Positions 1-64,000 are shown, counted from the stretch's first letter. The stretch is DNA of 64,000 bases from Haloarcula rubripromontorii (GCF_001280425.1 NZ_LIUF01000002.1:1-64000), one strand, 5' to 3'. The notes: generated by a model not told the origin, from the sequence alone. Program-made: numbers and translations.

Positions 1-188
1 TTCAGGAGGTCTATCGTCATCCGGTAGGACGTGTCGAGGTAAATCCGCAGACAATGGAGGGAGACGAGCGCATAGTCGGCGAATCCGCCGCCACCTTCCG
101 GGGCGGCGGATTCGTCTCCATCGCCAGTAACTCTTTGAGAAATCGGGACAATCTCGCCAGTGAAGCGGGAGATTTGCGTCATGACCAT
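1..188 (-). CDS. IS5-type transposase, N-terminal part (cut by window edge)
   Basis: Reading leftwards from ATG 188 (or ATG 182) there is an open frame to the window edge, about 62 codons, with no stop. It contains TQISRFTGEIVPI, then GGGGFADYALVSLHCLRIY and a tail LDTSYRMTIDLLK. This resembles the N-terminus of haloarchaeal IS5-group transposases; that is recognition, not a search result. The catalytic DDE part lies outside the window, so activity cannot be judged. An 11-bp inverted repeat brackets the start codons. The element end and target duplication were not located. Confidence 0.7.
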   Translation of the reverse strand, partial: MVMTQISRFTGEIVPISQRVTGDGDESAAPEGGGGFADYALVSLHCLRIYLDTSYRMTIDLL

Positions 189-205
189 TCGCAGTCTCCC
201 GCTTC
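162..205. repeat. 11-bp inverted repeat around the transposase start
   Basis: GAAGCGGGAGA at 162-172 and its perfect complement TCTCCCGCTTC at 195-205 enclose a 22-nt loop holding both candidate start codons (180-182 and 186-188). In the transcript this would be a strong hairpin that could hide the start of translation. It could also be part of the insertion-sequence end. Confidence 0.6.
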
Positions 206-280
206 AACTCCTTTGATTTAGCGACCTATCCCGTCGCCATCTAGTGATTCAACACAGCCTCTGAATCCGAACAACGCTGT

Positions 281-898
281 TCAGAAGAACTGGAACAGAT
301 CGTCACGCTGGGCGTCGTGAAGGTGGTGTCGGATAGCCTCGTTCAGTGGCTCGATGGCGCCGCGTTTCGCAGTTATCGGTGCGATAGTCTCCTGCCACTG
401 TTGCCATGGCGGATGGAGTCCGAGTCGGTCACAGAGGTCGTTCAGGCGCTCATCCCTGTCATCAACCTTGTCCATTTTGTTGACGGCGACGACCGGTTCG
501 ACGCCGACCTCTCGGAGGAAGTGAAACATCTCCACGTCGTGTGGGATCTCGTCGGGGCCGGAGTGGCGGTCGATGATGTCGATGACCGATTTGCCGTCCA
601 CGACGAGGATACCGACGAGAATCTGGTCGGCATTTCGCTCGACGTACTGGACCACGTCGGTCTTGATTTCTTCGCGGACATCTTCTGGAACGCCTTTCAT
701 GTACCCGAAGCCGGGGAGGTCGCTGATAACGAAATCGGCGCTGGCCCAGTCGAAGTGGTTGGGTGAACGGGTGACGCCGGGTCGCTGGCCTGTATCGAAC
801 GTGTGGCCCGTTATTTCGCGCATCAACGTCGATTTCCCGACGTTGGACCGGCCGACGAGCACCACCTCGGCGTCCCGGTCCGGTCGTGATTCGAACAT
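281..898 (-). CDS. engB: EngB-type GTP-binding protein
   Basis: 205-residue TRAFAC-class GTPase of the EngB/YihA group. In bacteria these proteins assist large ribosomal subunit assembly; the archaeal role is less clear. G1 is GRSNVGKST (16-24), G3 is DLPG (60-63) and G4 is NKMD (about 140). The N-terminal extension before G1 is short, as usual for the family. It starts at ATG 898 and is divergent from the DUF389 gene across a 147-bp gap. Family certain, function inferred from the family. Confidence 0.9.
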
Positions 899-1045
899 AC
901 TCGGTGTACTCCGCCAGCGGGGAAAAACGCGTTCGTTTTGGGCGGACCGACGGCTCTGGAATTCACAATGGTACTTTCATCCGTCGCAGAACTTGGGGCC
1001 GGCTGACTAGCCGCCTTTTTGGTGTCGGGGGCCCCACCCGGAGCC

Positions 1046-2326
1046 GTGCGGCTGGTACAGATACTGATTCCCACAGGGAAGCGCGACGCCGTTCTGGGCG
1101 TGTTGGCCGAGGAGGGCATAGATTACGTGCTCACCGACGAGACGAGCGGACGGGGGTTTACCGCCGTCGTTACCTTTCCAGTCCCGACCAACGCGCTCGA
1201 ACCAGTCCTCGAAGAGTTGCGGGACGTTGGTATCAACGACGACGGCTACACGGTCGTCGTGGATGCGAACACCGTCATCTCCAGCCAGTTCGACGAGCTA
1301 GAGGAGAAGTACTCAGAGGAGGAGGACGAGGACCGCATCGCGCGGGAGGAACTCACGTCGAAAGCAAACGACCTCGCGCCCTCGATGTCGAACTATGCGC
1401 TGATGACGGTCATCAGCGCGATTATCGCGACTGCGGGGCTTCTGCTCGACTCCCCGGCCGTCGTCGTCGGTTCGATGGTCATCGCACCGCTCATCGGCCC
1501 GGCGATGACCGCCAACGTCGGCACCGTCGTTGACGACCACGAGATGTTCGCACAGGGCGTCAAACTGCAGGCTATCGGGCTCGGACTCGCCGTGGCAAGC
1601 GCGACTGTCTTCGCCCTGCTCGTCCGGCACGCCAACGTCATCCCGCCGCTCGCTGACGTGACCTCAGTCGGGCAGATACGTGAGCGGGTCGCCCCCGACT
1701 TCCTCTCGCTGATCGTCGCACTCGGCGCTGGCGCGGCCGGCGTCGTTAGCCTCACTAGCGGGGTCTCAACGGCGCTGGTCGGTGTCATGATTGCTGTCGC
1801 ACTCATCCCGCCGGCGGCCACGGTCGGCATCGGCATCGCGTGGGGCCAGCCGCTCGTCAGTCTCGGATCTGCCGTGTTGCTGCTGGTGAACGTCCTCTCT
1901 ATCAACCTCGCGGTGCTCGTCGGACTCTGGTATCAGGGGTACCGCCCCGAACACTGGTTTCAGGAGAGCAACGCGCGGTCGGCGACTGTCAAACGAATCG
2001 GCGTCCTCGTCGTCTCAATACTCGTCCTCTCGGCGTTTCTGGGCGGTGTGACGCTGGACTCCTACCAGCGAGCGACGACGGAGTCGGACATCCACGAGGG
2101 CATTGAAGCTAGCGTCGACCCGCCGGCGAGTGTCCTGTCGGTCGAAGTCGAGTCGACGAACACCGCCATCTTCCAACAGCCGCGCCGCGTCGTCGTCACT
2201 GTCGGCCTGCCGCCGGACGCGGAGCAGCCACTGCTTGCCGACCAGCTCGATACCATAGCTGACGACGCGGCCGGTCGAGACGTTGCGACGGAAGTTCACT
2301 ACGTCACTGTCGAACGGAACGGCTGA
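1046..2326 (+). CDS. DUF389 (TIGR00341-like) membrane protein
   Basis: About 426 residues. The N-terminal soluble domain (1-120) begins RLVQILIPTGKRDAVL and is rich in Glu and Asp around residue 90. A block of hydrophobic helices with repeated Gly and Ala follows (about 120-330), then a soluble tail. This is the layout of DUF389 proteins, whose function is unknown. GTG 1046 is preferred because homologous proteins usually begin near MRLVQ; TTG 1019 and GTG 1022 are in frame upstream. Transport activity is a guess. Confidence 0.75.
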   Translation: MRLVQILIPTGKRDAVLGVLAEEGIDYVLTDETSGRGFTAVVTFPVPTNALEPVLEELRDVGINDDGYTVVVDANTVISSQFDELEEKYSEEEDEDRIAREELTSKANDLAPSMSNYALMTVISAIIATAGLLLDSPAVVVGSMVIAPLIGPAMTANVGTVVDDHEMFAQGVKLQAIGLGLAVASATVFALLVRHANVIPPLADVTSVGQIRERVAPDFLSLIVALGAGAAGVVSLTSGVSTALVGVMIAVALIPPAATVGIGIAWGQPLVSLGSAVLLLVNVLSINLAVLVGLWYQGYRPEHWFQESNARSATVKRIGVLVVSILVLSAFLGGVTLDSYQRATTESDIHEGIEASVDPPASVLSVEVESTNTAIFQQPRRVVVTVGLPPDAEQPLLADQLDTIADDAAGRDVATEVHYVTVERNG

Positions 2327-2387
2327 CGCTCAAAACCGACTTTGAGCGTTCGACGACATAAATACCGCTGGGCGTGTCGGAGACGGT

Positions 2388-3098
2388 ATGGTATCACGAC
2401 CACTCGCAATCGCTGGCGTGCTGGCACTGCTCATTGTCGGCGGCGTCGGGTTCGCACTTGCGGACACCGGGACCGTCGCGCCGTCGACGAATTCGACCGT
2501 GAGCGTCAGCGCCGATGCGACCGTCGAACGCGCGCCCGACCGTGCAACTGTAACCGTCGCCGCGGTGGGTCGCGGTGAGACCGCCGAAGCGGCGCGAAAC
2601 AACCTCAGCGGTGATGCTGACGCCATCACGTCGGCCCTGGAAGGCGAGGGCGCAGACGTGACTTCCTCGCGGTTCCAGATCCGCCCCGAGTACGAGCAGA
2701 GCCGAGAGGGCCGCGAACAGGTCGGCTACGTGGCGATACACACCGTCGAAGCCGAAACGAGCAATGTTTCGACTGCCGGGACGCTCATCGATGCCGCAGT
2801 CGACGCCGGCGCGGACCGCGTTGAGGGTGTCCGATACTCACTGAGCGAGGAGACGAGACAGGATGCTCGCGAAGAGGCCCTGACGACCGCCATGGACAAC
2901 GCCCGGACGGACGCCGAAGTCGTCGCCACCGCAGAGGGACGGTCCGTCGGTGACGCGGTCACGATTCAGACCAGCAACCACGGCCGGCCTGTCGTGTACG
3001 CGGAAGCGATGGCCGCCGACGCCGGCGGGCGGACGAGCATCCAGCCCGGCGATGTCACTGTCGACGCCTCTGTCAGTGTCACCTACGAGCTAGACTAA
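2388..3098 (+). CDS. SIMPL-domain (DUF541) secreted or anchored protein
   Basis: 236 residues. Residues 1-26 form a signal or membrane anchor (LAIAGVLALLIVGGVGFALA). The rest is a SIMPL/DUF541 domain with the usual opening VSVSADATVERAPDRATVTV and a repeated alternation of strands and Ala-rich helices. Family members are extracytoplasmic and of unclear molecular role. An AT-containing box (TAAATA, about 2359-2364) lies about 27 bp before the ATG, consistent with a leaderless transcript. Confidence 0.8.
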   Translation: MVSRPLAIAGVLALLIVGGVGFALADTGTVAPSTNSTVSVSADATVERAPDRATVTVAAVGRGETAEAARNNLSGDADAITSALEGEGADVTSSRFQIRPEYEQSREGREQVGYVAIHTVEAETSNVSTAGTLIDAAVDAGADRVEGVRYSLSEETRQDAREEALTTAMDNARTDAEVVATAEGRSVGDAVTIQTSNHGRPVVYAEAMAADAGGRTSIQPGDVTVDASVSVTYELD

Positions 3099-3238
3099 GA
3101 CGTCTTTCTCGCCACTCCACGCCTCGTTCGTGTTTTCAAAATATCGCCCGCTGGCGACTGCAGTCCTCGCGCGTCGCTGCGTTCCCCGCTCGGAGTGTCC
3201 GAGACGCCGCCCGATGGTCGGCGTCTCGCTACCTCTCG

Positions 3239-4234
3239 CTACTCGTCGAACGGCAGTTCGAGTTCGTAGTCCACCGCGTCGATAGCGGCCTGCAACACGC
3301 CGTCGACGTTGTCGTCTTCGGTGACGCTCATGTAGTGGTCGGCCTCTACGTCCGTCGAGAGGTCGCTCTTGTTCGCGATGGTCAGCACGGGCACGTCGAA
3401 GCGCGCTTCGATGGCGTTTCGGAGTTCAAGCTGGTCCGCGAGCGGATAGCCACACTCGCCACTTGGGTCGATAAACACGAGGACCGCGTCAGCGAGGTGT
3501 TCGAGCGCGCTCACGGCCTGTGACTCGATTTCGTTTCGTTCCTCCGGCGGCCGGTCGAGCAGACCGGGGGTGTCGACGAGCTGGTAGCGGATACGCTGGT
3601 CCTCGAAATGGCCAACGCGGATCTGTGTCGTCGTGAACGGATACGAGGCGATCTCGTTGTCGGCCCGCGTGACGCGGTTGACGAACGACGACTTCCCGAC
3701 GTTAGGGTAGCCGGCAACGACGATGGCTGGCTCGTCCGGGCGGATGTCGGGAATATCTTTGAGGGCGTTGTGCGCGGTCGAGATAGCGGCGAGGTCGTCT
3801 TCGACTTCTTCGACGACGTCAGCGATACGGGCAAAGGCCTGCTTGCGGAGCTTCCGGGCGGTGTCGATGTCTCCGCGGGCGACGCGGCTCTCGTACTCTT
3901 GGCGGATCTCGACGACCTTGTCGGCGGCCCACGAGATCTCTGACAGGTGCTGTTTCAGCGCGTCGATACCGGGGTCGTCGTCCGCGGGGTAGGCTTCGCC
4001 GACGACAGCGTCGGCGAGTTCGACGTAGAAGGGGTCGAGGTTATCAATCGTCGGCCACGCGGTCACCACGTTCTCCATGTTGTCGGAGGCGATGTTCGAC
4101 GCCGTCATCAGCATCGACTGCTGGGCTTCGTTCCCGTCCTTGGCCCCGCCGGCGCGTGACGCCCGCGAGAAGGCTTTGTCCACGAGCTCCTCGGCAGTGG
4201 GCGTCGTCGGCAGACCCTCGAAGGGATGGCTCAT
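3239..4234 (-). CDS. NOG1-family GTPase
   Basis: 331 residues. A helical N-terminal half (1-165) precedes a GTPase domain with G1 GYPNVGKSS (175-183), G3 DTPG (221-224) and G4 NKSD (288-291). This is the domain order of Nog1 and its archaeal relatives, which act in 60S/50S ribosome assembly. The C-terminal extension of eukaryotic Nog1 is absent, as in archaea. It diverges from the small ASCH-like gene with a 94-bp gap. Confidence 0.85.
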   Translation of the reverse strand: MSHPFEGLPTTPTAEELVDKAFSRASRAGGAKDGNEAQQSMLMTASNIASDNMENVVTAWPTIDNLDPFYVELADAVVGEAYPADDDPGIDALKQHLSEISWAADKVVEIRQEYESRVARGDIDTARKLRKQAFARIADVVEEVEDDLAAISTAHNALKDIPDIRPDEPAIVVAGYPNVGKSSFVNRVTRADNEIASYPFTTTQIRVGHFEDQRIRYQLVDTPGLLDRPPEERNEIESQAVSALEHLADAVLVFIDPSGECGYPLADQLELRNAIEARFDVPVLTIANKSDLSTDVEADHYMSVTEDDNVDGVLQAAIDAVDYELELPFDE

Positions 4235-4328
4235 AGGTTCCGTTGACGGCCGGAGCGTAAAAGCGCGTTCAATCGCGGCCCAAACTGTTGCGAGTCACGT
4301 TTTTGAGCGTCCCGGACACAGGTCTGGT

Positions 4329-4646
4329 ATGGCACAGATTGACGCCGGCGAGATTCTCCCCAACGACCACGTCCAGCAGATGGCGGCTGAGGGTCGGGTT
4401 ACCCAGATGCACCGCGGCCACCAGTACGCCGACGAGGGCGACACCTTCGAGATAGACGGCACCGAATTCGAGGTAACAGACGTAACACACCGGACGCTGG
4501 GCGACCTGACTGACGAGGACGCACAGCGAGAGGGGTCGGCGGACCTCGACGCGTACAAGGAGCGCATGAAGAACGTCCACGGCAGTTTCGAGTGGGACGA
4601 CGACAGCGAGGTCGTCCGGCACCGATTCGCCCCCGTCGACGAGTAG
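4329..4646 (+). CDS. Small ASCH-domain-like protein
   Basis: 105 residues beginning MAQIDAGEILPNDHVQQM. A compact beta-rich middle (QYADEGDTFEIDGTEFEV) is followed by TDEDAQREGSADLDAYKERM, a pattern seen in ASCH-fold proteins, which are predicted RNA-binding domains. ATG 4329 is chosen because the frame upstream runs into the NOG1 promoter and lacks haloarchaeal codon bias. Family assignment is moderate and no substrate is known. Confidence 0.65.
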   Translation: MAQIDAGEILPNDHVQQMAAEGRVTQMHRGHQYADEGDTFEIDGTEFEVTDVTHRTLGDLTDEDAQREGSADLDAYKERMKNVHGSFEWDDDSEVVRHRFAPVDE

Positions 4647-4674
4647 CGCCGCGACGAAGAGACGACTGAGCGCC

Positions 4675-6609
4675 TTATTCTTCCGCTATCACGTCGACGC
4701 CGGTAAACTCGAAGCGTGCGCCGCCAGTATCACTCTCAGTGAGTGTGACCGTCCAGTCGTGGGCAGTGGCGATCTGTGATACTATTGAGAGTCCGAACCC
4801 GGTGCCGTCGGTCGTCGTCGAGTAACCGCTTTCGAACACTGTCTCCCGGTCGGATTCGGGGACGCCCGGGCCGTCGTCTGAGACGGCGAACCCGTCCGGA
4901 ATCTCGGTAACGGTTATCGTTACGGCCGAACTGCCGTGTCTGTCGGCACCCTCTGACTGCAGTCGACTGTCCGTAGCGCTGTGCTCTACGGCGTTTCGGA
5001 TCAGGTTCTCCAGCAACTGTTTGAGCCGCGTCATGTCTGCCTGTATCTTGCGGTCAGTGTCGACCACCAGTGCCGCGTCACCGGTATCGACTACCTCCCA
5101 GCAGTCAGTGACTGCCGTCGCCAGTGCCACCGTTTCCATCTCCGCGACGCTGTCGCCGGTCCGGGCAAGCAACAGCAGGTCGTCTATCAACGCTTGCATC
5201 CGGTCGAGTGCCTGCTCTATCGCATCGATGTTGTCGTCGTCACATGCCTCCGAAAGCGCACCCAACCGGCCGATTGCGACGTTCAGGGGGTTGCGAAGGT
5301 CGTGACTGACGACCGTGGCGAACTGCTCCAGCCGGTCGTTTTGCGCCGACAGCTCCTGCTCACGGTCGCGGAGCTGCCTGTCGCGCTCGACGGCGGCGAG
5401 GGCGACCTCCATGTTCGCCGCGAGGATCCGTCCAGCGACGATGTCTGCCTCGTTGAAGGCGTCGACGGTCGCCGACGCGGCGATGAGAATGCCGTGTCCT
5501 CCCAGTGGCAGATACAGTTCGCTGCGTGTCGGCGTCTCGGGGTTCTGTACGTCTTCGTCCAGCCGCACGTCGGGAACTGCGGTTGCCTCGCCGCTCTCGT
5601 ACACCCGCCAGGCGATGCTGTCGCCCGGCCCAAACGTCGGGATATCACCGATCAGCTTCCGAGCCGACGCGGTGGCGGCGACGGGCTCTAACCGGCCATC
5701 GTCGTTGATGAGGTGGACTGCGTTCGCGTCGAGTCCGATGATATCTGCGGCGGCGTTGACGCCGATGCCGGCGACTTCGTTGCGGACTTCGGCAGCCATC
5801 AACTCTCGCGTGGCCTCGTGTAGCGCTTCGAGTCGACGCTCGCGCTCGTCAGTATCGCTTCGGTCGCTGATGACGGTCACTGTACTGTCTTCGCTGTCCC
5901 AGGTCACGTCACACGCCGTGACGCTGGCCTGGACGTTGTTGCCGGCCAGCGTCCGTATCGTCCGTTCGACGTAATCGGCCGTCTGGTCGTCCTTGACGAC
6001 GCGCTCGACGGCCGCGGTCCCGCAGCCTGCCGGCTCGACGAGTTCAGTCAGCGGCCGGTCACGGAGTTCGTCGCTGTCGGCGGCACCGAACAGCTCAACT
6101 GCCGCTGGGTTCGCGTACACGATAGTGCTGGCGACGCTGACGAGGACCGCATCGTTCGTCGCGTCGAGAATTCGTTTCGTCCGTTCCTGTGCGGCCTCAG
6201 CCGTTGCTTTCGCTTTGACTCGCTCGACGGCGTTTCGGATTCGCTGTGCGAGGACGGCGTACTGCTGTGACCCGTGCGTTTTCTGAATGTAGTCGGTGAC
6301 GCCGGCCGCGATTGCGTTGCTCGCAAGCGTTTCGCTCCCCTGACTGGTGAAAAGCAGGAACGGTAGGTCCGGGTCTCTGGCTCGGACCGTTTCCAGGAAC
6401 TCTAGCCCGTCGATACCCGGCATGTCGTAGTCACTGACGATGCAGTCCACGTCGTGCTCGTCCAGATACGACAGTCCGTCTGTCGCACTCGTGACGCCGG
6501 TGGCGTCCATCGCCGTGTCCTTGCGTTCGAGATGTGTCGCGATAAGATCGGCGTACGATGGTTCGTCATCGACACAGAGGACTGTAACGCCCGACGCCAC
6601 ATGGCCCAT
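4675..6609 (-). CDS. Hybrid sensor: receiver-PAS-GAF-histidine kinase
   Basis: 644 residues from ATG 6609. An N-terminal receiver (8-125) has acidic DD at 14-15, phospho-acceptor D60 in SDYDMPG and K110. A PAS domain spans about 145-250 and a GAF domain about 262-405. HisKA has H436 in VVSHDLRNP, and the HATPase domain (about 530-640) has N-, G1- and G2-boxes. There are no membrane helices, so it is a cytosolic sensor. A receiver at the N-terminus suggests it sits within a phosphorelay. No output regulator lies next to it. Upstream in-frame start 6711 would overlap hisE and is less likely. Confidence 0.85.
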   Translation of the reverse strand: MGHVASGVTVLCVDDEPSYADLIATHLERKDTAMDATGVTSATDGLSYLDEHDVDCIVSDYDMPGIDGLEFLETVRARDPDLPFLLFTSQGSETLASNAIAAGVTDYIQKTHGSQQYAVLAQRIRNAVERVKAKATAEAAQERTKRILDATNDAVLVSVASTIVYANPAAVELFGAADSDELRDRPLTELVEPAGCGTAAVERVVKDDQTADYVERTIRTLAGNNVQASVTACDVTWDSEDSTVTVISDRSDTDERERRLEALHEATRELMAAEVRNEVAGIGVNAAADIIGLDANAVHLINDDGRLEPVAATASARKLIGDIPTFGPGDSIAWRVYESGEATAVPDVRLDEDVQNPETPTRSELYLPLGGHGILIAASATVDAFNEADIVAGRILAANMEVALAAVERDRQLRDREQELSAQNDRLEQFATVVSHDLRNPLNVAIGRLGALSEACDDDNIDAIEQALDRMQALIDDLLLLARTGDSVAEMETVALATAVTDCWEVVDTGDAALVVDTDRKIQADMTRLKQLLENLIRNAVEHSATDSRLQSEGADRHGSSAVTITVTEIPDGFAVSDDGPGVPESDRETVFESGYSTTTDGTGFGLSIVSQIATAHDWTVTLTESDTGGARFEFTGVDVIAEE

Positions 6610-6670
6610 GGACTTCGATATGCACCGTGTCGGTGTCAATCTATCGTGCCCTGTACCTGACGAGCGGAAC

Positions 6671-6967
6671 TTATCGTCGTTTCGCCAGCTCTGCCCGCAA
6701 GTCGTCGACATCCATCTCCTTCATCGACAGCAGGACGAGCAGGTGATAGACGATGTCGGCCGATTCGTGGGCCAGCTCCTCGCGGTCGTCGTCTTTGGCC
6801 GCCAGAATCAGTTCGGTTGTCTCCTCGCCGAGCTTCTCCAGCACGGCGTTTTCGCCCTTTTCATGGGTGAACAGCGACGCAGTATAGGAGTCTTCGGGAA
6901 GGTTCGCCTTGCGGTCCTCGATGACAGCGAACAGTTCGTCGATAACGTCGGCGGTGTCGTCGCTCAT
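6671..6967 (-). CDS. hisE: Phosphoribosyl-ATP pyrophosphatase
   Basis: 98 residues, all-alpha MazG-like fold, catalysing the second step of histidine biosynthesis (PR-ATP to PR-AMP). Visible family features are NLPEDSYTASLF, the acidic GEETTELILAAKD helix and ESADIVYHLLVLL, which supply the metal-binding Glu and Asp residues. It is a stand-alone HisE, not fused to HisI. It lies 36 bp downstream of pdxT on the same strand, so the two may be co-transcribed. Confidence 0.9.
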   Translation of the reverse strand: MSDDTADVIDELFAVIEDRKANLPEDSYTASLFTHEKGENAVLEKLGEETTELILAAKDDDREELAHESADIVYHLLVLLSMKEMDVDDLRAELAKRR

Positions 6968-7003
6968 AGCCGCTGTTCGGCCAGCGGGGCCTTCAGGCCG
7001 TCG

Positions 7004-7597
7004 CTACGACTCCACGGAGTCGAAAAAGGCCAGGTCGTGGATGCGCGGATCCTCGGTCAGCTCGGGGTGGAACGACGTGCCGACGACCGGGCCGTCACGG
7101 ACCGCGACCGGGCGGTCGTCCCACGTCGCCAGCACTTCGACGTCCTCGCCCACGTAGTCGATGACCGGTGCGCGGATGAACACCGCCGGGAACGCCTCAT
7201 CGAGCCCGGCCACGTCAAGTGGCGCTTCGAAGCTGTCTTTCTGTCGCCCGAACGCGTTGCGTTCGACGGAGATGTCGATGACGTTCAGCGTGTCGACGCG
7301 GTCGTCCTGTGCGTCGGTCGCGCTGACGATGAGCCCGGCACACGTCGCAAGCACCGGCTTGCCGGCTTCGACGTGGGCTTCGATCTCTTCTGCGATCCCT
7401 TCCCGGTGGATAAGCCGCGAAATCGTGGTCGATTCCCCGCCCGGTAGCAACAGGACATCGCAGTCAGGGACCAGCCCTGCTTCGCGTATCTCGACGACCT
7501 CCGCAGTCCGGTCGTGGGCCGCTGCTGCCCGCTCGATTGCGTCCCCGTGTTCAGAGACATCGCCCTGAACCGCGAGTACACCCGCGCGTAGCGTCAT
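7004..7597 (-). CDS. pdxT: Glutaminase subunit of pyridoxal 5'-phosphate synthase
   Basis: 197 residues. PdxT hydrolyses glutamine and channels ammonia to PdxS for vitamin B6 synthesis. The class I amidotransferase triad is present: C86 in ATCAGL, H177 and E179 in SFHPEL, plus the oxyanion stretch PGGESTT (52-58). Start ATG 7597 gives the canonical MTLRAGVLAVQGD opening; in-frame starts further upstream add unlikely sequence. The partner pdxS is not in the window. Confidence 0.92.
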   Translation of the reverse strand: MTLRAGVLAVQGDVSEHGDAIERAAAAHDRTAEVVEIREAGLVPDCDVLLLPGGESTTISRLIHREGIAEEIEAHVEAGKPVLATCAGLIVSATDAQDDRVDTLNVIDISVERNAFGRQKDSFEAPLDVAGLDEAFPAVFIRAPVIDYVGEDVEVLATWDDRPVAVRDGPVVGTSFHPELTEDPRIHDLAFFDSVES

Positions 7598-7759
7598 GGC
7601 TTTCTGTTGGTGGCCCCGTGCGAAAAGCCTCTCGTCTCCTGCAAGTGTCCGCTCTGGCGGGAATCTGACTGAACACAGTGTCGGGCGTACCGTCACCCAC
7701 TGCTCGCTCGGCTATCACCGAACCAAACGGTTAGGTGAGACGGACTGTAGACGTGGCAC

Positions 7760-8794
7760 ATGGGAAAGCGACGGCAGGACCCGGTCGAAGTAAACGCGGA
7801 CGGGTCGGCAGACCTCTATGAGATATCGACTTGGGAGCCCCGGTCGACGCTGGACCGGTTCGCCCACTGGCTCTACCACATCGGCATACGGACGCTGCGG
7901 TATCTCGTCGTTATCACAGCTATCGCGATTCTCCTCCTGCAGGTCGCGTTCGGGAGCCTTGGCGCGCTCGGCGACCAGCCGCTGTTTGCCGGCATGGCCA
8001 TCCTCTCCGCCGTGCCGGCCCTCGGTCTCGCGGCGTACATCTACTACGCCGACGTGACCACGCAGGAACCGCTGACGCTGCTCGTGGGGACGTTCCTCCT
8101 TGGCGTGCTGTTCGCTGGCTTCGCGGGCGTGCTCAACGGTATTTTCGGTAGACCGGTACAGGCCATCGGCTCCGGGTTCGGCCTGGTACCGTTTCTCGGC
8201 CAGGTGTTCTTCTTCTTCCTCATTGTCGGCCCTGTCGAGGAGACGGTAAAGCTGCTTGCGGTGCGCCTGTACGCCTTCCGTGACACCCGCTTCGACGCCG
8301 TCGTCGACGGCGCGGTGTACGGGGCCGTCGCCGGCCTGGGCTTTGCGACCATCGAGAACGCGCTGTACATCACGCAGAACACCGAAATGACCGCCGGAAC
8401 AGTACAGTTACTCGCCGCCAGCAGCGACATCACTGCGGTCAGAGCGCTCGCGGGGCCGGGCCACGTCATCTACTCGGCCTTTGCCGGCTACTATCTCGGT
8501 CTGGCGAAATTCAATCCGGACGATGCCGGCCCCATCGTCCTGAAAGGATTGCTCATCGCTTCGCTCATCCACGCCGTTTACAACACGCTGGCCAGCCCAG
8601 TGACGGCCATCGCGGCCACGATATACAACGTCGACTTCCTCGTCGCGTTCTTCGGCTTCGTCATCGTGTACGACTCCATCTTTGGCCTCCTGTTGCTGAA
8701 GAAGATTCACGCGTATCGACAAGCGTACAGCCGTGCGCACGAGGACCCGGACGAGACTACGATTCATCCGGAGCAGACTGAGTTCGACCCTTAA
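7760..8794 (+). CDS. PrsW-family intramembrane protease
   Basis: 344 residues, polytopic with about eight hydrophobic segments. PrsW/CAAX-like glutamic protease motifs are in place: EE at 160-161 with K164, FATIEN ending E199-N200, H235 in GPGHVIYS and H271 in HAVYN. Bacterial PrsW cleaves anti-sigma factors; the archaeal substrate is unknown. Its stop codon overlaps by 2 bp, tail to tail, with that of riboflavin synthase. Confidence 0.85.
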   Translation: MGKRRQDPVEVNADGSADLYEISTWEPRSTLDRFAHWLYHIGIRTLRYLVVITAIAILLLQVAFGSLGALGDQPLFAGMAILSAVPALGLAAYIYYADVTTQEPLTLLVGTFLLGVLFAGFAGVLNGIFGRPVQAIGSGFGLVPFLGQVFFFFLIVGPVEETVKLLAVRLYAFRDTRFDAVVDGAVYGAVAGLGFATIENALYITQNTEMTAGTVQLLAASSDITAVRALAGPGHVIYSAFAGYYLGLAKFNPDDAGPIVLKGLLIASLIHAVYNTLASPVTAIAATIYNVDFLVAFFGFVIVYDSIFGLLLLKKIHAYRQAYSRAHEDPDETTIHPEQTEFDP

Positions 8795-9369
8795 ACCAGC
8801 TGTTCGACGTATTTTGCGACCACGTCGACCTCCAGATGGACCGGATCGCCGACGGACTTCGCCGAGAGCGTCGTCTCGGCGTAGGTCGTCGGGATGATAG
8901 CCACGTCGAACTCCTCGGAGCGCCGGTCGGCAACGGTCAGGCTGATGCCGTCGACCGTTATCGACCCTTTCTGAACCAGGTAGTCCCGATGCGCTTCGGG
9001 GAGAGAGAAGGTGAACGTCCAGTCTTCTCCCTCCTGTTCGATACCGACGATTTCGGCTGTCGTATCGACGTGGCCCTGCACGATGTGGCCGTCGAACCGC
9101 CCGTCGGCGGGCATCGCCCGCTCAAGGTTCACCCGGTCCCCACCGTCGAGGTCGTCGAAGAACGTCCGGGCAAGAGTCTCCTGAGCGAGAAACACCTCGA
9201 ACCACTCGCCGTCGACCGCCTTCTCGACGGTGAGACAGACGCCGCTGACGCTGATCGACTGGCCGTGGTCAAGTCCGTCGAACGGCGCGCCGATCCGCAT
9301 CCGACGCCCGCCCTCGTCGTCAATAACCGCCTGCACCTCGCCGGTCGTCTCGACGATTCCGGTGAACAT
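8791..9369 (-). CDS. ribE: Riboflavin synthase, alpha-type
   Basis: 192 residues with the diagnostic N-terminus MFTGIVE and two lumazine-binding repeats (about 1-88 and 89-185; the second contains GHIVQGHVD and GSITVDGISLTV). It converts two lumazine molecules to riboflavin. This is the bacterial-type enzyme, which haloarchaea carry instead of the archaeal RibC type. A small inverted repeat 58 bp upstream may be an operator. Confidence 0.92.
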   Translation of the reverse strand: MFTGIVETTGEVQAVIDDEGGRRMRIGAPFDGLDHGQSISVSGVCLTVEKAVDGEWFEVFLAQETLARTFFDDLDGGDRVNLERAMPADGRFDGHIVQGHVDTTAEIVGIEQEGEDWTFTFSLPEAHRDYLVQKGSITVDGISLTVADRRSEEFDVAIIPTTYAETTLSAKSVGDPVHLEVDVVAKYVEQLV

Positions 9370-9426
9370 ATTCCAGATACGTCGCGGCTGGCGGAAAGCA
9401 CTTCGCTTCCCGGAGACAGAATATAG

Positions 9427-9440
9427 ACTCGGAACCGAGT
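9427..9440. promoter_or_regulatory. Small inverted repeat upstream of riboflavin synthase
   Basis: ACTCGG and CCGAGT (6-bp arms, AA centre) lie in the 128-bp divergent region between ribE and a 48-codon gene. Possible operator for either; no regulator is shown. Confidence 0.35.
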
Positions 9441-9469
9441 AATTATTTACACTACCTGAGCAGAAGGAA

Positions 9470-9475
9470 TTTATC
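9470..9475 (+). promoter_or_regulatory. Box A for the 48-codon gene
   Basis: TTTATC sits about 25 bp before ATG 9498, the spacing expected for a leaderless haloarchaeal transcript. Confidence 0.5.
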
Positions 9476-9497
9476 CTCGCCGCTGGTACTGCTGCGT

Positions 9498-9644
9498 ATG
9501 GCAGCCACGCCCGACGCTGAGCACGACTGGACTGCCCGCCACGCCCGGACTGAACCGACCGAAACCGGTCGCCTCGTCGAGGTGCCCGACGAACTACTCG
9601 GAGACTGGGATCTGCGACACGCCGAGACGAAAGGCCGCAGTTAA
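9498..9644 (+). CDS. 48-residue acidic small protein, unknown
   Basis: ATG 9498 to TAA 9644. Reads MAATPDAEHDWTARHART, then TGRLVEVPDELLGDWDLRH and a KGRS end. Codon third positions are mostly G or C, as in neighbouring genes, and a box A lies 25 bp upstream. No Cys, no membrane helix. It ends tail to tail with pgk, overlapping 4 bp. Function unknown. Confidence 0.6.
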   Translation: MAATPDAEHDWTARHARTEPTETGRLVEVPDELLGDWDLRHAETKGRS

Positions 9645-10849
9645 CGCTGTAGCACTTCGACGCCGACCAGCTGTGCGCCGGTCAGTGCTCGGATGTACGC
9701 TCCGCCCGCGATAGAGACGTGGCCGAACTCGTCTTCTTCCATCCCGTACATTTCGATGGCTCGTGAGGTGTCACCGCCGCCGACGACGGAGAAGCAGTCG
9801 GTGTCCGCGATGGCTTCGAGCACGCCGGCGGTCCCGACGGAGAACCGCTCGTCCTCGAACATGCCGAGTGCGCCTTTCACGAAGACGGCCTCGGAGTCGC
9901 GGATGACTGGCGAGTACTCCATGACGGTCTCGCTGCCAACGTCGAGGTAGGAGACAGTCTTCTCCTCGATGTCGTCGACGGCCTGCTCGGCGCGGTCGCC
10001 GGCTCCGTCTTCGTAGGCCAGGTCGACCGCGAGCGTGATCTGGTCGCGGTGGTCTTCGAGCATGGCCTCGATCTTCTCGCTGTTCTGTTCCCACTGCTCG
10101 TCGTAGAGGTTCGCGTCGTCGATGTCGTAGCCGACCGGGTAGCCCGCGGCCCGCAGGAACAACTCCCCAGCGATACCGCCCAGCAGGAAGTCGTCGACCG
10201 TCTCGTCGAGATGGGTCATCACGTCGATGACATCGGTGGCTTTCGTCCCGCCGACGACCATCGTCACCCGGCCGTCGAACTCCTTCTCGGCGATGGCGGT
10301 GTTGGCCTCGTACTCAGTCTCCATCACGCGGCCGGCGTAGGCGTCCATCACAAGCGGGAAGCCGACGAGCGAGGCGTGCGAGCGGTGGGCTGCGGAGTAG
10401 GCGTCGTTGATGTAGGCGTCGAACTCGTCTTTGAGGGTCTGGACGAACTCCGTCTGGGCCTTCACCTCGGGGTCTTCCTCCGGGAGTTCGTCGTCGCACA
10501 TTCGCGTGTTCTCTAGCACGAGGACGTCGCCGCTATCGAGGGCCGCGATATCGTGAATCGCCTGTGGCCCGTAGGTCTCGTCGACGAAGTCCACGTCGTG
10601 GTCGATGTGTTCGGCGAGGATGTCGGCGTGCTGGGAAAGTGAGACGAAATCGTCGCGGCCCGGGCGACCCTGGTGGGCCAGCACCGCGACCTCGAACCCA
10701 CGGTCGACGAGTTCGCTGATCGTCTCCGCGTGGCGGTCGAACCGTCGGTTGTCCCGTACTGTGCCGTCCTCCACCGGTGAATTGAGATCGAGTCGGACGA
10801 GAACGCGCTGTCCGTCGTCGAGGTCATCGAGCGTCTGGAAAGTCATCAT
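9641..10849 (-). CDS. pgk: Phosphoglycerate kinase
   Basis: 402 residues, full length. The N-terminal substrate domain opens FQTLDDLDDGQRVLVRLDLNSP and the C-terminal nucleotide domain holds VVGGGDTSRAIEMYG and the Gly-rich hinge region. It makes ATP from 1,3-bisphosphoglycerate in the lower glycolytic pathway. Start is one of two adjacent ATGs (10849 or 10846). It lies 297 bp downstream of gap on the same strand. The gap is long enough for its own promoter. Confidence 0.95.
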   Translation of the reverse strand: MMTFQTLDDLDDGQRVLVRLDLNSPVEDGTVRDNRRFDRHAETISELVDRGFEVAVLAHQGRPGRDDFVSLSQHADILAEHIDHDVDFVDETYGPQAIHDIAALDSGDVLVLENTRMCDDELPEEDPEVKAQTEFVQTLKDEFDAYINDAYSAAHRSHASLVGFPLVMDAYAGRVMETEYEANTAIAEKEFDGRVTMVVGGTKATDVIDVMTHLDETVDDFLLGGIAGELFLRAAGYPVGYDIDDANLYDEQWEQNSEKIEAMLEDHRDQITLAVDLAYEDGAGDRAEQAVDDIEEKTVSYLDVGSETVMEYSPVIRDSEAVFVKGALGMFEDERFSVGTAGVLEAIADTDCFSVVGGGDTSRAIEMYGMEEDEFGHVSIAGGAYIRALTGAQLVGVEVLQR

Positions 10850-11146
10850 TCGAGAGGAAACCTGCCGGCCGCTTAACGGTTTCCGAGTCCGAACAGCAAG
10901 CGGCCTGTTGGGGGAGTAACGCCGCTACTTGCCTTGCTGTCAGTGTAAAAATGGGGTCGGAGAGGGGTGGGGACACCTGCGCCGTACACAGCCGACGCCG
11001 GGACACGGCGCGCCGACTGTGGAAACGGGCCTGTGTCGACACACAGAGCCAACCAGGGGTCAGGTGCTGGTTCGGGCTCTATGTGTGTCTTATTCTTACT
11101 GAATAATAATTATAAACCTTACTGACGTCGAAAACCGTTTCCGCGC
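10850..11146. other. gap-pgk intergenic region
   Basis: 297 bp with no convincing gene. It contains the 12-bp palindrome TGTGTCGACACA at 11032-11043 and an AT-rich stretch (about 11088-11120) just beyond the gap stop codon. On the minus strand that stretch reads TTTATAATTATTATT, which could be a box A or part of a termination region. On the minus strand a second AT patch lies near 10940-10950. Confidence 0.5.
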
Positions 11147-12151
11147 TTACTCCGTGATGTACTCGGCCACGTCGAGCATCCGGTTCGAGAAGCCGTACTC
11201 GTTGTCGTACCAGGTGAGTATCTTCGTCATCCCGGAGACGACGTTCGTCGACTGCAGGTCGACCTGCGTGGAGTAGGGGTCCCCGAGGATGTCCGAGGAG
11301 ACGACATCGTCGCTCGTGACGCCCAGCACGCCCTCGAGTTCGCCGGCAGCGGCCTCCTCGAAAGCGGCGTTGACGTCGCTCTCCGTCACGTCGTCGTCAA
11401 GATCGACGACGAACTCGGTGATAGAGCCGTTCGGCACCGGGACGCGGATGGCCATCCCATCGAGCTTGCCCTCAAGCTCGGGCAGGACTTCGGTGGCCGC
11501 CTGCGCGGCACCGGTCGAGGTCGGGATGATGTTCTCGGCGGCGGCGCGGCGACGACGGGGCTTGCCGTTCGGGCCGTCCATCAGGTTCTGGGAGCCGGTG
11601 TATGCGTGGACCGTCGTCAGCTGGCCAGCGTTGATGCCGAACTCCTCGTCGAGGACCTTCGCGACCGGCGTGATGGAGTTGGTCGTACAGGAGGCGTTCG
11701 AGACGACGTCTTCGCCGTCGTACTCGTCGTGGTTGACGCCGTAGACGAGCTGTTTGACCGGCTCCTCGCCCTTCGGCGGCGCGGAGATGAGGACCTTGTC
11801 GGCACCTGCATCGAGGTGCTGGCTCGCGTCCTCCTTGGTGCGGAAGATGCCGGTCGCCTCGAAGGCCACGTCCACGTCGAGGTCGTCCCACGGGAGCTGT
11901 GTGGGGTCGGTCTCGTGGAAGACGCCCGCCTCGAAGTCGGTTCCGTCGACCGTGAGGACGCCGTCGTCGACGCTGGCACCTTCGAGTTCGCCCATGACAG
12001 TGTCGTACTGGGCGAAGTAGTCGATCTCCGAATCGTCCATCACGTCGTTGATGCCGACAATCTCGACGTTGTCGTTGTGTAACGATGCGCGGAATACGTT
12101 GCGGCCGATACGGCCGAAGCCGTTGAGGCCGACGCGAACTGGCTCACTCAT
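11147..12151 (-). CDS. gap: Glyceraldehyde-3-phosphate dehydrogenase, phosphorylating
   Basis: 334 residues. Rossmann motif GLNGFGRIGRNVFRA (8-22), catalytic C155 in SNASCTTNS and base H182 in VHAYTGSQ. This is the bacterial-like class I enzyme typical of haloarchaea rather than the short archaeal GAPDH. It produces 1,3-bisphosphoglycerate for the downstream pgk. Upstream is a 200-bp AT-rich divergent region shared with hsp20. Confidence 0.95.
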   Translation of the reverse strand: MSEPVRVGLNGFGRIGRNVFRASLHNDNVEIVGINDVMDDSEIDYFAQYDTVMGELEGASVDDGVLTVDGTDFEAGVFHETDPTQLPWDDLDVDVAFEATGIFRTKEDASQHLDAGADKVLISAPPKGEEPVKQLVYGVNHDEYDGEDVVSNASCTTNSITPVAKVLDEEFGINAGQLTTVHAYTGSQNLMDGPNGKPRRRRAAAENIIPTSTGAAQAATEVLPELEGKLDGMAIRVPVPNGSITEFVVDLDDDVTESDVNAAFEEAAAGELEGVLGVTSDDVVSSDILGDPYSTQVDLQSTNVVSGMTKILTWYDNEYGFSNRMLDVAEYITE

Positions 12152-12351
12152 TGGTGTCTAGAGAGGCAGTCGGTCAGTGTAAAGTGTTTTCGGATTTGTT
12201 GTAAATTTGTGTTTGTTTATGCGTGTTCGAGCTCGAATGATTAATAGTGAGGGTGCTATCTCGACTGAGGTGCCCCCTCGACAGTATCTGTTGGCAGATA
12301 CTAGATTCGTCCGAAGGCTTTTGAAACGGACGGACGTACTGACCGATAGGA

Positions 12352-12738
12352 ATGAGACGCGATGACAGTGACGACCCGTTCGACGAGTTCTTCCGGGAAA
12401 TAGAGCGGATGATGGACGAGATGATGGGGGCTGAAGGCGATGTCCACATCGACCGGGACACCGGTGGCGGTGGGGCCGATCTCCACGTCGACGTTCACGA
12501 AACCGACGAGGAGATCCGGGTCGTCGCTGACGTTCCGGGTGTCGACAAGGATGCAATCGACCTCAAGTGCGACGGGACTGTCCTCACGATCAACGCCGAA
12601 AGTCCGGAGCGCGAGTACCACGAACGACTGACGCTACCGACTCGCGTCGACGAGCACTCCGCCGCCGCGACGTACAACAACGGTATCCTCGAAGTCACCT
12701 TCGACCCCGAAGAGGACTCCGCGGACATCGAACTGTAG
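12352..12738 (+). CDS. Hsp20/alpha-crystallin small heat-shock protein
   Basis: 128 residues. A short Met- and Asp-rich N-terminus (MRRDDSDDPFDEFFREIERM) precedes an alpha-crystallin domain (about 42-128) with ETDEEIRVVADVPGV and the closing YNNGILEVTF. It acts as an ATP-independent holdase. A box A-like GCTTTTGAAA about 30 bp before ATG 12352 suggests a leaderless mRNA. A second Hsp20 lies at 36823. Confidence 0.9.
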   Translation: MRRDDSDDPFDEFFREIERMMDEMMGAEGDVHIDRDTGGGGADLHVDVHETDEEIRVVADVPGVDKDAIDLKCDGTVLTINAESPEREYHERLTLPTRVDEHSAAATYNNGILEVTFDPEEDSADIEL

Positions 12739-12789
12739 CGCGCACAGCAGCGGTCTGTTTTGTCACGCGAGAACAACGCACTCGCTTCG

Positions 12790-13653
12790 CTACTGCTTCG
12801 CGGTTTCCCGTATCAATGCCGCGAGATCGTCCCAGAAGCCGTCCTCGTACTTCGTCGCCGAGTCGATTGTCGGGCGGGCGTTCGTTTCGTTGACTACTGC
12901 GCGGTCTTCGGTCACCAGCAGGTCGACGCCGAGGTACGGAATCGCCAGCTCATCGGCCGCGTCTTCGGCCAGTTCCCGCAGCTCTGTTGGCAGTTCCTGC
13001 CCTTCCGCCTCGGCCCCGCGGTGGACGTTGTGCTTCCAGCGGCCCCGTTCGCGGCTTGCTTCGGGGAGGCGGCGCTCGACCGCGCCGACGTACTCGCCGT
13101 CGATGACCATCACGCGGTAGTCTGTGGCGTCGGCGATGTACTCCTGAACGAGAAACGACTGGTCGCCGACCGCGCGATAGTCGTGGACCAGATCAAGATA
13201 GTCGACGATGCCGAGAAACGAATCCAGATCGTGGGCCTTGGCCACGCCGACGCCGCGGGTCGTCGAGTTCGGCTTCACGACTACGGGCGGATCGAACCGC
13301 TCGAACGCTGCGGTCAGTTCAGCCTCGCTCGCCGGGTTCGACACGACGACAGTCTCGGGGACGGGAACGCCCGCACGGCCGAGTCGTGACAGTACGTCGG
13401 CCTTGTTCCGCGAGCGGAGGATGGCCTCGCGGTCGTTGACCCACGGCACGCCCAGCATGGCGTCGGCGACGGCCCCCTCCATGATTCGGGACGGATAGAC
13501 GAAGCCCACGTCGTATTCGCCGAAGGGACTCTCGTCCAGCGCGAGCGTCCGCTCGGCCGTCTCAACGTGGCCCACCTCGATATCCCGGGCCGCCAGCGGT
13601 TGCTGCATCCGCTCGAAGGTCTCGGCGTTCGTGGCGACGGCCAGCCTGTGCAT
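12790..13653 (-). CDS. RimK-type ATP-grasp ligase
   Basis: 287 residues from ATG 13653 (MHRLAVATNAETF). ATP-grasp features include VVVKPNSTTRGVGV for the nucleotide, LVQEYI, and the metal-binding end VNETNARPTID. The RimK family adds glutamate or related residues to proteins or cofactors such as F420 or tetrahydromethanopterin derivatives. The substrate cannot be told here. It diverges from the UspA gene. Confidence 0.85.
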   Translation of the reverse strand: MHRLAVATNAETFERMQQPLAARDIEVGHVETAERTLALDESPFGEYDVGFVYPSRIMEGAVADAMLGVPWVNDREAILRSRNKADVLSRLGRAGVPVPETVVVSNPASEAELTAAFERFDPPVVVKPNSTTRGVGVAKAHDLDSFLGIVDYLDLVHDYRAVGDQSFLVQEYIADATDYRVMVIDGEYVGAVERRLPEASRERGRWKHNVHRGAEAEGQELPTELRELAEDAADELAIPYLGVDLLVTEDRAVVNETNARPTIDSATKYEDGFWDDLAALIRETAKQ

Positions 13654-13840
13654 AGCGTGCAGTTGTCTTGGAGAAATAAAACACGCTCGCAGCCGCTTTC
13701 GAGACACGCTGACTGTTCCATTACGTAGTGCGCACTGCTCGCTGCTGACCACAGCGTACCGGTGCATAATCGATGAATACACACTGATTGGAAGAATAGC
13801 CAGACAAACACTAAGTATACTGCGGGAAAATGGGTCATGC

Positions 13841-14272
13841 GTGTACAACGACATTCTCTTCCCGACGGACGGAAGCGACGGCGCGGACGAAGCGCTCGCA
13901 CACGCGCTTGAACTGGCGGAGACACACGACTCCACGATCCACGTACTCTCTGTCGTCGATTCGACATATATCGGGAGTGCCGCGGCAGAAGCGACGACCA
14001 TCGAATCCCTGCAGAAACAGACCGAGGAGGTCATCGACGAGACGGTCGACGATATCGCCGACCACGGTGCGCCCGTCGTCGCCGAGCACCGAATGGGTGA
14101 TCCGTACGAGGAGATTATCGACTACGCCGAGACTGCTGATATCGATATGATCGTCATGGGAACCCACGGCCGGAGCGGTCTGGACCGGTTTCTGCTGGGG
14201 AGCGTCACCGAGAAGGTCGTCCGGACAGCAGACGCACCGGTGTTGACTGTCCGGTTGCCCGACGATACGTAG
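13841..14272 (+). CDS. UspA-type universal stress protein
   Basis: 143 residues from GTG 13841, opening VYNDILFPTDGSDGADEAL. The C-terminal ATP-binding signature MGTHGRSGLDRFLLGSVTEK is complete, so it is the ATP-binding subtype. The GTG is chosen because this is the canonical UspA first strand and the codons upstream are AT-rich. Single-domain. Confidence 0.9.
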   Translation: MYNDILFPTDGSDGADEALAHALELAETHDSTIHVLSVVDSTYIGSAAAEATTIESLQKQTEEVIDETVDDIADHGAPVVAEHRMGDPYEEIIDYAETADIDMIVMGTHGRSGLDRFLLGSVTEKVVRTADAPVLTVRLPDDT

Positions 14273-14338
14273 CGTCACCTGCCAGCCCTACCGGTCGCCT
14301 GCGTGGCGTGCGGGCCGTTTCACAGTCGTCCTACTGCG

Positions 14339-14536
14339 TCACTCGCCGCGTCGACGCCGCCGGAGCACCCACAGCACGAGGAGCGCGCCCTCGACACGGG
14401 CGGCACTGTACACCCACGGACGAAGGTCTATGTCGTCGGCCTCTGTCGTTGCGAGTCCCATCCAAAAGTCGACGACCTTCCGGGGCCGGAGCAGTTCGAG
14501 AACGCCGAGAGCCAGGAGTGCGAGTCGGAGTACCAT
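14339..14536 (-). CDS. Small two-helix membrane protein
   Basis: 65 residues from ATG 14536. A hydrophobic segment (MVLRLALLALGVLELL) is followed by PRKVVDFWMGL, an acidic linker, a second hydrophobic stretch (ALLVLWVL) and a basic end RRRRRGE. The arrangement is conserved-looking in haloarchaea, but I know of no function. Codon use matches the backbone. Confidence 0.6.
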   Translation of the reverse strand: MVLRLALLALGVLELLRPRKVVDFWMGLATTEADDIDLRPWVYSAARVEGALLVLWVLRRRRRGE

Positions 14537-14715
14537 GTGAGGAAGTACGCGGGATGGGTGCAAGAGAATTGTGGGTGCTGATAACATGGGTCGAGAACGT
14601 AGCTACGTTCCGCTACCCAGCGACCGGGATGTCACTCAGGACTTGAGCGGCGCGGAAAACGAAGTCGAGACGGTCAGTCTGCCGTCCGAACGGCAAGCGA
14701 CCGCCGCTGTCTGAG

Positions 14716-15249
14716 TTACGCGATCAGCAGTTCCTCTCCCCGCTCGACCTTGATGCGGCAAGAGGGCGTGATCTTGTTGTAGGCACGGCGGAACGCTTCC
14801 TTGACGTGCTCTGCATCCTCGACGTTGCAGTAGGCGGTGAACAGCTGTTCGCCGGCCTGAACGCGAGCGGCGGTACCGACGATCTTCCCGAAGGCGGCCC
14901 GCATCCCGTCGGAGACACGGTCGGCCCCGGCACCGGTCGCCTGCTTGTTCTCGCGCAGGACCTGGTGGGGGAATTTCCGCAGCGTCATCTTGTAATCGCC
15001 CTCTTCGCCGAGTTCCTTGATCATGTGGCGGTTGGCCGACAGGCGGGAGGCCTCCAGCGAGCCGTGACGGAGCTGGACGGTCTCCTCGACGATGAGGCTG
15101 ATCTGGACGGGGTAATCGTCCGCGTCCTTCTGTTTGCGGCCCATCTTGTGCTGTGCGATCTTCGAACCGGGAATGCCCGTGATGTATTCGCGTCGGGTGT
15201 ACGCGGGCTTGTCGATGTCCCGGTACATTGAGGCGGGTTTGTCCGACAT
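14716..15249 (-). CDS. rpl10e: Ribosomal protein L10e (uL16)
   Basis: 177 residues from ATG 15249 ([20 protein letters not shown]). It has the L16/L10e fold region with [40 protein letters not shown] and a Gly-Ala-Gly-Ala-Asp-Arg-Val loop. It is a component of the 50S subunit near the peptidyl-transferase centre. It is a single gene, not inside a ribosomal operon, as usual for archaeal L10e. Confidence 0.95.
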
Positions 15250-15467
15250 AGGTACTCTTGGAGAATACGTCGCCGAGCGGCCCAATAAGGGCTTCGAACC
15301 CGCTCGACGGCGTGCCGTGCTGTCTCACACAGCGGCCTGCGACCGCGAGCGGCCCCGCATCGACCGTTGTCGTGACCGGGCTCCCGTCTCGGCCCGGTGT
15401 GAGCCGTCGCCGGTAACACCGCTGTCACCGCGCTCTTTTACTGCTTGCACGCGTATCTATGGTACCG

Positions 15468-16466
15468 ATGAATATGCTCGTCGACGGCGAGTGGCGGACC
15501 GACGCGTACGAAACGACGAACGAGGACGGGGCCTTCGACCGGCAGGACACCACCTTCCGTGACCGGATCGAGGACGACCCCGACGCGCGGTTCCAGCCCG
15601 AGGCCGGCCGGTATCACCTGTACGCCTGCCGCGCCTGCCCGTGGGCCCACCGAATTCTGGTTGCCCGGAAGCTCCTGGGACTGGAAGACGCCATCACCGT
15701 CGACTACGTCGATCCGTATCGTGGCGAGGGGGGTTGGCAGTTCACGCCCGAGAAGGCGGGTTGTACGCCGGATACGGTCAACGGCGCGGACTACCTCCGC
15801 GAGGTCTATGCCGAAGCCGACCCCGACGCGACCTGTCGCGTGACCGTTCCTGTGCTGTGGGACAAACAGGAGGAGACCATCGTCAACAACGAGTCCGAAG
15901 AGATTCTCCGGATGCTGGACACCGAGTTCGACGACGTGGCCGAGAACGACGTGGATCTCTACCCCGAAGGCTACCAGGACGAGGTCGACCGCATCATCGA
16001 CGACATCTACGAGCCAATCAACAACGGCGTCTACCGCTGTGGCTTCGCCGACAGCCAGTCGGCATATGACGAGGCCGTCGAGGAGCTGTTCGACGCCCTC
16101 GACCACTGGGACGCGGTACTCGAAGACCAGCGCTTCCTCGCCGGCGACCGCCTGACCGAGGCGGATGTCTGCATGTTCACGACGCTGGTGCGCTTCGACG
16201 AGGTGTACCACACCCACTTCATGTGCAACCACAAGCTCATCCGCGAGTACGACAACCTCTGGCCGTACCTCCGAGACCTCTACCAGCTCCCCGGTGTCGC
16301 CGAGACGGTGAACATGGACCACATTACGGAGCACTACTACACCACGCACCCCGACGTGAGCCCAAAGCGCATCGTCCCGATGGGTCCCGACCCCGACTTC
16401 GAGGCCGACCACCACCGGGACGAACTGCCGGGCGACCTCCCCGAGACGCTGTTCCCGACAGCGTAA
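15468..16466 (+). CDS. Xi-class glutathione transferase / glutathionyl-hydroquinone reductase-like
   Basis: 332 residues from ATG 15468; ATG 15459 and 15474 are alternatives. The thioredoxin-fold motif CRACPWAH has catalytic C57 before Pro-Trp, the mark of Xi-class enzymes (YqjG/EcmB family). An all-helical GST C-domain follows, containing FLAGDRLTEADV. Bacterial members reduce glutathionyl-hydroquinones; haloarchaea use gamma-glutamylcysteine rather than glutathione, so the thiol partner here is probably different (inference). CTTTTA near 15435 is a possible box A. Confidence 0.88.
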   Translation: MNMLVDGEWRTDAYETTNEDGAFDRQDTTFRDRIEDDPDARFQPEAGRYHLYACRACPWAHRILVARKLLGLEDAITVDYVDPYRGEGGWQFTPEKAGCTPDTVNGADYLREVYAEADPDATCRVTVPVLWDKQEETIVNNESEEILRMLDTEFDDVAENDVDLYPEGYQDEVDRIIDDIYEPINNGVYRCGFADSQSAYDEAVEELFDALDHWDAVLEDQRFLAGDRLTEADVCMFTTLVRFDEVYHTHFMCNHKLIREYDNLWPYLRDLYQLPGVAETVNMDHITEHYYTTHPDVSPKRIVPMGPDPDFEADHHRDELPGDLPETLFPTA

Positions 16467-16544
16467 CCGGGTGGTATCGCTGTCAGATATCGAACGCTGA
16501 GCCGACGCTGTTCCTTTTATATACTCAGTTCTCACCTGTGGTCA

Positions 16545-17048
16545 ATGAGTCGGGTAGATGGTCGAAACCGGGCTGTGAGCCCGGTGATTGGTGTTGTTAT
16601 TCTCGTCGGCATTGTTGCCATTCTCGCCGCCACCGTCGGTGTGTTTGCGCTTGGCTTCAACGAGCAGCAACCGACACAAGCTCCGCAGGTCGCTATCGTG
16701 GCCGACTACAACGAGCGGACCACCGGCAACGGGGAGTACCTGAACCTCAGCTTCAAAAGCGGAGACACCGTCTACAGGGACAACCTCACCGTCGTCGTCT
16801 CCGGTGCCAAGAGTTCCGGCGGTAGCGACGTGACGCTGGACTCCGATCCGATACAGGCACAGGCTTCGACGCGGATTACGTCGGGAACAGAGATTACAAT
16901 CCATCGGGGACAGTTCTCCGGAATCCCGAGCGGAGAACAGCTGGACCTGCGTGACGCGACGCTTCGACTCGTCTGGGACCCCGTAAGTGAACCGGGGTCG
17001 GAAACGTACGTCATCTACCGCTGGCCGGACCCGAGCCGGCGCAACTGA
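16545..17048 (+). CDS. Type IV pilin-like protein (PilA family)
   Basis: 167 residues. Prepilin N-terminus: RNRAVSPVIGVVILVGIVA, with a basic leader and an SPVIG processing context for the archaeal prepilin peptidase, then a single hydrophobic helix that would form the fibre core. The remaining 130 residues are a beta-rich exported domain. It would be assembled as an adhesion pilus subunit. No assembly ATPase or other pilin is adjacent. Confidence 0.85.
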   Translation: MSRVDGRNRAVSPVIGVVILVGIVAILAATVGVFALGFNEQQPTQAPQVAIVADYNERTTGNGEYLNLSFKSGDTVYRDNLTVVVSGAKSSGGSDVTLDSDPIQAQASTRITSGTEITIHRGQFSGIPSGEQLDLRDATLRLVWDPVSEPGSETYVIYRWPDPSRRN

Positions 17049-17081
17049 GCCGCTCGGAGCCTGTCGGCGGGACGATATCAG

Positions 17082-18134
17082 TCACTCGGCCAACGAGAGC
17101 GTAACCTCGTCGGTTTCGTAGTCCTCGATGAACGACCCGGGCCCGCCAAGCGAGACCGTCCTATCGCCGATATCGACGATTAGCGTGTGTTCGATAGGAT
17201 ATGAGTTGGTCTCCGGCTCGACGAGCCCCTGTTTCGTCTCGACGACAGTCCCCTCGATGGTGGTGGTGTCATCGTCGGCCTGCACCGCCCGGACCTCCGC
17301 GGAGACCTGCACGTCGTGGTCGGCGCGCAGGTGCAGCGTCGCCTGGAGGACGGCGTGGCGGAAGTCGTGGTAGGCGGCCGGGAGCGGAGCCGGGTCGGTG
17401 ACGGTTTCCTCGGTGGCCATCAACCAGTAGTTCCCGAGGAACGACCCCGACAGCACGGGGACAAGCTGTTGCTGGACGAAGGCGATGGCGCGCTGGTCGG
17501 AGTTGGTGCGTGTCACCATTTCCGTCGGGGAGACGAGGCCGAACTGGGCGTCGACGGTGAGCATAATCGGCATCGCCTGGTCCCACGACCGGACCACGGA
17601 GGCCAGCCCGCTCGCGTCGTCAGGGCGCAGGCCGTCGGCACTACTGACGACAAGCACGACGAGGACGCCGCGGTCGACGGCCGCGGTCAGTTCCTCCGAG
17701 ATCTCGGGGAGGTACTGCTGTGGAACCGACAGCATAATTTCGCGTTCCGCGTTTCTGATGTACTCCGTGAGCCGCTTGATGACTGTCACCCGTGATTTGA
17801 TAACATCGAACTGTTGCGGTTCCCGAGCACTCGCCGAGTATCGAGAATCGAGCGCGCCGCTCATCTCTTCGAGTCGGTCGGTCAGGGCATCGATGACTTC
17901 CTCTGGCGGTCGGGCGCGGATCGTCGTCGGCACGACGTGGTCGTTGACCTCGACGAACCCGCGGTCTTCGAGCGATTCGCTGATGCTGTAGACGTACCGT
18001 TTGGAGACGCCAGTGTCGTCGGCGATTTCGCTGGCCGTGGCCTCGCCGCTGCCGAGGATCGACAGGTACGTGTCGACTTCCTTCTCCGACAGGCCCAGTT
18101 GTCCCAGCCTGTCCCTGAGAGTCGAATCGTCCAT
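17082..18134 (-). CDS. TrmB-family sugar-responsive transcriptional regulator
   Basis: 350 residues from ATG 18134. An N-terminal winged helix (1-75, with TASEIADDTGVSKRYVYSIS as recognition region) and a short helical linker are followed by a large C-terminal effector domain typical of TrmB proteins, which bind sugars. It sits divergently from the GH15 gene and heads the maltodextrin-type cluster. It is therefore the likely regulator of that cluster (inference from position and family). Confidence 0.85.
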   Translation of the reverse strand: MDDSTLRDRLGQLGLSEKEVDTYLSILGSGEATASEIADDTGVSKRYVYSISESLEDRGFVEVNDHVVPTTIRARPPEEVIDALTDRLEEMSGALDSRYSASAREPQQFDVIKSRVTVIKRLTEYIRNAEREIMLSVPQQYLPEISEELTAAVDRGVLVVLVVSSADGLRPDDASGLASVVRSWDQAMPIMLTVDAQFGLVSPTEMVTRTNSDQRAIAFVQQQLVPVLSGSFLGNYWLMATEETVTDPAPLPAAYHDFRHAVLQATLHLRADHDVQVSAEVRAVQADDDTTTIEGTVVETKQGLVEPETNSYPIEHTLIVDIGDRTVSLGGPGSFIEDYETDEVTLSLAE

Positions 18135-18272
18135 CTGTTCACATCTGGTAACGGCGGCGGATAATTGTGTTTCGGTGCTGTGTAGCCCGGAGACACCATC
18201 GAAACGCCGCCGGCGAACGAGTCGCCGGCTGTCCAAAGGCTGCTTTCACAAGAATGAAAAACTATTACACCA

Positions 18273-18282
18273 TATTTTATAT
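18273..18282 (+). promoter_or_regulatory. Box A of the GH15 gene
   Basis: TATTTTATAT, centred about 29 bp before ATG 18307, fits a leaderless start. Upstream at 18253-18260 is ATGAAAAA, which recurs upstream of the MalK-like gene and may be part of an activator or TrmB site. Confidence 0.6.
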
Positions 18283-18306
18283 CCCCTGCAGTGGTGTCTC
18301 TCTCCA

Positions 18307-20325
18307 ATGACGCTCCGGACGGCACTCAACGACTTCAAGCGGACGCGGGACCGTCGCCATCAGTTTCCGGGCGAGTTCCGCTCTACGACGGGCATGTTCT
18401 CCGGACTCGACGGCCGGTTGGTGCATGTCGACAGCGATGGCTCGCTGCGGGACTACTCCTATCCGCTGTGTGGGCTCACTGGCATCGATCGCTCGCGGTT
18501 CGGCGTCGAGACGGACTCGACGACGTGGTTCGGTCCCGACGCCGACCAGCGGTACCGCGGCGATGCCGGCGTCGTCGAGACAGTCCACGACTGCGGCGAC
18601 TGGGCCGTCGTCCAGACGGACTGCACCATCGAACAGGCCCACGTCACCCGCTTCGAGCTTCGCGGCGACGCGCCCGCTGACGTGTCGTTGCGGGCGTTCG
18701 TCGATTTCGCACCAGACGGGCGGAACGGCCAGCAGAGCCTGCTGATGCACGGCAACGCTGTCGAGGCATACCACCGCTCTGAACACGACTTCATCGGCGT
18801 CTCCACCGAACTCGACACTGCGGTGGGCCAGATTCCCGAACGGTTCCCCGAACTCGTCGACGACGACCCCGTCTCCTTCCCCCGGGCCACCGGGGCGCGG
18901 CGGTACGAGGACACGACGCTGACCGGCGGCGTCCTGCTGTCCGCGCCGTTCGTCGACGGCGGCGTCACGCTGGCGACGCTGCTTACCGACACGGCTGATA
19001 CCGACCGCGACGCGGCGCTGTCGACCATCGAACGGCTGGTGAGCGACCACTACACCTCGGAGACGGTACTCGAAGCAGGCCAGGCACAGCGGCGGTGGAG
19101 CGTCCCCGCGGAGACGCCGAGGCATGAAAGCGTCGTGGCCGACCTCCGCGTCCTCTCGCTGCTTTCGGCTGCGAACGGTGCCAGAATCGCCGCACCCGAC
19201 TTCGACCCGTACTACGTTACCTCCGGGGGCTACGGCTACACGTGGTTCCGCGATGACGCCGAGATATCGGCGTTCCTGCTCGAAGCCGACGGGACGTTCG
19301 ACCTCGGGCTCGATTCGTGGCACCAGCGCTCCGCCGAATTCTACTGTCGCACCCAGCAACCGGACGGGAGCTGGCCCCACCGCGTCTGGCCCGGCGACGA
19401 AACGCTCGCGCCGGGCTGGGCGAACGCCCGGCTCGAAAGCGGTTCTGACGCGGACTATCAGGCCGACCAGACCGCGAGCGTCACCACCTTCCTCGCGACG
19501 TATCTCCGGACCGGCGAGCCAGCCGACCCGGAACGAATCGAAGCCACGCTCGGACGCGCCGTCGAGAGCATCGACGACACACTGGCCGACGACGGTCTCC
19601 CCATCGCTTGCCAGAACGCCTGGGAGAACATGCAGGGCCGATTCACGCACACCGCTGCGACCTTCTTGCACGCCTACGCGGCCGTCGCTCGCGCGCCCGT
19701 CTGCGCCACGCTCCGGGACCACGCCCGGGCACAGGCCGAGACAGTGCTATCAGCTCTGGACGCGCTCTGGACCGGTGACCGCTATGCCCTTCGCGAACAC
19801 GACGGCACAGTCGACGACCGACTGGACTCCGCGACGCTGGCTCTCCCAGCGGCCTGTCGCGCCGCCGCCCAGACGGTCGACCTGCCGGCGGAGACCCGCG
19901 ACCGGCTCTGCACCCACGTCGAGACGACACTCGACGGGCTGGAACGGGACACTGGCGACATCCGCGGCCTCATCCGCTTCGAGGGCGACGACTGGCGGCG
20001 CGGTTCACAAGACCGCGAGAAAGTCTGGACTGTCTCGACCGCGTGGGGCGCAAACAGTGCCGCACAGCTGGGGACCCTCTTGCGTGATGCCGACGACAGC
20101 CGAGCGACGGCAGCCTACGCCCGCTCACGGGACCTGCTGGGGGAGATTCTTCCCGGTGGCTCGCTCGTTCAGTCCAGCGGGTATCTCCCCGAGCAACTGT
20201 TCGACGACGGGACGCCGGACTGTGGCACGCCGCTTGGCTGGCCTCACGCGCTCCGGCTGGCAACTGTGGCGCACCTCGCTGACGCCGGGGAACGCACCGC
20301 CGAGCCGCTGAGCGCCCGCGAGTAA
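18307..20325 (+). CDS. GH15 glucoamylase/glucodextranase-like glycosidase
   Basis: 672 residues with no signal peptide, so cytoplasmic. A beta-sandwich N-terminal domain (about 1-270) is followed by an (alpha/alpha)6 barrel. GH15 signatures are GGYGYTWFRDDAEI, QNAWENMQGRF with E440 as probable general acid, and GYLPEQLFDDGTP with E629 as probable base, ending in LGWPHAL. It would release glucose from the ends of imported maltodextrins or related alpha-glucans. ATG 18307 is placed by the box A. Confidence 0.85.
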   Translation: MTLRTALNDFKRTRDRRHQFPGEFRSTTGMFSGLDGRLVHVDSDGSLRDYSYPLCGLTGIDRSRFGVETDSTTWFGPDADQRYRGDAGVVETVHDCGDWAVVQTDCTIEQAHVTRFELRGDAPADVSLRAFVDFAPDGRNGQQSLLMHGNAVEAYHRSEHDFIGVSTELDTAVGQIPERFPELVDDDPVSFPRATGARRYEDTTLTGGVLLSAPFVDGGVTLATLLTDTADTDRDAALSTIERLVSDHYTSETVLEAGQAQRRWSVPAETPRHESVVADLRVLSLLSAANGARIAAPDFDPYYVTSGGYGYTWFRDDAEISAFLLEADGTFDLGLDSWHQRSAEFYCRTQQPDGSWPHRVWPGDETLAPGWANARLESGSDADYQADQTASVTTFLATYLRTGEPADPERIEATLGRAVESIDDTLADDGLPIACQNAWENMQGRFTHTAATFLHAYAAVARAPVCATLRDHARAQAETVLSALDALWTGDRYALREHDGTVDDRLDSATLALPAACRAAAQTVDLPAETRDRLCTHVETTLDGLERDTGDIRGLIRFEGDDWRRGSQDREKVWTVSTAWGANSAAQLGTLLRDADDSRATAAYARSRDLLGEILPGGSLVQSSGYLPEQLFDDGTPDCGTPLGWPHALRLATVAHLADAGERTAEPLSARE

Positions 20326-20467
20326 ACCCCTGTCACTGGGCACTCGCGAGGCCCCGCTTTACGCGGACCGAACTACTTGACGGGAGCAACCGTCGCGGAG
20401 GGCCGTAGGGAGTCTATCTCTAGTCGAAAACGGGGACTACATCTGGACGTGGATCACTGGCTATCGT

Positions 20468-21634
20468 CTACTGCGGCGGTGCAACGGGCGCGTCTTCGCT
20501 GGCCGTAACTGCTTCGCCAGTCTCCGGGTCGAACAGATGGACGGCGGATTCGTCGAACGACACCTGAACTTGATCGCCGATGGCCGGCTCCACGTCGGTG
20601 CTCACCCTGGCGATGAAATCCGGTGCACCGTCGCCCTCGAATCCGGTCTTCGATTCGCCCAGATCGAGATAGAGGTAATTGTCGCTGCCGATAGGTTCGA
20701 GCACGTCGACCGTCGCCGGGACTGCGTCCTGGTCGCCACCATTGCTGACGGAAACGTGTTCCGGGCGGATACCCAGCACGTACGACCCCTGCTGGATATC
20801 GCCGAAGGAACCGGCACGACCGCCCGTGAGGTCATAGGAGAAGTCATCGTGTGCGCCGGTGAGCTGCACGCCGCTACCGAGTGGCGCTGCGGTCACGTCG
20901 AGGAAATTCATCGAGGGTGAGCCGACGAAGCCGCCGACGAACTGGTTCGTCGGGTTCTCGTACACTGTCTTCGGCCGACCGGCCTGCTGGAGTTTCCCGT
21001 CGTTGAGGATGACGATGCGGTCGCCCATCGTCATCGCCTCCTCCTGGTCGTGGGTGACGTAGACGGCCGTAATTCCGAGTTCCTCCTGCAGCCGCTGGAT
21101 TTCGGTCCGCATCGTCGTCCGGAGCTTCGCGTCGAGGTTGCTGAGTGGCTCGTCGAAGAGGAATACGTCCGGCTCACGGACGATGGCGCGTCCGAGCGCG
21201 ACTCGCTGTTTCTGCCCGCCGGAGAGCTGGTCCGGGGTGTCATCCAGCAGGTCGCCGATGCCCATCATCTCGGCCGTTTCGGTGACTCGCTCTTGCCGTT
21301 CTGCCTTCGAGAGGTCCGTACTCATCCGGAGACCGAACGCCATGTTCTGCCGGATGGACTTGTGCGGGTACAGCGCGTAGTTCTGGAACACCATCGCCAC
21401 GTCACGCTTGCGGGCGTGGACATCGGTCACATCTTCGTCGCCGATACGGATACGGCCGCTCGTCGGCCGTTCGAGGCCGGCAATCATCCGAAGTGTCGTC
21501 GACTTCCCGCACCCCGAGGGGCCGACGACCGTTACGAACTCCCCGTCGTCGATAGTCAGGTCGATGTCGTCGACTGCCACGATGGAGCCACCGTCGAACT
21601 CCTTGCGGAGACCGTCTAGTTCGAGACTCGCCAT
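20468..21634 (-). CDS. MalK/UgpC-type sugar ABC transporter ATPase
   Basis: 388 residues from ATG 21634. Walker A GPSGCGKST, signature LSGGQKQR, Walker B VFLFDEP and the H-loop are intact. A C-terminal OB-like (TOBE/MOP) domain (about 240-375) identifies the carbohydrate-uptake class. It lies between the two glycosidase genes and apart from its permeases at 25327-27368. Both face the same sugar cluster, so it most likely energises them. An ATGAAAAA motif lies upstream on its strand. Confidence 0.9.
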   Translation of the reverse strand: MASLELDGLRKEFDGGSIVAVDDIDLTIDDGEFVTVVGPSGCGKSTTLRMIAGLERPTSGRIRIGDEDVTDVHARKRDVAMVFQNYALYPHKSIRQNMAFGLRMSTDLSKAERQERVTETAEMMGIGDLLDDTPDQLSGGQKQRVALGRAIVREPDVFLFDEPLSNLDAKLRTTMRTEIQRLQEELGITAVYVTHDQEEAMTMGDRIVILNDGKLQQAGRPKTVYENPTNQFVGGFVGSPSMNFLDVTAAPLGSGVQLTGAHDDFSYDLTGGRAGSFGDIQQGSYVLGIRPEHVSVSNGGDQDAVPATVDVLEPIGSDNYLYLDLGESKTGFEGDGAPDFIARVSTDVEPAIGDQVQVSFDESAVHLFDPETGEAVTASEDAPVAPPQ

Positions 21635-21726
21635 TACACAGAGTCTCACACCCATCGCTAATAAGTTTGATGGGATTTTTCATAGAAGTTCTAGTCGTGC
21701 CGGTGCGGGTTCGGAGCCGGCCGCTG

Positions 21727-23826
21727 TCAGCGACCGCTCGCCGCCGGTACCACGACGATATCTCCGACTGCAACCGTCCCGTCGCTACCGACCGGTGCGC
21801 CACCGAGAAGGTCTGTGTCTCCGACTGGTGTGTCGAGCGAAACGTTCGCCGTGCCGTCGCCGAAGTGCAGCACGACCACCAGCCTCTCATCGCCGTCGGT
21901 GCGTTCGTAGGCGACGACTCCGTCCGAATCGCCTGTTTCGACGGTGTGGGGAACCGGATGCACCCCGGGCGCGCGGAGTGAGGCGTGGTCCGCTCGCAGC
22001 GCGACCAGTCGCCGGTGGAAGTCGGTCAGCGCGTTGTCGCCGTCATGCCAGCGCATCGTCCCGCGCTGCTGTTCGACGCCGCGCTCCTGCCCGGCGTATA
22101 TCATCGGCGTCCCGGGGAGCGTGAACGTCGCCCCGACGGCGGCCCGTAGCGACGCGCCCCCGCAGTCGTCGATATAGCGGTCTTCGTCGTGGTTATCGAC
22201 GTATCGCATGTGGCCGGCGTGGTCGGGGTAGCCGTGTTCAGCCGTCGCGTCAAGCGCTTCGAACAGCGCCGACGCCGGCTCCTCGCCGGTCCCGATGTCG
22301 CGGAGCGTGTCGAACAGGTCTGTGTCGTAGTGAACGTCGAACTCGTTTTCGGCGAAGGCGGCATCACGCGGGACTGTCTCGTCGAGGAGCAGGAACTCGG
22401 TGTCGTCGGCTTTCACCCGCTCGCGGACCTCCTTCCAGAACCCGTGTGGCACGCCCCAGGCCACGTCACAGCGGAACCCGTCGACCACGTCGCGCCATTC
22501 GTCAACCACGTCAAGCATCCAGCGGCGGACGGCCAGCGAGTCGTAGTTGAGGTTCGGAATCCGCGTCCAGTTGAAGTAGTGTCCCGGCGCGTCCTCGCCC
22601 GCCCAGTCGACATCCGAGACGTCGCGTTCGGCCGGGACTCGCTCGTAGTAGTCGGCGTACTCGGGGACGCCAGCCCGGTGGAGCTGGAAGGCCGGATGGT
22701 CCCGCGAGCTGTGGTTGATAACCAGGTCGAAGACGACCCGGATGCCCGCGTCGTGGAGCCGGTCGACCAGCGACTCGAACTCCTCGCGCGTTCCCAGGTC
22801 CGCAGCGGTGTCGAAGAAGTCCGTGATGTGGTAGCCGTGACGGGTCGGACTCGCCTGAACGGGGGTGAGCCACACCACGTCGACGCCCAGTGACTCGATA
22901 TAGCGGACCCGCCGCTCGATGGCCTCGAAGGATGTGTCGACGGTTTCGCCGGCGAACGACCGGACGAATATCTCGTAGATGGTAGCGTCGCTGGCCCAGG
23001 CCGGTGGATCTGCCGGCCGCGAGACGGACAGCGTCTCGCCCGTGGCCGTCTCTCCGCCCCCGGTCCCGCCGTCGCGTTCCACGACTAGCGTATCCGCGAC
23101 GCTGTGGCGCTCGGCGACGGCCACCGCGTGCACGCGGGCCGTTTCGGGGAGTCCTTCCTGTGGCACCCGGAGTTCGTCGCCGTCGACGGTCACGGCCGAC
23201 TCTTCCAGCGTGTCTCGGCCGTCGAGGTAGAACTCGACTTCCGGTTTGCCCCCCGACGGGGCCGCGCAGGCGTCTGCAGAGACGACGAGGTCGCCGTCCA
23301 CCGTTTCACTGGCGAGTTCGACCCGGGGGCGACCGGGACCTTCGACGGTGACCTCGTCGGTCGCGGTCGACTCGAAGGAGCCGTCGAAACTGAAACTGGC
23401 GTGGTGGGTCCCCGGTGGGAGTTCGGTCTCGATGACCCACTCGTCACCGTCGCGCTCGGCCCAGTGTGTTCCCATCGTGAAGTCGTTGAACTTCCCGATG
23501 ACGATAGCGCGGTCAGCGACCGTGAGGGCACCGTCGTTGTCGTCGAAGTCGTCCGCTGTGACGCTGAACTGTGCCGTCTCGGTGACGCCCGGGAACGCTC
23601 GGATGATTTGTTCGTATGTGCCGTCTGGCACGGTTAGTTCGGCTCGATAGACGCCCGGGGCATCTGGTTCGAGATGACAGACCGAGCCGTCGCCAAGCGT
23701 CGCCGTACTCGCCGCCGGTCGCTCGACGACCCGCCACTCGGCAGCCATATCGGGGTCGGGCCGGCGCGGGGCCAGTTCCACCGATTCGCCGACGGTAGCG
23801 AACCGCGGCGGGCCTGGGTGGTGCAT
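21727..23826 (-). CDS. GH13 alpha-amylase-family enzyme (cyclomaltodextrinase/neopullulanase-like)
   Basis: 699 residues, no signal peptide. Two N-terminal beta domains (about 1-260) precede the TIM barrel. GH13 regions: DLVINHSS (I), GFRCDVAWG with nucleophile D454 (II), LLLDETV with acid E483 (III) and VDNHDED with D547 (IV). Starch-binding-type N-domains plus a cytosolic location suggest action on short imported alpha-glucans. Exact specificity cannot be told. Confidence 0.88.
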   Translation of the reverse strand: MHHPGPPRFATVGESVELAPRRPDPDMAAEWRVVERPAASTATLGDGSVCHLEPDAPGVYRAELTVPDGTYEQIIRAFPGVTETAQFSVTADDFDDNDGALTVADRAIVIGKFNDFTMGTHWAERDGDEWVIETELPPGTHHASFSFDGSFESTATDEVTVEGPGRPRVELASETVDGDLVVSADACAAPSGGKPEVEFYLDGRDTLEESAVTVDGDELRVPQEGLPETARVHAVAVAERHSVADTLVVERDGGTGGGETATGETLSVSRPADPPAWASDATIYEIFVRSFAGETVDTSFEAIERRVRYIESLGVDVVWLTPVQASPTRHGYHITDFFDTAADLGTREEFESLVDRLHDAGIRVVFDLVINHSSRDHPAFQLHRAGVPEYADYYERVPAERDVSDVDWAGEDAPGHYFNWTRIPNLNYDSLAVRRWMLDVVDEWRDVVDGFRCDVAWGVPHGFWKEVRERVKADDTEFLLLDETVPRDAAFAENEFDVHYDTDLFDTLRDIGTGEEPASALFEALDATAEHGYPDHAGHMRYVDNHDEDRYIDDCGGASLRAAVGATFTLPGTPMIYAGQERGVEQQRGTMRWHDGDNALTDFHRRLVALRADHASLRAPGVHPVPHTVETGDSDGVVAYERTDGDERLVVVLHFGDGTANVSLDTPVGDTDLLGGAPVGSDGTVAVGDIVVVPAASGR

Positions 23827-23869
23827 ACGCCTATGATTCGCGGTTGGTACTGTGAGTGTTACGCTTCCG

Positions 23870-23883
23870 CTCTAATTTTAGAG
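23870..23883. promoter_or_regulatory. Palindrome in the GH13/binding-protein divergent promoter region
   Basis: CTCTAA and TTAGAG arms with a TT centre lie 44 bp upstream of the GH13 start and about 155 bp upstream of the binding-protein start. Position and symmetry suit an operator for the cluster regulator. The 210-bp region is otherwise AT-rich and non-coding. Confidence 0.45.
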
Positions 23884-24036
23884 AAAATAGTACTTCATAT
23901 CTTTTGCCGGGCGGAATCTCTGAAACCGACACACGGCGAGGCGACTTCGCGCTGTCTCTCGGAATCTATCATCATTGTCTCCTTCTATTTCCGAATGATT
24001 TAAGTTATGAAGGACTATTTCATCCCATATCTATCC

Positions 24037-25317
24037 ATGACAATGGAACGACGGACGGTACTCAAACGGATCGGCGGTGTCGGGGCGGCTACAGCCCTTG
24101 CTGGCTGTAGTGTGCAAGAGCAGGGCAGTGGCGGCTCGGACGGCGAAACGGCTTCCGGCGACGGCTCAGGCGACGGGGCAAGCGATGGGAGTCAGCAGTC
24201 CGGCGGGACCGCGACGGCGTGGTACCAGCTTCAGGACTCGGAGATCCCTGCACGCAAGGACGCGATGCAGACGTTCGCGAGCGAGACGGAGTTCGGCGTC
24301 GATGGGTCGGACATCTCCAACATGGAAAAGAAGACAACGAGCGCTATTCCGGCCGGGCAGGGGCCGGAGATATTCGAGTGGGCACACGACTGGGTGGGCG
24401 ACTACTACCAGCGGGAGTTCGTCGTCGACCAGTCCGACGAACTCTCCGTGAGCTTAGACCAGTTCACGGAGGCTGCCGCCTCCGCCGTCCAGTTCGACGA
24501 CGCCGTCGTCGGCCTCCCGCACTCGGCGGAGACGGTGACGCTAATCTACAACGCGGACATCGTCGACGAAGCGCCCGAGACTATCGACGATATGGTGGCG
24601 GCGATGGAGGAGTACCACGACCCGAGCAGCAGCCAGTACGGTCTCGCCGCGCCGTTCGATCCGTACTTCACGAGCGGGTGGATCCAGGCCTTCGGTGGCT
24701 ACTACTTCGACCCGGAGCAGGACCCGGCGCTCGGGCTGGATGCCGACGAAGCTATCGAGGGGCTTCAGTTCGCTCTCGACACCCTCCGTCCGTACATGCC
24801 CGACGACCCGAACTACGAACCGCAGGCCGCGACGTTTTCGGAGGGCAACGCCGCCTTCGCGGTCAACGGGCCGTGGTACCTGGCGACGCTGAACCAGAGC
24901 GACGTGAACTACGAGGTGGCGACGTTCCCTGCCATCGACGGCGGCGAGGTGACGCCGTACACCGGCATCTCGATGTGGTACTTCGCGGACGCGATGAGCG
25001 AGGGCGGGGCCGACGCGACGGCCGCCCGGAACTTCGTCGAGTGGTTCGCCACCAACGAGGACCACGCCACGCGCCTCGCCAAGGAACAGGGCGCGATTCC
25101 GGTACTCGACAGTCTCGTCGGCAGTGACGACCTTCCCGACCACGTCCAGACGTACTCCCAGACCGTCAGTCAGGGCGTCCCGATGCCGACCGACCCGCGC
25201 ATGAACAAGGTGTGGTCGCCGCTCGAGAACGCCCTCATCGAAGCGTTCAACGGCGACGCGAGCGCCGAGGACGCACTGACGACCGCCGCTGAAGAAATCC
25301 GCAGCAACTGGGAGTAA
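24037..25317 (+). CDS. Sugar ABC transporter substrate-binding lipoprotein
   Basis: 426 residues from ATG 24037 (ATG 24043 also possible). Twin-arginine signal ERRTVLKRIGG followed by lipobox LAGC with C24 as the lipid anchor. A Gly/Ser/Asp linker follows, then a two-lobe binding domain of the MalE type (AWYQLQDSEIPARKDAMQTF, FSEGNAAFAVNGPWYLATL). Tat export of a lipid-anchored binding protein is normal in haloarchaea. First gene of the binding protein-permease-permease operon. Confidence 0.92.
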   Translation: MTMERRTVLKRIGGVGAATALAGCSVQEQGSGGSDGETASGDGSGDGASDGSQQSGGTATAWYQLQDSEIPARKDAMQTFASETEFGVDGSDISNMEKKTTSAIPAGQGPEIFEWAHDWVGDYYQREFVVDQSDELSVSLDQFTEAAASAVQFDDAVVGLPHSAETVTLIYNADIVDEAPETIDDMVAAMEEYHDPSSSQYGLAAPFDPYFTSGWIQAFGGYYFDPEQDPALGLDADEAIEGLQFALDTLRPYMPDDPNYEPQAATFSEGNAAFAVNGPWYLATLNQSDVNYEVATFPAIDGGEVTPYTGISMWYFADAMSEGGADATAARNFVEWFATNEDHATRLAKEQGAIPVLDSLVGSDDLPDHVQTYSQTVSQGVPMPTDPRMNKVWSPLENALIEAFNGDASAEDALTTAAEEIRSNWE

Positions 25318-25326
25318 GAACCGCCC

Positions 25327-26289
25327 ATGAGTACCGTTTCACGAGCGGCGGACCGGATCGAATCGGTCCCGTTTCTGACGCGGGACGACGCGTCCTTACT
25401 GCTAGTGCTCCCGGGGCTGTTCGTCTTCTCGGCGTTCATGCTGTTCCCGGTCCTCTACCTGCTGGGCATCTCCTTTACGAACGCAGAGCCGGCAAATCTG
25501 TTCGCCGGCGAGGGCGTCGTCGCCGTGCTCACGTTCGGCGACGCGCTGTTCGTCGGGTTAGAGAACTACGCCGACGTGCTGACCGACGGCCAGTTCTGGA
25601 ACTCTTTCGGCGTCACTTGGCTGTTTGTCGCCACGAGCGTCACGCTCAAAATCGGGGCGAGCCTGGCTATCGCGCTCGTCGTGACCAGCGACCTCGTCCG
25701 TGGTAAGCGCGTCCTGCGCTCGCTCATCATCTTCCCGATGGGGCTGCCGCCGATTTTCACCATCACCGTGTGGCGCGGCATCTTCAGCTCCGCCGAGTTC
25801 GGGCTGATGAACCAGCTGTTGACCGCGTTCGGGGCGAGTTCGGTCGCGTGGCTCTCGGGCCGCTGGACCGCCTTCGTCGCGTACAACGTCACGGAGGCGT
25901 GGCTGGCGTACCCGTTCATGGTCATCATCACCGTCAGCGCGCTGCAGGACGTGCCCGAGGAACTCCACGAGGCAGCCGTCGTCGACGGCGCGGGCTTTCT
26001 CGCACGCTTTGCGCATATCACCCTGCCGTCGATCAAACGACCGGTCCTGTTCGCGTCGATTCTCACCTCGGCCGCGTCGTTCCAGCAGTTCCTCATCCCG
26101 TTCGTGTTCAATCAGGGCGGCCCGGCACGGGCGAACGAACTCATCGTCGTCTACGGGTACCGTGAGGCGCTGTCGTTTCAGCAGTACGGCCGTGGCGCGG
26201 CCATCAGCATCATCGCGCTCGTGTTCATCGGCGCGTTCATGTGGCTCAACGTGAAGAAAGGGAAACTCGCTGATGGGGTGAACGACTGA
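25327..26289 (+). CDS. Sugar ABC transporter permease, MalF-type
   Basis: 320 residues with about six to seven membrane helices. The EAA loop reads EELHEAAVVDGAGFLARFAHITLP and contacts the ATPase. It starts 9 bp after the binding-protein stop, and its TGA overlaps the ATG of the next permease by 1 bp (TGATG), so they are translationally coupled. Confidence 0.92.
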   Translation: MSTVSRAADRIESVPFLTRDDASLLLVLPGLFVFSAFMLFPVLYLLGISFTNAEPANLFAGEGVVAVLTFGDALFVGLENYADVLTDGQFWNSFGVTWLFVATSVTLKIGASLAIALVVTSDLVRGKRVLRSLIIFPMGLPPIFTITVWRGIFSSAEFGLMNQLLTAFGASSVAWLSGRWTAFVAYNVTEAWLAYPFMVIITVSALQDVPEELHEAAVVDGAGFLARFAHITLPSIKRPVLFASILTSAASFQQFLIPFVFNQGGPARANELIVVYGYREALSFQQYGRGAAISIIALVFIGAFMWLNVKKGKLADGVND

Positions 26290-27368
26290 TGTTGCTCGGT
26301 GCAATCGCCCGAAAGCTCAGCGACGACATCAAGACGTTCGCCACGATGCCCGCCCGTACAGTTCGAAAGTGGTCCTACACTGTGCAGGCCGTCCGTCGGG
26401 GTGAACTGCCCGCGTCGGCGGTCCTGAAGGTCATCCTCTCGACCATCGGCGCGACGCTGGTCGTGCTGGCGCTCCTCTTCCCGATCTACTGGATTCTGAT
26501 GGCGGCCCTCTCTGGCTCCGGCAGCTCGCTGTACACGTCCGAGAGCTTCTCGCTGATTCCGTCTAACCCAACGGTCAAACCGTTCATCTGGGTTATCGGT
26601 GACCTCATCGTGCCGTCGTACTCGATCTCTGCGGCCATTCCGTTCACCGACCTCGCCTTCGTGTTCCAGACGCCGGGGATCGAACTTCTGGACGCGTCCG
26701 ACTACGGCGTCGACCGCCCGTCGGATTTCAAGCACTTCCTCTGGAACAGCCTCACGGTAGCGATTCCGACCGTGCTTATCGCGATGTCGCTCATCATTCC
26801 AGCGGCCTATGCGCTCTCGCGCCGTGAGTTCCTCTTCCGGCGGAAGATCCTGTTCCTCTATGTCCTGATGACACAGGTCGGTGGCGGTCTCGGTGTCGCC
26901 CTGCTCATCGGGATGTACGCGCTGTACGTCCAGTTCGGCATCAACGACAGCAAACTCGCCCTTGCGGTGTACTACGCGGCGACCGCTGTGCCGTTCAACA
27001 CCTGGCTACTGAAGACGTACATGGACGGCATCCCGGTCTCCTACGAGGAGGCCGCCGTCGTCGACGGCGCGCCGCCGTGGCGCGTGGTGACAGAGGTCAT
27101 CATCCCGATGTCGACCGCCGGGCTGGCGACCGTGTTCATCTTCGTCTTCCTCACCGGGTGGACGGAGTTCGTCGTCGCCCAGACCCTGCTGGGGACGGAG
27201 AACTACACGCTGCCGGTCGGTCTGTACGCGATGGTCGACGAGTACTCTATCCCGTGGGCGCGCTTCTCGGCGTTCGCGCTCACCTTCGCCTCGCCGATTA
27301 TGCTGGCGTACCTGTTCGCCCAGCGTTACATCGAGGGCGGCCTCTCCTTCAGCGGGATGGAAGGCTAG
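26289..27368 (+). CDS. Sugar ABC transporter permease, MalG-type
   Basis: 359 residues, about six helices with a long extracytoplasmic insert (about 85-150). EAA loop YEEAAVVDGAPPWRVVTEVIIP. It completes the importer with the adjacent permease and the MalK-like ATPase at 20468. Its stop overlaps tail to tail by 4 bp with the lipoprotein gene. Confidence 0.92.
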   Translation: MLLGAIARKLSDDIKTFATMPARTVRKWSYTVQAVRRGELPASAVLKVILSTIGATLVVLALLFPIYWILMAALSGSGSSLYTSESFSLIPSNPTVKPFIWVIGDLIVPSYSISAAIPFTDLAFVFQTPGIELLDASDYGVDRPSDFKHFLWNSLTVAIPTVLIAMSLIIPAAYALSRREFLFRRKILFLYVLMTQVGGGLGVALLIGMYALYVQFGINDSKLALAVYYAATAVPFNTWLLKTYMDGIPVSYEEAAVVDGAPPWRVVTEVIIPMSTAGLATVFIFVFLTGWTEFVVAQTLLGTENYTLPVGLYAMVDEYSIPWARFSAFALTFASPIMLAYLFAQRYIEGGLSFSGMEG

Positions 27369-27979
27369 GCCGGCGCGACGCCCGCTGTCATCCAGCAGCC
27401 CTCATAGGGTGCTTCGGTCTGCTTTTCGACTGTCCACCGGTAGCTCGTCGTCGTGCCGTTCCCGTTGACGACTGTCACCGGCTGTGACGCGGTGTCGCCG
27501 TCGCGGTCGAGTGGCCCGTACCGAACGCCCGTCGCGTTCAGGAGCGGCTCAAACCCGCGCTGGATTGTCCGGACGAAGTTCGCGTACGGTCCCGTCAGGT
27601 CCCGGTTCGACGGGGACGCGAACTGCCAGGTCGTGTTGATGCCCTCGTTCGTCGCCGGGTCGTTGTTCTGCAGCGCCAGCACCTGAATGTGGACGACGAG
27701 TCCCGGCGGCCGCTCGCAGTTCGGCCGCAGTTCGAGAACCCGCGGCTGTGTCACGGCCGACCTGTTGGCGTCGACGGAGACGTTCCCCCAGTACTCTCGA
27801 TCGCCACCCTGTGGGGTCGCTGCCTTAGCGCTCCCGACCGGCCTCTCGTCAGTCGGCACGGCGGCGGGCGTTACCGTCGGGTCGGCCGGTGACGGCCCGC
27901 CACCGAACAGCGCCCCACACCCGGCCAGGAGCGCGACGGCGCAGACCGCTCCCAGCCGAACGGCGCAGGTCCGTCTCAT
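27365..27979 (-). CDS. Putative lipoprotein, unknown function
   Basis: 204 residues. A signal peptide with lipobox LLAGC (C21) is followed by a low-complexity Gly/Pro/Thr linker and a beta-rich domain with CERPPGLVVHIQVLALQNND. I recognise no family. There is a second cysteine pair in the mature part (in LRPNCERP and YEGCWM), possibly a disulfide. Convergent with the sugar importer but likely unrelated to it. Confidence 0.7.
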   Translation of the reverse strand: MRRTCAVRLGAVCAVALLAGCGALFGGGPSPADPTVTPAAVPTDERPVGSAKAATPQGGDREYWGNVSVDANRSAVTQPRVLELRPNCERPPGLVVHIQVLALQNNDPATNEGINTTWQFASPSNRDLTGPYANFVRTIQRGFEPLLNATGVRYGPLDRDGDTASQPVTVVNGNGTTTSYRWTVEKQTEAPYEGCWMTAGVAPA

Positions 27980-28102
27980 ACGGACTCATGTGACTGCACG
28001 GTCTTCGCTGTTCGGTTATCGCGCCCCGCTCGACCGTTCTGGACCGCCCGCCTGTCCCCGCGGGTCAACGCTTTTCAGCCGCGAGACTGTCTCTGGAGCT
28101 AC

Positions 28103-29023
28103 ATGACGCTCCTCGACGCCGCGGGCTTTCTGACCGGGCTGGCGCTCCTCCTCGTCGGCGCGGACAGGACGGTACGGTCGGCGGCCGAACTCGCCCTCTA
28201 CTACGGCATCTCCACCTTCTTCGTCGGCGTCACCGTCGTCTCGGTCGGCACGTCGATTCCGGAGATGACCACCTCGGTGTACGCCGCGACCTATGGGGCC
28301 GGCGACCTGTTGGTGGGGAACATCGTCGGCTCTGAGACGGCACAGATAACGCTGGCCATCGGTATCGTGGCGCTCATCTCGCCCATCGCCGCCGAGCGAC
28401 GGAACGTCCTGATCTACGGCGGCGCGATGGTGCTCGCTATGATAATCATGATACTCACGCTGGAGGACGGCATCACCCGCTCCGAGGGGCTGTTGATGAT
28501 GCTCGCCTATCTCATGTTTATCCACGACCTCTACTCCAACGAGGGCGGCGAGGAGATAACCGAGGAGGTCATCGAGGACGAGGAACCGCCAGCGCGGACG
28601 CTACCACAGATTGCGCTGGGCATCGGGCTCGTGATAGTCGGTGGTCACCTGCTTGTGACAAACGGGGTCGCCATCGCGACGGTCGCGGGCATCCCGGAGT
28701 ACGTCATCGGGGTTCTGACCGGACTTGGAACGACGGCTCCGGAGATCGCCGTCGCCGGTATCGCCGCCCACGAGGGTCGCGAGGGTATCTCCGTCGGGTC
28801 GCTGCTCGGGAGCAACATTACCGACCCGGTGTTTTCCCTCGGTGTCGGCGCGCTGGTCGCGGATGTCACACTGGCCGACCCGGGAGCCGTCGTCGCGTCC
28901 GTGACCTACATGCTGGTCGTCTCGCTCGCCGTCCTCGGGCTGCTGTACTGGCGGCGAGGCATCGACCGCCGAAGTGCGCTCGTCTGTCTGGGCCTGTATC
29001 TCCCGTCCCTCGCGCTGTTCTGA
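28103..29023 (+). CDS. Calcium/sodium:cation antiporter (CaCA family)
   Basis: 306 residues with about ten helices. The two inverted alpha-repeats are visible as VSVGTSIPEMTTS and GLGTTAPEIAVAG, each supplying the ion-binding Glu. The acidic cytosolic loop between halves (EEITEEVIEDEE) is typical. It exchanges Na+ or H+ for Ca2+. Convergent with the nucleotidyltransferase, whose stop lies 2 bp away. Confidence 0.9.
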   Translation: MTLLDAAGFLTGLALLLVGADRTVRSAAELALYYGISTFFVGVTVVSVGTSIPEMTTSVYAATYGAGDLLVGNIVGSETAQITLAIGIVALISPIAAERRNVLIYGGAMVLAMIIMILTLEDGITRSEGLLMMLAYLMFIHDLYSNEGGEEITEEVIEDEEPPARTLPQIALGIGLVIVGGHLLVTNGVAIATVAGIPEYVIGVLTGLGTTAPEIAVAGIAAHEGREGISVGSLLGSNITDPVFSLGVGALVADVTLADPGAVVASVTYMLVVSLAVLGLLYWRRGIDRRSALVCLGLYLPSLALF

Positions 29024-29024
29024 C

Positions 29025-29732
29025 TCAGTCCAGCCGCCGCTCGACCGCGTCCACGTCGGCCGGTTCGTTGACGTTGTGACACCACCCCTCCAGTTCGACC
29101 GCCTCGACGCGGTGGCCGGCGCTCAGCAACAGGTCGATTGCGTCGGGAAGTTCGTACTCACCCCGCTCGGAGGGGCGCGTCAGCGCGCAGGCGTGGCCGA
29201 TGGCCGGTTCGAAGGCGAAAAAGCCCCGCGTGACCAGCGTCGACGGCGGGTCGGCCGGCTTCTCGACGAGGCCGGTCACCCGTCCCGCCCCGTCCGTCGT
29301 GACGACGCCGGTCGACCTGGCCTCGGCACGCGACACGTCCTCGACCAGTAGCGTGGCGCTGGCGTCGCTGCTGTGGTGGCGGTCGAGCGCGTCGCCGACG
29401 TTCGCCCGGCAGACGTTGTCGCCGTTCAGCATGACGAAGGTCCCGTCGACGGTGGAACTGGCCTGTTCGAGCGCGTGAGCCAGTCCCAACTGCTCGTCCT
29501 GCCGGACGTACGCTATCGGCGTGTCCCGGTACTGGTCGCCGTAGTGGGCCACGATGTCGTCGCCGCGGTAGCCGACGACGACGACCAGTCGGTCGACGCC
29601 GACCCCCAGCAGCGTCTCGAAGCAGTGGGTCAACAGCGGCTGTCCGGCCACCTCGACCAGCCCCTTCGGCGTGTCCGCGGTGAGCGGGCGCATCCGCGTC
29701 CCCTCGCCGGCCGCGAGTACGACACCGTCCAT
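29025..29732 (-). CDS. Sugar-phosphate nucleotidyltransferase
   Basis: 235 residues from ATG 29732. Nucleotide-binding signature LAAGEGTRMRPLTADTPKGLVEVAG, with catalytic Arg and Lys. VMLNGDNV supplies the metal-binding Asp. It is the single-domain form without the left-handed helix extension, and would make an NDP-sugar such as dTDP- or UDP-glucose. The sugar and nucleotide cannot be decided. No glycan cluster lies nearby. Confidence 0.88.
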   Translation of the reverse strand: MDGVVLAAGEGTRMRPLTADTPKGLVEVAGQPLLTHCFETLLGVGVDRLVVVVGYRGDDIVAHYGDQYRDTPIAYVRQDEQLGLAHALEQASSTVDGTFVMLNGDNVCRANVGDALDRHHSSDASATLLVEDVSRAEARSTGVVTTDGAGRVTGLVEKPADPPSTLVTRGFFAFEPAIGHACALTRPSERGEYELPDAIDLLLSAGHRVEAVELEGWCHNVNEPADVDAVERRLD

Positions 29733-29807
29733 GGCCGACCCCACGCCCGGGCTGACTAAATGCCTGTGGACGAGCGGGTTTTGACGCTGGCCCGCCAAGC
29801 CAGACGT

Positions 29808-29966
29808 ATGGCCGAGGAGTGTGACACCTGCGGTCGGTCGGTCACCGTCGACGAGGCCATCCGCCGCGAGACCATCGGCGACCTCGACACCGACCGCTGG
29901 CAGACGCTGTGCTGTCCGGACTGTGGTGCGCGACTCCGGACGATATTCGTCGGACCGGACTCCTGA
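29808..29966 (+). CDS. 52-residue zinc-ribbon protein
   Basis: From ATG 29808: MAEECDTCGRS, then RWQTLCCPDCGARLR and a short tail. CxxC and CxxC pairs about 30 residues apart suit one zinc ion. An in-frame ATG at 29760 would give 68 residues. Codon bias is haloarchaeal. Function unknown. Confidence 0.65.
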   Translation: MAEECDTCGRSVTVDEAIRRETIGDLDTDRWQTLCCPDCGARLRTIFVGPDS

Positions 29967-30007
29967 CGGGGAAAGAGACAGGTGAAAGCAGCGTGTGGCT
30001 CTGACAC

Positions 30008-30193
30008 ATGGAAGACGAAGCGTGGCGCTCGGTCGACATCATTCGGGACAACGACGGCATACCGCACGTCCTCCAGCAGAAGGTACAGGTGTTCACGAGC
30101 GGCGTCTCCGAGGAGTCGGCCGGCTACACGAAACCGGCGATGGAACACCGGCTGGTACCGCTCAAAGACCTCACGAAATTCGGGCGGTCGTGA
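30008..30193 (+). CDS. 61-residue small protein, unknown
   Basis: MEDEAWRSVDIIRDNDGIPH, then VLQQKVQVFTSGVSEESAG and an end with KDLTKFGRS. High-GC codon third positions and charged soluble composition support a real gene. It follows the zinc-ribbon gene by 41 bp on the same strand. No family recognised. Confidence 0.55.
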   Translation: MEDEAWRSVDIIRDNDGIPHVLQQKVQVFTSGVSEESAGYTKPAMEHRLVPLKDLTKFGRS

Positions 30194-30301
30194 CCCGCTG
30201 TCAGGGCCGTCAGCGCGTCGACCGATAGCCCGGCAACTGGACCGGTTGGGCAAGAAACACCTCGGGATACACTTTTGCGCCCGTCGGAACGAGTATCCAC
30301 A

Positions 30302-31042
30302 ATGGCGGAACCGCTGTACGTCGGCGTTGACCGGAGCGATGAGTCCTGGGTTGCTGTCGCGTTCACCGGCGACGGCTTCGACCACGCGTCGGTGTTCGAC
30401 AGTATCGGCGCGTGCTGGTCAGCCTACGAGGAGCGCGCCCGCCGGATTCTGGTCGGCGTCCCGATCGGACTTGTCGAATCCGGTGAGCCGGACCGCCGGT
30501 GTGACGAACTCGCCCGGTCAGTTCTCGGTGCGCGCAGCCCGACCATCCACACGCCGCCGGTACGAGAGGCGACGCGAAAACAGCGCTACTCGACGGCCAA
30601 CCGCGTCCACAAGCGCAAGACCGGGCACGACCTCTCCGAGCGGGCGTTCGAACGCAGCGACAGCCTCGCCCGGGTCGATGAACTCCTGCAGGAACTGCCT
30701 GAGGCCGCCACCGCTATCCGCGAGTCCCACCCGGAGGTCTGTTTCCGGGCGTTCGCCGGTGAGCCGCTCAGCTACCCGAAGCGCACCGCCGGGGGATACG
30801 CCGAGCGGATGCGGAGTCTCGCACAGTACGACCGCGACGCTGCCCCGACGGTCCAGAAAGCTGCCGAAGCGACTGGTGGCACAGCAGTGACTATCGATGA
30901 CGTACTGGACGCTGTTGTCCTCGCCTACACGGCCGTCCCGGGTGACGGGGACCTGTACACGCTCCCGCCCGAACCGCCGCGAGACGCGGCGGGGCTGCCG
31001 ATGGAGATCGTCTATCGGGCGGCGTCGCCACTGCTCACGTAG
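30302..31042 (+). CDS. DUF429 protein
   Basis: 246 residues from ATG 30302 (MAEPLYVGVDRSDESWVAVA). The DUF429 fold is an RNase H-like domain; VGVDRSDESW, ILVGVPIGLVESGEPDRRCD and ESHPEVCFRAFAG match its acidic positions. Predicted nuclease-like, with no established substrate. A downstream in-frame start is not needed. Confidence 0.8.
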   Translation: MAEPLYVGVDRSDESWVAVAFTGDGFDHASVFDSIGACWSAYEERARRILVGVPIGLVESGEPDRRCDELARSVLGARSPTIHTPPVREATRKQRYSTANRVHKRKTGHDLSERAFERSDSLARVDELLQELPEAATAIRESHPEVCFRAFAGEPLSYPKRTAGGYAERMRSLAQYDRDAAPTVQKAAEATGGTAVTIDDVLDAVVLAYTAVPGDGDLYTLPPEPPRDAAGLPMEIVYRAASPLLT

Positions 31043-31167
31043 TGGCGTGTCTCGGCGAGTGCCGCTGCTCGCCGTGAGTTATGTGCGTGTCAGCGACACT
31101 GCCGTGTGTGCGTACACCGCGACCGCTGACAAGTGATTATAGTGCTAGACTGCAGACAGAACCGGTC

Positions 31168-31362
31168 TTACAGTCGCGTGAGGTTGGTCGCACGCGGACC
31201 CTTGTCCGCCTGCTCGATGTCGAACTCGACTTCCTGCCCCTCTTCGAGGTCAGGGCCGCCGACGTCTTCCATGTGGAAGAAGACGTCTTCGTCCGCATCG
31301 TCGGTCTCGATGAAGCCGTAGCCACCAGTGTCGTTGAAGAAGTCGACAGTGCCTGTCGCCAT
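31168..31362 (-). CDS. Cold-shock domain protein (second of pair)
   Basis: 64 residues. RNP1-like GGYGFIET and RNP2-like DVFFHMEDV mark a single CspA-type OB fold that binds single-stranded RNA or DNA. It begins 2 bp after the preceding paralogue, and the two differ at only 7 of 64 residues. It lies downstream in the same transcript. Confidence 0.95.
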   Translation of the reverse strand: MATGTVDFFNDTGGYGFIETDDADEDVFFHMEDVGGPDLEEGQEVEFDIEQADKGPRATNLTRL

Positions 31363-31364
31363 CG

Positions 31365-31559
31365 TTAGAGCCTCGTGACGTTGTTGGCGCGCGGACCCTT
31401 GTCCGCCTGCTCGATGTCGAATTCGAGCTCCTGTCCTTCCTCGAGGTCCGGGCCGCCGATGTCTTCCATGTGGAAGAAGACGTCCTCGTCCGCGTCCTCA
31501 GTATCGATGAAACCGTAACCGCCAGTGTCGTTGAAGAAATCAACCGTTCCTTTCGCCAT
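31365..31559 (-). CDS. Cold-shock domain protein (first of pair)
   Basis: 64 residues (MAKGTVDFFNDTGGYGFIDT). Same fold and motifs as the neighbour. Start ATG 31559; upstream codons belong to an AT-richer leader of about 190 bp up to 31750, which could hold the promoter and a regulated 5' leader. Recent tandem duplication or gene conversion is likely. Confidence 0.95.
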   Translation of the reverse strand: MAKGTVDFFNDTGGYGFIDTEDADEDVFFHMEDIGGPDLEEGQELEFDIEQADKGPRANNVTRL

Positions 31560-31782
31560 TGCAACCATAGAGATGCCAGCACCACGGATAACAGTGTCGG
31601 TACGATGCTCTGGTAGAAAACAGAGAAAATCGGCCGCCGTCTGCCGATTAGGGGGTGTGTAATACTGGCACACCACACGCGTCAGCTACTCTTCCGGCTG
31701 GCTGTCGACGCTTCGGTCTCGCTCCCGGTCTTATCACTCTGTTAACCGAATGGAATTAGCCACTTGAGTACAAGCCGTAACT

Positions 31783-32979
31783 ATGTACCGTGGTGTCCGG
31801 GCCCGCCTTGCGCCGTGGCTGCTCGCTGGCTTCGGCCTCGCTTTCACGGGTGTGGCCGTCGTCTGGCACCTCGGTATCGAGACACAGCGCATCGGACAGA
31901 TCGGCGGCCCCGTGCTTGCACTGGGCCTTGACGGACTACTGCCGCTGGTGCTGGTGTATGGCAGCTATCGCCTCGTTTCGTCGTCGACACCAGGTGAGCA
32001 GATCTGGACCGTTTTCGTCTGGAGCGTCGTCGGCAGTCTCGCAGTCGGAACGGTCATCGGTTTGAGCGTTTTTATTCGCATGGTGGAGGGCCGAACAATC
32101 GCCGAGCCAGTGTTCGTCACCCTGTTGGCGATGGAGACTGGCGCTGTCACGGGCCTCGTCGCAGGCACACTCGCAGTTCGAGCCCGGCAGGACGCCCGCC
32201 GTGCCACCCGTACCAGCAACACGCTGTCGTTCGTCAACGACTTGCTTCGACACGATATCGCGAACGGACTGGTCGTTATCGACGGCCGGGGGACGATCAT
32301 CCGGCGCAACGCCGACTCGGAGACGGTTCAAACGGCAGCGGACGCGATCCGTGAACAGGTAACCGAACTCGACAGCCTGGTCGACAACGCCGGGGCTGTC
32401 GTCGAGACCCTCGGTACTGACCCGACCTTCGAACCGACTGATATTGTCGGAATCGCCGAGGCGGTGATACAGCGAATCGAGCAAACACATCCCATCGCTA
32501 TCGAGTTTCAAGCATCGGGCAGCGCGATGGCCCGCACCAACGAGGCCGCTCGCCCGGTGCTCCGGAATCTCATAGAGAACGCTATCGAACACGGGACGCC
32601 GGCAGCCGAACTCTCCGCCGAGGGGACCGCGACAGACGGGGCACCGCTGCAGGGCGAGTCACAGCGAGCGGAGCCCGCCCAGCCGACTGGAGCCGGGCAC
32701 GATCACCCATCGGTGTTCGTCGCGATCCGCGAAACTGACGATGTCGTCGAGATTCACGTGGTCGACGACGGTCCGGGGATTCCCGACGACCGGCGTGACA
32801 CCATCTTCGACCCGCGGGCGGGCGACACGCACGGCGGCGGGCTCCATCTCGTCGAAACGCTCGTCACGAGCTTCGGCGGCGACATCTACCTCGCTGACTC
32901 CGCCAGCAAATCCGACACGGCCTTGCCCGACGGCGACCGCAACGGCGCGCACTTCGTTGTCGAACTCCCACGGGCGTGA
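31783..32979 (+). CDS. Membrane sensor histidine kinase
   Basis: 398 residues. Four hydrophobic helices (about 8-130) form a sensor without a large outer domain. The H-box reads FVNDLLRHDIANGLVV with the phospho-accepting His. The HATPase domain (about 220-398) has N-box LRNLIENAIEHG, G1 VVDDGPGIPDDRR and a Gly-rich G2 HGGGLHLVETL. There is no adjacent response regulator, as for most haloarchaeal kinases. Confidence 0.88.
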   Translation: MYRGVRARLAPWLLAGFGLAFTGVAVVWHLGIETQRIGQIGGPVLALGLDGLLPLVLVYGSYRLVSSSTPGEQIWTVFVWSVVGSLAVGTVIGLSVFIRMVEGRTIAEPVFVTLLAMETGAVTGLVAGTLAVRARQDARRATRTSNTLSFVNDLLRHDIANGLVVIDGRGTIIRRNADSETVQTAADAIREQVTELDSLVDNAGAVVETLGTDPTFEPTDIVGIAEAVIQRIEQTHPIAIEFQASGSAMARTNEAARPVLRNLIENAIEHGTPAAELSAEGTATDGAPLQGESQRAEPAQPTGAGHDHPSVFVAIRETDDVVEIHVVDDGPGIPDDRRDTIFDPRAGDTHGGGLHLVETLVTSFGGDIYLADSASKSDTALPDGDRNGAHFVVELPRA

Positions 32980-33031
32980 CACAGTACCGCACGACCGACG
33001 TTTCTTGATTGTGGGGGGCACAGTGGGGGGT

Positions 33032-33556
33032 ATGTTCCCTCGCTTGCGCGCACAGGGTCCGACTGTACTCATCCCGCTCGCGTGGCTGCTCGTGGGCCTT
33101 GCGCATCTCGACGTGGTCACTGACCGGACAGTTCTGGTGTTTCACGTCGTCGCCGCCGTCCTCATCGCTGCTTTCGCCGTGCTTTCGTGGGACGAGATGG
33201 TAACTGGCGTCCTCCGTATCTGGCGCGACATTCTCCTCGTCGGGCTCGTGCTCACCGTCGGCGGTATCGTCGGCTTGCTCTACTCGCCCCTTCGGGTCCC
33301 GTTCCTGACGACGACACTACTGGGGTGGATGGCTGTTCCGGGCGTCGGCCTCTACTACACCGGGAAGCGCGTTCCGGCAGGCCAGCGGGCGTACACGGCC
33401 GGCGCAGTGCTGAGCGTTCTCGGTGCGGCGGTCTACGCCGGCGCGTTGTTCCCGCCGGCGGAAACCGCGCTGCTCGCCGGCATCGGGCTTGCGCTGGTCG
33501 GCCAGACGGTCGGTATCATTCAGGCGGTGCGCCAGCCCGACGGACCGTCAGGCTAG
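33032..33556 (+). CDS. Six-helix membrane protein, unknown
   Basis: 174 residues from ATG 33032 (MFPRLRAQGPTVLIPLAWLL). About six hydrophobic segments separated by short loops; small soluble end RQPDGPSG. No motif I recognise. It follows the histidine kinase by 52 bp on the same strand and may be co-transcribed. Its stop overlaps the end of the FAD oxidoreductase by 9 bp, tail to tail. Confidence 0.65.
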   Translation: MFPRLRAQGPTVLIPLAWLLVGLAHLDVVTDRTVLVFHVVAAVLIAAFAVLSWDEMVTGVLRIWRDILLVGLVLTVGGIVGLLYSPLRVPFLTTTLLGWMAVPGVGLYYTGKRVPAGQRAYTAGAVLSVLGAAVYAGALFPPAETALLAGIGLALVGQTVGIIQAVRQPDGPSG

Positions 33557-36500
33557 CGCTGCGTCGAGTTTCTCGACTGGATGCGGCGGTTCGCCGTCAC
33601 TTTCCGCCCAGTCGTCCAGTTGCGTGCGACAGGACGCGCCGGGCGCGACCACGGTGTCGCCGCGGCTCCCTCCGATCTGGTCGAACAGGATCGCACCGAT
33701 AGCTTTGCTCATCGAGAAGTGCTCTGTCTCATAGCCGAAGGAGCCGGCCATGCCACAACAGCCAGAATCCAGCGGGTCCACATCGTAGCCGGCCCGCCGG
33801 AGGACGCCCACGGCGTGGTGGTCCTTCTTCGTCGCCTTCTGGTGGCAGTGGCCGTGGTAGGTCAGCGTCTCGCGGCCGGCGTCCCAGTCAGCGCGCTCGT
33901 CCAGCCGGAAGGTATCGAGGTACTCACAGACGCCATACGCGTTTTCGGCCAGCGTCTCCACGTCCTCGCCGGAGAGCAGGTCCAGATAGTCCGACTGGAA
34001 CATCACGGCGTCGCTTGGTTCGACCAGCACCACGTCCCAGCCCTCCTCTACAGCGGGAACGAGTGCGTCGATGTTCTCGCGGGCTGTCTCTCGTGACTGG
34101 TCGAGAAAGCCCTTCGAGTGGGCGGGGCGGCCGCTGTCAGTCTTGTCCGCAAGTTGGACGTGGACGCCCGCGGCTTCAAGCACGCGGACGGCCGCCTTCC
34201 CGACTTCGGGGTGGCTGTAGTTCGTGTATGTGTCGGGGAACAGCAGCGCCCGTCGTTCGGCCTCGTCGGCTGGGACCTCCGGGCCGCGTTCGTCGAACCA
34301 GTCCTGTAGCGTCCTGCGCTGGAAGCTCGGAAGCGTCCGTTCGGGGGCGATACCGACCGCCTTTTCGAGGACAGTGCGGGCTCCGGGAACTTTGGTCGCG
34401 AGGTTCGACAGCGGCGCGAACGCGCTGCCGAGGCCGGCCAGCGCGTCGACGTTGGCAAAGATTTTGTCTCGGAAACTGGAGCCGTGTTCCTGATGGTAGG
34501 CGTGGGTCACCTCCGCTTTGAGCTTCGCCATGTCGACCTCGCTCGGGCAGTCCTTCGCACAGCCCTTGCAGCCGATACAGAGGTCAAGTACCTCGTGCAT
34601 GAACTCCTCGTCGGTGGGGTCGTCCGGGAGGTTGCCGCTCATCGCCTGCCGGAGCATGTTCGCCCGGCCGCGGGTCGTTGTCATCTCTTCCTCGGACGCG
34701 CGGTAGGTCGGACACATCACGCCGCCGGTCGTCTCTTGCGGGCCGCGACAGCCGCCACAGCCGTGACAGAGTTCGACCATCCCCTGCATCCCGTTGTCGT
34801 TGTCCCACTCCAGCGCGGGATCGAAGCCGGTATCGAACTCGTACTCGGGGGAAAAGCGGAGGTTCTCGGTCATGTCGACGGTGCGCGCCCGCTCGGGCTT
34901 CGCGCCGGACTCGACGGCGCTGGCGTCGACGCCGACGACCTGGCCGGGGTTGAGCAGCCAGTCGGGGTCGAACGCGGACTTGAGTTCCTGGAACGTCTCC
35001 CAGAGGTCCTCGCCGTACAGTTTCCGGTTCCACTGCGTGCGGGCGCGACCGTCGCCGTGTTCCCCCGAGACGCTCCCGCCGTACTTCACGACGAGGTCGG
35101 TCACCGCGTCGGCGATGGACTCCATCGTCTCGACGCCCTCGACGGACTTGGTGTTGATGAGCGGGCGGATGTGGAGCACGCCGGGGCCGGCGTGGGCGTA
35201 GAAGGAGGCGAAGGTGTCGTGTTCTTCGAGAATTTCCTCGAAGTCGGCGACGTACTCCGGGAGGTTCTCGGGCGGGATAGCGGTGTCCTCGATGAATGAC
35301 CCGTGTTTCTCGTCGGTCGTCCGCGAGAGCAGGATGGGGAGGCCGGACTTGCGCATCTTCCAGAACTTCTCCCGTTTCGCCTCGTCGTGGGCCTCCATGG
35401 CGTCAAAGGCCCGCACCGGCGCGTCGACGACGGTCCGGCCCTCGGTCGGGTCGGCGACCGGGTCGACGCTCTCGGTCCGGTCTGCCAGCAGGTCGGCGAC
35501 TTTCCGCCGCCCGCTCTCCTCGTCGTCGGCGTAGAACTCCACGATGAGGACCGCCCGGGTCCCGTCGGGCAGCATGCCGACCACGTCCTCGAACTCGGCG
35601 GTGTCCCGGGCCAGGTCGATGAGTACGTCGTCGAGTACCTCGACGGCCGCCGGGTCGTGTTCGAGGATGTCAGCGACGTCTTCCATCGCCTCGATGAGCC
35701 CCTCGTAGGCCAGCAAGGCCATCGACTTGGTCTCGGGAATCGGCTCCAGCGACACCTCGGCCTCGGTGACGATGGCCAGCGTCCCCTCGCTGCCGGCCAA
35801 CAGTGACGCGACGTTCACCGCCCCGTCCTGTGCGTCTTCGAGCACCCAGTCGAGGTTGTACCCCGAGACGTTGCGCTTCAGGTCGGGGTACTGACTCTCG
35901 ATTGCCTCACCCTTCTCGGCAAGTATCCGTTCGATTTCGGCGTAAATCTGGGCTTCGAGGTCACCGTCGGGGTCCGCCCGGTCGCGCAGTTCCTCGCGGG
36001 TGACCTCGCCGAACGTGGTGACGGTGCCGTCCGCGAGGACCACCTCGCACTCCTCGACGTAGGCGTCGGTCTTGCCGTACTGCAGGGAATGGGCACCGGT
36101 AGAGTTGTTGCCGATAGCGCCGCCCAGCACGCTCTTGTCGCCCCACGCGGGGTCGGGCGCGAACTTCAGCCCGTGGTCGGCCAGTTCGCCGTTCAGGTCG
36201 CCGAGTTTGATGCCCGGCTGGGCCCGCGCTCGCCGCTCGTCGGGCCGGGCTTCGACGAGGTCGTTCATGTACCGCGAGAAGTCCAGCACGACGGCCTCGT
36301 TGACGGTCTGGCCGGCGAGGCTCGTCCCGCCACCCCGTGGCAGAACCGGAATCTCCCGTTGGGCACAGTAGGACATGACTGCGGCCACGTCCTCGGTCGA
36401 CCGCGGATAGACGACCCCGATGGGAAGCACCTCGTAGAGGCTGGCGTCGGTCGCGTACAACTGCCGTGAGTACTCGTCGAACCGGACCTCTCCGTCGATA

Positions 36501-36613
36501 CGTGTCTGCAGGTCGTCTACAAGACCGGACCGGGCGACGGTGTCGTTCTGATAGTCGTAGTTCGATACCTCGTCGGCCGAAGGGTCTATCCGGGTGCCGG
36601 AATCGGTTGCCAT
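33548..36613 (-). CDS. FAD-binding / Fe-S oxidoreductase (D-lactate dehydrogenase or GlcD-GlcF type fusion)
   Basis: 1021 residues from ATG 36613. An N-terminal FAD-binding PCMH domain (about 55-250; VLPRGGGTSLAGQ, GGAIGNNSTGAHS) and a FAD-oxidase C-domain (to about 560) are fused to Fe-S modules. These show CHGCGGC, CIGCKGCAKDCP and CCG-type clusters including GCCGMAGSFGYE. This composition oxidises a 2-hydroxy acid such as D-lactate or glycolate and passes electrons to the quinone pool. The substrate is not determinable. Confidence 0.88.
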   Translation of the reverse strand: MATDSGTRIDPSADEVSNYDYQNDTVARSGLVDDLQTRIDGEVRFDEYSRQLYATDASLYEVLPIGVVYPRSTEDVAAVMSYCAQREIPVLPRGGGTSLAGQTVNEAVVLDFSRYMNDLVEARPDERRARAQPGIKLGDLNGELADHGLKFAPDPAWGDKSVLGGAIGNNSTGAHSLQYGKTDAYVEECEVVLADGTVTTFGEVTREELRDRADPDGDLEAQIYAEIERILAEKGEAIESQYPDLKRNVSGYNLDWVLEDAQDGAVNVASLLAGSEGTLAIVTEAEVSLEPIPETKSMALLAYEGLIEAMEDVADILEHDPAAVEVLDDVLIDLARDTAEFEDVVGMLPDGTRAVLIVEFYADDEESGRRKVADLLADRTESVDPVADPTEGRTVVDAPVRAFDAMEAHDEAKREKFWKMRKSGLPILLSRTTDEKHGSFIEDTAIPPENLPEYVADFEEILEEHDTFASFYAHAGPGVLHIRPLINTKSVEGVETMESIADAVTDLVVKYGGSVSGEHGDGRARTQWNRKLYGEDLWETFQELKSAFDPDWLLNPGQVVGVDASAVESGAKPERARTVDMTENLRFSPEYEFDTGFDPALEWDNDNGMQGMVELCHGCGGCRGPQETTGGVMCPTYRASEEEMTTTRGRANMLRQAMSGNLPDDPTDEEFMHEVLDLCIGCKGCAKDCPSEVDMAKLKAEVTHAYHQEHGSSFRDKIFANVDALAGLGSAFAPLSNLATKVPGARTVLEKAVGIAPERTLPSFQRRTLQDWFDERGPEVPADEAERRALLFPDTYTNYSHPEVGKAAVRVLEAAGVHVQLADKTDSGRPAHSKGFLDQSRETARENIDALVPAVEEGWDVVLVEPSDAVMFQSDYLDLLSGEDVETLAENAYGVCEYLDTFRLDERADWDAGRETLTYHGHCHQKATKKDHHAVGVLRRAGYDVDPLDSGCCGMAGSFGYETEHFSMSKAIGAILFDQIGGSRGDTVVAPGASCRTQLDDWAESDGEPPHPVEKLDAALA

Positions 36614-36790
36614 GGTTTGTTTCGTATCCAGTCGCCCGGCCACCGACGGACCGGGTACTCGGCGGTTTGCTCTGGCTGTTCTAGCTGTACGCCTGTCAAA
36701 ACAGTTCCGCTACGCCACCCTCTCACCCACTCCCGACCCGGTCAGAGACGGCGTTTCTGTTTCTCTGTGATAGCACGTATTACGCAACTG

Positions 36791-36800
36791 TTAATATAAA
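36791..36800 (+). promoter_or_regulatory. Box A of the second hsp20 gene
   Basis: TTAATATAAA centred about 27 bp before ATG 36823. The spacing supports a leaderless mRNA and decides ATG 36823 over the in-frame GTG at 36817. Confidence 0.6.
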
Positions 36801-36822
36801 CACGAGCATATATAATGTGATT

Positions 36823-37320
36823 ATGACACACAAGAATGACCCCTTCGAGACAATGCTCCGACTCTTTGCACAGACGCAACGAGAGATGCTGGACGACAGT
36901 TTAGGCCGGTGGACGGGGACCGATTCAGGACGCCGAACGGACGACAGTCCCGAATACCGAACCGACCGACCGGTTAGCATGCACTCGGACGACCACCGCC
37001 GACACGGCATCGACACGAACCTCCACGTCGACGAGACCGACGACGGGTACGTCGTGATGGTCGACCTCCCGGGCTTCGAGCGAGACGACCTCGCCGTACG
37101 CTTCGAGGACGGCGTCCTCAACATCCACGGCGAAACGACAGTTGCCGCGGAGACCAGCGACGGCACCCGCCGACACAGCCGACGAGTCGCCAAGCGGGTC
37201 ACCGTTCCACAACCGGTCGTAGAAGACGAGATCACCGCCACCTACCACAACGGCGTTCTCGAAATAGCGCTGCCACGCGCGGCTGACGCCGACGATTCGA
37301 ACCGAATCGAAATCGAATAG
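36823..37320 (+). CDS. Hsp20/alpha-crystallin family protein
   Basis: 165 residues. The N-terminal arm (1-65) is rich in Arg and Asp. The alpha-crystallin domain begins at LHVDETDDGYVVMVDLPGF and ends with TYHNGVLEIALPR. A variable insert (TTVAAETSDGTRRHSRR) sits between strands. It is longer than the paralogue at 12352. Likely heat-inducible, though no heat-shock element was identified. Confidence 0.9.
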   Translation: MTHKNDPFETMLRLFAQTQREMLDDSLGRWTGTDSGRRTDDSPEYRTDRPVSMHSDDHRRHGIDTNLHVDETDDGYVVMVDLPGFERDDLAVRFEDGVLNIHGETTVAAETSDGTRRHSRRVAKRVTVPQPVVEDEITATYHNGVLEIALPRAADADDSNRIEIE

Positions 37321-37449
37321 GTCCTCTCAAAGACTCTTTGTCGATATTAACCGAGCGGTCAGTGATAGTATCTTTAGTAACCTGTTATCCTGAGCCAGCT
37401 ACTGCGAATCTGTCATGTGGTGGGCACGCAGTCCGACTCCGTCGCGTGA

Positions 37450-37695
37450 CTACAGATCGACCGTCACACGAAGTTCGCTGTCGGTTACCGTTCCGATGGC
37501 GTCAGCAGCGATCTCGATGTCGTCCTCGTCGGCGTCACCGAACCCGAGCCCCTGCACCCACGCCTCGGTGAGGTCCGGGTCTGGTTCGACATACGCGACC
37601 TGCTCTTTCGGCTCAACCTCGGTTACGATGCCGATCTGTTCTCCCTGTGCGTCCATGAGAAACTTCCCCTCGTCTTCTGTCGATAGTACTGCCAT
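37450..37695 (-). CDS. PRC-barrel-like small protein
   Basis: 81 residues from ATG 37695 (MAVLSTEDEGKFLMDAQGEQ, then IGIVTEVEPKEQVAYVEPD). The opening resembles haloarchaeal PRC-barrel proteins, which share the RimM fold. A box A on the minus strand at 37724-37730 (TTTATTA) supports this start over ATG 37740. Function unknown. Confidence 0.7.
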   Translation of the reverse strand: MAVLSTEDEGKFLMDAQGEQIGIVTEVEPKEQVAYVEPDPDLTEAWVQGLGFGDADEDDIEIAADAIGTVTDSELRVTVDL

Positions 37696-37800
37696 TTCGT
37701 CTGACACCACAGGCCGCATCAAGTAATAAACGTCGGTCACGCCGGCGCAGTCTCCGTCTCCTTTTTGAGCCTGCTGTCAGCCGACATCCGCCCGTGTCCG

Positions 37801-38370
37801 CTAATACCGTGAGAAGTTCTCGTCGGGATAGACCCCTTCGTCAGTGATATCTACCACGTCTAGCGTCGCCAGTCGACTGAGGCGGTCTGCCGCGTCCCCT
37901 TTGTCAACGCCCAGTTCCACCGCCCGTGCCAGCACGCGGTCACGGCTGGGCACGGACTCGATGAAGCCGTCACTGTCTGTCTCTGTCTCCTCTGCGATGA
38001 TCGCCTTCAGGATGGCCCCGTGTTCCCGCTTCGACGGTGTGGTGCTGTCACCGGTCCAGTCCACGCTCAGTGTCCCATCTTCGTTGACGTGGGAGACGAC
38101 GAATCCGTCCGGCAGCGCTTCTGTCACCGCCGCCACCAGCGCCGCCCGGTCGAGGCGCGCCTCGAACCGGAAGCGCCTGCCATCTCTGGACTGCCCAAGG
38201 CCCCCGACATTCGTACCCGCTTTTGCTATCGCCTCCGAAACCGCGTCAGCAAGCCGCTCCTGTACTGACGCCGCGACGGCGTCCCGCTCCGCGCTGAGGG
38301 CCGTGAGTTCGTCGGTCAGGGTCGCATGGCGCTCCATCTGCTCGTGTGCTGACTTTTCTGTCATACCCAT
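37801..38370 (-). CDS. Hypothetical protein with N-terminal coiled coil
   Basis: 189 residues from ATG 38370 (ATG 38364 alternative). Residues 5-50 form a predicted coiled coil (HEQMERHATLTDELTALSAE). The middle is an alpha/beta domain (RFRFEARLDRAALVAAVTEA) and the C-terminus a helical, winged-helix-like tail (SRLATLDVVDITDEGVYPD). No family recognised. It is the last backbone gene before the integrated element. Confidence 0.6.
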   Translation of the reverse strand: MGMTEKSAHEQMERHATLTDELTALSAERDAVAASVQERLADAVSEAIAKAGTNVGGLGQSRDGRRFRFEARLDRAALVAAVTEALPDGFVVSHVNEDGTLSVDWTGDSTTPSKREHGAILKAIIAEETETDSDGFIESVPSRDRVLARAVELGVDKGDAADRLSRLATLDVVDITDEGVYPDENFSRY

Positions 38371-38503
38371 GCTACTCGTCGCCACGAACGTACCTGTTCC
38401 GGCGGCTGAGTCAAGCCAATAGGGCAACGCGGTGGTCGCTACGTAGTCACCGCATTCAGATCCGCTTGAAAGCGTTTTCACTGCCCACTTTGTCCGTAGA
38501 GAA

Positions 38504-38522
38504 ATGCCGCCTCCCGGATTTG
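38504..38522. repeat. att site, left copy
   Basis: 19 bp identical to 46500-46518. Beyond the core, the region to about 38575 still resembles a tRNA: CTGAGCTAAG (38565-38574), the complement of a tRNA A-box, sits 59 bp from the acceptor end, against 58 bp in the intact tRNA-Phe. Confidence 0.9.
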
Positions 38523-38577
38523 GCCCCTCGGGGCTGCTATTGCCCCTGAGTCAAGCTTTCCGGCCTGAGCTAAGCGA
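38504..38577 (-). pseudogene. tRNA-Phe-like remnant at the element's left end
   Basis: Read on the minus strand, the segment keeps the 5' CTTAGCTCAG (A-box) and the exact 17-nt 3' end of tRNA-Phe. The T-loop (GGGGCCAAATCC in place of CCGGTTCAAATCC), anticodon arm and 5' acceptor have diverged. It cannot fold as a normal tRNA. It may be a decayed full-length copy carried by the element. Confidence 0.55.
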
Positions 38578-38604
38578 CGTTTGGTGTTCTGCGGAGAGCA
38601 AACA

Positions 38605-39615
38605 ATGGAACTCGAACCTATCGCTCCCGCAGACGCAAAGGAAATGTTCCTCTCACATCGGCGTGACGAGGTTTCAGAAGCAACGTTGCAGGGCTATCAC
38701 TACCGCCTCAAACCATTCGTGAAGTGGTGTGAGCAAGAGGGCTTTGGGAATCTTAATGACCTGACGGCCCGCTCACTTCACGAATACCGCTTGTGGCGGA
38801 AGGAAGACGGAGACCTGAAGACGATTACCCTGAAGGGGCAGCTTTCGACTCTCCGTGTGTTCCTCAAGTTTCTCGAATCAATCGACGGAGCAGAACAGGG
38901 ACTACACGACAAGCTGCTCGTTCCCTCGGTCGAAGACGAGGAGGCTGTTAGCAACAGTATGCTTGAGGCTGAGCGGAGTGAACACATTCTCCGCTACCTC
39001 AGCAAGTACGAATACGCCTCGAAGCGCCACACGCTCTTTGCGGTGTTGTGGCACACCGGCTGTCGGATGGGTGCTGCCCACTCTATGGATGTTTCCGACT
39101 TCGACCGGGAGAGTCAAGCACTGAAAGTCCGGCATCGGCCCGACACCGGGACTCACCTGAAGAACAAGCAGGCTGGAGAGCGTATCTGTGCCCTCTCCGA
39201 AGAGGTGTGTGAGGTGCTGGAAGACTACATCAACGTGACCCGTGACGATGTGACCGACGACCACGGACGGGAACCTCTCTTCACGACGCAGTACGGACGG
39301 ATGCACAGGTCGAAGATTCGTGAGATGGTGTATGCTGTTTCCCGTCCCTGTGCCTACGGGAAGGAGTGTCCACACGGTCGAGAACCTGACTCGTGTGAGG
39401 CGGGGAACTACACGCAGGCAAGCAAGTGTCCGTCAAGCGTGTCTCCGCACGATATTCGACGTGGAGCTATCACCCATCTCCTCAGGAACGAGGTTCCCAA
39501 GCAGGTTGTATCCGACCGAGTGAACTCTTCGCCTGAAACGCTTGAGAAACATTACTCACAGTTGACCGAGGAGGAGAAGATGGAGCAACGAAGGGATTAC
39601 TTTGAGGATGTGTAA
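38605..39615 (+). CDS. int: Tyrosine integrase/recombinase
   Basis: 336 residues from ATG 38605. SAM-like N-domain (10-95). Catalytic residues: R154 in TGCRMGA, H282xxR285 in HDIRRG and nucleophile Y317 in LEKHYSQ. Between the first and second Arg boxes lies a Cys/His-rich insert (C249, C255, H257, C264, C275) that could bind zinc. It most likely catalyses insertion at tRNA-Phe, given its place 82 bp from the left att. The gene is intact and not interrupted by the att site, so it is not the SSV type. Confidence 0.92.
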   Translation: MELEPIAPADAKEMFLSHRRDEVSEATLQGYHYRLKPFVKWCEQEGFGNLNDLTARSLHEYRLWRKEDGDLKTITLKGQLSTLRVFLKFLESIDGAEQGLHDKLLVPSVEDEEAVSNSMLEAERSEHILRYLSKYEYASKRHTLFAVLWHTGCRMGAAHSMDVSDFDRESQALKVRHRPDTGTHLKNKQAGERICALSEEVCEVLEDYINVTRDDVTDDHGREPLFTTQYGRMHRSKIREMVYAVSRPCAYGKECPHGREPDSCEAGNYTQASKCPSSVSPHDIRRGAITHLLRNEVPKQVVSDRVNSSPETLEKHYSQLTEEEKMEQRRDYFEDV

Positions 39616-39648
39616 CCACTTGAGGAGATAAACACACCCTCCGCCTCA

Positions 39649-39660
39649 GGTTTCTAAACC
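39649..39660. terminator. Small hairpin after the integrase gene
   Basis: GGTTT and AAACC arms around CT, 34 bp after the integrase stop. A wider imperfect stem (CTTGAGG at 39619 with CCTCAGG at 39644) precedes it. Possible transcription end. The 238-bp gap to the next gene has no convincing gene. Confidence 0.35.
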
Positions 39661-39853
39661 ACCTGTCGTTAGATTTTGCAACCCCACGGAACTGAGCAAT
39701 AGCTATACGGAATAATCAGGGTACGGCGTAGCTGTACAATAACCTCCTTTGGTTCGTATTAGTCCTTGGTCACAAACAGGGGGAGCCTGTGTTCATTCCC
39801 GAAGAGTGTATGCACGGCTCAAGATTGCTTAATGACCTGCCTCCGTTAGAGTT

Positions 39854-41626
39854 TCAGAACTCGGGGAAGTCGAGCGAATCCGGCCACTCAAATTCGTCTT
39901 TTCGTTCAACGACTTTCTTCCCTCGACCGTCTTTTTTCTCACAGTCTGCAATACCGAGTACGTCCAGTAGCTCCATACGGTCCAGCACAGTGGGCTTAGA
40001 CGAAGAGACCTGTTCTGTTAGCTCAGGTCCCGAGAGGGAACCGTCGTTATCGGGATTTAGTACGGCTCGAACGACTGGACGACGCTCTTTTGGCATCGTA
40101 CTTAGAGCGATACGAGCGCACACGTCCATATCTTGTAGAGCGACCTGTGTTTCACCTCGTAGGAGCGCGTGTGCCTGTGCTATCTCCCAGAGCGCCGTTG
40201 AAACCCTGTATCCGCTGTCCTTTACGATTTCACCTGTTTCGGCAATTGGAGCACGACTGTGTTGAACGATGCGAGTGAGTACCTCCAAGATTTCCCGAAT
40301 CTCCTCAGTTGCAGAGCTATTCCATTCAACACTTCTGTAACCACCATACTGGTCCCAGATATGCGTCAGGAATTGATGCACTACCTCCTGACACCGCTTC
40401 ACTCGTTTGGTGTATGCGTCTTCCTCCGTCACCTCTTCTACAACCTGTCCAATGTTATTCGTGCCCGCCTTCTCGTGGAACACGAAACGGTTGCCAGTGT
40501 GTCCCATTGCGTTCCACGCCCGAGGTTGGAGCGGTGTGTTTGCCCCGAGAATCGCAAAGCGATAGTCCCCATCTTTGTATCCACGTTCTCCGTGTGTCCC
40601 ACTATCCGTCGTGTATCCGTCACCGTCCATTAGCCTTGCAAGCGTGGACATACGCTCCTCTATCGTATCTCTCCCACCAGAGAACCAGCTTGACATATCT
40701 CCTACCAAGAGAGTTTTGTGCTGTATTCGGGGAAGCAAGTCAACCTCTTCACGTAGCTGCTCCTCACTCAGGGAAGCATCGTGGCTTACAAACGAAGCGG
40801 GTGTTGCATCGTCACTCCGGTACACCAGCTCTTCCAGCCCTTCGAAGAAGCGTAGGACGGTAGTTTTTCCCGCCCCTGCTTCCCCGACAATCACCAGTCC
40901 GGTACTGTGCTGTGGGTCGCTAAGCAGTAACGTCGCCTGAACGGATAAGGCGGCTTCAGTCACATCCCACGTCTGTTTACCGAACTCTTCGAGAACTGTT
41001 TCCCTCACCTCGGAGAGAAGGTTCTCATCATCTAAGCCAGTGGTGTCACTACTATCACCGTCAGTGTGTTCGTCTGCTATGTACTCCTGATAAACCTCGT
41101 TCAAGACAGCTTCTCGCTCTTCGACGCTGGCAGGAGACCGCTCAAGCAGGTTACCGGTGATTGGCGACAGACGCTTGCTGTCAAACATCTCAACGCCGTT
41201 ACCTCGGCTCAACTCTTCAGGAACAGTCCCCTTTGCGAAGAGATAGATATTCTCTTTCTCGGGACCGTACTCTGCATATGTGTCGGCTTTCTCGATAATC
41301 TCCTCGGCCCACGATTCGGGTTCTCCGTCTGTAACCGCATCTTCCAACCAAATCCTAACAAGGGGGTCATCCTCGGTCACTGCGAAGCCGAGACCTTCGG
41401 CATCGGTAGCTGGTGCATCCGAGAGCGTCTTTGCCGTCTCGAATCCCACCAGCGTACTCGGGTCTGAGGGATTGGCCCGCTCTTCTGTTGTCGGATTGAT
41501 TGGGACGCTTTCTCCATCCTCTTTGGTGAGCCAACAGAACCATTGGTCACGCGATTTCAGTGCTTCGGGGATTTGCTTTCCAGTCTGTTCACTCTCTTTC
41601 TCTGCGGTTTCTGTGTTCGTACTCAT
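39854..41626 (-). CDS. PrimPol-like N-domain fused to AAA+ ATPase (probable replication protein)
   Basis: 590 residues. Residues 20-185 resemble the primase-polymerase domain of plasmid and virus replication proteins (QWFCWLTKEDGESVPINP, DPSTLVGFETA, GLGFAVTEDDP, VEMFD). The expected metal motif (D-x-D form) is replaced by I-W-L-E-D at 92-96. The usual S-G-x-G-x-H region reads PEKENIYLF with Y128 in place of His. The ATPase has Walker A GEAGAGKTT (248-256), Walker B-like LLVGD (306-310), and AILGANTPLQ as sensor region. The C-terminus is helical, possibly winged-helix. It is probably the element's initiator or helicase; primase activity is doubtful. Confidence 0.7.
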   Translation of the reverse strand: MSTNTETAEKESEQTGKQIPEALKSRDQWFCWLTKEDGESVPINPTTEERANPSDPSTLVGFETAKTLSDAPATDAEGLGFAVTEDDPLVRIWLEDAVTDGEPESWAEEIIEKADTYAEYGPEKENIYLFAKGTVPEELSRGNGVEMFDSKRLSPITGNLLERSPASVEEREAVLNEVYQEYIADEHTDGDSSDTTGLDDENLLSEVRETVLEEFGKQTWDVTEAALSVQATLLLSDPQHSTGLVIVGEAGAGKTTVLRFFEGLEELVYRSDDATPASFVSHDASLSEEQLREEVDLLPRIQHKTLLVGDMSSWFSGGRDTIEERMSTLARLMDGDGYTTDSGTHGERGYKDGDYRFAILGANTPLQPRAWNAMGHTGNRFVFHEKAGTNNIGQVVEEVTEEDAYTKRVKRCQEVVHQFLTHIWDQYGGYRSVEWNSSATEEIREILEVLTRIVQHSRAPIAETGEIVKDSGYRVSTALWEIAQAHALLRGETQVALQDMDVCARIALSTMPKERRPVVRAVLNPDNDGSLSGPELTEQVSSSKPTVLDRMELLDVLGIADCEKKDGRGKKVVERKDEFEWPDSLDFPEF

Positions 41627-41971
41627 TGTTGTCTCCTATGAGGCGAGACCCGCAGCTACTCGTCGGTAGTAGCCCTCCTCGAAGCTTTACCGGGTGCTGT
41701 CGAAGTGGCTAATATTCATCAGCTACTCGCAAACTCACTGTTCCGAGGTGCTGATAGCCACGTCTCTTCGGGGGGTTCGCCGTACTATATCATAGTGCCC
41801 TACCCACTTAATTCTTATCAATATTCTGACAGGGTAAAACTTGCATATAAACGTTTTTCCCGGACATAATTCACGGCTTCCTAAGTGATAGAATTGCTAT
41901 CTGCTGAGTACAAATATACTATTTTAAATACTACCTTTGAAGATTCTACGAATATTTGTGACGAATAGGCT
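41627..41971. other. AT-rich divergent intergenic region inside the element
   Basis: 345 bp without a convincing gene, between two divergent genes. Minus strand carries CGTTTATATGC (near 41848) as a likely box A for the PrimPol-like gene. Plus strand carries CTATTTTAAATAC (about 41925) for the winged-helix gene. The low GC and the neighbouring replication-like gene make it a candidate replication origin, but no iterons were seen. Confidence 0.45.
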
Positions 41972-42502
41972 ATGACCGGTGATACAGAAGCGGGACACCG
42001 TATACTTGAGATATTATATGAAGACCACTTTGGCGATGACGACACAAACCTATCCTCAGATGATATAGCTGGGACAATTGACGACGTTGATGAATCACAG
42101 GTAAATCAGATTCTTGGAAACTTGCATCAAGCAGAGTTAGTAGACAAAACCGGCACACCCAAACTCACTTCTGAAGGCATCAAAGTCGTTCTTGACCAGA
42201 AAGAGCGGGAGGAACGTCAAAATGAACGAGAAGAGCGAAAGGCAGAGAGAGCGGAAAGACAGGAAGACCGAAAGCGCGAGATTCGGATTAACAAGAGTGT
42301 AGCATATCTCACGATTGCACTTGTTCTCGCGGGCGGGTTTCAGGGTGTTGCACGAAATCTTGTGTACTTCTCTGAGTGGGAACGATTGATTTATTCTCTA
42401 ATTGGTGCAGCGGTTATATTTGGTCTCACGCTCCTTTTTCTACTGTATGTCAACTGGTGGGACGTAGAAGAGGAATCACAATCTCAATCACAGACACAGT
42501 AA
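41972..42502 (+). CDS. Winged-helix membrane protein
   Basis: 176 residues. A winged-helix domain (about 5-68: HRILEILYEDHF, IDDVDESQVNQILGNLHQAE, TPKLTSEGIKVVLDQ) and a highly charged coiled coil (70-105, repeated EER/KAERAERQEDRK) precede two hydrophobic helices (about 110-130 and 138-162). The tail is Gln/Ser-rich. It would sit in the membrane with the helix domain in the cytosol. It converges on the GmrSD-type gene, whose end is 11 bp away. No known family function. Confidence 0.65.
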   Translation: MTGDTEAGHRILEILYEDHFGDDDTNLSSDDIAGTIDDVDESQVNQILGNLHQAELVDKTGTPKLTSEGIKVVLDQKEREERQNEREERKAERAERQEDRKREIRINKSVAYLTIALVLAGGFQGVARNLVYFSEWERLIYSLIGAAVIFGLTLLFLLYVNWWDVEEESQSQSQTQ

Positions 42503-42512
42503 CAGAGGTATC

Positions 42513-44399
42513 TTAATCCATAGCTGCTTCAGAGGAAGCTGTGACGCCTTCGTCAGTCCCGAACTGTTCCTCAATCTCATCAGACATTTCAAGCAAACGC
42601 TTGGTAATCAGGTTTTCACGTTCATTTAGGAATTCCTCAAAATTCGCCACCTCATACAGTTCCTCATCATCAGGGATGTAGTGCCTCTCAGTCTGCGAAT
42701 CGTGACGTGACTCTAACCACTCTACATAATCAAGGTCGGACTTTTCGGAATTCTCGTCAGGTGTGAGGAATTGGAGGTTTAGTAAATTATCACGCAGATT
42801 CTCATAACGGCTGGCCCGAGCTAAATCCATCCCGTGTTCGTCAACAAGGTTCTCCTGTGAAAGTTGGCTTCGAGGGAAGATGTGGTCAACCTCGAAGGTC
42901 TCGTGTTGACTCGCTGGTTCGGGGAAGTACAGTAGCGAAAGGAAAACCTCCACTCGCTTATTCCCGTACTGAAGGTCTTGGACCATATCTCGCACTTCTT
43001 CTTCAAGGAAAGTGAGAGACTTACCATTAGAAAGAAGCGTGCTGTGCAATTCTTCTAATGGGAATGTTCCGTCAGGTGCTGACCGAATATCGTTCCTTAT
43101 GGCATTGATAAGCGTATATGGTGCAGAATGGTACACGCCTTTCAACAGTGTCGAACAGAGCCAATAGAATAGCTTTGTCCGGGTTTGTCTGCCGTCCTTC
43201 GCATCCCATCCGAGTTTGACGTTATCATTATTGTAGAAGAAGTAAACAATAGGTATGAGTGATACTGTTGAAGACACAGCGTGTCCGTCCAATCCGTAGC
43301 TCTCCACTAAGTCCAGTGTGTCGAAAAGTGCATCCTCAAAGTCCGGGTCTTGGAACACTTCTTTCATTTGCTGTAGATTTTTATCAGAGAAATTCTGTAT
43401 ATCGTATTTGCTGGAAAGTTCTGAGGCAGCAAGCAGATTCCGCAGAATGAATCCAATATCGAAATCAAAGCCAGCCTGTGCATCATAGCCGTTCAGCTTG
43501 TCAACAAGGGTAGTTATCTTCTTTCGAGCGTCAATTGAGTTAGCGCCCTCCGACCATTTCGCGGTAGCCATTGATAGAAGCATTTCCTCCTTGCCAAGCT
43601 GTGTTCCGCCTTCATTTGCCCGAATGAAAATGTCGAGAACGTTATCACTGTGTTTGCTGTCAAGCTCGTAATAGTTGATAGTGTCGCGCTCGTGGATAGC
43701 CCGCCACAATTCATTGAGATTCTGTTCTATGTATTTACGATTAATCGCACTGTGGCTAACACCAGCAGCTTCCAATTCGTCTTGAATTTCATCAACAAGC
43801 GCATAACGCTCGTCCTGAGTCTCTACATTCAGAATATCGCCCACTGGATACCAGTACTCTGAAGCAGAATGTGACGGGTCTGGTTGTTTGAAGTCCAAGA
43901 TATATTTCAGCTTTCGGTCATCTTCTGTGACTCTGGACGGGTCAGACAAGAGGTTGATGTAGAGCTTTTTTCGAGTCCACGATTCTGGCTTCTTTCGTAG
44001 CTGTCGGTAACCTCTATCCGTCAGACTTCCTTTAAGTCCGATATAGAACGTTGTTAGACGCTGCTGACCATCAAGAACAAGCGTCAATTTGTCCGGTAAA
44101 TCTGTCGCGAACTCGTCTCTGACTTTCGGATTTCGGAATCTTACGTCGTCAAACTCGTCTGGATACACACCTTCAGTTATGTAGTGTTGTACGAATTCAT
44201 ATTTAATCTGATTTTCTGCAAATTTCCCCCGAGCGTTCCAAAAGAGGAATGAGCCTATTGGGTATCCCCTGATGACTGAATCGAATAACTGAATCATCTG
44301 TTCTTTGTCCCAAACGAATTCCCGCTGAATCCCCGGCAAGAAGATTTGATTATTAATGTCGGGTATAACATTGGCTATTTTCTTAGATTGGTATGTCAT
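42513..44399 (-). CDS. GmrSD-family DUF262/DUF1524 nuclease
   Basis: 628 residues. N-terminal DUF262: LPGIQREFVWDKEQMIQLFD, GYPIGSFLFW, and the ParB-like nucleotide motif DGQQRLTTF (D110). C-terminal DUF1524 with HNH-type EVDHIFPRSQ (D505-H506) and NLRDNLLNLQFLTPDENSEK. Fused GmrSD proteins are type IV restriction enzymes that cut modified (glucosylated) DNA using NTP. Other DUF262-DUF1524 proteins act in different anti-phage systems. Here it is cargo of an integrated element, so it likely protects host or element from phage. Low GC, unlike the backbone. Confidence 0.85.
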   Translation of the reverse strand: MTYQSKKIANVIPDINNQIFLPGIQREFVWDKEQMIQLFDSVIRGYPIGSFLFWNARGKFAENQIKYEFVQHYITEGVYPDEFDDVRFRNPKVRDEFATDLPDKLTLVLDGQQRLTTFYIGLKGSLTDRGYRQLRKKPESWTRKKLYINLLSDPSRVTEDDRKLKYILDFKQPDPSHSASEYWYPVGDILNVETQDERYALVDEIQDELEAAGVSHSAINRKYIEQNLNELWRAIHERDTINYYELDSKHSDNVLDIFIRANEGGTQLGKEEMLLSMATAKWSEGANSIDARKKITTLVDKLNGYDAQAGFDFDIGFILRNLLAASELSSKYDIQNFSDKNLQQMKEVFQDPDFEDALFDTLDLVESYGLDGHAVSSTVSLIPIVYFFYNNDNVKLGWDAKDGRQTRTKLFYWLCSTLLKGVYHSAPYTLINAIRNDIRSAPDGTFPLEELHSTLLSNGKSLTFLEEEVRDMVQDLQYGNKRVEVFLSLLYFPEPASQHETFEVDHIFPRSQLSQENLVDEHGMDLARASRYENLRDNLLNLQFLTPDENSEKSDLDYVEWLESRHDSQTERHYIPDDEELYEVANFEEFLNERENLITKRLLEMSDEIEEQFGTDEGVTASSEAAMD

Positions 44400-44540
44400 A
44401 GCACACGTGTTATAGCGACAAATTGTAAAAGCTTATCATCGGGTTGTGGACTGACTACCGACTGTTTAGGATTATAACTCAGAGAAGTGAGTTTACGAAC
44501 GTCAATTGCTGCTTGCATATTCATATCCTTTGTCAGAAAT

Positions 44541-44554
44541 GTGCAATATTGCAC
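44541..44554. promoter_or_regulatory. Perfect 14-bp palindrome GTGCAATATTGCAC
   Basis: Fully symmetrical, 142 bp upstream of the GmrSD start and 330 bp before the PH-SHOCT gene. Typical size and AT centre of a dimeric repressor site. No partner copy was found in the element. Confidence 0.45.
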
Positions 44555-44664
44555 AGACGGAGGAGAAAAGACCCACTATATGACACGAATCTCCCTCTAA
44601 CGAAGAATTTAGAAAATGCAATCAGAACTGCTCGAAAAGGTTTGAATCTCGTTAAGTTTCCTTG

Positions 44665-44826
44665 GCCCACAAAAGTCGGTCGTAGAGACAACAGTACACA
44701 AGCAATAGACCACTCTACGTGGATTCAGTATACAGCTGCCTTCTCCGAAGGCGAGTAAACACACTCCTTCCCCAGAGAGCATCAGAAGGAAACCGTAGGG
44801 GAGTGTGTTCACTTTCCTTTACGAAC
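44665..44826. repeat. Stem-loop repeat R1 (upstream of PH-SHOCT gene)
   Basis: Direct partner of R2. The well-conserved core is 44727-44826; a looser part begins at GCCCAC...GTCGGTCG (44665-44682). It contains hairpin GCCTTC-TCC-GAAGGC (44738-44752) and a large stem AACACACTCC (44758-44767) with GGAGTGTGTT (44800-44809). A CACTTTCCTTT run follows. Confidence 0.85.
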
Positions 44827-44870
44827 AGTCACCCAACCAATTTGTATACGTGTTCTCATAACACACGATT

Positions 44871-46025
44871 ATGGGACTATTCAGTAGCGGGCCGGACAAA
44901 GAGACACAGGAGTTAATTGATGCTGCGAACGGTGATTCCGTTACAGCCGATAAGCTGACGAAAGCAGAGACTGGTCGGATGGCGTGGGACCGGCTGAATG
45001 ATGGGCCACTAATTGACCACCTTTCGGATGACGAGCAGCCCCACTATATATTCTCTCAGCAAAGCAAATCTGGGGTCCGAGTTTCAGATGGAGAGAGTAT
45101 CCAGCCGGATGGGAAGTACCGGACGATGATGGCTGTAACTGATGACCGCGTTTTGTTCACTGCTGGCGGGGACACTGGAGACTCTACGCTCTCTATAGAT
45201 TCCGAGTCAATAACGGATATAGAAGCACGGAGTGGCCCAGAGAAGAGTGATGGAAGTGGGAAGGTCACTGTGTCCCTGAACACGGAAGACACGTCGATTA
45301 CCTTTCCAATAAAGACCGCAGGCTCAGTAAACTTGGCAGATGTACATTCTGACGGCGACGAGGTACAGGAAGCAGTTGATTACATTTCCTCACAGGCAGC
45401 CGCAGATGTAGACCGGACAGAGAAAGAGAAGTCGTCTATCCGTAGTGCCCGAAGACGAATCTCAGACGAAGAGAGTGGGGATTACGTCACGCCCGAGCGG
45501 GTGAATAAGGTGAAAGACATTCTCGATAGCGGTGAGGAGGTTTACTATCTGACCCGAGGCTCAACGGTCGATGTTGAAGGGTCATCAGCAGGAGAATCAC
45601 TGTGGGGAGATGACAGAAGTCGGAAAACCGGAACGAAAGGATACGTGAGGGCCGTAATCACGGACAAAAGGGTAGCAGTAAAGATACCACAGATAACTGG
45701 GAATGACGAGCGTTCTGTGCCCTACGAGAGCATTACAAGTGTGGACTTGGATACCGGTTTGGTCAACAAGCGCCTTTCTCTACAAACACCGGGGCAGACG
45801 TATCACATCGAAGCTCACGACCCCGGAAAAGACGAGGTACGGCGAGCGGTCAAATTCATTCGGAGCAAGATTGCCGAGTCGAACGAGGATACAGTCGTTG
45901 TTGAAGACTCCTCCGAACCGGACCCTACGGAACAATTGAAGAACCTCAAAGAACTCCACGAAGAGGGTGTACTGACTGACGAGGAATTTGAGGAGAAGAA
46001 ATCAGACCTGCTTGACAAAATATGA
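44871..46025 (+). CDS. Two-PH-domain protein with C-terminal SHOCT motif
   Basis: 384 residues, no membrane helix. Two bacterial PH-like domains (YokE-type): about 60-170 (TMMAVTDDRVLFTAG) and about 210-330 (RAVITDKRVAVKIPQITG). SHOCT motif at 353-384 (LKNLKELHEEGVLTDEEFEE). PH-SHOCT proteins recur in archaeal and bacterial accessory regions with unknown function; they probably form oligomers. The gene is boxed by repeats R1 and R2, suggesting a cassette. Confidence 0.75.
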   Translation: MGLFSSGPDKETQELIDAANGDSVTADKLTKAETGRMAWDRLNDGPLIDHLSDDEQPHYIFSQQSKSGVRVSDGESIQPDGKYRTMMAVTDDRVLFTAGGDTGDSTLSIDSESITDIEARSGPEKSDGSGKVTVSLNTEDTSITFPIKTAGSVNLADVHSDGDEVQEAVDYISSQAAADVDRTEKEKSSIRSARRRISDEESGDYVTPERVNKVKDILDSGEEVYYLTRGSTVDVEGSSAGESLWGDDRSRKTGTKGYVRAVITDKRVAVKIPQITGNDERSVPYESITSVDLDTGLVNKRLSLQTPGQTYHIEAHDPGKDEVRRAVKFIRSKIAESNEDTVVVEDSSEPDPTEQLKNLKELHEEGVLTDEEFEEKKSDLLDKI

Positions 46026-46043
46026 GTTTCGTAAAAACTCCTC

Positions 46044-46202
46044 AGCCCACGTCGGTCGGCTGTTGAGTCAGAGTCTTCGGGGGCAGTCTATTGTCAATGA
46101 AGTAGTATACGGTTGCCTTCTCCGAAGGCGAGTAAACACACTCCTCCCCAAAGAGCTTCAGCAGCAAATCGGAGGGGAGTGTGTTCACTTTCCTTTACGA
46201 AC
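46044..46202. repeat. Stem-loop repeat R2 (downstream of PH-SHOCT gene)
   Basis: Direct copy of R1 in the same orientation, core 46104-46202. It keeps the GCCTTC-TCC-GAAGGC hairpin and the AACACACTCC (46135-46144) / GGAGTGTGTT (46176-46185) stem. The loop sequence differs while the stems are unchanged, which points to selection for structure. It begins 18 bp after the PH-SHOCT stop. Confidence 0.85.
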
Positions 46203-46499
46203 ATAGAATGGGTCAGCAAACTCCGTGAATCTGGTTGCATATGATTGCAATTTCCAAAGCGGGGTGGGCCGGTGTTTCAGTTGGCTTCCAACACCGCGTT
46301 ATAAAAAAAGACGAGCCTTAGATGCTCAGACAAGCAAAATCGGGCACACCGAAAGTTTCTAGGAGCTACAGCGCGTTTCGATTATTGCAGAACGCCAGAC
46401 GTGAGCCGGTGCGTCCGGGGACCGGTTGAAATCTCACAAGGAAAGCGCGAATCGCAGGAGGGCGCGGATGCTCTCGGCTAAGAATCGTGCGGTAAGGGG
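46203..46499. other. Right-end non-coding region of the element
   Basis: 297 bp with no convincing gene. A 7-bp stem (CGGTGTT 46270-46276, AACACCG 46290-46296) is followed by TTATAAAAAAA, which looks like a plus-strand box A rather than a terminator. GC rises toward the att site. Confidence 0.45.
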
Positions 46500-46518
46500 A
46501 TGCCGCCTCCCGGATTTG
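46500..46518. repeat. att site, right copy within tRNA-Phe
   Basis: 19 bp identical to 38504-38522, covering the 3' acceptor strand and part of the T-arm of tRNA-Phe. Crossing over between the two copies would excise an 8.0-kb circle and leave an intact tRNA. Confidence 0.9.
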
Positions 46519-46574
46519 AACCGGGGACAGCTCGATCTTCAGTCGAGTGCTCTCCCAGTCTGAGCTAAGGCGGC
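46502..46574 (-). tRNA. tRNA-Phe (anticodon GAA)
   Basis: 73 nt read on the minus strand: acceptor GCCGCCT/AGGCGGC, A-box TAGCTCAG, anticodon loop CTGAAGA, and T-arm CCGGG/TTCAAAT. CCA is not encoded. No intron. Its last 17 nt are part of the attachment core of the element on its 3' side, so the gene stays intact after integration. Confidence 0.95.
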
Positions 46575-46662
46575 GTGCACTCCAAGCGATGACGAGGGTA
46601 GAAAAAAGCATTTCGAAAGCGGGCGCAGATTCTGTGGTATCGACAAGTGGTTCGGCCGCCGA

Positions 46663-46782
46663 TTACGGGAGAAACAGGTCTGCGCTGTCGAACGTCTCGC
46701 CACAGTCGTCACATTCGTACTCAGTACCATTAGTCGTCGAGACGTGCCCGCTACAGGCCGGACACGTCGAGCCATCTATCAT
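46663..46782 (-). CDS. 39-residue zinc-ribbon protein
   Basis: ATG 46782 to TAA 46663: MIDGSTCPACSGHVSTTNGT, then EYECDDCGETFDSADLFLP. CPAC and CDDC pairs 17 residues apart form a minimal zinc ribbon. Very small zinc-ribbon proteins are common and conserved in haloarchaea; this one has no known role. It lies between two tRNA genes on the same strand. Confidence 0.65.
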   Translation of the reverse strand: MIDGSTCPACSGHVSTTNGTEYECDDCGETFDSADLFLP

Positions 46783-46912
46783 GCCACGCACTACCACCAC
46801 TCTGGATATATGGATTACGGGCGACTATCAATCGAGATAGGGAGCACGAAACGCGCCGAGTGAGGGCTGTGCAGACACTCTGTCGGCGCTCGGACTGTGG
46901 CAGGGGAACGCC

Positions 46913-47078
46913 CCTCACTTCGTTCGTCGCAGAATGGGTCCGGGCGGATTCGAACCACGGTCACTTCGCGTTGCTTCGTTCCCTGATTCGAATCCGCTGT
47001 TCCACACAGACACCGCTGGCTCCTCACTTCGTTCGTCGCAGTCGGTGTTAGAAGTGGGTCCGGGCGGATTCGAACCAC
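46913..47078. repeat. Duplicated tRNA-Val 3' end and neighbouring direct repeat
   Basis: TGGGTCCGGGCGGATTCGAA plus CCAC (24 nt) occurs at 46935-46958 and again at 47055-47078, where it is the 3' end of tRNA-Val. A second 20-nt repeat, CCTCACTTCGTTCGTCGCAG, occurs at 46913-46932 and 47022-47041. The first copy is a scar of a past insertion or duplication at the tRNA. Confidence 0.85.
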
Positions 47079-47128
47079 CGGCCTCGGCCTTGTAAAGGCC
47101 ACGTCATAACCAACTAGACCACGGACCC
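47056..47128 (-). tRNA. tRNA-Val (anticodon TAC)
   Basis: 73 nt on the minus strand: acceptor GGGTCCG/CGGACCC, anticodon loop TTTACAA within GGCC stems, and T-arm GGTTCGAATCC. CCA not encoded. Directly upstream (in transcription sense) of the zinc-ribbon and tRNA-Phe genes. Confidence 0.95.
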
Positions 47129-47225
47129 GTATTCCACCGTTTTCCATCGGCAGGAATAACGCTTTCTCTCTCGGTCGACAGTGGGCACCGACAGTATTAC
47201 CCACGGCCTGCCCCTCAGACGGAGT

Positions 47226-47810
47226 ATGCAGCGCCCTGCCGTGGTTGTTCTCGGACTGGTCGGCCTGCTCGTCGCTGCCGCCGTCGTCCTCCAGACCGGT
47301 CTCTGGGTCGAGGTGCTGGGAACTGGCGAGTACGAGGAGGGCACAGTGACGGTCCGGGAGGGAGCAGAGGCGACAACGACGGCAACACAGCCTCCAACGG
47401 ATGCTTCAACGCCGAGAACGACAGTTGCGGTGCGTGAAGACACCGCTGGGGAACCACTGGGCACGGTCGAGATTCGCATCGCACAGACGTTCAATCAGCG
47501 CTATGTCGGACTGAGCGAGACGGAGTCGCTCGGACCCAACGAGGGAATGCTGTTCGTCCACGACGAAGCGGGCCAGCACACCTACGTCATGCGGAACATG
47601 TCGTTCCCGCTTGATATCATCTTCATCGACGCCAACGGGACCATCACAACGATCCACCACGCGCCGCTCCCGCCGGAGGGGACCAGCGAGAGCGACCTGA
47701 CGGGGTACGAGGGGCGGGGCAAGTATGTCCTCGAAGTGAACCGCGGCTGGGCCAACCGGACCGGCGTCGAGGTGGGCGACCGGGTCGAACTGCCGCCCGA
47801 AGCCACGTAG
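47226..47810 (+). CDS. DUF192 protein, membrane-anchored
   Basis: 194 residues from ATG 47226. N-terminal hydrophobic anchor (residues 4-22), then a Thr-rich linker (40-70) and a DUF192 domain (about 72-194) with RYVGLSETESLGPNEGMLFV and MRNMSFPLDIIFIDANG. DUF192 proteins are small beta domains on the cell surface, of unknown activity. The next gene starts 39 bp on. Confidence 0.85.
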   Translation: MQRPAVVVLGLVGLLVAAAVVLQTGLWVEVLGTGEYEEGTVTVREGAEATTTATQPPTDASTPRTTVAVREDTAGEPLGTVEIRIAQTFNQRYVGLSETESLGPNEGMLFVHDEAGQHTYVMRNMSFPLDIIFIDANGTITTIHHAPLPPEGTSESDLTGYEGRGKYVLEVNRGWANRTGVEVGDRVELPPEAT

Positions 47811-47849
47811 CCCGACGGCCTTTTGCGGGCTCAGCCCCTGCATTCGATA

Positions 47850-49769
47850 ATGGATTTCGACGCGGGTTCGGACGACGACGTGTTCGAGGACGCCAGGGAA
47901 CGCGTCGACCGGCCGATGCTCCGACTGTTCACCGGCTACGGCCGGGGTCAGTTAGCGGCGTTCGTCGTCGGCCTGTGCAGTTCCATCGTTGCCCGGATGC
48001 TGGACCTGCTGCCGCCCATCCTTCTCGCGCTGGCTATCGACGCCATCTTCCTCCAGGAGGCCGAGTACGGCCTCTTTCTGGTTCCCGACGCCTGGATCCC
48101 GAGCGGGCAGGGGCCGCAGTTGTGGCTCACGGCCGGCATCATCGCCGCCTCGTTCGGCTTCGGGGCCGTCTTCCACTGGAGCCGGAACTGGGGGTGGAAC
48201 AAGTTCGCCCAGCACGTCCAACACGCCGTCCGGACCGACACCTACGAGACGATGCAGCGGCTGAACATGGACTTCTTCGCCGACAAGCAGACCGGCGAGA
48301 TGATGTCGGTGCTGTCGAACGACGTAAACAGGCTGGAGAAGTTCCTCAACGACGGCCTCAACTCCGCCTCGCGGATGATAATCATGGTCGTCGGCATCGC
48401 CACGTACCTGTTCTACATGAACTGGCAGCTGGCGCTGGTCGCGTTGCTTCCGGTGCCGCTTATCGCGGTGTTCACCAAGCGGTTCATCGAGACCATCCAG
48501 CCGAAATACGCCGAGGTGCGGTCGACGGTCGGGAAGCTCAACTCCAGGCTGGAGAACAACCTCAGCGGCATCCAGATAATCAAGACCGCCAACACCGAGC
48601 CCTACGAGGCCGACCGCGTCGAGGACTCCTCCGAGGACTACCTCGACGCCAACTGGGACGCCATCGAGACGCGCATCACCTTCTTCCCCGGCCTCCGGCT
48701 GGTCTCCGGTATCGGCTTCGTCGTCACGTTCGTCGTCGGCGGGCTGATGGTCACCGGGCAGGCACCCGGACCGCTGACGGCCCCGCTCTCCCGCGGGCAG
48801 TTCGTCGCGTTCATCATCTACACCCAGCGGTTCGTCTGGCCGATGGCTCAGTTCGGCCAGATTATCAATATGTACCAGCGGGCCTACGCCTCCGCCGAGC
48901 GCGTGTTCGGGCTGATGGACACGCCCGGCCGCCTCGAAGAGGCCGAGGACGCGCCGCCGCTGGCCGTGAACGACGGGCGAGTCGAGTACGAGGACGTGTC
49001 CTTCGGCTACGACAGTGACGACCCGGTGCTGTCGGACATCTCCTTCGCGGCCGACGGTGGCGAGACGGTCGCCCTCGTCGGCCCGACCGGCGCGGGCAAA
49101 TCCACCGTGCTGAAGCTCCTCCTCCGGATGTACGACGTGGACTCCGGTGCGGTCCGTATCGACGGCCAGAACGTCCGGGACGTACAGATTCAGAGCATCC
49201 GCCGCGCCATCGGCTACGTCAGCCAGGAGACGTTCCTGTTCTACGGCACCGTCCGGGAGAACATCGCCTACGGGACCTTCGACGCCACGGACGAGGAAAT
49301 CGTCGCCGCCGCGGAGGCCGCCGAGGCCGACCAGTTCGTCCGCAATCTCCCCGACGGCTACGACACGATGGTGGGCGAACGCGGCGTGAAGCTCTCCGGC
49401 GGCCAGCGTCAGCGCATCGCCATCGCCCGGGCGATTCTGAAGGACCCCGAAATCCTGATTCTCGACGAGGCGACCAGCGACGTGGACACGGAGACCGAGA
49501 TGCTCATCCAGCGGTCGCTCGACGACCTGACCGCCGACCGGACCACGTTCGCCATCGCCCACCGTCTCTCGACGGTGAAAGACGCCGACACGATTCTCGT
49601 CGTCGAGGACGGCCGCATCGTCGAACGCGGGACCCACGACCAGCTGCTGGCCGCCGACGGCCTCTATGCCAACCTCTGGGCGGTCCAGGCCGGCGAAATC
49701 GACGAGCTTCCCGAGGAGTTCGTCGAGCGGGCGATTCAGCGACGGGCGCGGACGGATGCCGACGACTGA
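47850..49769 (+). CDS. ABC exporter, fused permease-ATPase
   Basis: 639 residues from ATG 47850. Six-helix exporter domain (about 30-340), then an ATPase with Walker A GPTGAGKST, Q-loop, signature LSGGQRQR, Walker B ILILDEATSDVD and an H-loop in AIAHRLSTV. Half-transporter of the MsbA/Sav1866 type, working as a dimer to export lipids, drugs or peptides. Substrate unknown. Its stop codon is the first base triplet of a tandem repeat. Confidence 0.92.
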   Translation: MDFDAGSDDDVFEDARERVDRPMLRLFTGYGRGQLAAFVVGLCSSIVARMLDLLPPILLALAIDAIFLQEAEYGLFLVPDAWIPSGQGPQLWLTAGIIAASFGFGAVFHWSRNWGWNKFAQHVQHAVRTDTYETMQRLNMDFFADKQTGEMMSVLSNDVNRLEKFLNDGLNSASRMIIMVVGIATYLFYMNWQLALVALLPVPLIAVFTKRFIETIQPKYAEVRSTVGKLNSRLENNLSGIQIIKTANTEPYEADRVEDSSEDYLDANWDAIETRITFFPGLRLVSGIGFVVTFVVGGLMVTGQAPGPLTAPLSRGQFVAFIIYTQRFVWPMAQFGQIINMYQRAYASAERVFGLMDTPGRLEEAEDAPPLAVNDGRVEYEDVSFGYDSDDPVLSDISFAADGGETVALVGPTGAGKSTVLKLLLRMYDVDSGAVRIDGQNVRDVQIQSIRRAIGYVSQETFLFYGTVRENIAYGTFDATDEEIVAAAEAAEADQFVRNLPDGYDTMVGERGVKLSGGQRQRIAIARAILKDPEILILDEATSDVDTETEMLIQRSLDDLTADRTTFAIAHRLSTVKDADTILVVEDGRIVERGTHDQLLAADGLYANLWAVQAGEIDELPEEFVERAIQRRARTDADD

Positions 49770-49949
49770 AGCGGCGAGGACGCGATGTCCGAGCTGTCAG
49801 TGGTCGGCATTAGCTGATGAGTGAAGCGGCGAGGACGCCATGTCCGAGCCGTCAGTGGTCGGCATTAGCTGATGAGTGAAGCGGCGAGGACGCCATGTCC
49901 GAGCCGTCAGTGGTCGGCATTAGCTGATGAGTGAAGCGGCGAGGACGCC
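49767..49949. repeat. 55-bp tandem repeat, three full copies and a partial fourth
   Basis: Units begin at 49767, 49822, 49877 and (partial, 18 nt) 49932. Copies 2 and 3 are identical; copy 1 differs at two bases. Each unit holds ATGAGTGA at its junction, and each internal junction opens a 20-codon frame (MSEAARTPCPSRQWSALADE) that ends in the next copy. The 55-bp period is not a multiple of three. Confidence 0.95.
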
Positions 49950-50009
49950 TATCCGGTCCGAGGGTGGGCGGCACAAACGATTATTACGGGTTGTGTTGTA
50001 CGCTAGTAC

Positions 50010-50450
50010 ATGTCAACCACGTACCTCGCTAGCATGGGTCTAATGGGTGTGTTCGTGGTGGCGGTAGTCGCATGGATGGTCCGGGGACGCCGCTGGTATC
50101 AGTACAGCCCGGGGGCGTCGACGAGCGGCCGGTCACCGGTGGGCGACCGCGAGAGCCGATTCGAGGCGTACGCCGACCGCCCACTGGCCTGGGTCGCCGC
50201 GTTCGCGGTCCTGGTCGTCGGGCTGCTGGTCGGCGTCGTGGCGTCCATCTCTGGCCCCGTCGAGACCCAATCGATAGCGGGCCTGACGGTCGCTGTCGTC
50301 GGCGGGGCGGGCCTCTGTGGCTACCTGCTGTTCGGCGTGTATCTCTCGGCGACGCGTCGAGGGCATCCCCGCTCGCTGGCGGTCGCGGAATCCGCGACCG
50401 TCGCCGGCGTGCTCTTTCTCATCGCGGTCAGCTTCCAGCTACTTGCCTGA
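50010..50450 (+). CDS. Four-helix membrane protein near oxidase operon
   Basis: 146 residues, about four hydrophobic segments (1-24, 55-78, 84-108, 124-145) and a Tyr/Gly/Ser loop (GRRWYQYSPGASTSGRSPVG). Convergent with the cytochrome oxidase operon (5-bp gap to subunit IV). No motif recognised. An oxidase link is only positional. Confidence 0.65.
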   Translation: MSTTYLASMGLMGVFVVAVVAWMVRGRRWYQYSPGASTSGRSPVGDRESRFEAYADRPLAWVAAFAVLVVGLLVGVVASISGPVETQSIAGLTVAVVGGAGLCGYLLFGVYLSATRRGHPRSLAVAESATVAGVLFLIAVSFQLLA

Positions 50451-50455
50451 CCCCT

Positions 50456-50722
50456 TCACAGTATCGAGTACGCCGCTGCGCCGGTCAGCGCGAGTGCGGC
50501 GACGGTCCCGCCCAGCACGAGGTACGTGACTGCGCGGGGTTCCCAGCGCAGGTGCTGGTAGTAGGCGGCGACGCCGACGGCCTTGATTACCGACAGCACC
50601 ATGATGATGGCGAAGGCGGCCCAGTAGGCGCTGTCGACGAGGCCGGTGAATTCGACGACCGCCTGCGCGGTCGCGAACGCGAACAGTACGACGTATATCG
50701 CGGTGTAGCCTTTCCAGTCCAT
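50456..50722 (-). CDS. Cytochrome c oxidase subunit IV-like
   Basis: 88 residues with three membrane helices; the central IIMVLSVIKAVGVAAYYQHLRW matches the CoxIV/CtaF family (also COX4 of bacteria). It is the last gene of the oxidase operon, starting 4 bp after the fused I-III gene. Confidence 0.82.
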   Translation of the reverse strand: MDWKGYTAIYVVLFAFATAQAVVEFTGLVDSAYWAAFAIIMVLSVIKAVGVAAYYQHLRWEPRAVTYLVLGGTVAALALTGAAAYSIL

Positions 50723-50726
50723 TGTT

Positions 50727-53297
50727 CTAGAGGATGTAAAACAGCGGGAACAGGAACAGCCAGACGATGTCGACGAAGTGCCAGTACAGCCCGAAGTACT
50801 CGATGGCCCTGTCGTCGCCCTGATAGGCCCCGTTCCAGGCCCTGACGGTCATGTAGGCACAGATGATGAGCCCGATGGTGACGTGGGCCCCGTGCAGTCC
50901 CGTCGTCAGGTAGAACGTCGACGACGCGATGTTCGTCGAGAGGTTCCAGCCGTTCGGGAACGCCTCCGTGCTGATGTGGAACAGGTGCTGCCACTCCAGC
51001 CCCTTGTTGATGAGGAAGCCGACGCCGAGCGCGAACGTCCCGACGAGCGCGGCGACGGTCCCGCGCTTGCTCTCCCGTTCGGCGGCGACCATCGCCAGCA
51101 CGACGAGGAAACTCGACGTGAGCAACAGGTACGTGTTGATGAGGCCGGGCATCGTCACGTGTTCGGCGGGGATGAGGTCGTGGTGCCAGGCCGTCCAGCC
51201 GTAGGCGACCCGGACGAAGGCGTAGGAGCCGATGAACGCGCCGAACAGGACGATGTCGCTCGCGAGGAACGTCCACATCCCGAGCTTCATCTTCTCGACC
51301 GACGAGAAGGGCCAGCGCTCCGCGATGGCCATCTCGGGCGCGTGGAACGGCTCGCGGGTCATCCCGAACAGCGACCCGAACGTCACGAGGCCGCCGACGG
51401 CCGCCATCGACAGGTAGAACACGCTTCCCGTCCGCACGCCCGAGAGGCCGAGGAAGGCGATGAACCCGCCGAGGCTGACGAGGAACGGCCAGAAACTCGC
51501 GTGGCTGGCGTGTTCCTCGCCGGCGGTCTCGTGGGCGGGCTCCATTTCGGTGGCTGTCACCGCGGCCCTCGCTGTCACCGCGCCCCCGTCCGTCGCGGTC
51601 CCGCCGTCGGTCGCCGCGTGGCCGTGCGCTGCGGCGCCGGGCGCGCGGTCGGTCCGCTCGGCGACCGTCTCGTCGTCGAGGAACTCCAGCTTGCCGGTGG
51701 CGTAGCTCGGGATGCCGGGGAAGTTCTCAAGCGGCGGCGGCGAGGAGACGGCCCACTCGGCGGAGGTGGCGTACTCCCAGGGATTGGGGCCGACGTCCTC
51801 GCCGCGCCAGAGGCTGACGAAGAGGTTGTAGAACATGATGAGGAAGCTTGCCCCCAGCACGAACCCGCCGACGGTCGCCATCGTGTGCCATATCTGCAGG
51901 CCCTCGGGGTAGACGAACACCCGCCGGGGCGTCTCCCAGGCGATGAACATCGGGAAGTACAGCAGATTGAAGCCGAGGAAGTAGACGCCGAACTGGATCT
52001 TCCCCAGGCGCTCGTTGTACATCTTCCCCGTGATCTTCGGGTACCAGTAGTACAGCCCGCCAAAGAGTGCCGTCGCGCCCGCGACCATCACGTAGTGGAA
52101 GTGCGCGACGACCCAGTAGGTCCCGCGGAACTGGTAGTCGAGCACGATAGCGCCCAGGAAGACGCCGGTGATGCCGCCGATGATGAACAGGATGAGCGCG
52201 CCCAGCGAGAACAGGAACGGCGTGGTAAAGCGAACCCGCCCCTTCGCCATCGTGTAGATGAGCGAGAACACCATCAGGTCGAAGGGCAGCGAGATGCCGA
52301 TGGTGGTCGCCATGAAGATTGTCTTGATGGGGAGGTTGATGCCGGTCAGGAACATGTGGTGCATCCAGACGACGAAGCTCTGGATGGCCACCAGCACCAT
52401 CGAGATAATGAACCACTTGCGGCCGACCAGCCGGCGGCCGGTGAAGGTCTGGAAGCACTCGGCCATCACGCCCAGCGCCGGGAAGAAGACGATGTACACC
52501 TCTGGATGGCCGAAGAACCAGAACAGGTGCGCCCACAGCAGCGAGGCACCCGGGTTGTCCGCGTCGGTCGCCATCGTCGTCCCGTCGATGGAGTACTGGA
52601 AGTAGGTCGTCCCGAGGATGTGGTCGGAGGCGAGTATCATCAGCGCCGCGAGCAGCGCCGCAAAGGCAAAGAGCATCATCCAGACGGTGAGGTTGATAGA
52701 CAGCGAGAAGATGGGGATATCGCGCATCCGAAGGCCCTCGGCGCGCATGCGGTACATCGTCGTCAGGAAGTTTACCGACCCCAGCGTCACGGCGGCGGTG
52801 AACATGATGAGCGCCAGCACGACTGAGGTCGCGCCCAGCCCCTCGCCGGGGATGTACGCCGGCGTGTTCAGCGGAGCGTACATCGTCCACCCGCCCGCAA
52901 AGGTGGTCCCCTGGAAGAAGGAGACGCCCATCAAGATACCCGAGAACAGGTACAGCCAGTACGAGAGCGCGTTCAGACGCGGGAACGCGAGGTCGTCGGC
53001 CCCTATTTGCAGGGGAACGAGGTAGTTCGCGAACCCGAACGCAAAGGGCGAGATGAACCAGAACACCATCAGCAGGCCGTGGGTCGACACCGCCTGATTG
53101 TACCCCATCGACCCCAGCAGGTCAGCGCCCGAGGAAATCAGTTCCAGGCGGAACAAGAGTGCGAGGACGCCACCGAAGACCAGGAAGAACAGCGCGGTGA
53201 TGAGATACAGCACGCCGATGTCCTTGTGGTTCGTCGTGAGGAACCACCGGGTGACCGACGACTTCGGTGGCAGGCCGTGTTCGTGGTCGTGGCTCAT
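50727..53297 (-). CDS. Cytochrome c oxidase subunits I and III, fused
   Basis: 856 residues. Subunit I part (about 1-560): heme and copper ligands in GHPEVY (His-Glu-Tyr crosslink), the MHHMFLTG pair and AHFHYVMVAG. It carries the E-helix and 12 helices of an A-type oxidase. Linker (about 560-640) is Ala/Thr/Asp-rich. Subunit III part (about 640-856): seven helices including GMWTFLASDIVLFGAFIG and LHGAHVTIGLI. It reduces O2 to water and pumps protons. The I-III fusion is known in some archaea and bacteria. It overlaps subunit II by 4 bp. Confidence 0.93.
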   Translation of the reverse strand: MSHDHEHGLPPKSSVTRWFLTTNHKDIGVLYLITALFFLVFGGVLALLFRLELISSGADLLGSMGYNQAVSTHGLLMVFWFISPFAFGFANYLVPLQIGADDLAFPRLNALSYWLYLFSGILMGVSFFQGTTFAGGWTMYAPLNTPAYIPGEGLGATSVVLALIMFTAAVTLGSVNFLTTMYRMRAEGLRMRDIPIFSLSINLTVWMMLFAFAALLAALMILASDHILGTTYFQYSIDGTTMATDADNPGASLLWAHLFWFFGHPEVYIVFFPALGVMAECFQTFTGRRLVGRKWFIISMVLVAIQSFVVWMHHMFLTGINLPIKTIFMATTIGISLPFDLMVFSLIYTMAKGRVRFTTPFLFSLGALILFIIGGITGVFLGAIVLDYQFRGTYWVVAHFHYVMVAGATALFGGLYYWYPKITGKMYNERLGKIQFGVYFLGFNLLYFPMFIAWETPRRVFVYPEGLQIWHTMATVGGFVLGASFLIMFYNLFVSLWRGEDVGPNPWEYATSAEWAVSSPPPLENFPGIPSYATGKLEFLDDETVAERTDRAPGAAAHGHAATDGGTATDGGAVTARAAVTATEMEPAHETAGEEHASHASFWPFLVSLGGFIAFLGLSGVRTGSVFYLSMAAVGGLVTFGSLFGMTREPFHAPEMAIAERWPFSSVEKMKLGMWTFLASDIVLFGAFIGSYAFVRVAYGWTAWHHDLIPAEHVTMPGLINTYLLLTSSFLVVLAMVAAERESKRGTVAALVGTFALGVGFLINKGLEWQHLFHISTEAFPNGWNLSTNIASSTFYLTTGLHGAHVTIGLIICAYMTVRAWNGAYQGDDRAIEYFGLYWHFVDIVWLFLFPLFYIL

Positions 53298-54103
53298 GCG
53301 AGGACACCTCCTGCGGTCGCGGCGGGCGCGGTCGGCGCTCCGAGACTGGCCGATTCGCTGGCAGTTCCGTTCGCCGTCTGGCCCTCACTCTGCCCGGCGG
53401 TCCCGTTATACCAGTCCTCGTACTCCTCCTGTGGCAGCACGACCACTTCCGCCGTCATCAGCGAGTGACCGCTGCCACACAGTTCGTAGCACTTGGCGGT
53501 GTAGTTCCCGGTCTCGTTGGCCGTGAACCAAGCCGAGGTGTACTGACCCGGCACGGCGTCGGTCTTGACCCGCACCGCCGGGATTCCGAAGTTGTGGAAC
53601 ACGTCCGTCGAGGTCACCCGTAACCTGACCACCCGGTCCTGTGGTACGTAGAGCGTGTTTGTCGTGTGCCCGTTCGGGTAAATGAAGTCCCAGCCGAAGC
53701 GGTACCCCTCGACGTCGATCTCCAGCGCCTCCTCCTGGGCCGGGTCGGGACCCTGCTCGATGTACAGCAGTTGCGAGTACGTCCAGGCGATGAGCGAGAC
53801 GACGATGATGGCGCTGATGCTGAACGAGTAAAACACCTTCCGACCGCCCGAACCGCCGGTCGGCAGCTCACCCATTTCGGGGCGCTCGACCTTGTCGGCG
53901 TACGGGTCCGTCTCGCCGTCGTCGCGGTACTTCAGCGCGTGGTACATGGTGTACGCCACGACGACCACCCCGACAGCCGTCCCCAGCAGCAGGAACACCT
54001 CGAATATCTGGTCGAACACCGCACTCGGTGCCCTGACGTCGCCACCGTGCAAGGGGAACACAACCGCGGTATGTGTTATCATGGGTCCCGCCATTATCTT
54101 CAT
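53294..54103 (-). CDS. Cytochrome c oxidase subunit II
   Basis: 269 residues from ATG 54103, chosen because GTG 54115 lacks support and a box A (54147-54157) would leave a short leader. Two membrane helices, then a cupredoxin domain. CuA ligands: H in VFHNFGIPAVRVK, C and C in CYELCGSGHSL, with H and M following. It accepts electrons from a donor (halocyanin-type, inference) and passes them to subunit I. First gene of the operon. Confidence 0.92.
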   Translation of the reverse strand: MKIMAGPMITHTAVVFPLHGGDVRAPSAVFDQIFEVFLLLGTAVGVVVVAYTMYHALKYRDDGETDPYADKVERPEMGELPTGGSGGRKVFYSFSISAIIVVSLIAWTYSQLLYIEQGPDPAQEEALEIDVEGYRFGWDFIYPNGHTTNTLYVPQDRVVRLRVTSTDVFHNFGIPAVRVKTDAVPGQYTSAWFTANETGNYTAKCYELCGSGHSLMTAEVVVLPQEEYEDWYNGTAGQSEGQTANGTASESASLGAPTAPAATAGGVLA

Positions 54104-54212
54104 GATTCTTCCCACCCTGTAATAGGTATTGGGGACAGATTGATGACATATTTACTTCAACACCCAAACGTGTGCGGGAACTTTTTTATTCATTGGCATG
54201 TTACAACACACC

Positions 54213-54737
54213 ATGGAAGACACCTCACCCGGCGTCGAGGACCCGACGATAAACGACGACGGTCTCACCGAGGCCGAGGAGTTCGACAGTCTCGCCGGGA
54301 TTATTGCCGACGGCGTCGTCGGTGCCGCTGGCGGACTGGTCGGGACAGCGATGATGACGGTCGTCTTCCTCATCGCCCAGTCACTGGGCGCGTTCAACCT
54401 CGACGACTTTGCCATCCTCACCGAACTTGTGGGTCTGACCGGCTACGTGCCGGAAGTCCTGTTCGGCTTCTTCATTTTCCTCGGCGGCGGCATGTTCCCG
54501 TGGCCGCTGCTGTTTGCCTCGCTGAAGGCGTACCTCCCTGGCCAGTCCGACCACGTCAGCGGCGCGTTCTTCGGTGCGGCCATGTGGACTGGGTTCGTAC
54601 TCGCTTTTTATGCCGGCCAGTCCGGACTCACGCTGGTGTTGTATGCGGTGCTGACGCTCGTCGCTCACATCGTCTACGGTATCGGACTTGGGGCGGTGTT
54701 CAACTACTTTTCGACCCGCCCGGATTCAATCGTCTGA
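54213..54737 (+). CDS. DUF6789-like four-helix membrane protein
   Basis: 174 residues from ATG 54213. A TTTTTTAT box at about 54183-54189 lies 27 bp upstream and supports this start over ATG 54198. Acidic N-terminus (1-33), then four hydrophobic helices with GGLVGTAMMTVVFLIAQS and MFPWPLLFASLKAYLPG. It is divergent from the oxidase operon and may be associated with it. Function unknown. Confidence 0.7.
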   Translation: MEDTSPGVEDPTINDDGLTEAEEFDSLAGIIADGVVGAAGGLVGTAMMTVVFLIAQSLGAFNLDDFAILTELVGLTGYVPEVLFGFFIFLGGGMFPWPLLFASLKAYLPGQSDHVSGAFFGAAMWTGFVLAFYAGQSGLTLVLYAVLTLVAHIVYGIGLGAVFNYFSTRPDSIV

Positions 54738-54904
54738 GTCGCCTCGCTGCTGTGTTCGGGCGAGAGAACGGCGTCGCGACTCCCGCCGTATCGGATCCGA
54801 TCACGACGTGCTGCTGGTCGATAAAAAGCCGCTGGACGACGCGAGCGACGCGCTGGCTACCGTCGAGAACGTAGCGAGCATACGCCGGAGCGTGGCTCCC
54901 GAAC

Positions 54905-55345
54905 TCAGGCTTCCGCTTCTGCGTCGGCGTCTGCCTCTGTGTCCGCCCCGTCTTCGCTCTCGAACTCTTCGAGCGTGCTGCGAAGCTGTGGAATCGTCGC
55001 TGTGAGGTCGCCGACCTGCTCGCGAGCGTCGTCGACGTTGTCGATGAGTTCCGCGATGGTCTCGATCTCTTCCGCGAGGTCATCGGCGTCTTCGAAGGCG
55101 TCTGCGCGTTCGCCCATCGTGTACCACTTCTTCGCGTCGCGGAGATGTTCCTCGGCATCGCCCACGTCAAGTGCCGTTTTGAGCGAGTTCAGCACACCGA
55201 GCGTGTTGTCGGCCTCCACGTCCCAGACAGAATCAGCCTCTGGGAGCGCGTCCCGGGCCTTCGCGAGTGACTCCTCAACATCCGTGCGCATTTCATTGGC
55301 CGCCTCGCCGAACAGTTCGTCGTCGTCCAGACTTGACTGACTCAT
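54905..55345 (-). CDS. DUF5790-like acidic helical protein
   Basis: 146 residues, mostly predicted helices. MSQSSLDDDELFGEAANEMR, then repeated heptad patterns and an Asp/Glu/Ala-only tail (GADTEADADAEAEA). This is a haloarchaea-specific family of unknown function. No membrane helix. 106 bp separate it from the DUF7544-like gene, which lies upstream on the same strand. Confidence 0.7.
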   Translation of the reverse strand: MSQSSLDDDELFGEAANEMRTDVEESLAKARDALPEADSVWDVEADNTLGVLNSLKTALDVGDAEEHLRDAKKWYTMGERADAFEDADDLAEEIETIAELIDNVDDAREQVGDLTATIPQLRSTLEEFESEDGADTEADADAEAEA

Positions 55346-55450
55346 ACAGAACGATTGGGGTGGTGATTGGTTAAAAGCCCGCCTGAAAGTGAAAGTGAAA
55401 CCGCAGGACGTGGACGCCCAGTCTGTCCTGAAACCGAAAAGCCGTTGTGT

Positions 55451-56557
55451 CTACTCGGCCCGAATGTCCGAGCGCACCTCGGGCATCGGGTCCATGTCGG
55501 CGTCGATGTCACCCAGCACGAGCATCGCGTAGTACCGGAGGAACGTCGTCAGCGGGACCTGAATGAGCGCACCGAGGACGATGAAAACCAGTCCGCCCAG
55601 CAGGCCAATACCGCCGGCCACGACGATTCCGACAGTCCCTTGAATGGCGAGATACAGCCCGAACGCGGCGAGTCCGACCGGAATCGCGACGACGATGAGT
55701 GCGATAATCCCGAGAATTGCGCTGACGATACCGACACCGATCTGAAGGACGATGGAGAAAAACAGGTAAGCGAGGTACTGCTTCGGATGGCTTTTCATTG
55801 ATCCCCAGAGCCGCGACCACCCGGAGAGGACGCCGTCGTTGTCTGCCGTCATCAGCGGCACGACAAACACCGTGGTGAATCCGAAGACGATACCGTAGGT
55901 TATGGCCAGTACTGCGAACACGGCGATGAACAGTCCCGACAGCGCGAGGACGCTCGACGCCCCGACGTTTGCGGCATCACCACCGAGCACCAGGAAGAAC
56001 CCGGCTGCACCGATCACGAGCGCGATGCCGAGCCAGATAATCCCGAGGACAAGCCGGAACAGGAGCAGCCGTATGCCGTCCCCGACGTGTTCGCTGAAAT
56101 ACCGACGGACGTGTATCTCGCGGTCGATGAGCGCCTGCGTCAACACGAACTCCATGAAGTTGCTCAGGATGCCATACGCGAGTGCGAGCAGGATGATCAG
56201 GCCGATAACGGCGAACACGAGGAGCCCGGCCCCGGCGAGTAGCTCGTCCGGCGCGCCGGACGGGACGCCGGGTCCGGAGACTTGCCTCGTGAGGGCCCCC
56301 GGCAGGGACAGCACAGTTTCAAGTGGCGCGGTCAGCTGAAACTCGCTTCCCGGACCGCTGGGGCCGCTCGGCCCGCCGTTCCCACCAAAATTACCGAAGT
56401 TGCTGAACGACTGGACGTTGTTCAGCCCGCCACCGCCGCCACCGATGAAGAACACGACGAACGCCATTCGGAGCCACGTCCATTTCTCGAACGGGAACAG
56501 AAACGACTTCGTCGCGTCGATTGCGTCGTCGATATCGTCGACTGCGTGGAGGGCCAT
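55451..56557 (-). CDS. DUF7544-like multi-pass membrane protein
   Basis: 368 residues, opening MALHAVDDIDDAIDATKSFL. About eight hydrophobic segments with many Gly and Val, a Gly/Ser/Asn/Pro-rich loop near residue 65, and a short soluble tail (DADMDPMPEVRSDIRAE). Haloarchaeal family of unknown function; not a transporter by any motif I see. Confidence 0.7.
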   Translation of the reverse strand: MALHAVDDIDDAIDATKSFLFPFEKWTWLRMAFVVFFIGGGGGGLNNVQSFSNFGNFGGNGGPSGPSGPGSEFQLTAPLETVLSLPGALTRQVSGPGVPSGAPDELLAGAGLLVFAVIGLIILLALAYGILSNFMEFVLTQALIDREIHVRRYFSEHVGDGIRLLLFRLVLGIIWLGIALVIGAAGFFLVLGGDAANVGASSVLALSGLFIAVFAVLAITYGIVFGFTTVFVVPLMTADNDGVLSGWSRLWGSMKSHPKQYLAYLFFSIVLQIGVGIVSAILGIIALIVVAIPVGLAAFGLYLAIQGTVGIVVAGGIGLLGGLVFIVLGALIQVPLTTFLRYYAMLVLGDIDADMDPMPEVRSDIRAE

Positions 56558-56631
56558 GTCGCAAGTCTCACACCCCCCTCTGGTAAAATTTTCGGGGCCG
56601 TGTCAGGGATTCTGGTCGCTCGCTGGCTATT

Positions 56632-56979
56632 TTACTCCCGCACTGCGTCGACCTGCATCAGCGGGTAGCCGTCCTCCATCGCCATGCTTGTCTCGACTGT
56701 GACACCCTCGTATTCGATGTGCATCTCGACATCGATGAACCGCCCGGTGAGTTCTGTGTAGTCCGCCCCGCCATCGGCGATAGCGTCTTCGAGTGCCGCC
56801 GTGCGGACGCTGACGGTAACTGTCTCACAGAACGGCTGGTTCTCGATGGCTTCCTCCATTGCCGCTGCGAGCGAGTCGGCGCTATCCGGGCTGATTGGTG
56901 TCCCCGCGAACTGGTGATACAGCGACCCGAACTTGACGCCCGCTTCGAAACACGCCTCTTGCGGAGCTGTGGGTTCCAT
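56632..56979 (-). CDS. Archaeal dihydroneopterin aldolase, MptD-like
   Basis: 115 residues from ATG 56979 (MEPTAPQEACFEAGVKFGSL). Length and the segments AACFEAGVKFGSLYHQF (as seen: EACFEAG then YHQFAGTPIS) and DYTELTGRFIDVEMHIEY fit the archaeal MptD family, which cleaves dihydroneopterin in tetrahydromethanopterin or folate synthesis. Assigned from sequence style, not a search. It is divergent from azf. Confidence 0.68.
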   Translation of the reverse strand: MEPTAPQEACFEAGVKFGSLYHQFAGTPISPDSADSLAAAMEEAIENQPFCETVTVSVRTAALEDAIADGGADYTELTGRFIDVEMHIEYEGVTVETSMAMEDGYPLMQVDAVRE

Positions 56980-57053
56980 ACAATCGGTCCGGCTGGGCGA
57001 CACAAAAGCGAACCGCAAGCTACCTATTGCGTGCGACGTATCGTCTCATACGA

Positions 57054-57827
57054 ATGGACGACCCGGTTCTGCTCACCGGCGCTGGCGGCGCTGTCGGGGC
57101 AGCCATCCTCGAAGGAATCGAGGAGGCCTACGAGTGGAAACTCATGTTCCACAGCCCACCCGCCGAGGAGCCCGACCACGAGTACCTCGTCGGGGACGTG
57201 TCCAGCGAGGGCGACGTGGCCGCGGCGATGGACGGCGTCGGTGCCGTCATCCACCTGGCCGGTGACCCCCGGCCGGAAGCTCCCTGGGACTCCGTCCTCG
57301 AAAACAACATTGACGGCACCCAGAAGATGTACGAGGCCGCTGTCGACGAGGGCGTCGAGAAGTTCGTCTTCGCATCCTCGAACCACGCCGTCGGCTCCTT
57401 CGAAACGGATGAGCGCACGCCAGAGATGTATCGCCCGGACGACCAGTACCGCCTCGACGGGACGGAACTCCCCCGCCCCGGCAACCTCTATGGCGTCTCG
57501 AAAGCCACCGGCGAGGTGCTGGGTCGCTATTATCACGACCAGTACGGCCTCTCCGTCTGCAATATCCGAATCGGCAACCTCACGCGCGGCCACCCGCCCA
57601 TCGACTATGAGCGTGGGCAAGCCATGTGGCTCTCCTACCGCGACTGCGCCCATATCCACGACTGCGCGCTACAGGCCGACTACGAGTACGAAATCGTCTA
57701 CGGCATCTCCGACAACGACCGCAAGTACTACTCCATCGAGCGCGCCAAAGACGCCCTCGGATACGACCCGCAGGACAACTCCGCGCACTTCGATGGCGAG
57801 GAACGCGTCGCCGAACCGGAGCCGTAG
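57054..57827 (+). CDS. azf: NAD-dependent glucose-6-phosphate dehydrogenase (archaeal zwischenferment)
   Basis: 257 residues from ATG 57054. Rossmann motif TGAGGAVGAA (8-17), SDR catalytic pair Y146 and K150 in NLYGVSK. Segments DPRPEAPWDSVL, NNIDGTQ, SSNHAVG and GQAMWLSYRDC match the haloarchaeal enzyme Azf known from Haloferax volcanii. It oxidises glucose-6-phosphate with NAD in the oxidative pentose phosphate route. It shares no homology with classical Zwf. Confidence 0.88.
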   Translation: MDDPVLLTGAGGAVGAAILEGIEEAYEWKLMFHSPPAEEPDHEYLVGDVSSEGDVAAAMDGVGAVIHLAGDPRPEAPWDSVLENNIDGTQKMYEAAVDEGVEKFVFASSNHAVGSFETDERTPEMYRPDDQYRLDGTELPRPGNLYGVSKATGEVLGRYYHDQYGLSVCNIRIGNLTRGHPPIDYERGQAMWLSYRDCAHIHDCALQADYEYEIVYGISDNDRKYYSIERAKDALGYDPQDNSAHFDGEERVAEPEP

Positions 57828-57853
57828 GCGTCTCCTACTGCCCCGGTCGCACG

Positions 57854-58471
57854 CTATCCCGAGCCGTCGAACAGCCCACGTACGTCGTCGTCTTTCTGCT
57901 GTTCTAGTTCGACGTGGTCCCGGAGCCGCTGGTAGACGACGGGCCGCTGGTCGCGCCCGCGCACGAACGAGAACAGCATCCCGGTAAACTGCGAGCCGCC
58001 GTCGCCGTCGAGTTCGCTCCGCGCCCTGCCGACAGCGGCGTTGATGACTGCCTCGTCGTACCGGCCAGCCTCCGCCAGTACCTCGGCGGCGATGGCCGTG
58101 GCGTCGAAATCCAGCCCGTCGTAGTCAACGGTTTCGCCGTCGTGTGTTAGCGTCGGCGGGTCCGTCGCCGCGTGGTGGGGGTCAGCCGCCGTCGCCGCGA
58201 GGAACGACCGAACCTCGTCTAGTGCCACGCCGTGATACGGGTCGGGCAAGCCGTCGAGGTACTTCGCTGCGCTCTCGGCCAAGCCTTGCGCCCCCGACCA
58301 ATTCTCCTCGCTGGCATGGTGGACGACCGCGGTGAACTGGATGAGGCCGTGCAGGAATCGTTCGTCGTCGCCCGAACCGAGGTCCAGCCAGTACTCCTCC
58401 CACGCATCGTGTGCGGCGTGGTAGCGCCCTTCGTTGTACACTGCGATGCCGGCACGGAGATGGTCGCGCAC
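57854..58471 (-). CDS. DUF309 protein
   Basis: 205 residues from GTG 58471 (VRDHLRAGIAVYNEGRYHAA). The DUF309 core is HDAWEEYWLDLG followed by FLHGLIQFTAVVHHASEENW, giving conserved His, Glu and Trp residues on helices. The C-terminal third is a helical extension. Upstream in-frame starts at 58558 and 58573 would add a segment with poor codon bias that runs toward the tRNA-like region. Function unknown. Confidence 0.75.
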   Translation of the reverse strand: MRDHLRAGIAVYNEGRYHAAHDAWEEYWLDLGSGDDERFLHGLIQFTAVVHHASEENWSGAQGLAESAAKYLDGLPDPYHGVALDEVRSFLAATAADPHHAATDPPTLTHDGETVDYDGLDFDATAIAAEVLAEAGRYDEAVINAAVGRARSELDGDGGSQFTGMLFSFVRGRDQRPVVYQRLRDHVELEQQKDDDVRGLFDGSG

Positions 58472-58611
58472 ACGGGTGGGTTCGCCTCGCGGCCGGAAAA
58501 CCACATCGGCGTTTCGACCAGAGTTGGAAGCTGTGGCTTCGCGCTCTGGTATCGGTAGCATCGCTTGCAACACTGCCCGCTCGCTGTCGCTCGGGGTTCG
58601 GTGTCGGCAGA

Positions 58612-58691
58612 AACGTCCGGACGGAGTTCCACGCGAGCACCGCGAGCGTGGAGCACGTCCGGTCGTGAATGGAATGAACGTCCGGACGGAG
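58612..58691. repeat. 15-nt direct repeat of a tRNA-like acceptor end
   Basis: AACGTCCGGACGGAG at 58612-58626 and 58677-58691, 65 bp apart. In the second copy it continues into a T-arm. A further partial copy (ACGTCCGG) is at 58655-58662. Such repeats are left by insertions at tRNA 3' ends. Confidence 0.8.
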
Positions 58692-58800
58692 ATTTGAACT
58701 CCGGTCCCTGGCTCCGCAAGCCGTCTCCTGAAGTGGTCTCTCCACTTCCAACAACGGCCTGTTGTTCCTCCGTATAGGCAGATTCTCCGTCTCCGTACTG
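58679..58800 (-). ncRNA. tRNA 3'-end-like structured RNA, possible island attachment site
   Basis: On the minus strand a box A (58821-58829) precedes about 120 nt with four hairpins: AACAAC/GTTGTT (58750-58766), a 7-bp stem GAAGTGG/CCACTTC (58730-58748), GGCT/AGCC (58710-58722), and a tRNA T-arm CGGAG-TTCAAAT-CTCCG (58687-58703). It ends in a self-complementary acceptor-like tail TCCGGAC. A normal D-arm and A-box are missing, so it is not a standard tRNA. It may be a tRNA-Ser-type 3' fragment or a distinct small RNA. Confidence 0.55.
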
Positions 58801-58820
58801 CAATTGTATGTGCTTTCGGC

Positions 58821-58829
58821 TTATAAAGA
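58821..58829 (-). promoter_or_regulatory. Box A for the minus-strand structured RNA
   Basis: TTATAAAGA on the plus strand, i.e. TCTTTATAA on the minus strand, a good haloarchaeal TATA box. Predicted start of transcription near 58800. Confidence 0.5.
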
Positions 58830-59451
58830 CCCGCATCGATGGTGTGACTGACAACGTCGATTCCGTGAGTTCTCTACCCCTGACCCAACCAGTCACCTCA
58901 CCCCTCGTCGGAGAGAAATGCCCCGTTCTTGGCGAAGGTCAACAGGAGAGCGTGCCCATTTGGTGAATCGCCGCGTGTCTCTCTGGGAAGACACGAGTTG
59001 CGGAAACTTCCCATATGGTAAGACAATACGGCAGATTTCCGGAAAACTGGTTTCCCACCCCTCCCCCACGTGCTTCTTCAATAGATGAGCGGTCATCATT
59101 ACCGAAGGAAACGAACGAATCTCAAGGGCGGTGGTTGCAATCGGGCTCAGAGACTCCCTCGTCCCAGATGAGTTAGTCAGACCGGAGGAAAGAGGGTTCC
59201 CATTACTGATGCTGTTTTGCAGAGGCCATATACACCTCTTCGTTCAGTTCCACCGTATCGGTCGGCTGATGGTAGGAGGGCGGCAACCTGACTCCCCGCC
59301 CGAGAGATGAATGAGTTACGGGGTCGCACAAGTTGCTATCCAACTGCGCCGAGATTATCTTTCCGCTTGTACCCACCAAACCCATCACAGAGTATATCTG
59401 ACGGGTGGTTGTGTAGTGTATTATGTACGATTCGTTTCCCAATTGGAGTCT

Positions 59452-61662
59452 ATGACTATGGATAGGACACCAGAACAAGAAGCGGAAGAAAAAATCGAAT
59501 CTGAACTTGAGGAGCAGGGCTGGGAGAGGATTGATTCAGATTCGAATCGGACTGGTTACAGTAAGCATATACAACTTCCAGACGGCCGAGAAGCAGATTA
59601 TATACTATATCATTCAGGCAAGCCCGTGGCAATTGTTGAAGCAAAAAAATCAACAATAAATCCAGAAAATAAGAGAGACCAAGCGAGGGCATATGCTAAA
59701 AATCTTGATGAATCAAATACATACCACAATACGTACTCTGTCCCATTTACATACACGACAAACGGAGAAAAAACAGTATTTGAAGACCTTCGGAAAAATG
59801 CACCTCAATTTAGGGAGATATATAAATTCCACACGCCTCAGGATTTAGAGAGTCTGATTGATACACAGTACCTCGAAGTGATGGAGGAGCTTGAACATAC
59901 GAAGAGTGAAGATATTGATAAAGGTCTGTGGAACAACCAGTCTGAAGGATTTGATAGAGGGGTTGAATTAGTTACTGAGGGGAAAAACAAAATACTCTAC
60001 ACGATGGCAACAGGTTCTGGGAAAACTAGACTGGCAATAGCCCTTTCGTACGCATTTCTTGAAACAGGTCTTGCCGACAGAATACTATTCGCTGTCGATA
60101 CAGACCAACTGAGGACGGAGACAAGAAAAGGCTACAAAAACTATGAGCCAGTAGGGTCAGAGCCGTTCTCAAAAAATTATTTGGCAGGAAACTTAGACGA
60201 AGACGAGGAACACAAGCAGAATGTAGTCGTAACAACAACTCAGAAACTCAGCCGGAGGCTCCACGAGGGCGAGCACAATTTTTCTGTTGGTGAATTTGAT
60301 GTTTTGATTGCAGACGAAGCACATAGAGGAGTATTCAATAAGGATGGTCACGGAATAGCACTAGATTATTTCGACGCTCTGGAAATAGGTCTGACAGCAA
60401 CGCCGCACGAAAAGACACTGGAACGATACAATCACAACGAGGCATATAGCTATGATTACAATGATGCACTAAATCACCACCACGTTGTCCCATTCAAAAG
60501 CTACTCTGTTGATACGCAGATTATGACAGAGAAGGGATTCAGACACAACGGCGAGTGGTACTCGCCAAAGCAGATTGGAGAAGATATAATAATCAGAGAT
60601 TCTCAAGAAAAGGTTGCTGAAAAATTACTTGAAAATACGAAAGTAAAAGACGAACTGACGCTGTTCTTTGCACAAAACACGACTCACGCACGCGTTATTG
60701 TTGACGATTTGAGAGAGATATACGGAGACCTGTTTGATAACCCGTATGAGGAAATTAAGAGAGTGACTGGAGATGACTTCCAACCACACGTTACTTTATC
60801 AGAATTTAAACAACCATATAGACCACCACACATCATAGTGACAGTTGATATGGTTACTACTGGAGTAGATATTCGACCACTCAACAACATAGTACTGATG
60901 AGGCCTGTAAAATCAAAAGTTTTATTCAATCAGATGATGGGTCGCGGAACAAGAACACACGAAACAAAAGACCATTTCAAAATATTCGATTGTGTAAAAG
61001 CGTTCGCGTTCCACGATGGTATCCCCCCATTCGCCACAAAAGACGTTGAATACAATATTACTGAAAGCGGGGAGACTCCGATTACAGAACCAGAAGATGA
61101 GCCCGAAATTGTTGATGAACCAGACGTTGATGAGGTTATTAGAAACTGTAGAGTATATCCGTCGAAGAATAATGAGTGGGTCGAAAGAGATGAGTTTGCC
61201 CGAGAAATACAGTCAGTAATCAGAAATAACGACGAAGTTATCTCTAAAGGCGTTGAAAATTGCACCTCAATAAAAGAGGCTGATACAGAGATTGAATCCA
61301 TTCTTATTGATGAATGGAAACACTATCAAAAAGAAACTATACTTGACGCATTTGATGACTTAGATACACTATATTTGCTCTGTGTCAGAACAGTTGAAGG
61401 ATACGAAGAATTGCGGAGTAAAGCTAGATGCGCTAAGGAAAAAACGATTAGTGAGCACAATCTGACAGGAGAGCAAATAAAATTGGTACAAGATGTCTCC
61501 GACAGAGCTGTAACGGAGCGAGGTGGTATATCTCAAAACAACTTCTATCAACCACCCCTATCCTACGAGTGGGGTGTAGACGCTGCTGAAAGACTTATTG
61601 AGAACTTAGACGATGTTCTCAATACATTCAACCGGAATTTTCTGTATATTGAGACCGAATAG
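59452..61662 (+). CDS. hsdR: Type I restriction enzyme, R subunit (HsdR)
   Basis: 736 residues from ATG 59452 (MTMDRTPEQEAEEKIESELE). N-terminal PD-ExK nuclease: D49 in READYILY, E63 and K65 in IVEAKKS. SF2 helicase: motif I MATGSGKTRL (186-192), motif II IADEAH (287-291), motif III LTATPH, and motif VI region MMGRGTRTH. The C-terminal helical domain contacts the methylase complex. It is AT-rich against the backbone, a sign of transfer. First gene of hsdRMS. Confidence 0.92.
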   Translation: MTMDRTPEQEAEEKIESELEEQGWERIDSDSNRTGYSKHIQLPDGREADYILYHSGKPVAIVEAKKSTINPENKRDQARAYAKNLDESNTYHNTYSVPFTYTTNGEKTVFEDLRKNAPQFREIYKFHTPQDLESLIDTQYLEVMEELEHTKSEDIDKGLWNNQSEGFDRGVELVTEGKNKILYTMATGSGKTRLAIALSYAFLETGLADRILFAVDTDQLRTETRKGYKNYEPVGSEPFSKNYLAGNLDEDEEHKQNVVVTTTQKLSRRLHEGEHNFSVGEFDVLIADEAHRGVFNKDGHGIALDYFDALEIGLTATPHEKTLERYNHNEAYSYDYNDALNHHHVVPFKSYSVDTQIMTEKGFRHNGEWYSPKQIGEDIIIRDSQEKVAEKLLENTKVKDELTLFFAQNTTHARVIVDDLREIYGDLFDNPYEEIKRVTGDDFQPHVTLSEFKQPYRPPHIIVTVDMVTTGVDIRPLNNIVLMRPVKSKVLFNQMMGRGTRTHETKDHFKIFDCVKAFAFHDGIPPFATKDVEYNITESGETPITEPEDEPEIVDEPDVDEVIRNCRVYPSKNNEWVERDEFAREIQSVIRNNDEVISKGVENCTSIKEADTEIESILIDEWKHYQKETILDAFDDLDTLYLLCVRTVEGYEELRSKARCAKEKTISEHNLTGEQIKLVQDVSDRAVTERGGISQNNFYQPPLSYEWGVDAAERLIENLDDVLNTFNRNFLYIETE

Positions 61663-61712
61663 GCACTCCTGTGAAACAACTCTTTAAACAGAAGCGTGAG
61701 TGATTGACCTAT

Positions 61713-63113
61713 ATGGATGAAGAAAAGCTATGGAATGCGTTGGGCCCGCTTCAGAACAGCAAGCTACATATATCTGATTACATTGAGGAGGTATCAAGAA
61801 TATTGTTCTTGAAGGCAGTATCAGAGAGTAATCGGGTTACTTTCGACAAAACACCAGAAGGAGTTGGCGGAGCTGTTCATCTTGAAGAAGGGTACAGATG
61901 GGGAGATATAGTTGGAGCAGAGAGCTCACAAAAAAAGCTGGAGAAGTACAAAGGTGCGATTGAGAGACTATCTGATGACGGCGAACTAGCAAAGGATTTC
62001 TTTGAGGGATATTCAACGAAGTTTGACAAGGCATCTACTTTCAAAAAATTGACAGAGAATCTTGAGGAAATGCACCTTGACCAACATAATGACGACTTTG
62101 GGGATGCATATGAATTTCTGCTTGAAAAATATGCTGACAAAGCTGAAGGGGCTGGCGAGTACTTTACACCAAGAGAAATCATTCGGGCTATGGTAGAGTT
62201 TTCAGAGCCTCAAGTTGATGAAAGCCTCCTTGACCCTGCATCAGGTACAGGAGGATTCCTTATTCACACATATAATTATCTCGCCGATAAGACAGATAAT
62301 TTCAAAGACGTGGAGGAAGTGCCTGTGGAAGGCCATTTTAGAGCGCAGGAGATAGTCACCAGCACTCACGAACTTGGTGGAATGAATATGCTTCTTCACG
62401 GAATGGACGCTAGTGCTGTCGACAGGAAAGACAGAGACGGAAACCTGAGCAGAGATTCACTAGAGATGTTCAGACGTGATAGATATGAAGAAACGTATGA
62501 CTACATTATTGCAAATCCACCATACGGTGGTGATAATGAAGTTGAACCTATTGACCCGAAGTGTACCTCGACTATTGAAATTAATTTCTTAGTGCTTATA
62601 ATGAGATTACTAAGCAAGAATGGGAGAGCAAGTGTTGTCATACCGGATGGTATCCTATTCAATCAGTCCTTTTCATCGGTCAGAGAAGAACTTCTAAACT
62701 ACTTCGACATAGACTGCATATTGGCACTACCCGAGGGTGCATTTACGCCGTACGCGGGTGTGACGGCGAATGTGATATTCTTTGAGCGGAATAACGAGGG
62801 TACAGATGAGTTCTGGTACTATGATGCTCGTTCAGATTTTGATGAAGTTACCAAAGAGGAGAATCCGCTTGACTATAACAAGCATCTCAGGGAGTTTGTT
62901 GAGTATAAAGACCAGAGAGAAAACCACGACAAGTATTTTAAAGTAGATGCCGACAAGGTGGATGAGGGTAACTATGAGTTGCATCTAAAGAAGTACAAGG
63001 AATTCAAATATGAAGGGCATCGGCCACCGGCCGAGATAGCACAGGATATCAAAGGCGAACTGGACACGATAAGAACAGAACTCGACCAAATGATTGGTGA
63101 GACAAGTGATTGA
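61713..63113 (+). CDS. hsdM: Type I restriction-modification, M subunit (HsdM)
   Basis: 466 residues from ATG 61713. N-terminal helical domain HsdM_N (1-135), then an N6-adenine methylase with SAM-binding LDPASGTGGFLIHTYN (from 173) and catalytic NPPY (268-271). It methylates adenine in the target chosen by HsdS. Also AT-rich. Its last 8 bp overlap the start of hsdS. Confidence 0.92.
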   Translation: MDEEKLWNALGPLQNSKLHISDYIEEVSRILFLKAVSESNRVTFDKTPEGVGGAVHLEEGYRWGDIVGAESSQKKLEKYKGAIERLSDDGELAKDFFEGYSTKFDKASTFKKLTENLEEMHLDQHNDDFGDAYEFLLEKYADKAEGAGEYFTPREIIRAMVEFSEPQVDESLLDPASGTGGFLIHTYNYLADKTDNFKDVEEVPVEGHFRAQEIVTSTHELGGMNMLLHGMDASAVDRKDRDGNLSRDSLEMFRRDRYEETYDYIIANPPYGGDNEVEPIDPKCTSTIEINFLVLIMRLLSKNGRASVVIPDGILFNQSFSSVREELLNYFDIDCILALPEGAFTPYAGVTANVIFFERNNEGTDEFWYYDARSDFDEVTKEENPLDYNKHLREFVEYKDQRENHDKYFKVDADKVDEGNYELHLKKYKEFKYEGHRPPAEIAQDIKGELDTIRTELDQMIGETSD

Positions 63114-64000
63114 AAAAGATGAGCTTCCAACGAACTGGAATCTAAAGACTCTCGGTGAAATAGCGGAATTTCAGAATGGGAATGACTTTAGCAAAAGCCA
63201 GTGGGAGGAAGAAGGTAAACCAATTATTAGGATTCAGAACTTGACAGGAACCGGTGATTCTTACAACTACTTCTCCGGTGAAGTTGACAACAGATACAAA
63301 GTTGAGAAAGGTGACATTTTATTTGCTTGGTCTGGAACTATAGACGCATTCAGGTGGTATGGTGAAGATGCCTGGCTAAACCAACATATATACAAAGTTA
63401 CACAAAGCCAAGATGTGACAGAGGATTATCTGTACAATCTTCTCAAGCATTCTGCGAGAATACTGGAGCGAAAGAAAGTTGGCTCGGGGTTGCAACACAT
63501 AAGAAAATCACACGTTGAAGAGTTAGATGTGCCTGTTCCACCATTGGATGAACAGGAGCGTATTGTGGAAGCAGTGGAGGAGCGGTTGGAACGTGTGGAA
63601 CGGCTAGAAAAAAGCGTCGAGAACGTCGGCAGACTCGCAGATGAATACCAAGATAGTTTCACAATATCTCTATTTGCTGGATTAGACAATCTTAGAGATA
63701 ATGTAGACATCCAGAATCTCAGTGATTCAATACCTGATGAATGGGAAATGAAAAATTTTGGCGAGGTAATCCAGTCATCCCTATACGGTTGCAATCCAGA
63801 AACAGGTGAAGACATAGACGGGGTTCCATATCTTAGAATATCGGATATTAGAGAAGATGGCGGTCTGAAATATAGCGAATTACCAGAAAAAGCAAAATTT
63901 GAGGATGACTCTGGTGCAGAAAAATATAGTCTTAATAATGGAGATATTGTTATAGCAAGAACTGGAGGTCGTCTCTGTGGAAAGTCATACGTGTACGAAC
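63106..64000 (+). CDS. hsdS: Type I restriction-modification, specificity subunit (HsdS), cut by window edge
   Basis: At least 298 codons, open to the right edge, from GTG 63106 (GTG 63097 also in frame). First target-recognition domain: LPTNWNLKTLGEIAEFQNGN. Central conserved coiled coil: VPPLDEQERIVEAVEERLER. The second domain begins IPDEWEMKNFGEVIQ and continues PYLRISDIRE...IVIARTGG. Two complete-looking recognition halves define a bipartite target. GTG overlaps the hsdM stop, so translation is coupled. Sequence specificity cannot be predicted. Confidence 0.9.
   Translation, partial: MIEKDELPTNWNLKTLGEIAEFQNGNDFSKSQWEEEGKPIIRIQNLTGTGDSYNYFSGEVDNRYKVEKGDILFAWSGTIDAFRWYGEDAWLNQHIYKVTQSQDVTEDYLYNLLKHSARILERKKVGSGLQHIRKSHVEELDVPVPPLDEQERIVEAVEERLERVERLEKSVENVGRLADEYQDSFTISLFAGLDNLRDNVDIQNLSDSIPDEWEMKNFGEVIQSSLYGCNPETGEDIDGVPYLRISDIREDGGLKYSELPEKAKFEDDSGAEKYSLNNGDIVIARTGGRLCGKSYVYE

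What the first reader, a model, noticed from the sequence alone, without database searches (positions are those of the whole stretch)
38504..46518. An 8-kb element at tRNA-Phe with defence-like and unknown cargo and no visible virus genes
A 19-bp att duplication, an integrase next to one end and lower GC mark an intact-looking integrated element. Its five genes combine a PrimPol-like/AAA+ protein, a winged-helix membrane protein, a GmrSD nuclease and a repeat-boxed PH-SHOCT gene. There are no capsid or conjugation genes. This set is not a known defence system as a whole. It could be a mini-plasmid whose cargo defends the host or itself.
Basis: partly seen in the sequence, partly recalled or inferred. 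Interest (0 to 1): 0.82.

Follow-up and report, generated by a model that had tools for sequence, protein, structure and literature searches.

The report
Archaeal mobile cassette with swappable defences
A salt-loving archaeon carries an 8-kb piece of mobile DNA inserted at a tRNA gene; relatives in other genera carry the same integrase, replication gene and end module but a different set of DNA-cutting defence genes in the middle, so it looks like a delivery cassette whose defence cargo gets swapped.

Summary
An exact 19-bp repeat (38504-38522, 46500-46518) bounds an 8-kb low-GC element whose right copy is the 3' end of tRNA-Phe. Five congeneric genomes have the left flank close to or directly joined to tRNA-Phe without the element. 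Two genomes of other genera, one of them Halovenus carboxidivorans, carry the same frame at the same core: integrase 95% identical, PrimPol-AAA 58-60%, PH-SHOCT between inverted-repeat boxes 90-95%. Their middle cargo is unrelated: a GmrSD nuclease here, an Eco57I-type methylase with a PLD protein in one, a GHKL protein with a DNA methyltransferase in the other.

So this is a family of integrative elements with an exchangeable restriction-type cargo slot. PH-SHOCT belongs to the frame, not the cargo. The AAA+ half has an MCM-like predicted fold. The PrimPol half has lost its metal- and nucleotide-binding motifs in all three members, yet stays under purifying selection.

The closest analogues are archaeal cryptic integrated elements and staphylococcal SCC cassettes. 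Integration, the family and cargo turnover are supported by sequence. Excision, replication and defence activity are inferred. No circle was seen, and the transfer route is unknown.

The parts
38504..38522 (+). attL core, 19 bp, exact copy of the 3' end of tRNA-Phe
   Evidence: empty sites
38605..39615 (+). tyrosine integrase, 336 aa from the ATG (344 aa from the TTG at 38581); frame gene
   Evidence: Pfam PF00589 6.5e-13, PHROG integrase 2.2e-31; HxxR and C-terminal Tyr region readable in the translation; 95-96% aa in G177/G191, dN/dS 0.03-0.08
39616..39834 (.). conserved noncoding segment between integrase and replication gene, holding a widely spaced copy of the box motif (39630 AAACACACCCTCC ... 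GGGGGAGCCTGTGTTCAT)
   Evidence: inside the ~90-92% nt block shared with G177/G191; alignment and motif scan
39854..41626 (-). PrimPol-like domain with lost catalytic motifs (about residues 1-190) fused to an MCM-like AAA+ ATPase with C-terminal winged helix (about 200-590); frame gene
41972..42502 (+). 176-aa protein, winged-helix-like N-terminus, charged coil and two hydrophobic segments (read by eye); no strong relative found; probable cargo
   Evidence: PHROG transcriptional regulator 6.3e-5; only matches of E 4e-5 or weaker in 392 genomes
42513..44399 (-). GmrSD-type (DUF262-DUF1524) nuclease, 628 aa; cargo
   Evidence: PF03235 2.6e-27, PF07510 4.1e-6; PADLOC HEC-05 8.1e-166 over 1-607; DGQQRLTT and DH...N...N motifs present (motifs in PMC4619093)
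44597..44726 (.). stretch resembling the 3' end of the PH-SHOCT gene and its downstream DNA: a likely remnant of a duplicated PH-SHOCT unit
   Evidence: aligns to G177/G191 DNA spanning the PH-SHOCT stop codon at 75-78%, alignment
44727..44828 (+). upstream box: long inverted repeat GAGTAAACACACTCC ... GGAGTGTGTTCACTT
   Evidence: present in G177 and G191
44871..46025 (+). bPH_3-SHOCT protein, 384 aa; frame gene
   Evidence: PF14470 2.2e-23, PF09851 1.8e-9; 95% and 90% aa in G177/G191; dN/dS 0.05-0.09
46104..46203 (+). downstream box, 90-93% like the upstream one over the matched stretches
46374..46499 (.). right attP arm, conserved between elements of different content
   Evidence: 83% in Halovenus rubra L064, 76% in L065; visibly different at the empty site of G172
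46500..46518 (-). attR core
46501..46574 (-). tRNA-Phe (GAA), the integration target; intact tRNA gene

Best explanation
38504-46518 is an integrated mobile element of a small haloarchaeal family that uses tRNA-Phe as its attachment site. The frame is constant: attL, tyrosine integrase, PrimPol*-MCM-like gene, then at the far end a PH-SHOCT gene between inverted-repeat boxes and the right attP arm. The slot between PrimPol*-MCM and PH-SHOCT holds exchangeable, mostly restriction-type genes, here a GmrSD nuclease. Proposed working: the integrase excises the element at the 19-bp core and re-inserts it so that an intact tRNA-Phe remains; the MCM-like ATPase, guided by its winged helix and possibly by the catalytically dead PrimPol domain as a DNA-binding part, opens an origin on the circle, perhaps at the box repeats, and the host supplies primase and polymerase; the cargo gives host and element a defence advantage. 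Shown by sequence: boundaries, empty sites, family, horizontal spread, cargo turnover, loss of PrimPol motifs, purifying selection, MCM-like predicted fold. Inferred: excision, replication, role of boxes and PH-SHOCT, defence activity, transfer route.
For: att repeat at the tRNA 3' end; empty sites in congeners. Same frame with the same exact core in G177 (12.7 kb) and G191 (10.9 kb). Cargo differs: GmrSD/HEC-05; N6_Mtase/Eco57I methylase + PLD + 842-aa protein; HATPase + N6_N4 methyltransferase. Integrase block 90-92% and PH-SHOCT block 84-88% nt against 75-78% for a flanking ABC-transporter gene, hence recent horizontal spread. PrimPol*-MCM is far more diverged (about 68% nt, dS 1.6 or saturated) than integrase (dS 0.25-0.43), hence mosaic. 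MCM-like fold: Foldseek top hits MCM, VIA Z 17. Purifying selection on all frame genes. H. carboxidivorans has a third core-like site (1 mismatch) with its own integrase and another GmrSD, so probably a tandem element. Most loci with an MCM-like relative also show restriction-type genes nearby.
Against: No excised circle, reads or transfer were available; the circle junction was not found in viral contigs. The AAA+ family has an invariant Walker A lysine, but the Walker B stretch shows only one acidic residue, so ATPase activity is not assured. The structure model is moderate (mean pLDDT 60.6, PrimPol part mostly below 50). No origin is demonstrated. Only three members with the full frame were found among 392 genomes of the order draw. 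The cargo association has no formal background control.
Confidence: 0.68

Rival explanations
1. It is a satellite or reduced provirus: it integrates and replicates itself but is packaged by a helper virus, with restriction cargo that suppresses competitors.
For: Small size, integrase plus replication gene plus defence cargo without structural genes resembles phage satellites; the PrimPol part matches phage primase families.
Against: No capsid, terminase or packaging match in Pfam, PHROGs or NCBIfam; only one distant MCM-like relative (29%) in the viral contig collection; no full-length relative in the phage records.
Confidence: 0.14
2. It is a dead or host-domesticated tRNA island that kept its defence gene and no longer moves.
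For: Replication domain with lost primase motifs; a remnant of a PH-SHOCT 3' end upstream of the upstream box; no second copy found in this genome by DNA search with the box or the integrase.
Against: Intact cores on both sides, open frame genes under purifying selection (dN/dS 0.03-0.28), high frame identity across genera, conserved attP arm, likely tandem insertion in H. carboxidivorans.
Confidence: 0.14
3. PrimPol-AAA, the winged-helix membrane protein, GmrSD and PH-SHOCT together form one multigene defence system.
For: They are neighbours; GmrSD is a PADLOC candidate family.
Against: In G177 and G191 the frame genes stay while GmrSD and the membrane protein are absent and unrelated genes take the slot; no strong relative of the membrane protein was found.
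Confidence: 0.04

Closest known systems
Cryptic integrated elements (CIE) of archaea (Thaumarchaeota, PMC6563490)
   Same: Integrase, tRNA att duplication, replication gene of MCM/Orc or primpol type, no viral or conjugation genes, restriction-modification genes in some.
   Different: Haloarchaeal; a defined frame shared by members of different genera with a positional cargo slot; primpol with lost motifs fused to an MCM-like ATPase.
Staphylococcal cassette chromosome (SCC) elements (PMC7581432)
   Same: Site-specific recombinase plus MCM-like helicase (Cch) plus variable cargo.
   Different: Tyrosine instead of Ccr recombinase, archaeal host, tRNA target, PrimPol* domain, PH-SHOCT end module. 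A UDG-superfamily gene (not an inhibitor, as in SCC) sits beside the replication gene in two members.
NrS-1-type / pRN1-like PrimPol replication proteins (PMC8718748, PMC5862659)
   Same: N-terminal domain is homologous to NrS-1 PrimPol (phmmer 5.7e-13); primase-helicase fusion layout.
   Different: Motif A DxD and motif B SPSxxGxH are lost; the helicase part is MCM-like.
GmrSD type IV restriction enzymes / PADLOC HEC-05
   Same: Fused DUF262-DUF1524 with DGQQR and DH-N-N motifs.
   Different: Substrate unknown; nearest plasmid relatives are 46% identical.
SNJ2-type haloarchaeal integrases and the elements that carry them (PMC8371274)
   Same: Haloarchaeal, SAM-like N-terminus plus Phage_integrase domain, tRNA 3'-end target, intact integrase gene on integration.
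   Different: Family assignment was not tested here; no pleolipovirus genes.

Membership tests
Archaeal cryptic integrated element (CIE) | Integrase and flanking att repeats | tested here: met
Archaeal cryptic integrated element (CIE) | No virion or conjugation genes | tested here: met
   none among family hits to the five proteins
SCC element | Large serine recombinase (Ccr) | tested here: not met
   tyrosine recombinase, PF00589
SCC element | MCM-like helicase (Cch type) | tested here: inconclusive
   MCM-like predicted fold; helicase activity and Cch kinship not tested
SCC element | Variable cargo beside a constant recombinase/replication core | tested here: met
AEP / PrimPol enzyme | Motif A DxD and motif B SxH-type nucleotide-binding loop | tested here: not met
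   DLD replaced by WLE, RLE, RLE; SPSxxGxH replaced by GPEKENIY or GPEQTHIL; the motif A acidic pair is kept in all, and motif B in nearly all, of the 19 other haloarchaeal homologues aligned
MCM-type AAA+ | Walker A | tested here: met
   invariant K254 in a GxxGxGK[TS]-type loop
MCM-type AAA+ | MCM-like fold of the ATPase region | tested here: met
   Foldseek best E 2.2e-8 MCM2-7; VIA Z 17.1, 303 residues, rmsd 4.5, on a model of moderate confidence
MCM-type AAA+ | Walker B D-E pair | tested here: inconclusive
   the likely Walker B stretch has one acidic residue (D/E) followed by M or A
GmrSD type IV restriction enzyme | DGQQR motif in DUF262 and E/D-H-N-N in DUF1524 | tested here: met
   LVLDGQQRLTT; EVDHIFPR, NLLNLQFL, DEN (motifs from PMC4619093)
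GmrSD type IV restriction enzyme | Cleaves glucosylated hydroxymethylcytosine DNA, NTP-dependent | not testable with these tools
   biochemistry needed
SNJ2-type integrase | At least 30% identity over 60% to IntSNJ2 | not tested
   criterion read in PMC8371274; IntSNJ2 sequence not compared

The most novel reading that the evidence does not exclude
A distinct class of archaeal cassette elements, functionally parallel to SCC, in which a primase-polymerase that lost catalysis was kept as the DNA-binding part of an MCM-like initiator acting at the box inverted repeats, while a positional slot repeatedly takes up different restriction systems that spread between genera through tRNA-Phe.
Probability: 0.35. 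Interest if true: 0.72.

Novelty: new variant of a known kind. Interest (0 to 1): 0.56.

Why it matters
It gives a concrete, comparable set of archaeal elements with constant ends and changing defence cargo, a way to ask how haloarchaea acquire restriction systems and how the cargo is swapped. The PrimPol domain without its catalytic motifs, fused to an MCM-like ATPase and kept under selection, is a clear test case for non-enzymatic use of a primase fold.

Tried and rejected
One multigene defence system made of all five genes: rejected because cargo and frame separate in relatives. Active PrimPol: rejected on motifs. Repeats as a mobile family elsewhere in the genome: the box occurs only twice in this genome by DNA search, plus a degenerate copy in the element. 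Known RNA family in the boxes: Rfam finds only the tRNA. Circle junction in viral contigs: none. Winged-helix membrane protein: no useful relatives. OLD-type AAA in Haloterrigena KLK7 (L111) is not the MCM-like family, though a related integrase and PH-SHOCT lie beside it. No paper in the library was found on PADLOC HEC-05. A background control for restriction genes near other haloarchaeal integrases was not made.

Full report
Observation. The window holds an exact 19-bp direct repeat at 38504-38522 and 46500-46518, found nowhere else in the window. The right copy is the 3' end of tRNA-Phe on the minus strand, 46501-46574. The interior is 49.5% GC against 63.8% in the left part of the window. 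The tRNA-Phe region of congeneric genomes mostly matches the window from base 46500 onward and not before. Their left sides show empty sites: in G172, G157 and G083 left-flank sequence up to 38522 continues straight into the tRNA; in G125 the last 25 bases do; in G230 the left-flank match ends about 80 bp before it. The element is therefore real and precisely bounded.

Relatives. A protein search of 392 genomes of the order with the PrimPol-AAA protein gave two full-length relatives, G177 (60%) and G191 (58%), and eight further loci with the AAA half at 31-48%. Neighbourhoods show that G177 and G191 also have the integrase (95-96%) and the PH-SHOCT protein (95% and 90%). G177's contig 6 has the same length and position as Halovenus carboxidivorans NZ_WUUT01000006.1. 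The exact 19-bp core bounds both elements: 12.7 kb in G177 (L053 7006 to L107 1176) and 10.9 kb in G191 (L054 6898 to 17754), each with tRNA-Phe at the right end. Smaller cousins with diverged integrases and the same core at tRNA-Phe are Halovenus rubra (L064, about 5.2 kb, left core one mismatch) and G321 (L059, about 5.6 kb).

Frame and cargo. DNA comparison shows conserved blocks at 38504-39834 (90-92%) and from about 44740 to the att arm (84-88%), a diverged PrimPol-AAA block (about 68%), and nothing in between. The slot holds GmrSD here (PADLOC HEC-05, E 8.1e-166 over nearly the whole protein). In G177 it holds an N6_Mtase/Eco57I protein of 1017 aa, a weak PLD-type protein and an 842-aa protein of no known family; in G191 a HATPase protein, an N6_N4 DNA methyltransferase and small unknowns. 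G177 and G191 also have a UDG-superfamily gene between integrase and PrimPol-AAA that the window lacks. Cargo GC is about 45-46% in all three against 51-55% for frame genes. Loci with only the AAA half often have restriction-type genes near too: Eco57I-type enzymes (G035, G222), McrBC plus methyltransferase (G244), methyltransferases (G146), a PLD protein (G159). This association was not tested against a background.

Spread. A flanking ABC-transporter gene is 75-78% identical between this genome and G177 and G191, lower than the frame ends, which points to recent horizontal spread. Synonymous divergence differs within the element: dS 0.25-0.43 for integrase, 0.42-0.56 for PH-SHOCT, 1.6 or saturated for PrimPol-AAA, so the element is a mosaic. 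In H. carboxidivorans a further core-like sequence with one mismatch lies 8.9 kb to the left (L063 1025), followed by its own integrase and another GmrSD (PF03235 6.2e-33): probably a second element in tandem.

PrimPol*-MCM. The N-terminus is homologous to NrS-1 PrimPol. Motif A DLD reads WLE here and RLE in G177 and G191; motif B SPSxxGxH reads GPEKENIY and GPEQTHIL; the motif A acidic pair is retained in all 19 other haloarchaeal homologues aligned and motif B in nearly all. The serines and glycines of this loop are reported as important for NrS-1 activity (PMC8718748), and AEP motifs as essential (PMC5862659). Catalysis is thus unlikely, yet between G177 and G191 dN/dS is 0.28 for this domain and 0.11 for the rest. 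The predicted model (mean pLDDT 60.6; 202-590 mostly 70-90, the PrimPol part mostly below 50) matches MCM proteins (Foldseek E 2.2e-8; VIA Z 17.1 over 303 residues). The Walker A lysine is invariant; the Walker B glutamate is not evident.

Boxes. The PH-SHOCT gene lies between two copies of a long inverted repeat, GAGTAAACACACTCC...GGAGTGTGTTCACTT. The right arm and most of the left are kept in all six copies from three elements although surrounding DNA diverges. A degenerate, widely spaced copy lies in the conserved noncoding segment downstream of the integrase. Six of seven near-matches in the 64-kb window fall in the element. They could be initiator or regulator binding sites; this is inference. 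DNA at 44597-44726 resembles the 3' end of the PH-SHOCT gene, a likely duplication remnant.

Interpretation. The best reading is a haloarchaeal cryptic integrated element with a constant frame and an exchangeable restriction-type cargo slot. SCC elements are the nearest functional parallel, with a recombinase, an MCM-like helicase and variable cargo (PMC7581432), but the recombinase differs, so it is not an SCC. In Halorubrum ezzemoulense, restriction genes on islands were reported only on integrase-bearing islands (PMC11078007), which fits the pattern. Excision, replication, defence activity and transfer remain to be shown.

Noticed in passing
58000-64000: GC falls from about 63% to 42%, suggesting another island or element running off the right end of the window.
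   Followed up: no
46935-47128: A 24-nt copy of the 3' end of tRNA-Val (47054-47128) at 46935-46958 and a 23-nt repeat 109 bp apart; relatives vary here. Possibly an old integration footprint at tRNA-Val.
   Followed up: no
L063 1025-9921: Halovenus carboxidivorans: probable second tRNA-Phe element in tandem, with a diverged integrase, a 598-aa protein, a GmrSD nuclease and a SWIM protein.
   Followed up: partly
L034 547-1452, L038, L040: About 0.9 kb of extra DNA between left-flank blocks close to the empty site in G172, G157 and G083, absent from the window.
   Followed up: no
L111 7944-12296: Haloterrigena sp. KLK7 plasmid: a short PH-SHOCT gene, an OLD-type AAA/TOPRIM gene and a related integrase side by side.
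   Followed up: partly
L053 8340-8900, L054 8234-8794: UDG-superfamily gene beside the replication gene in two members, missing in the window's element.
   Followed up: partly
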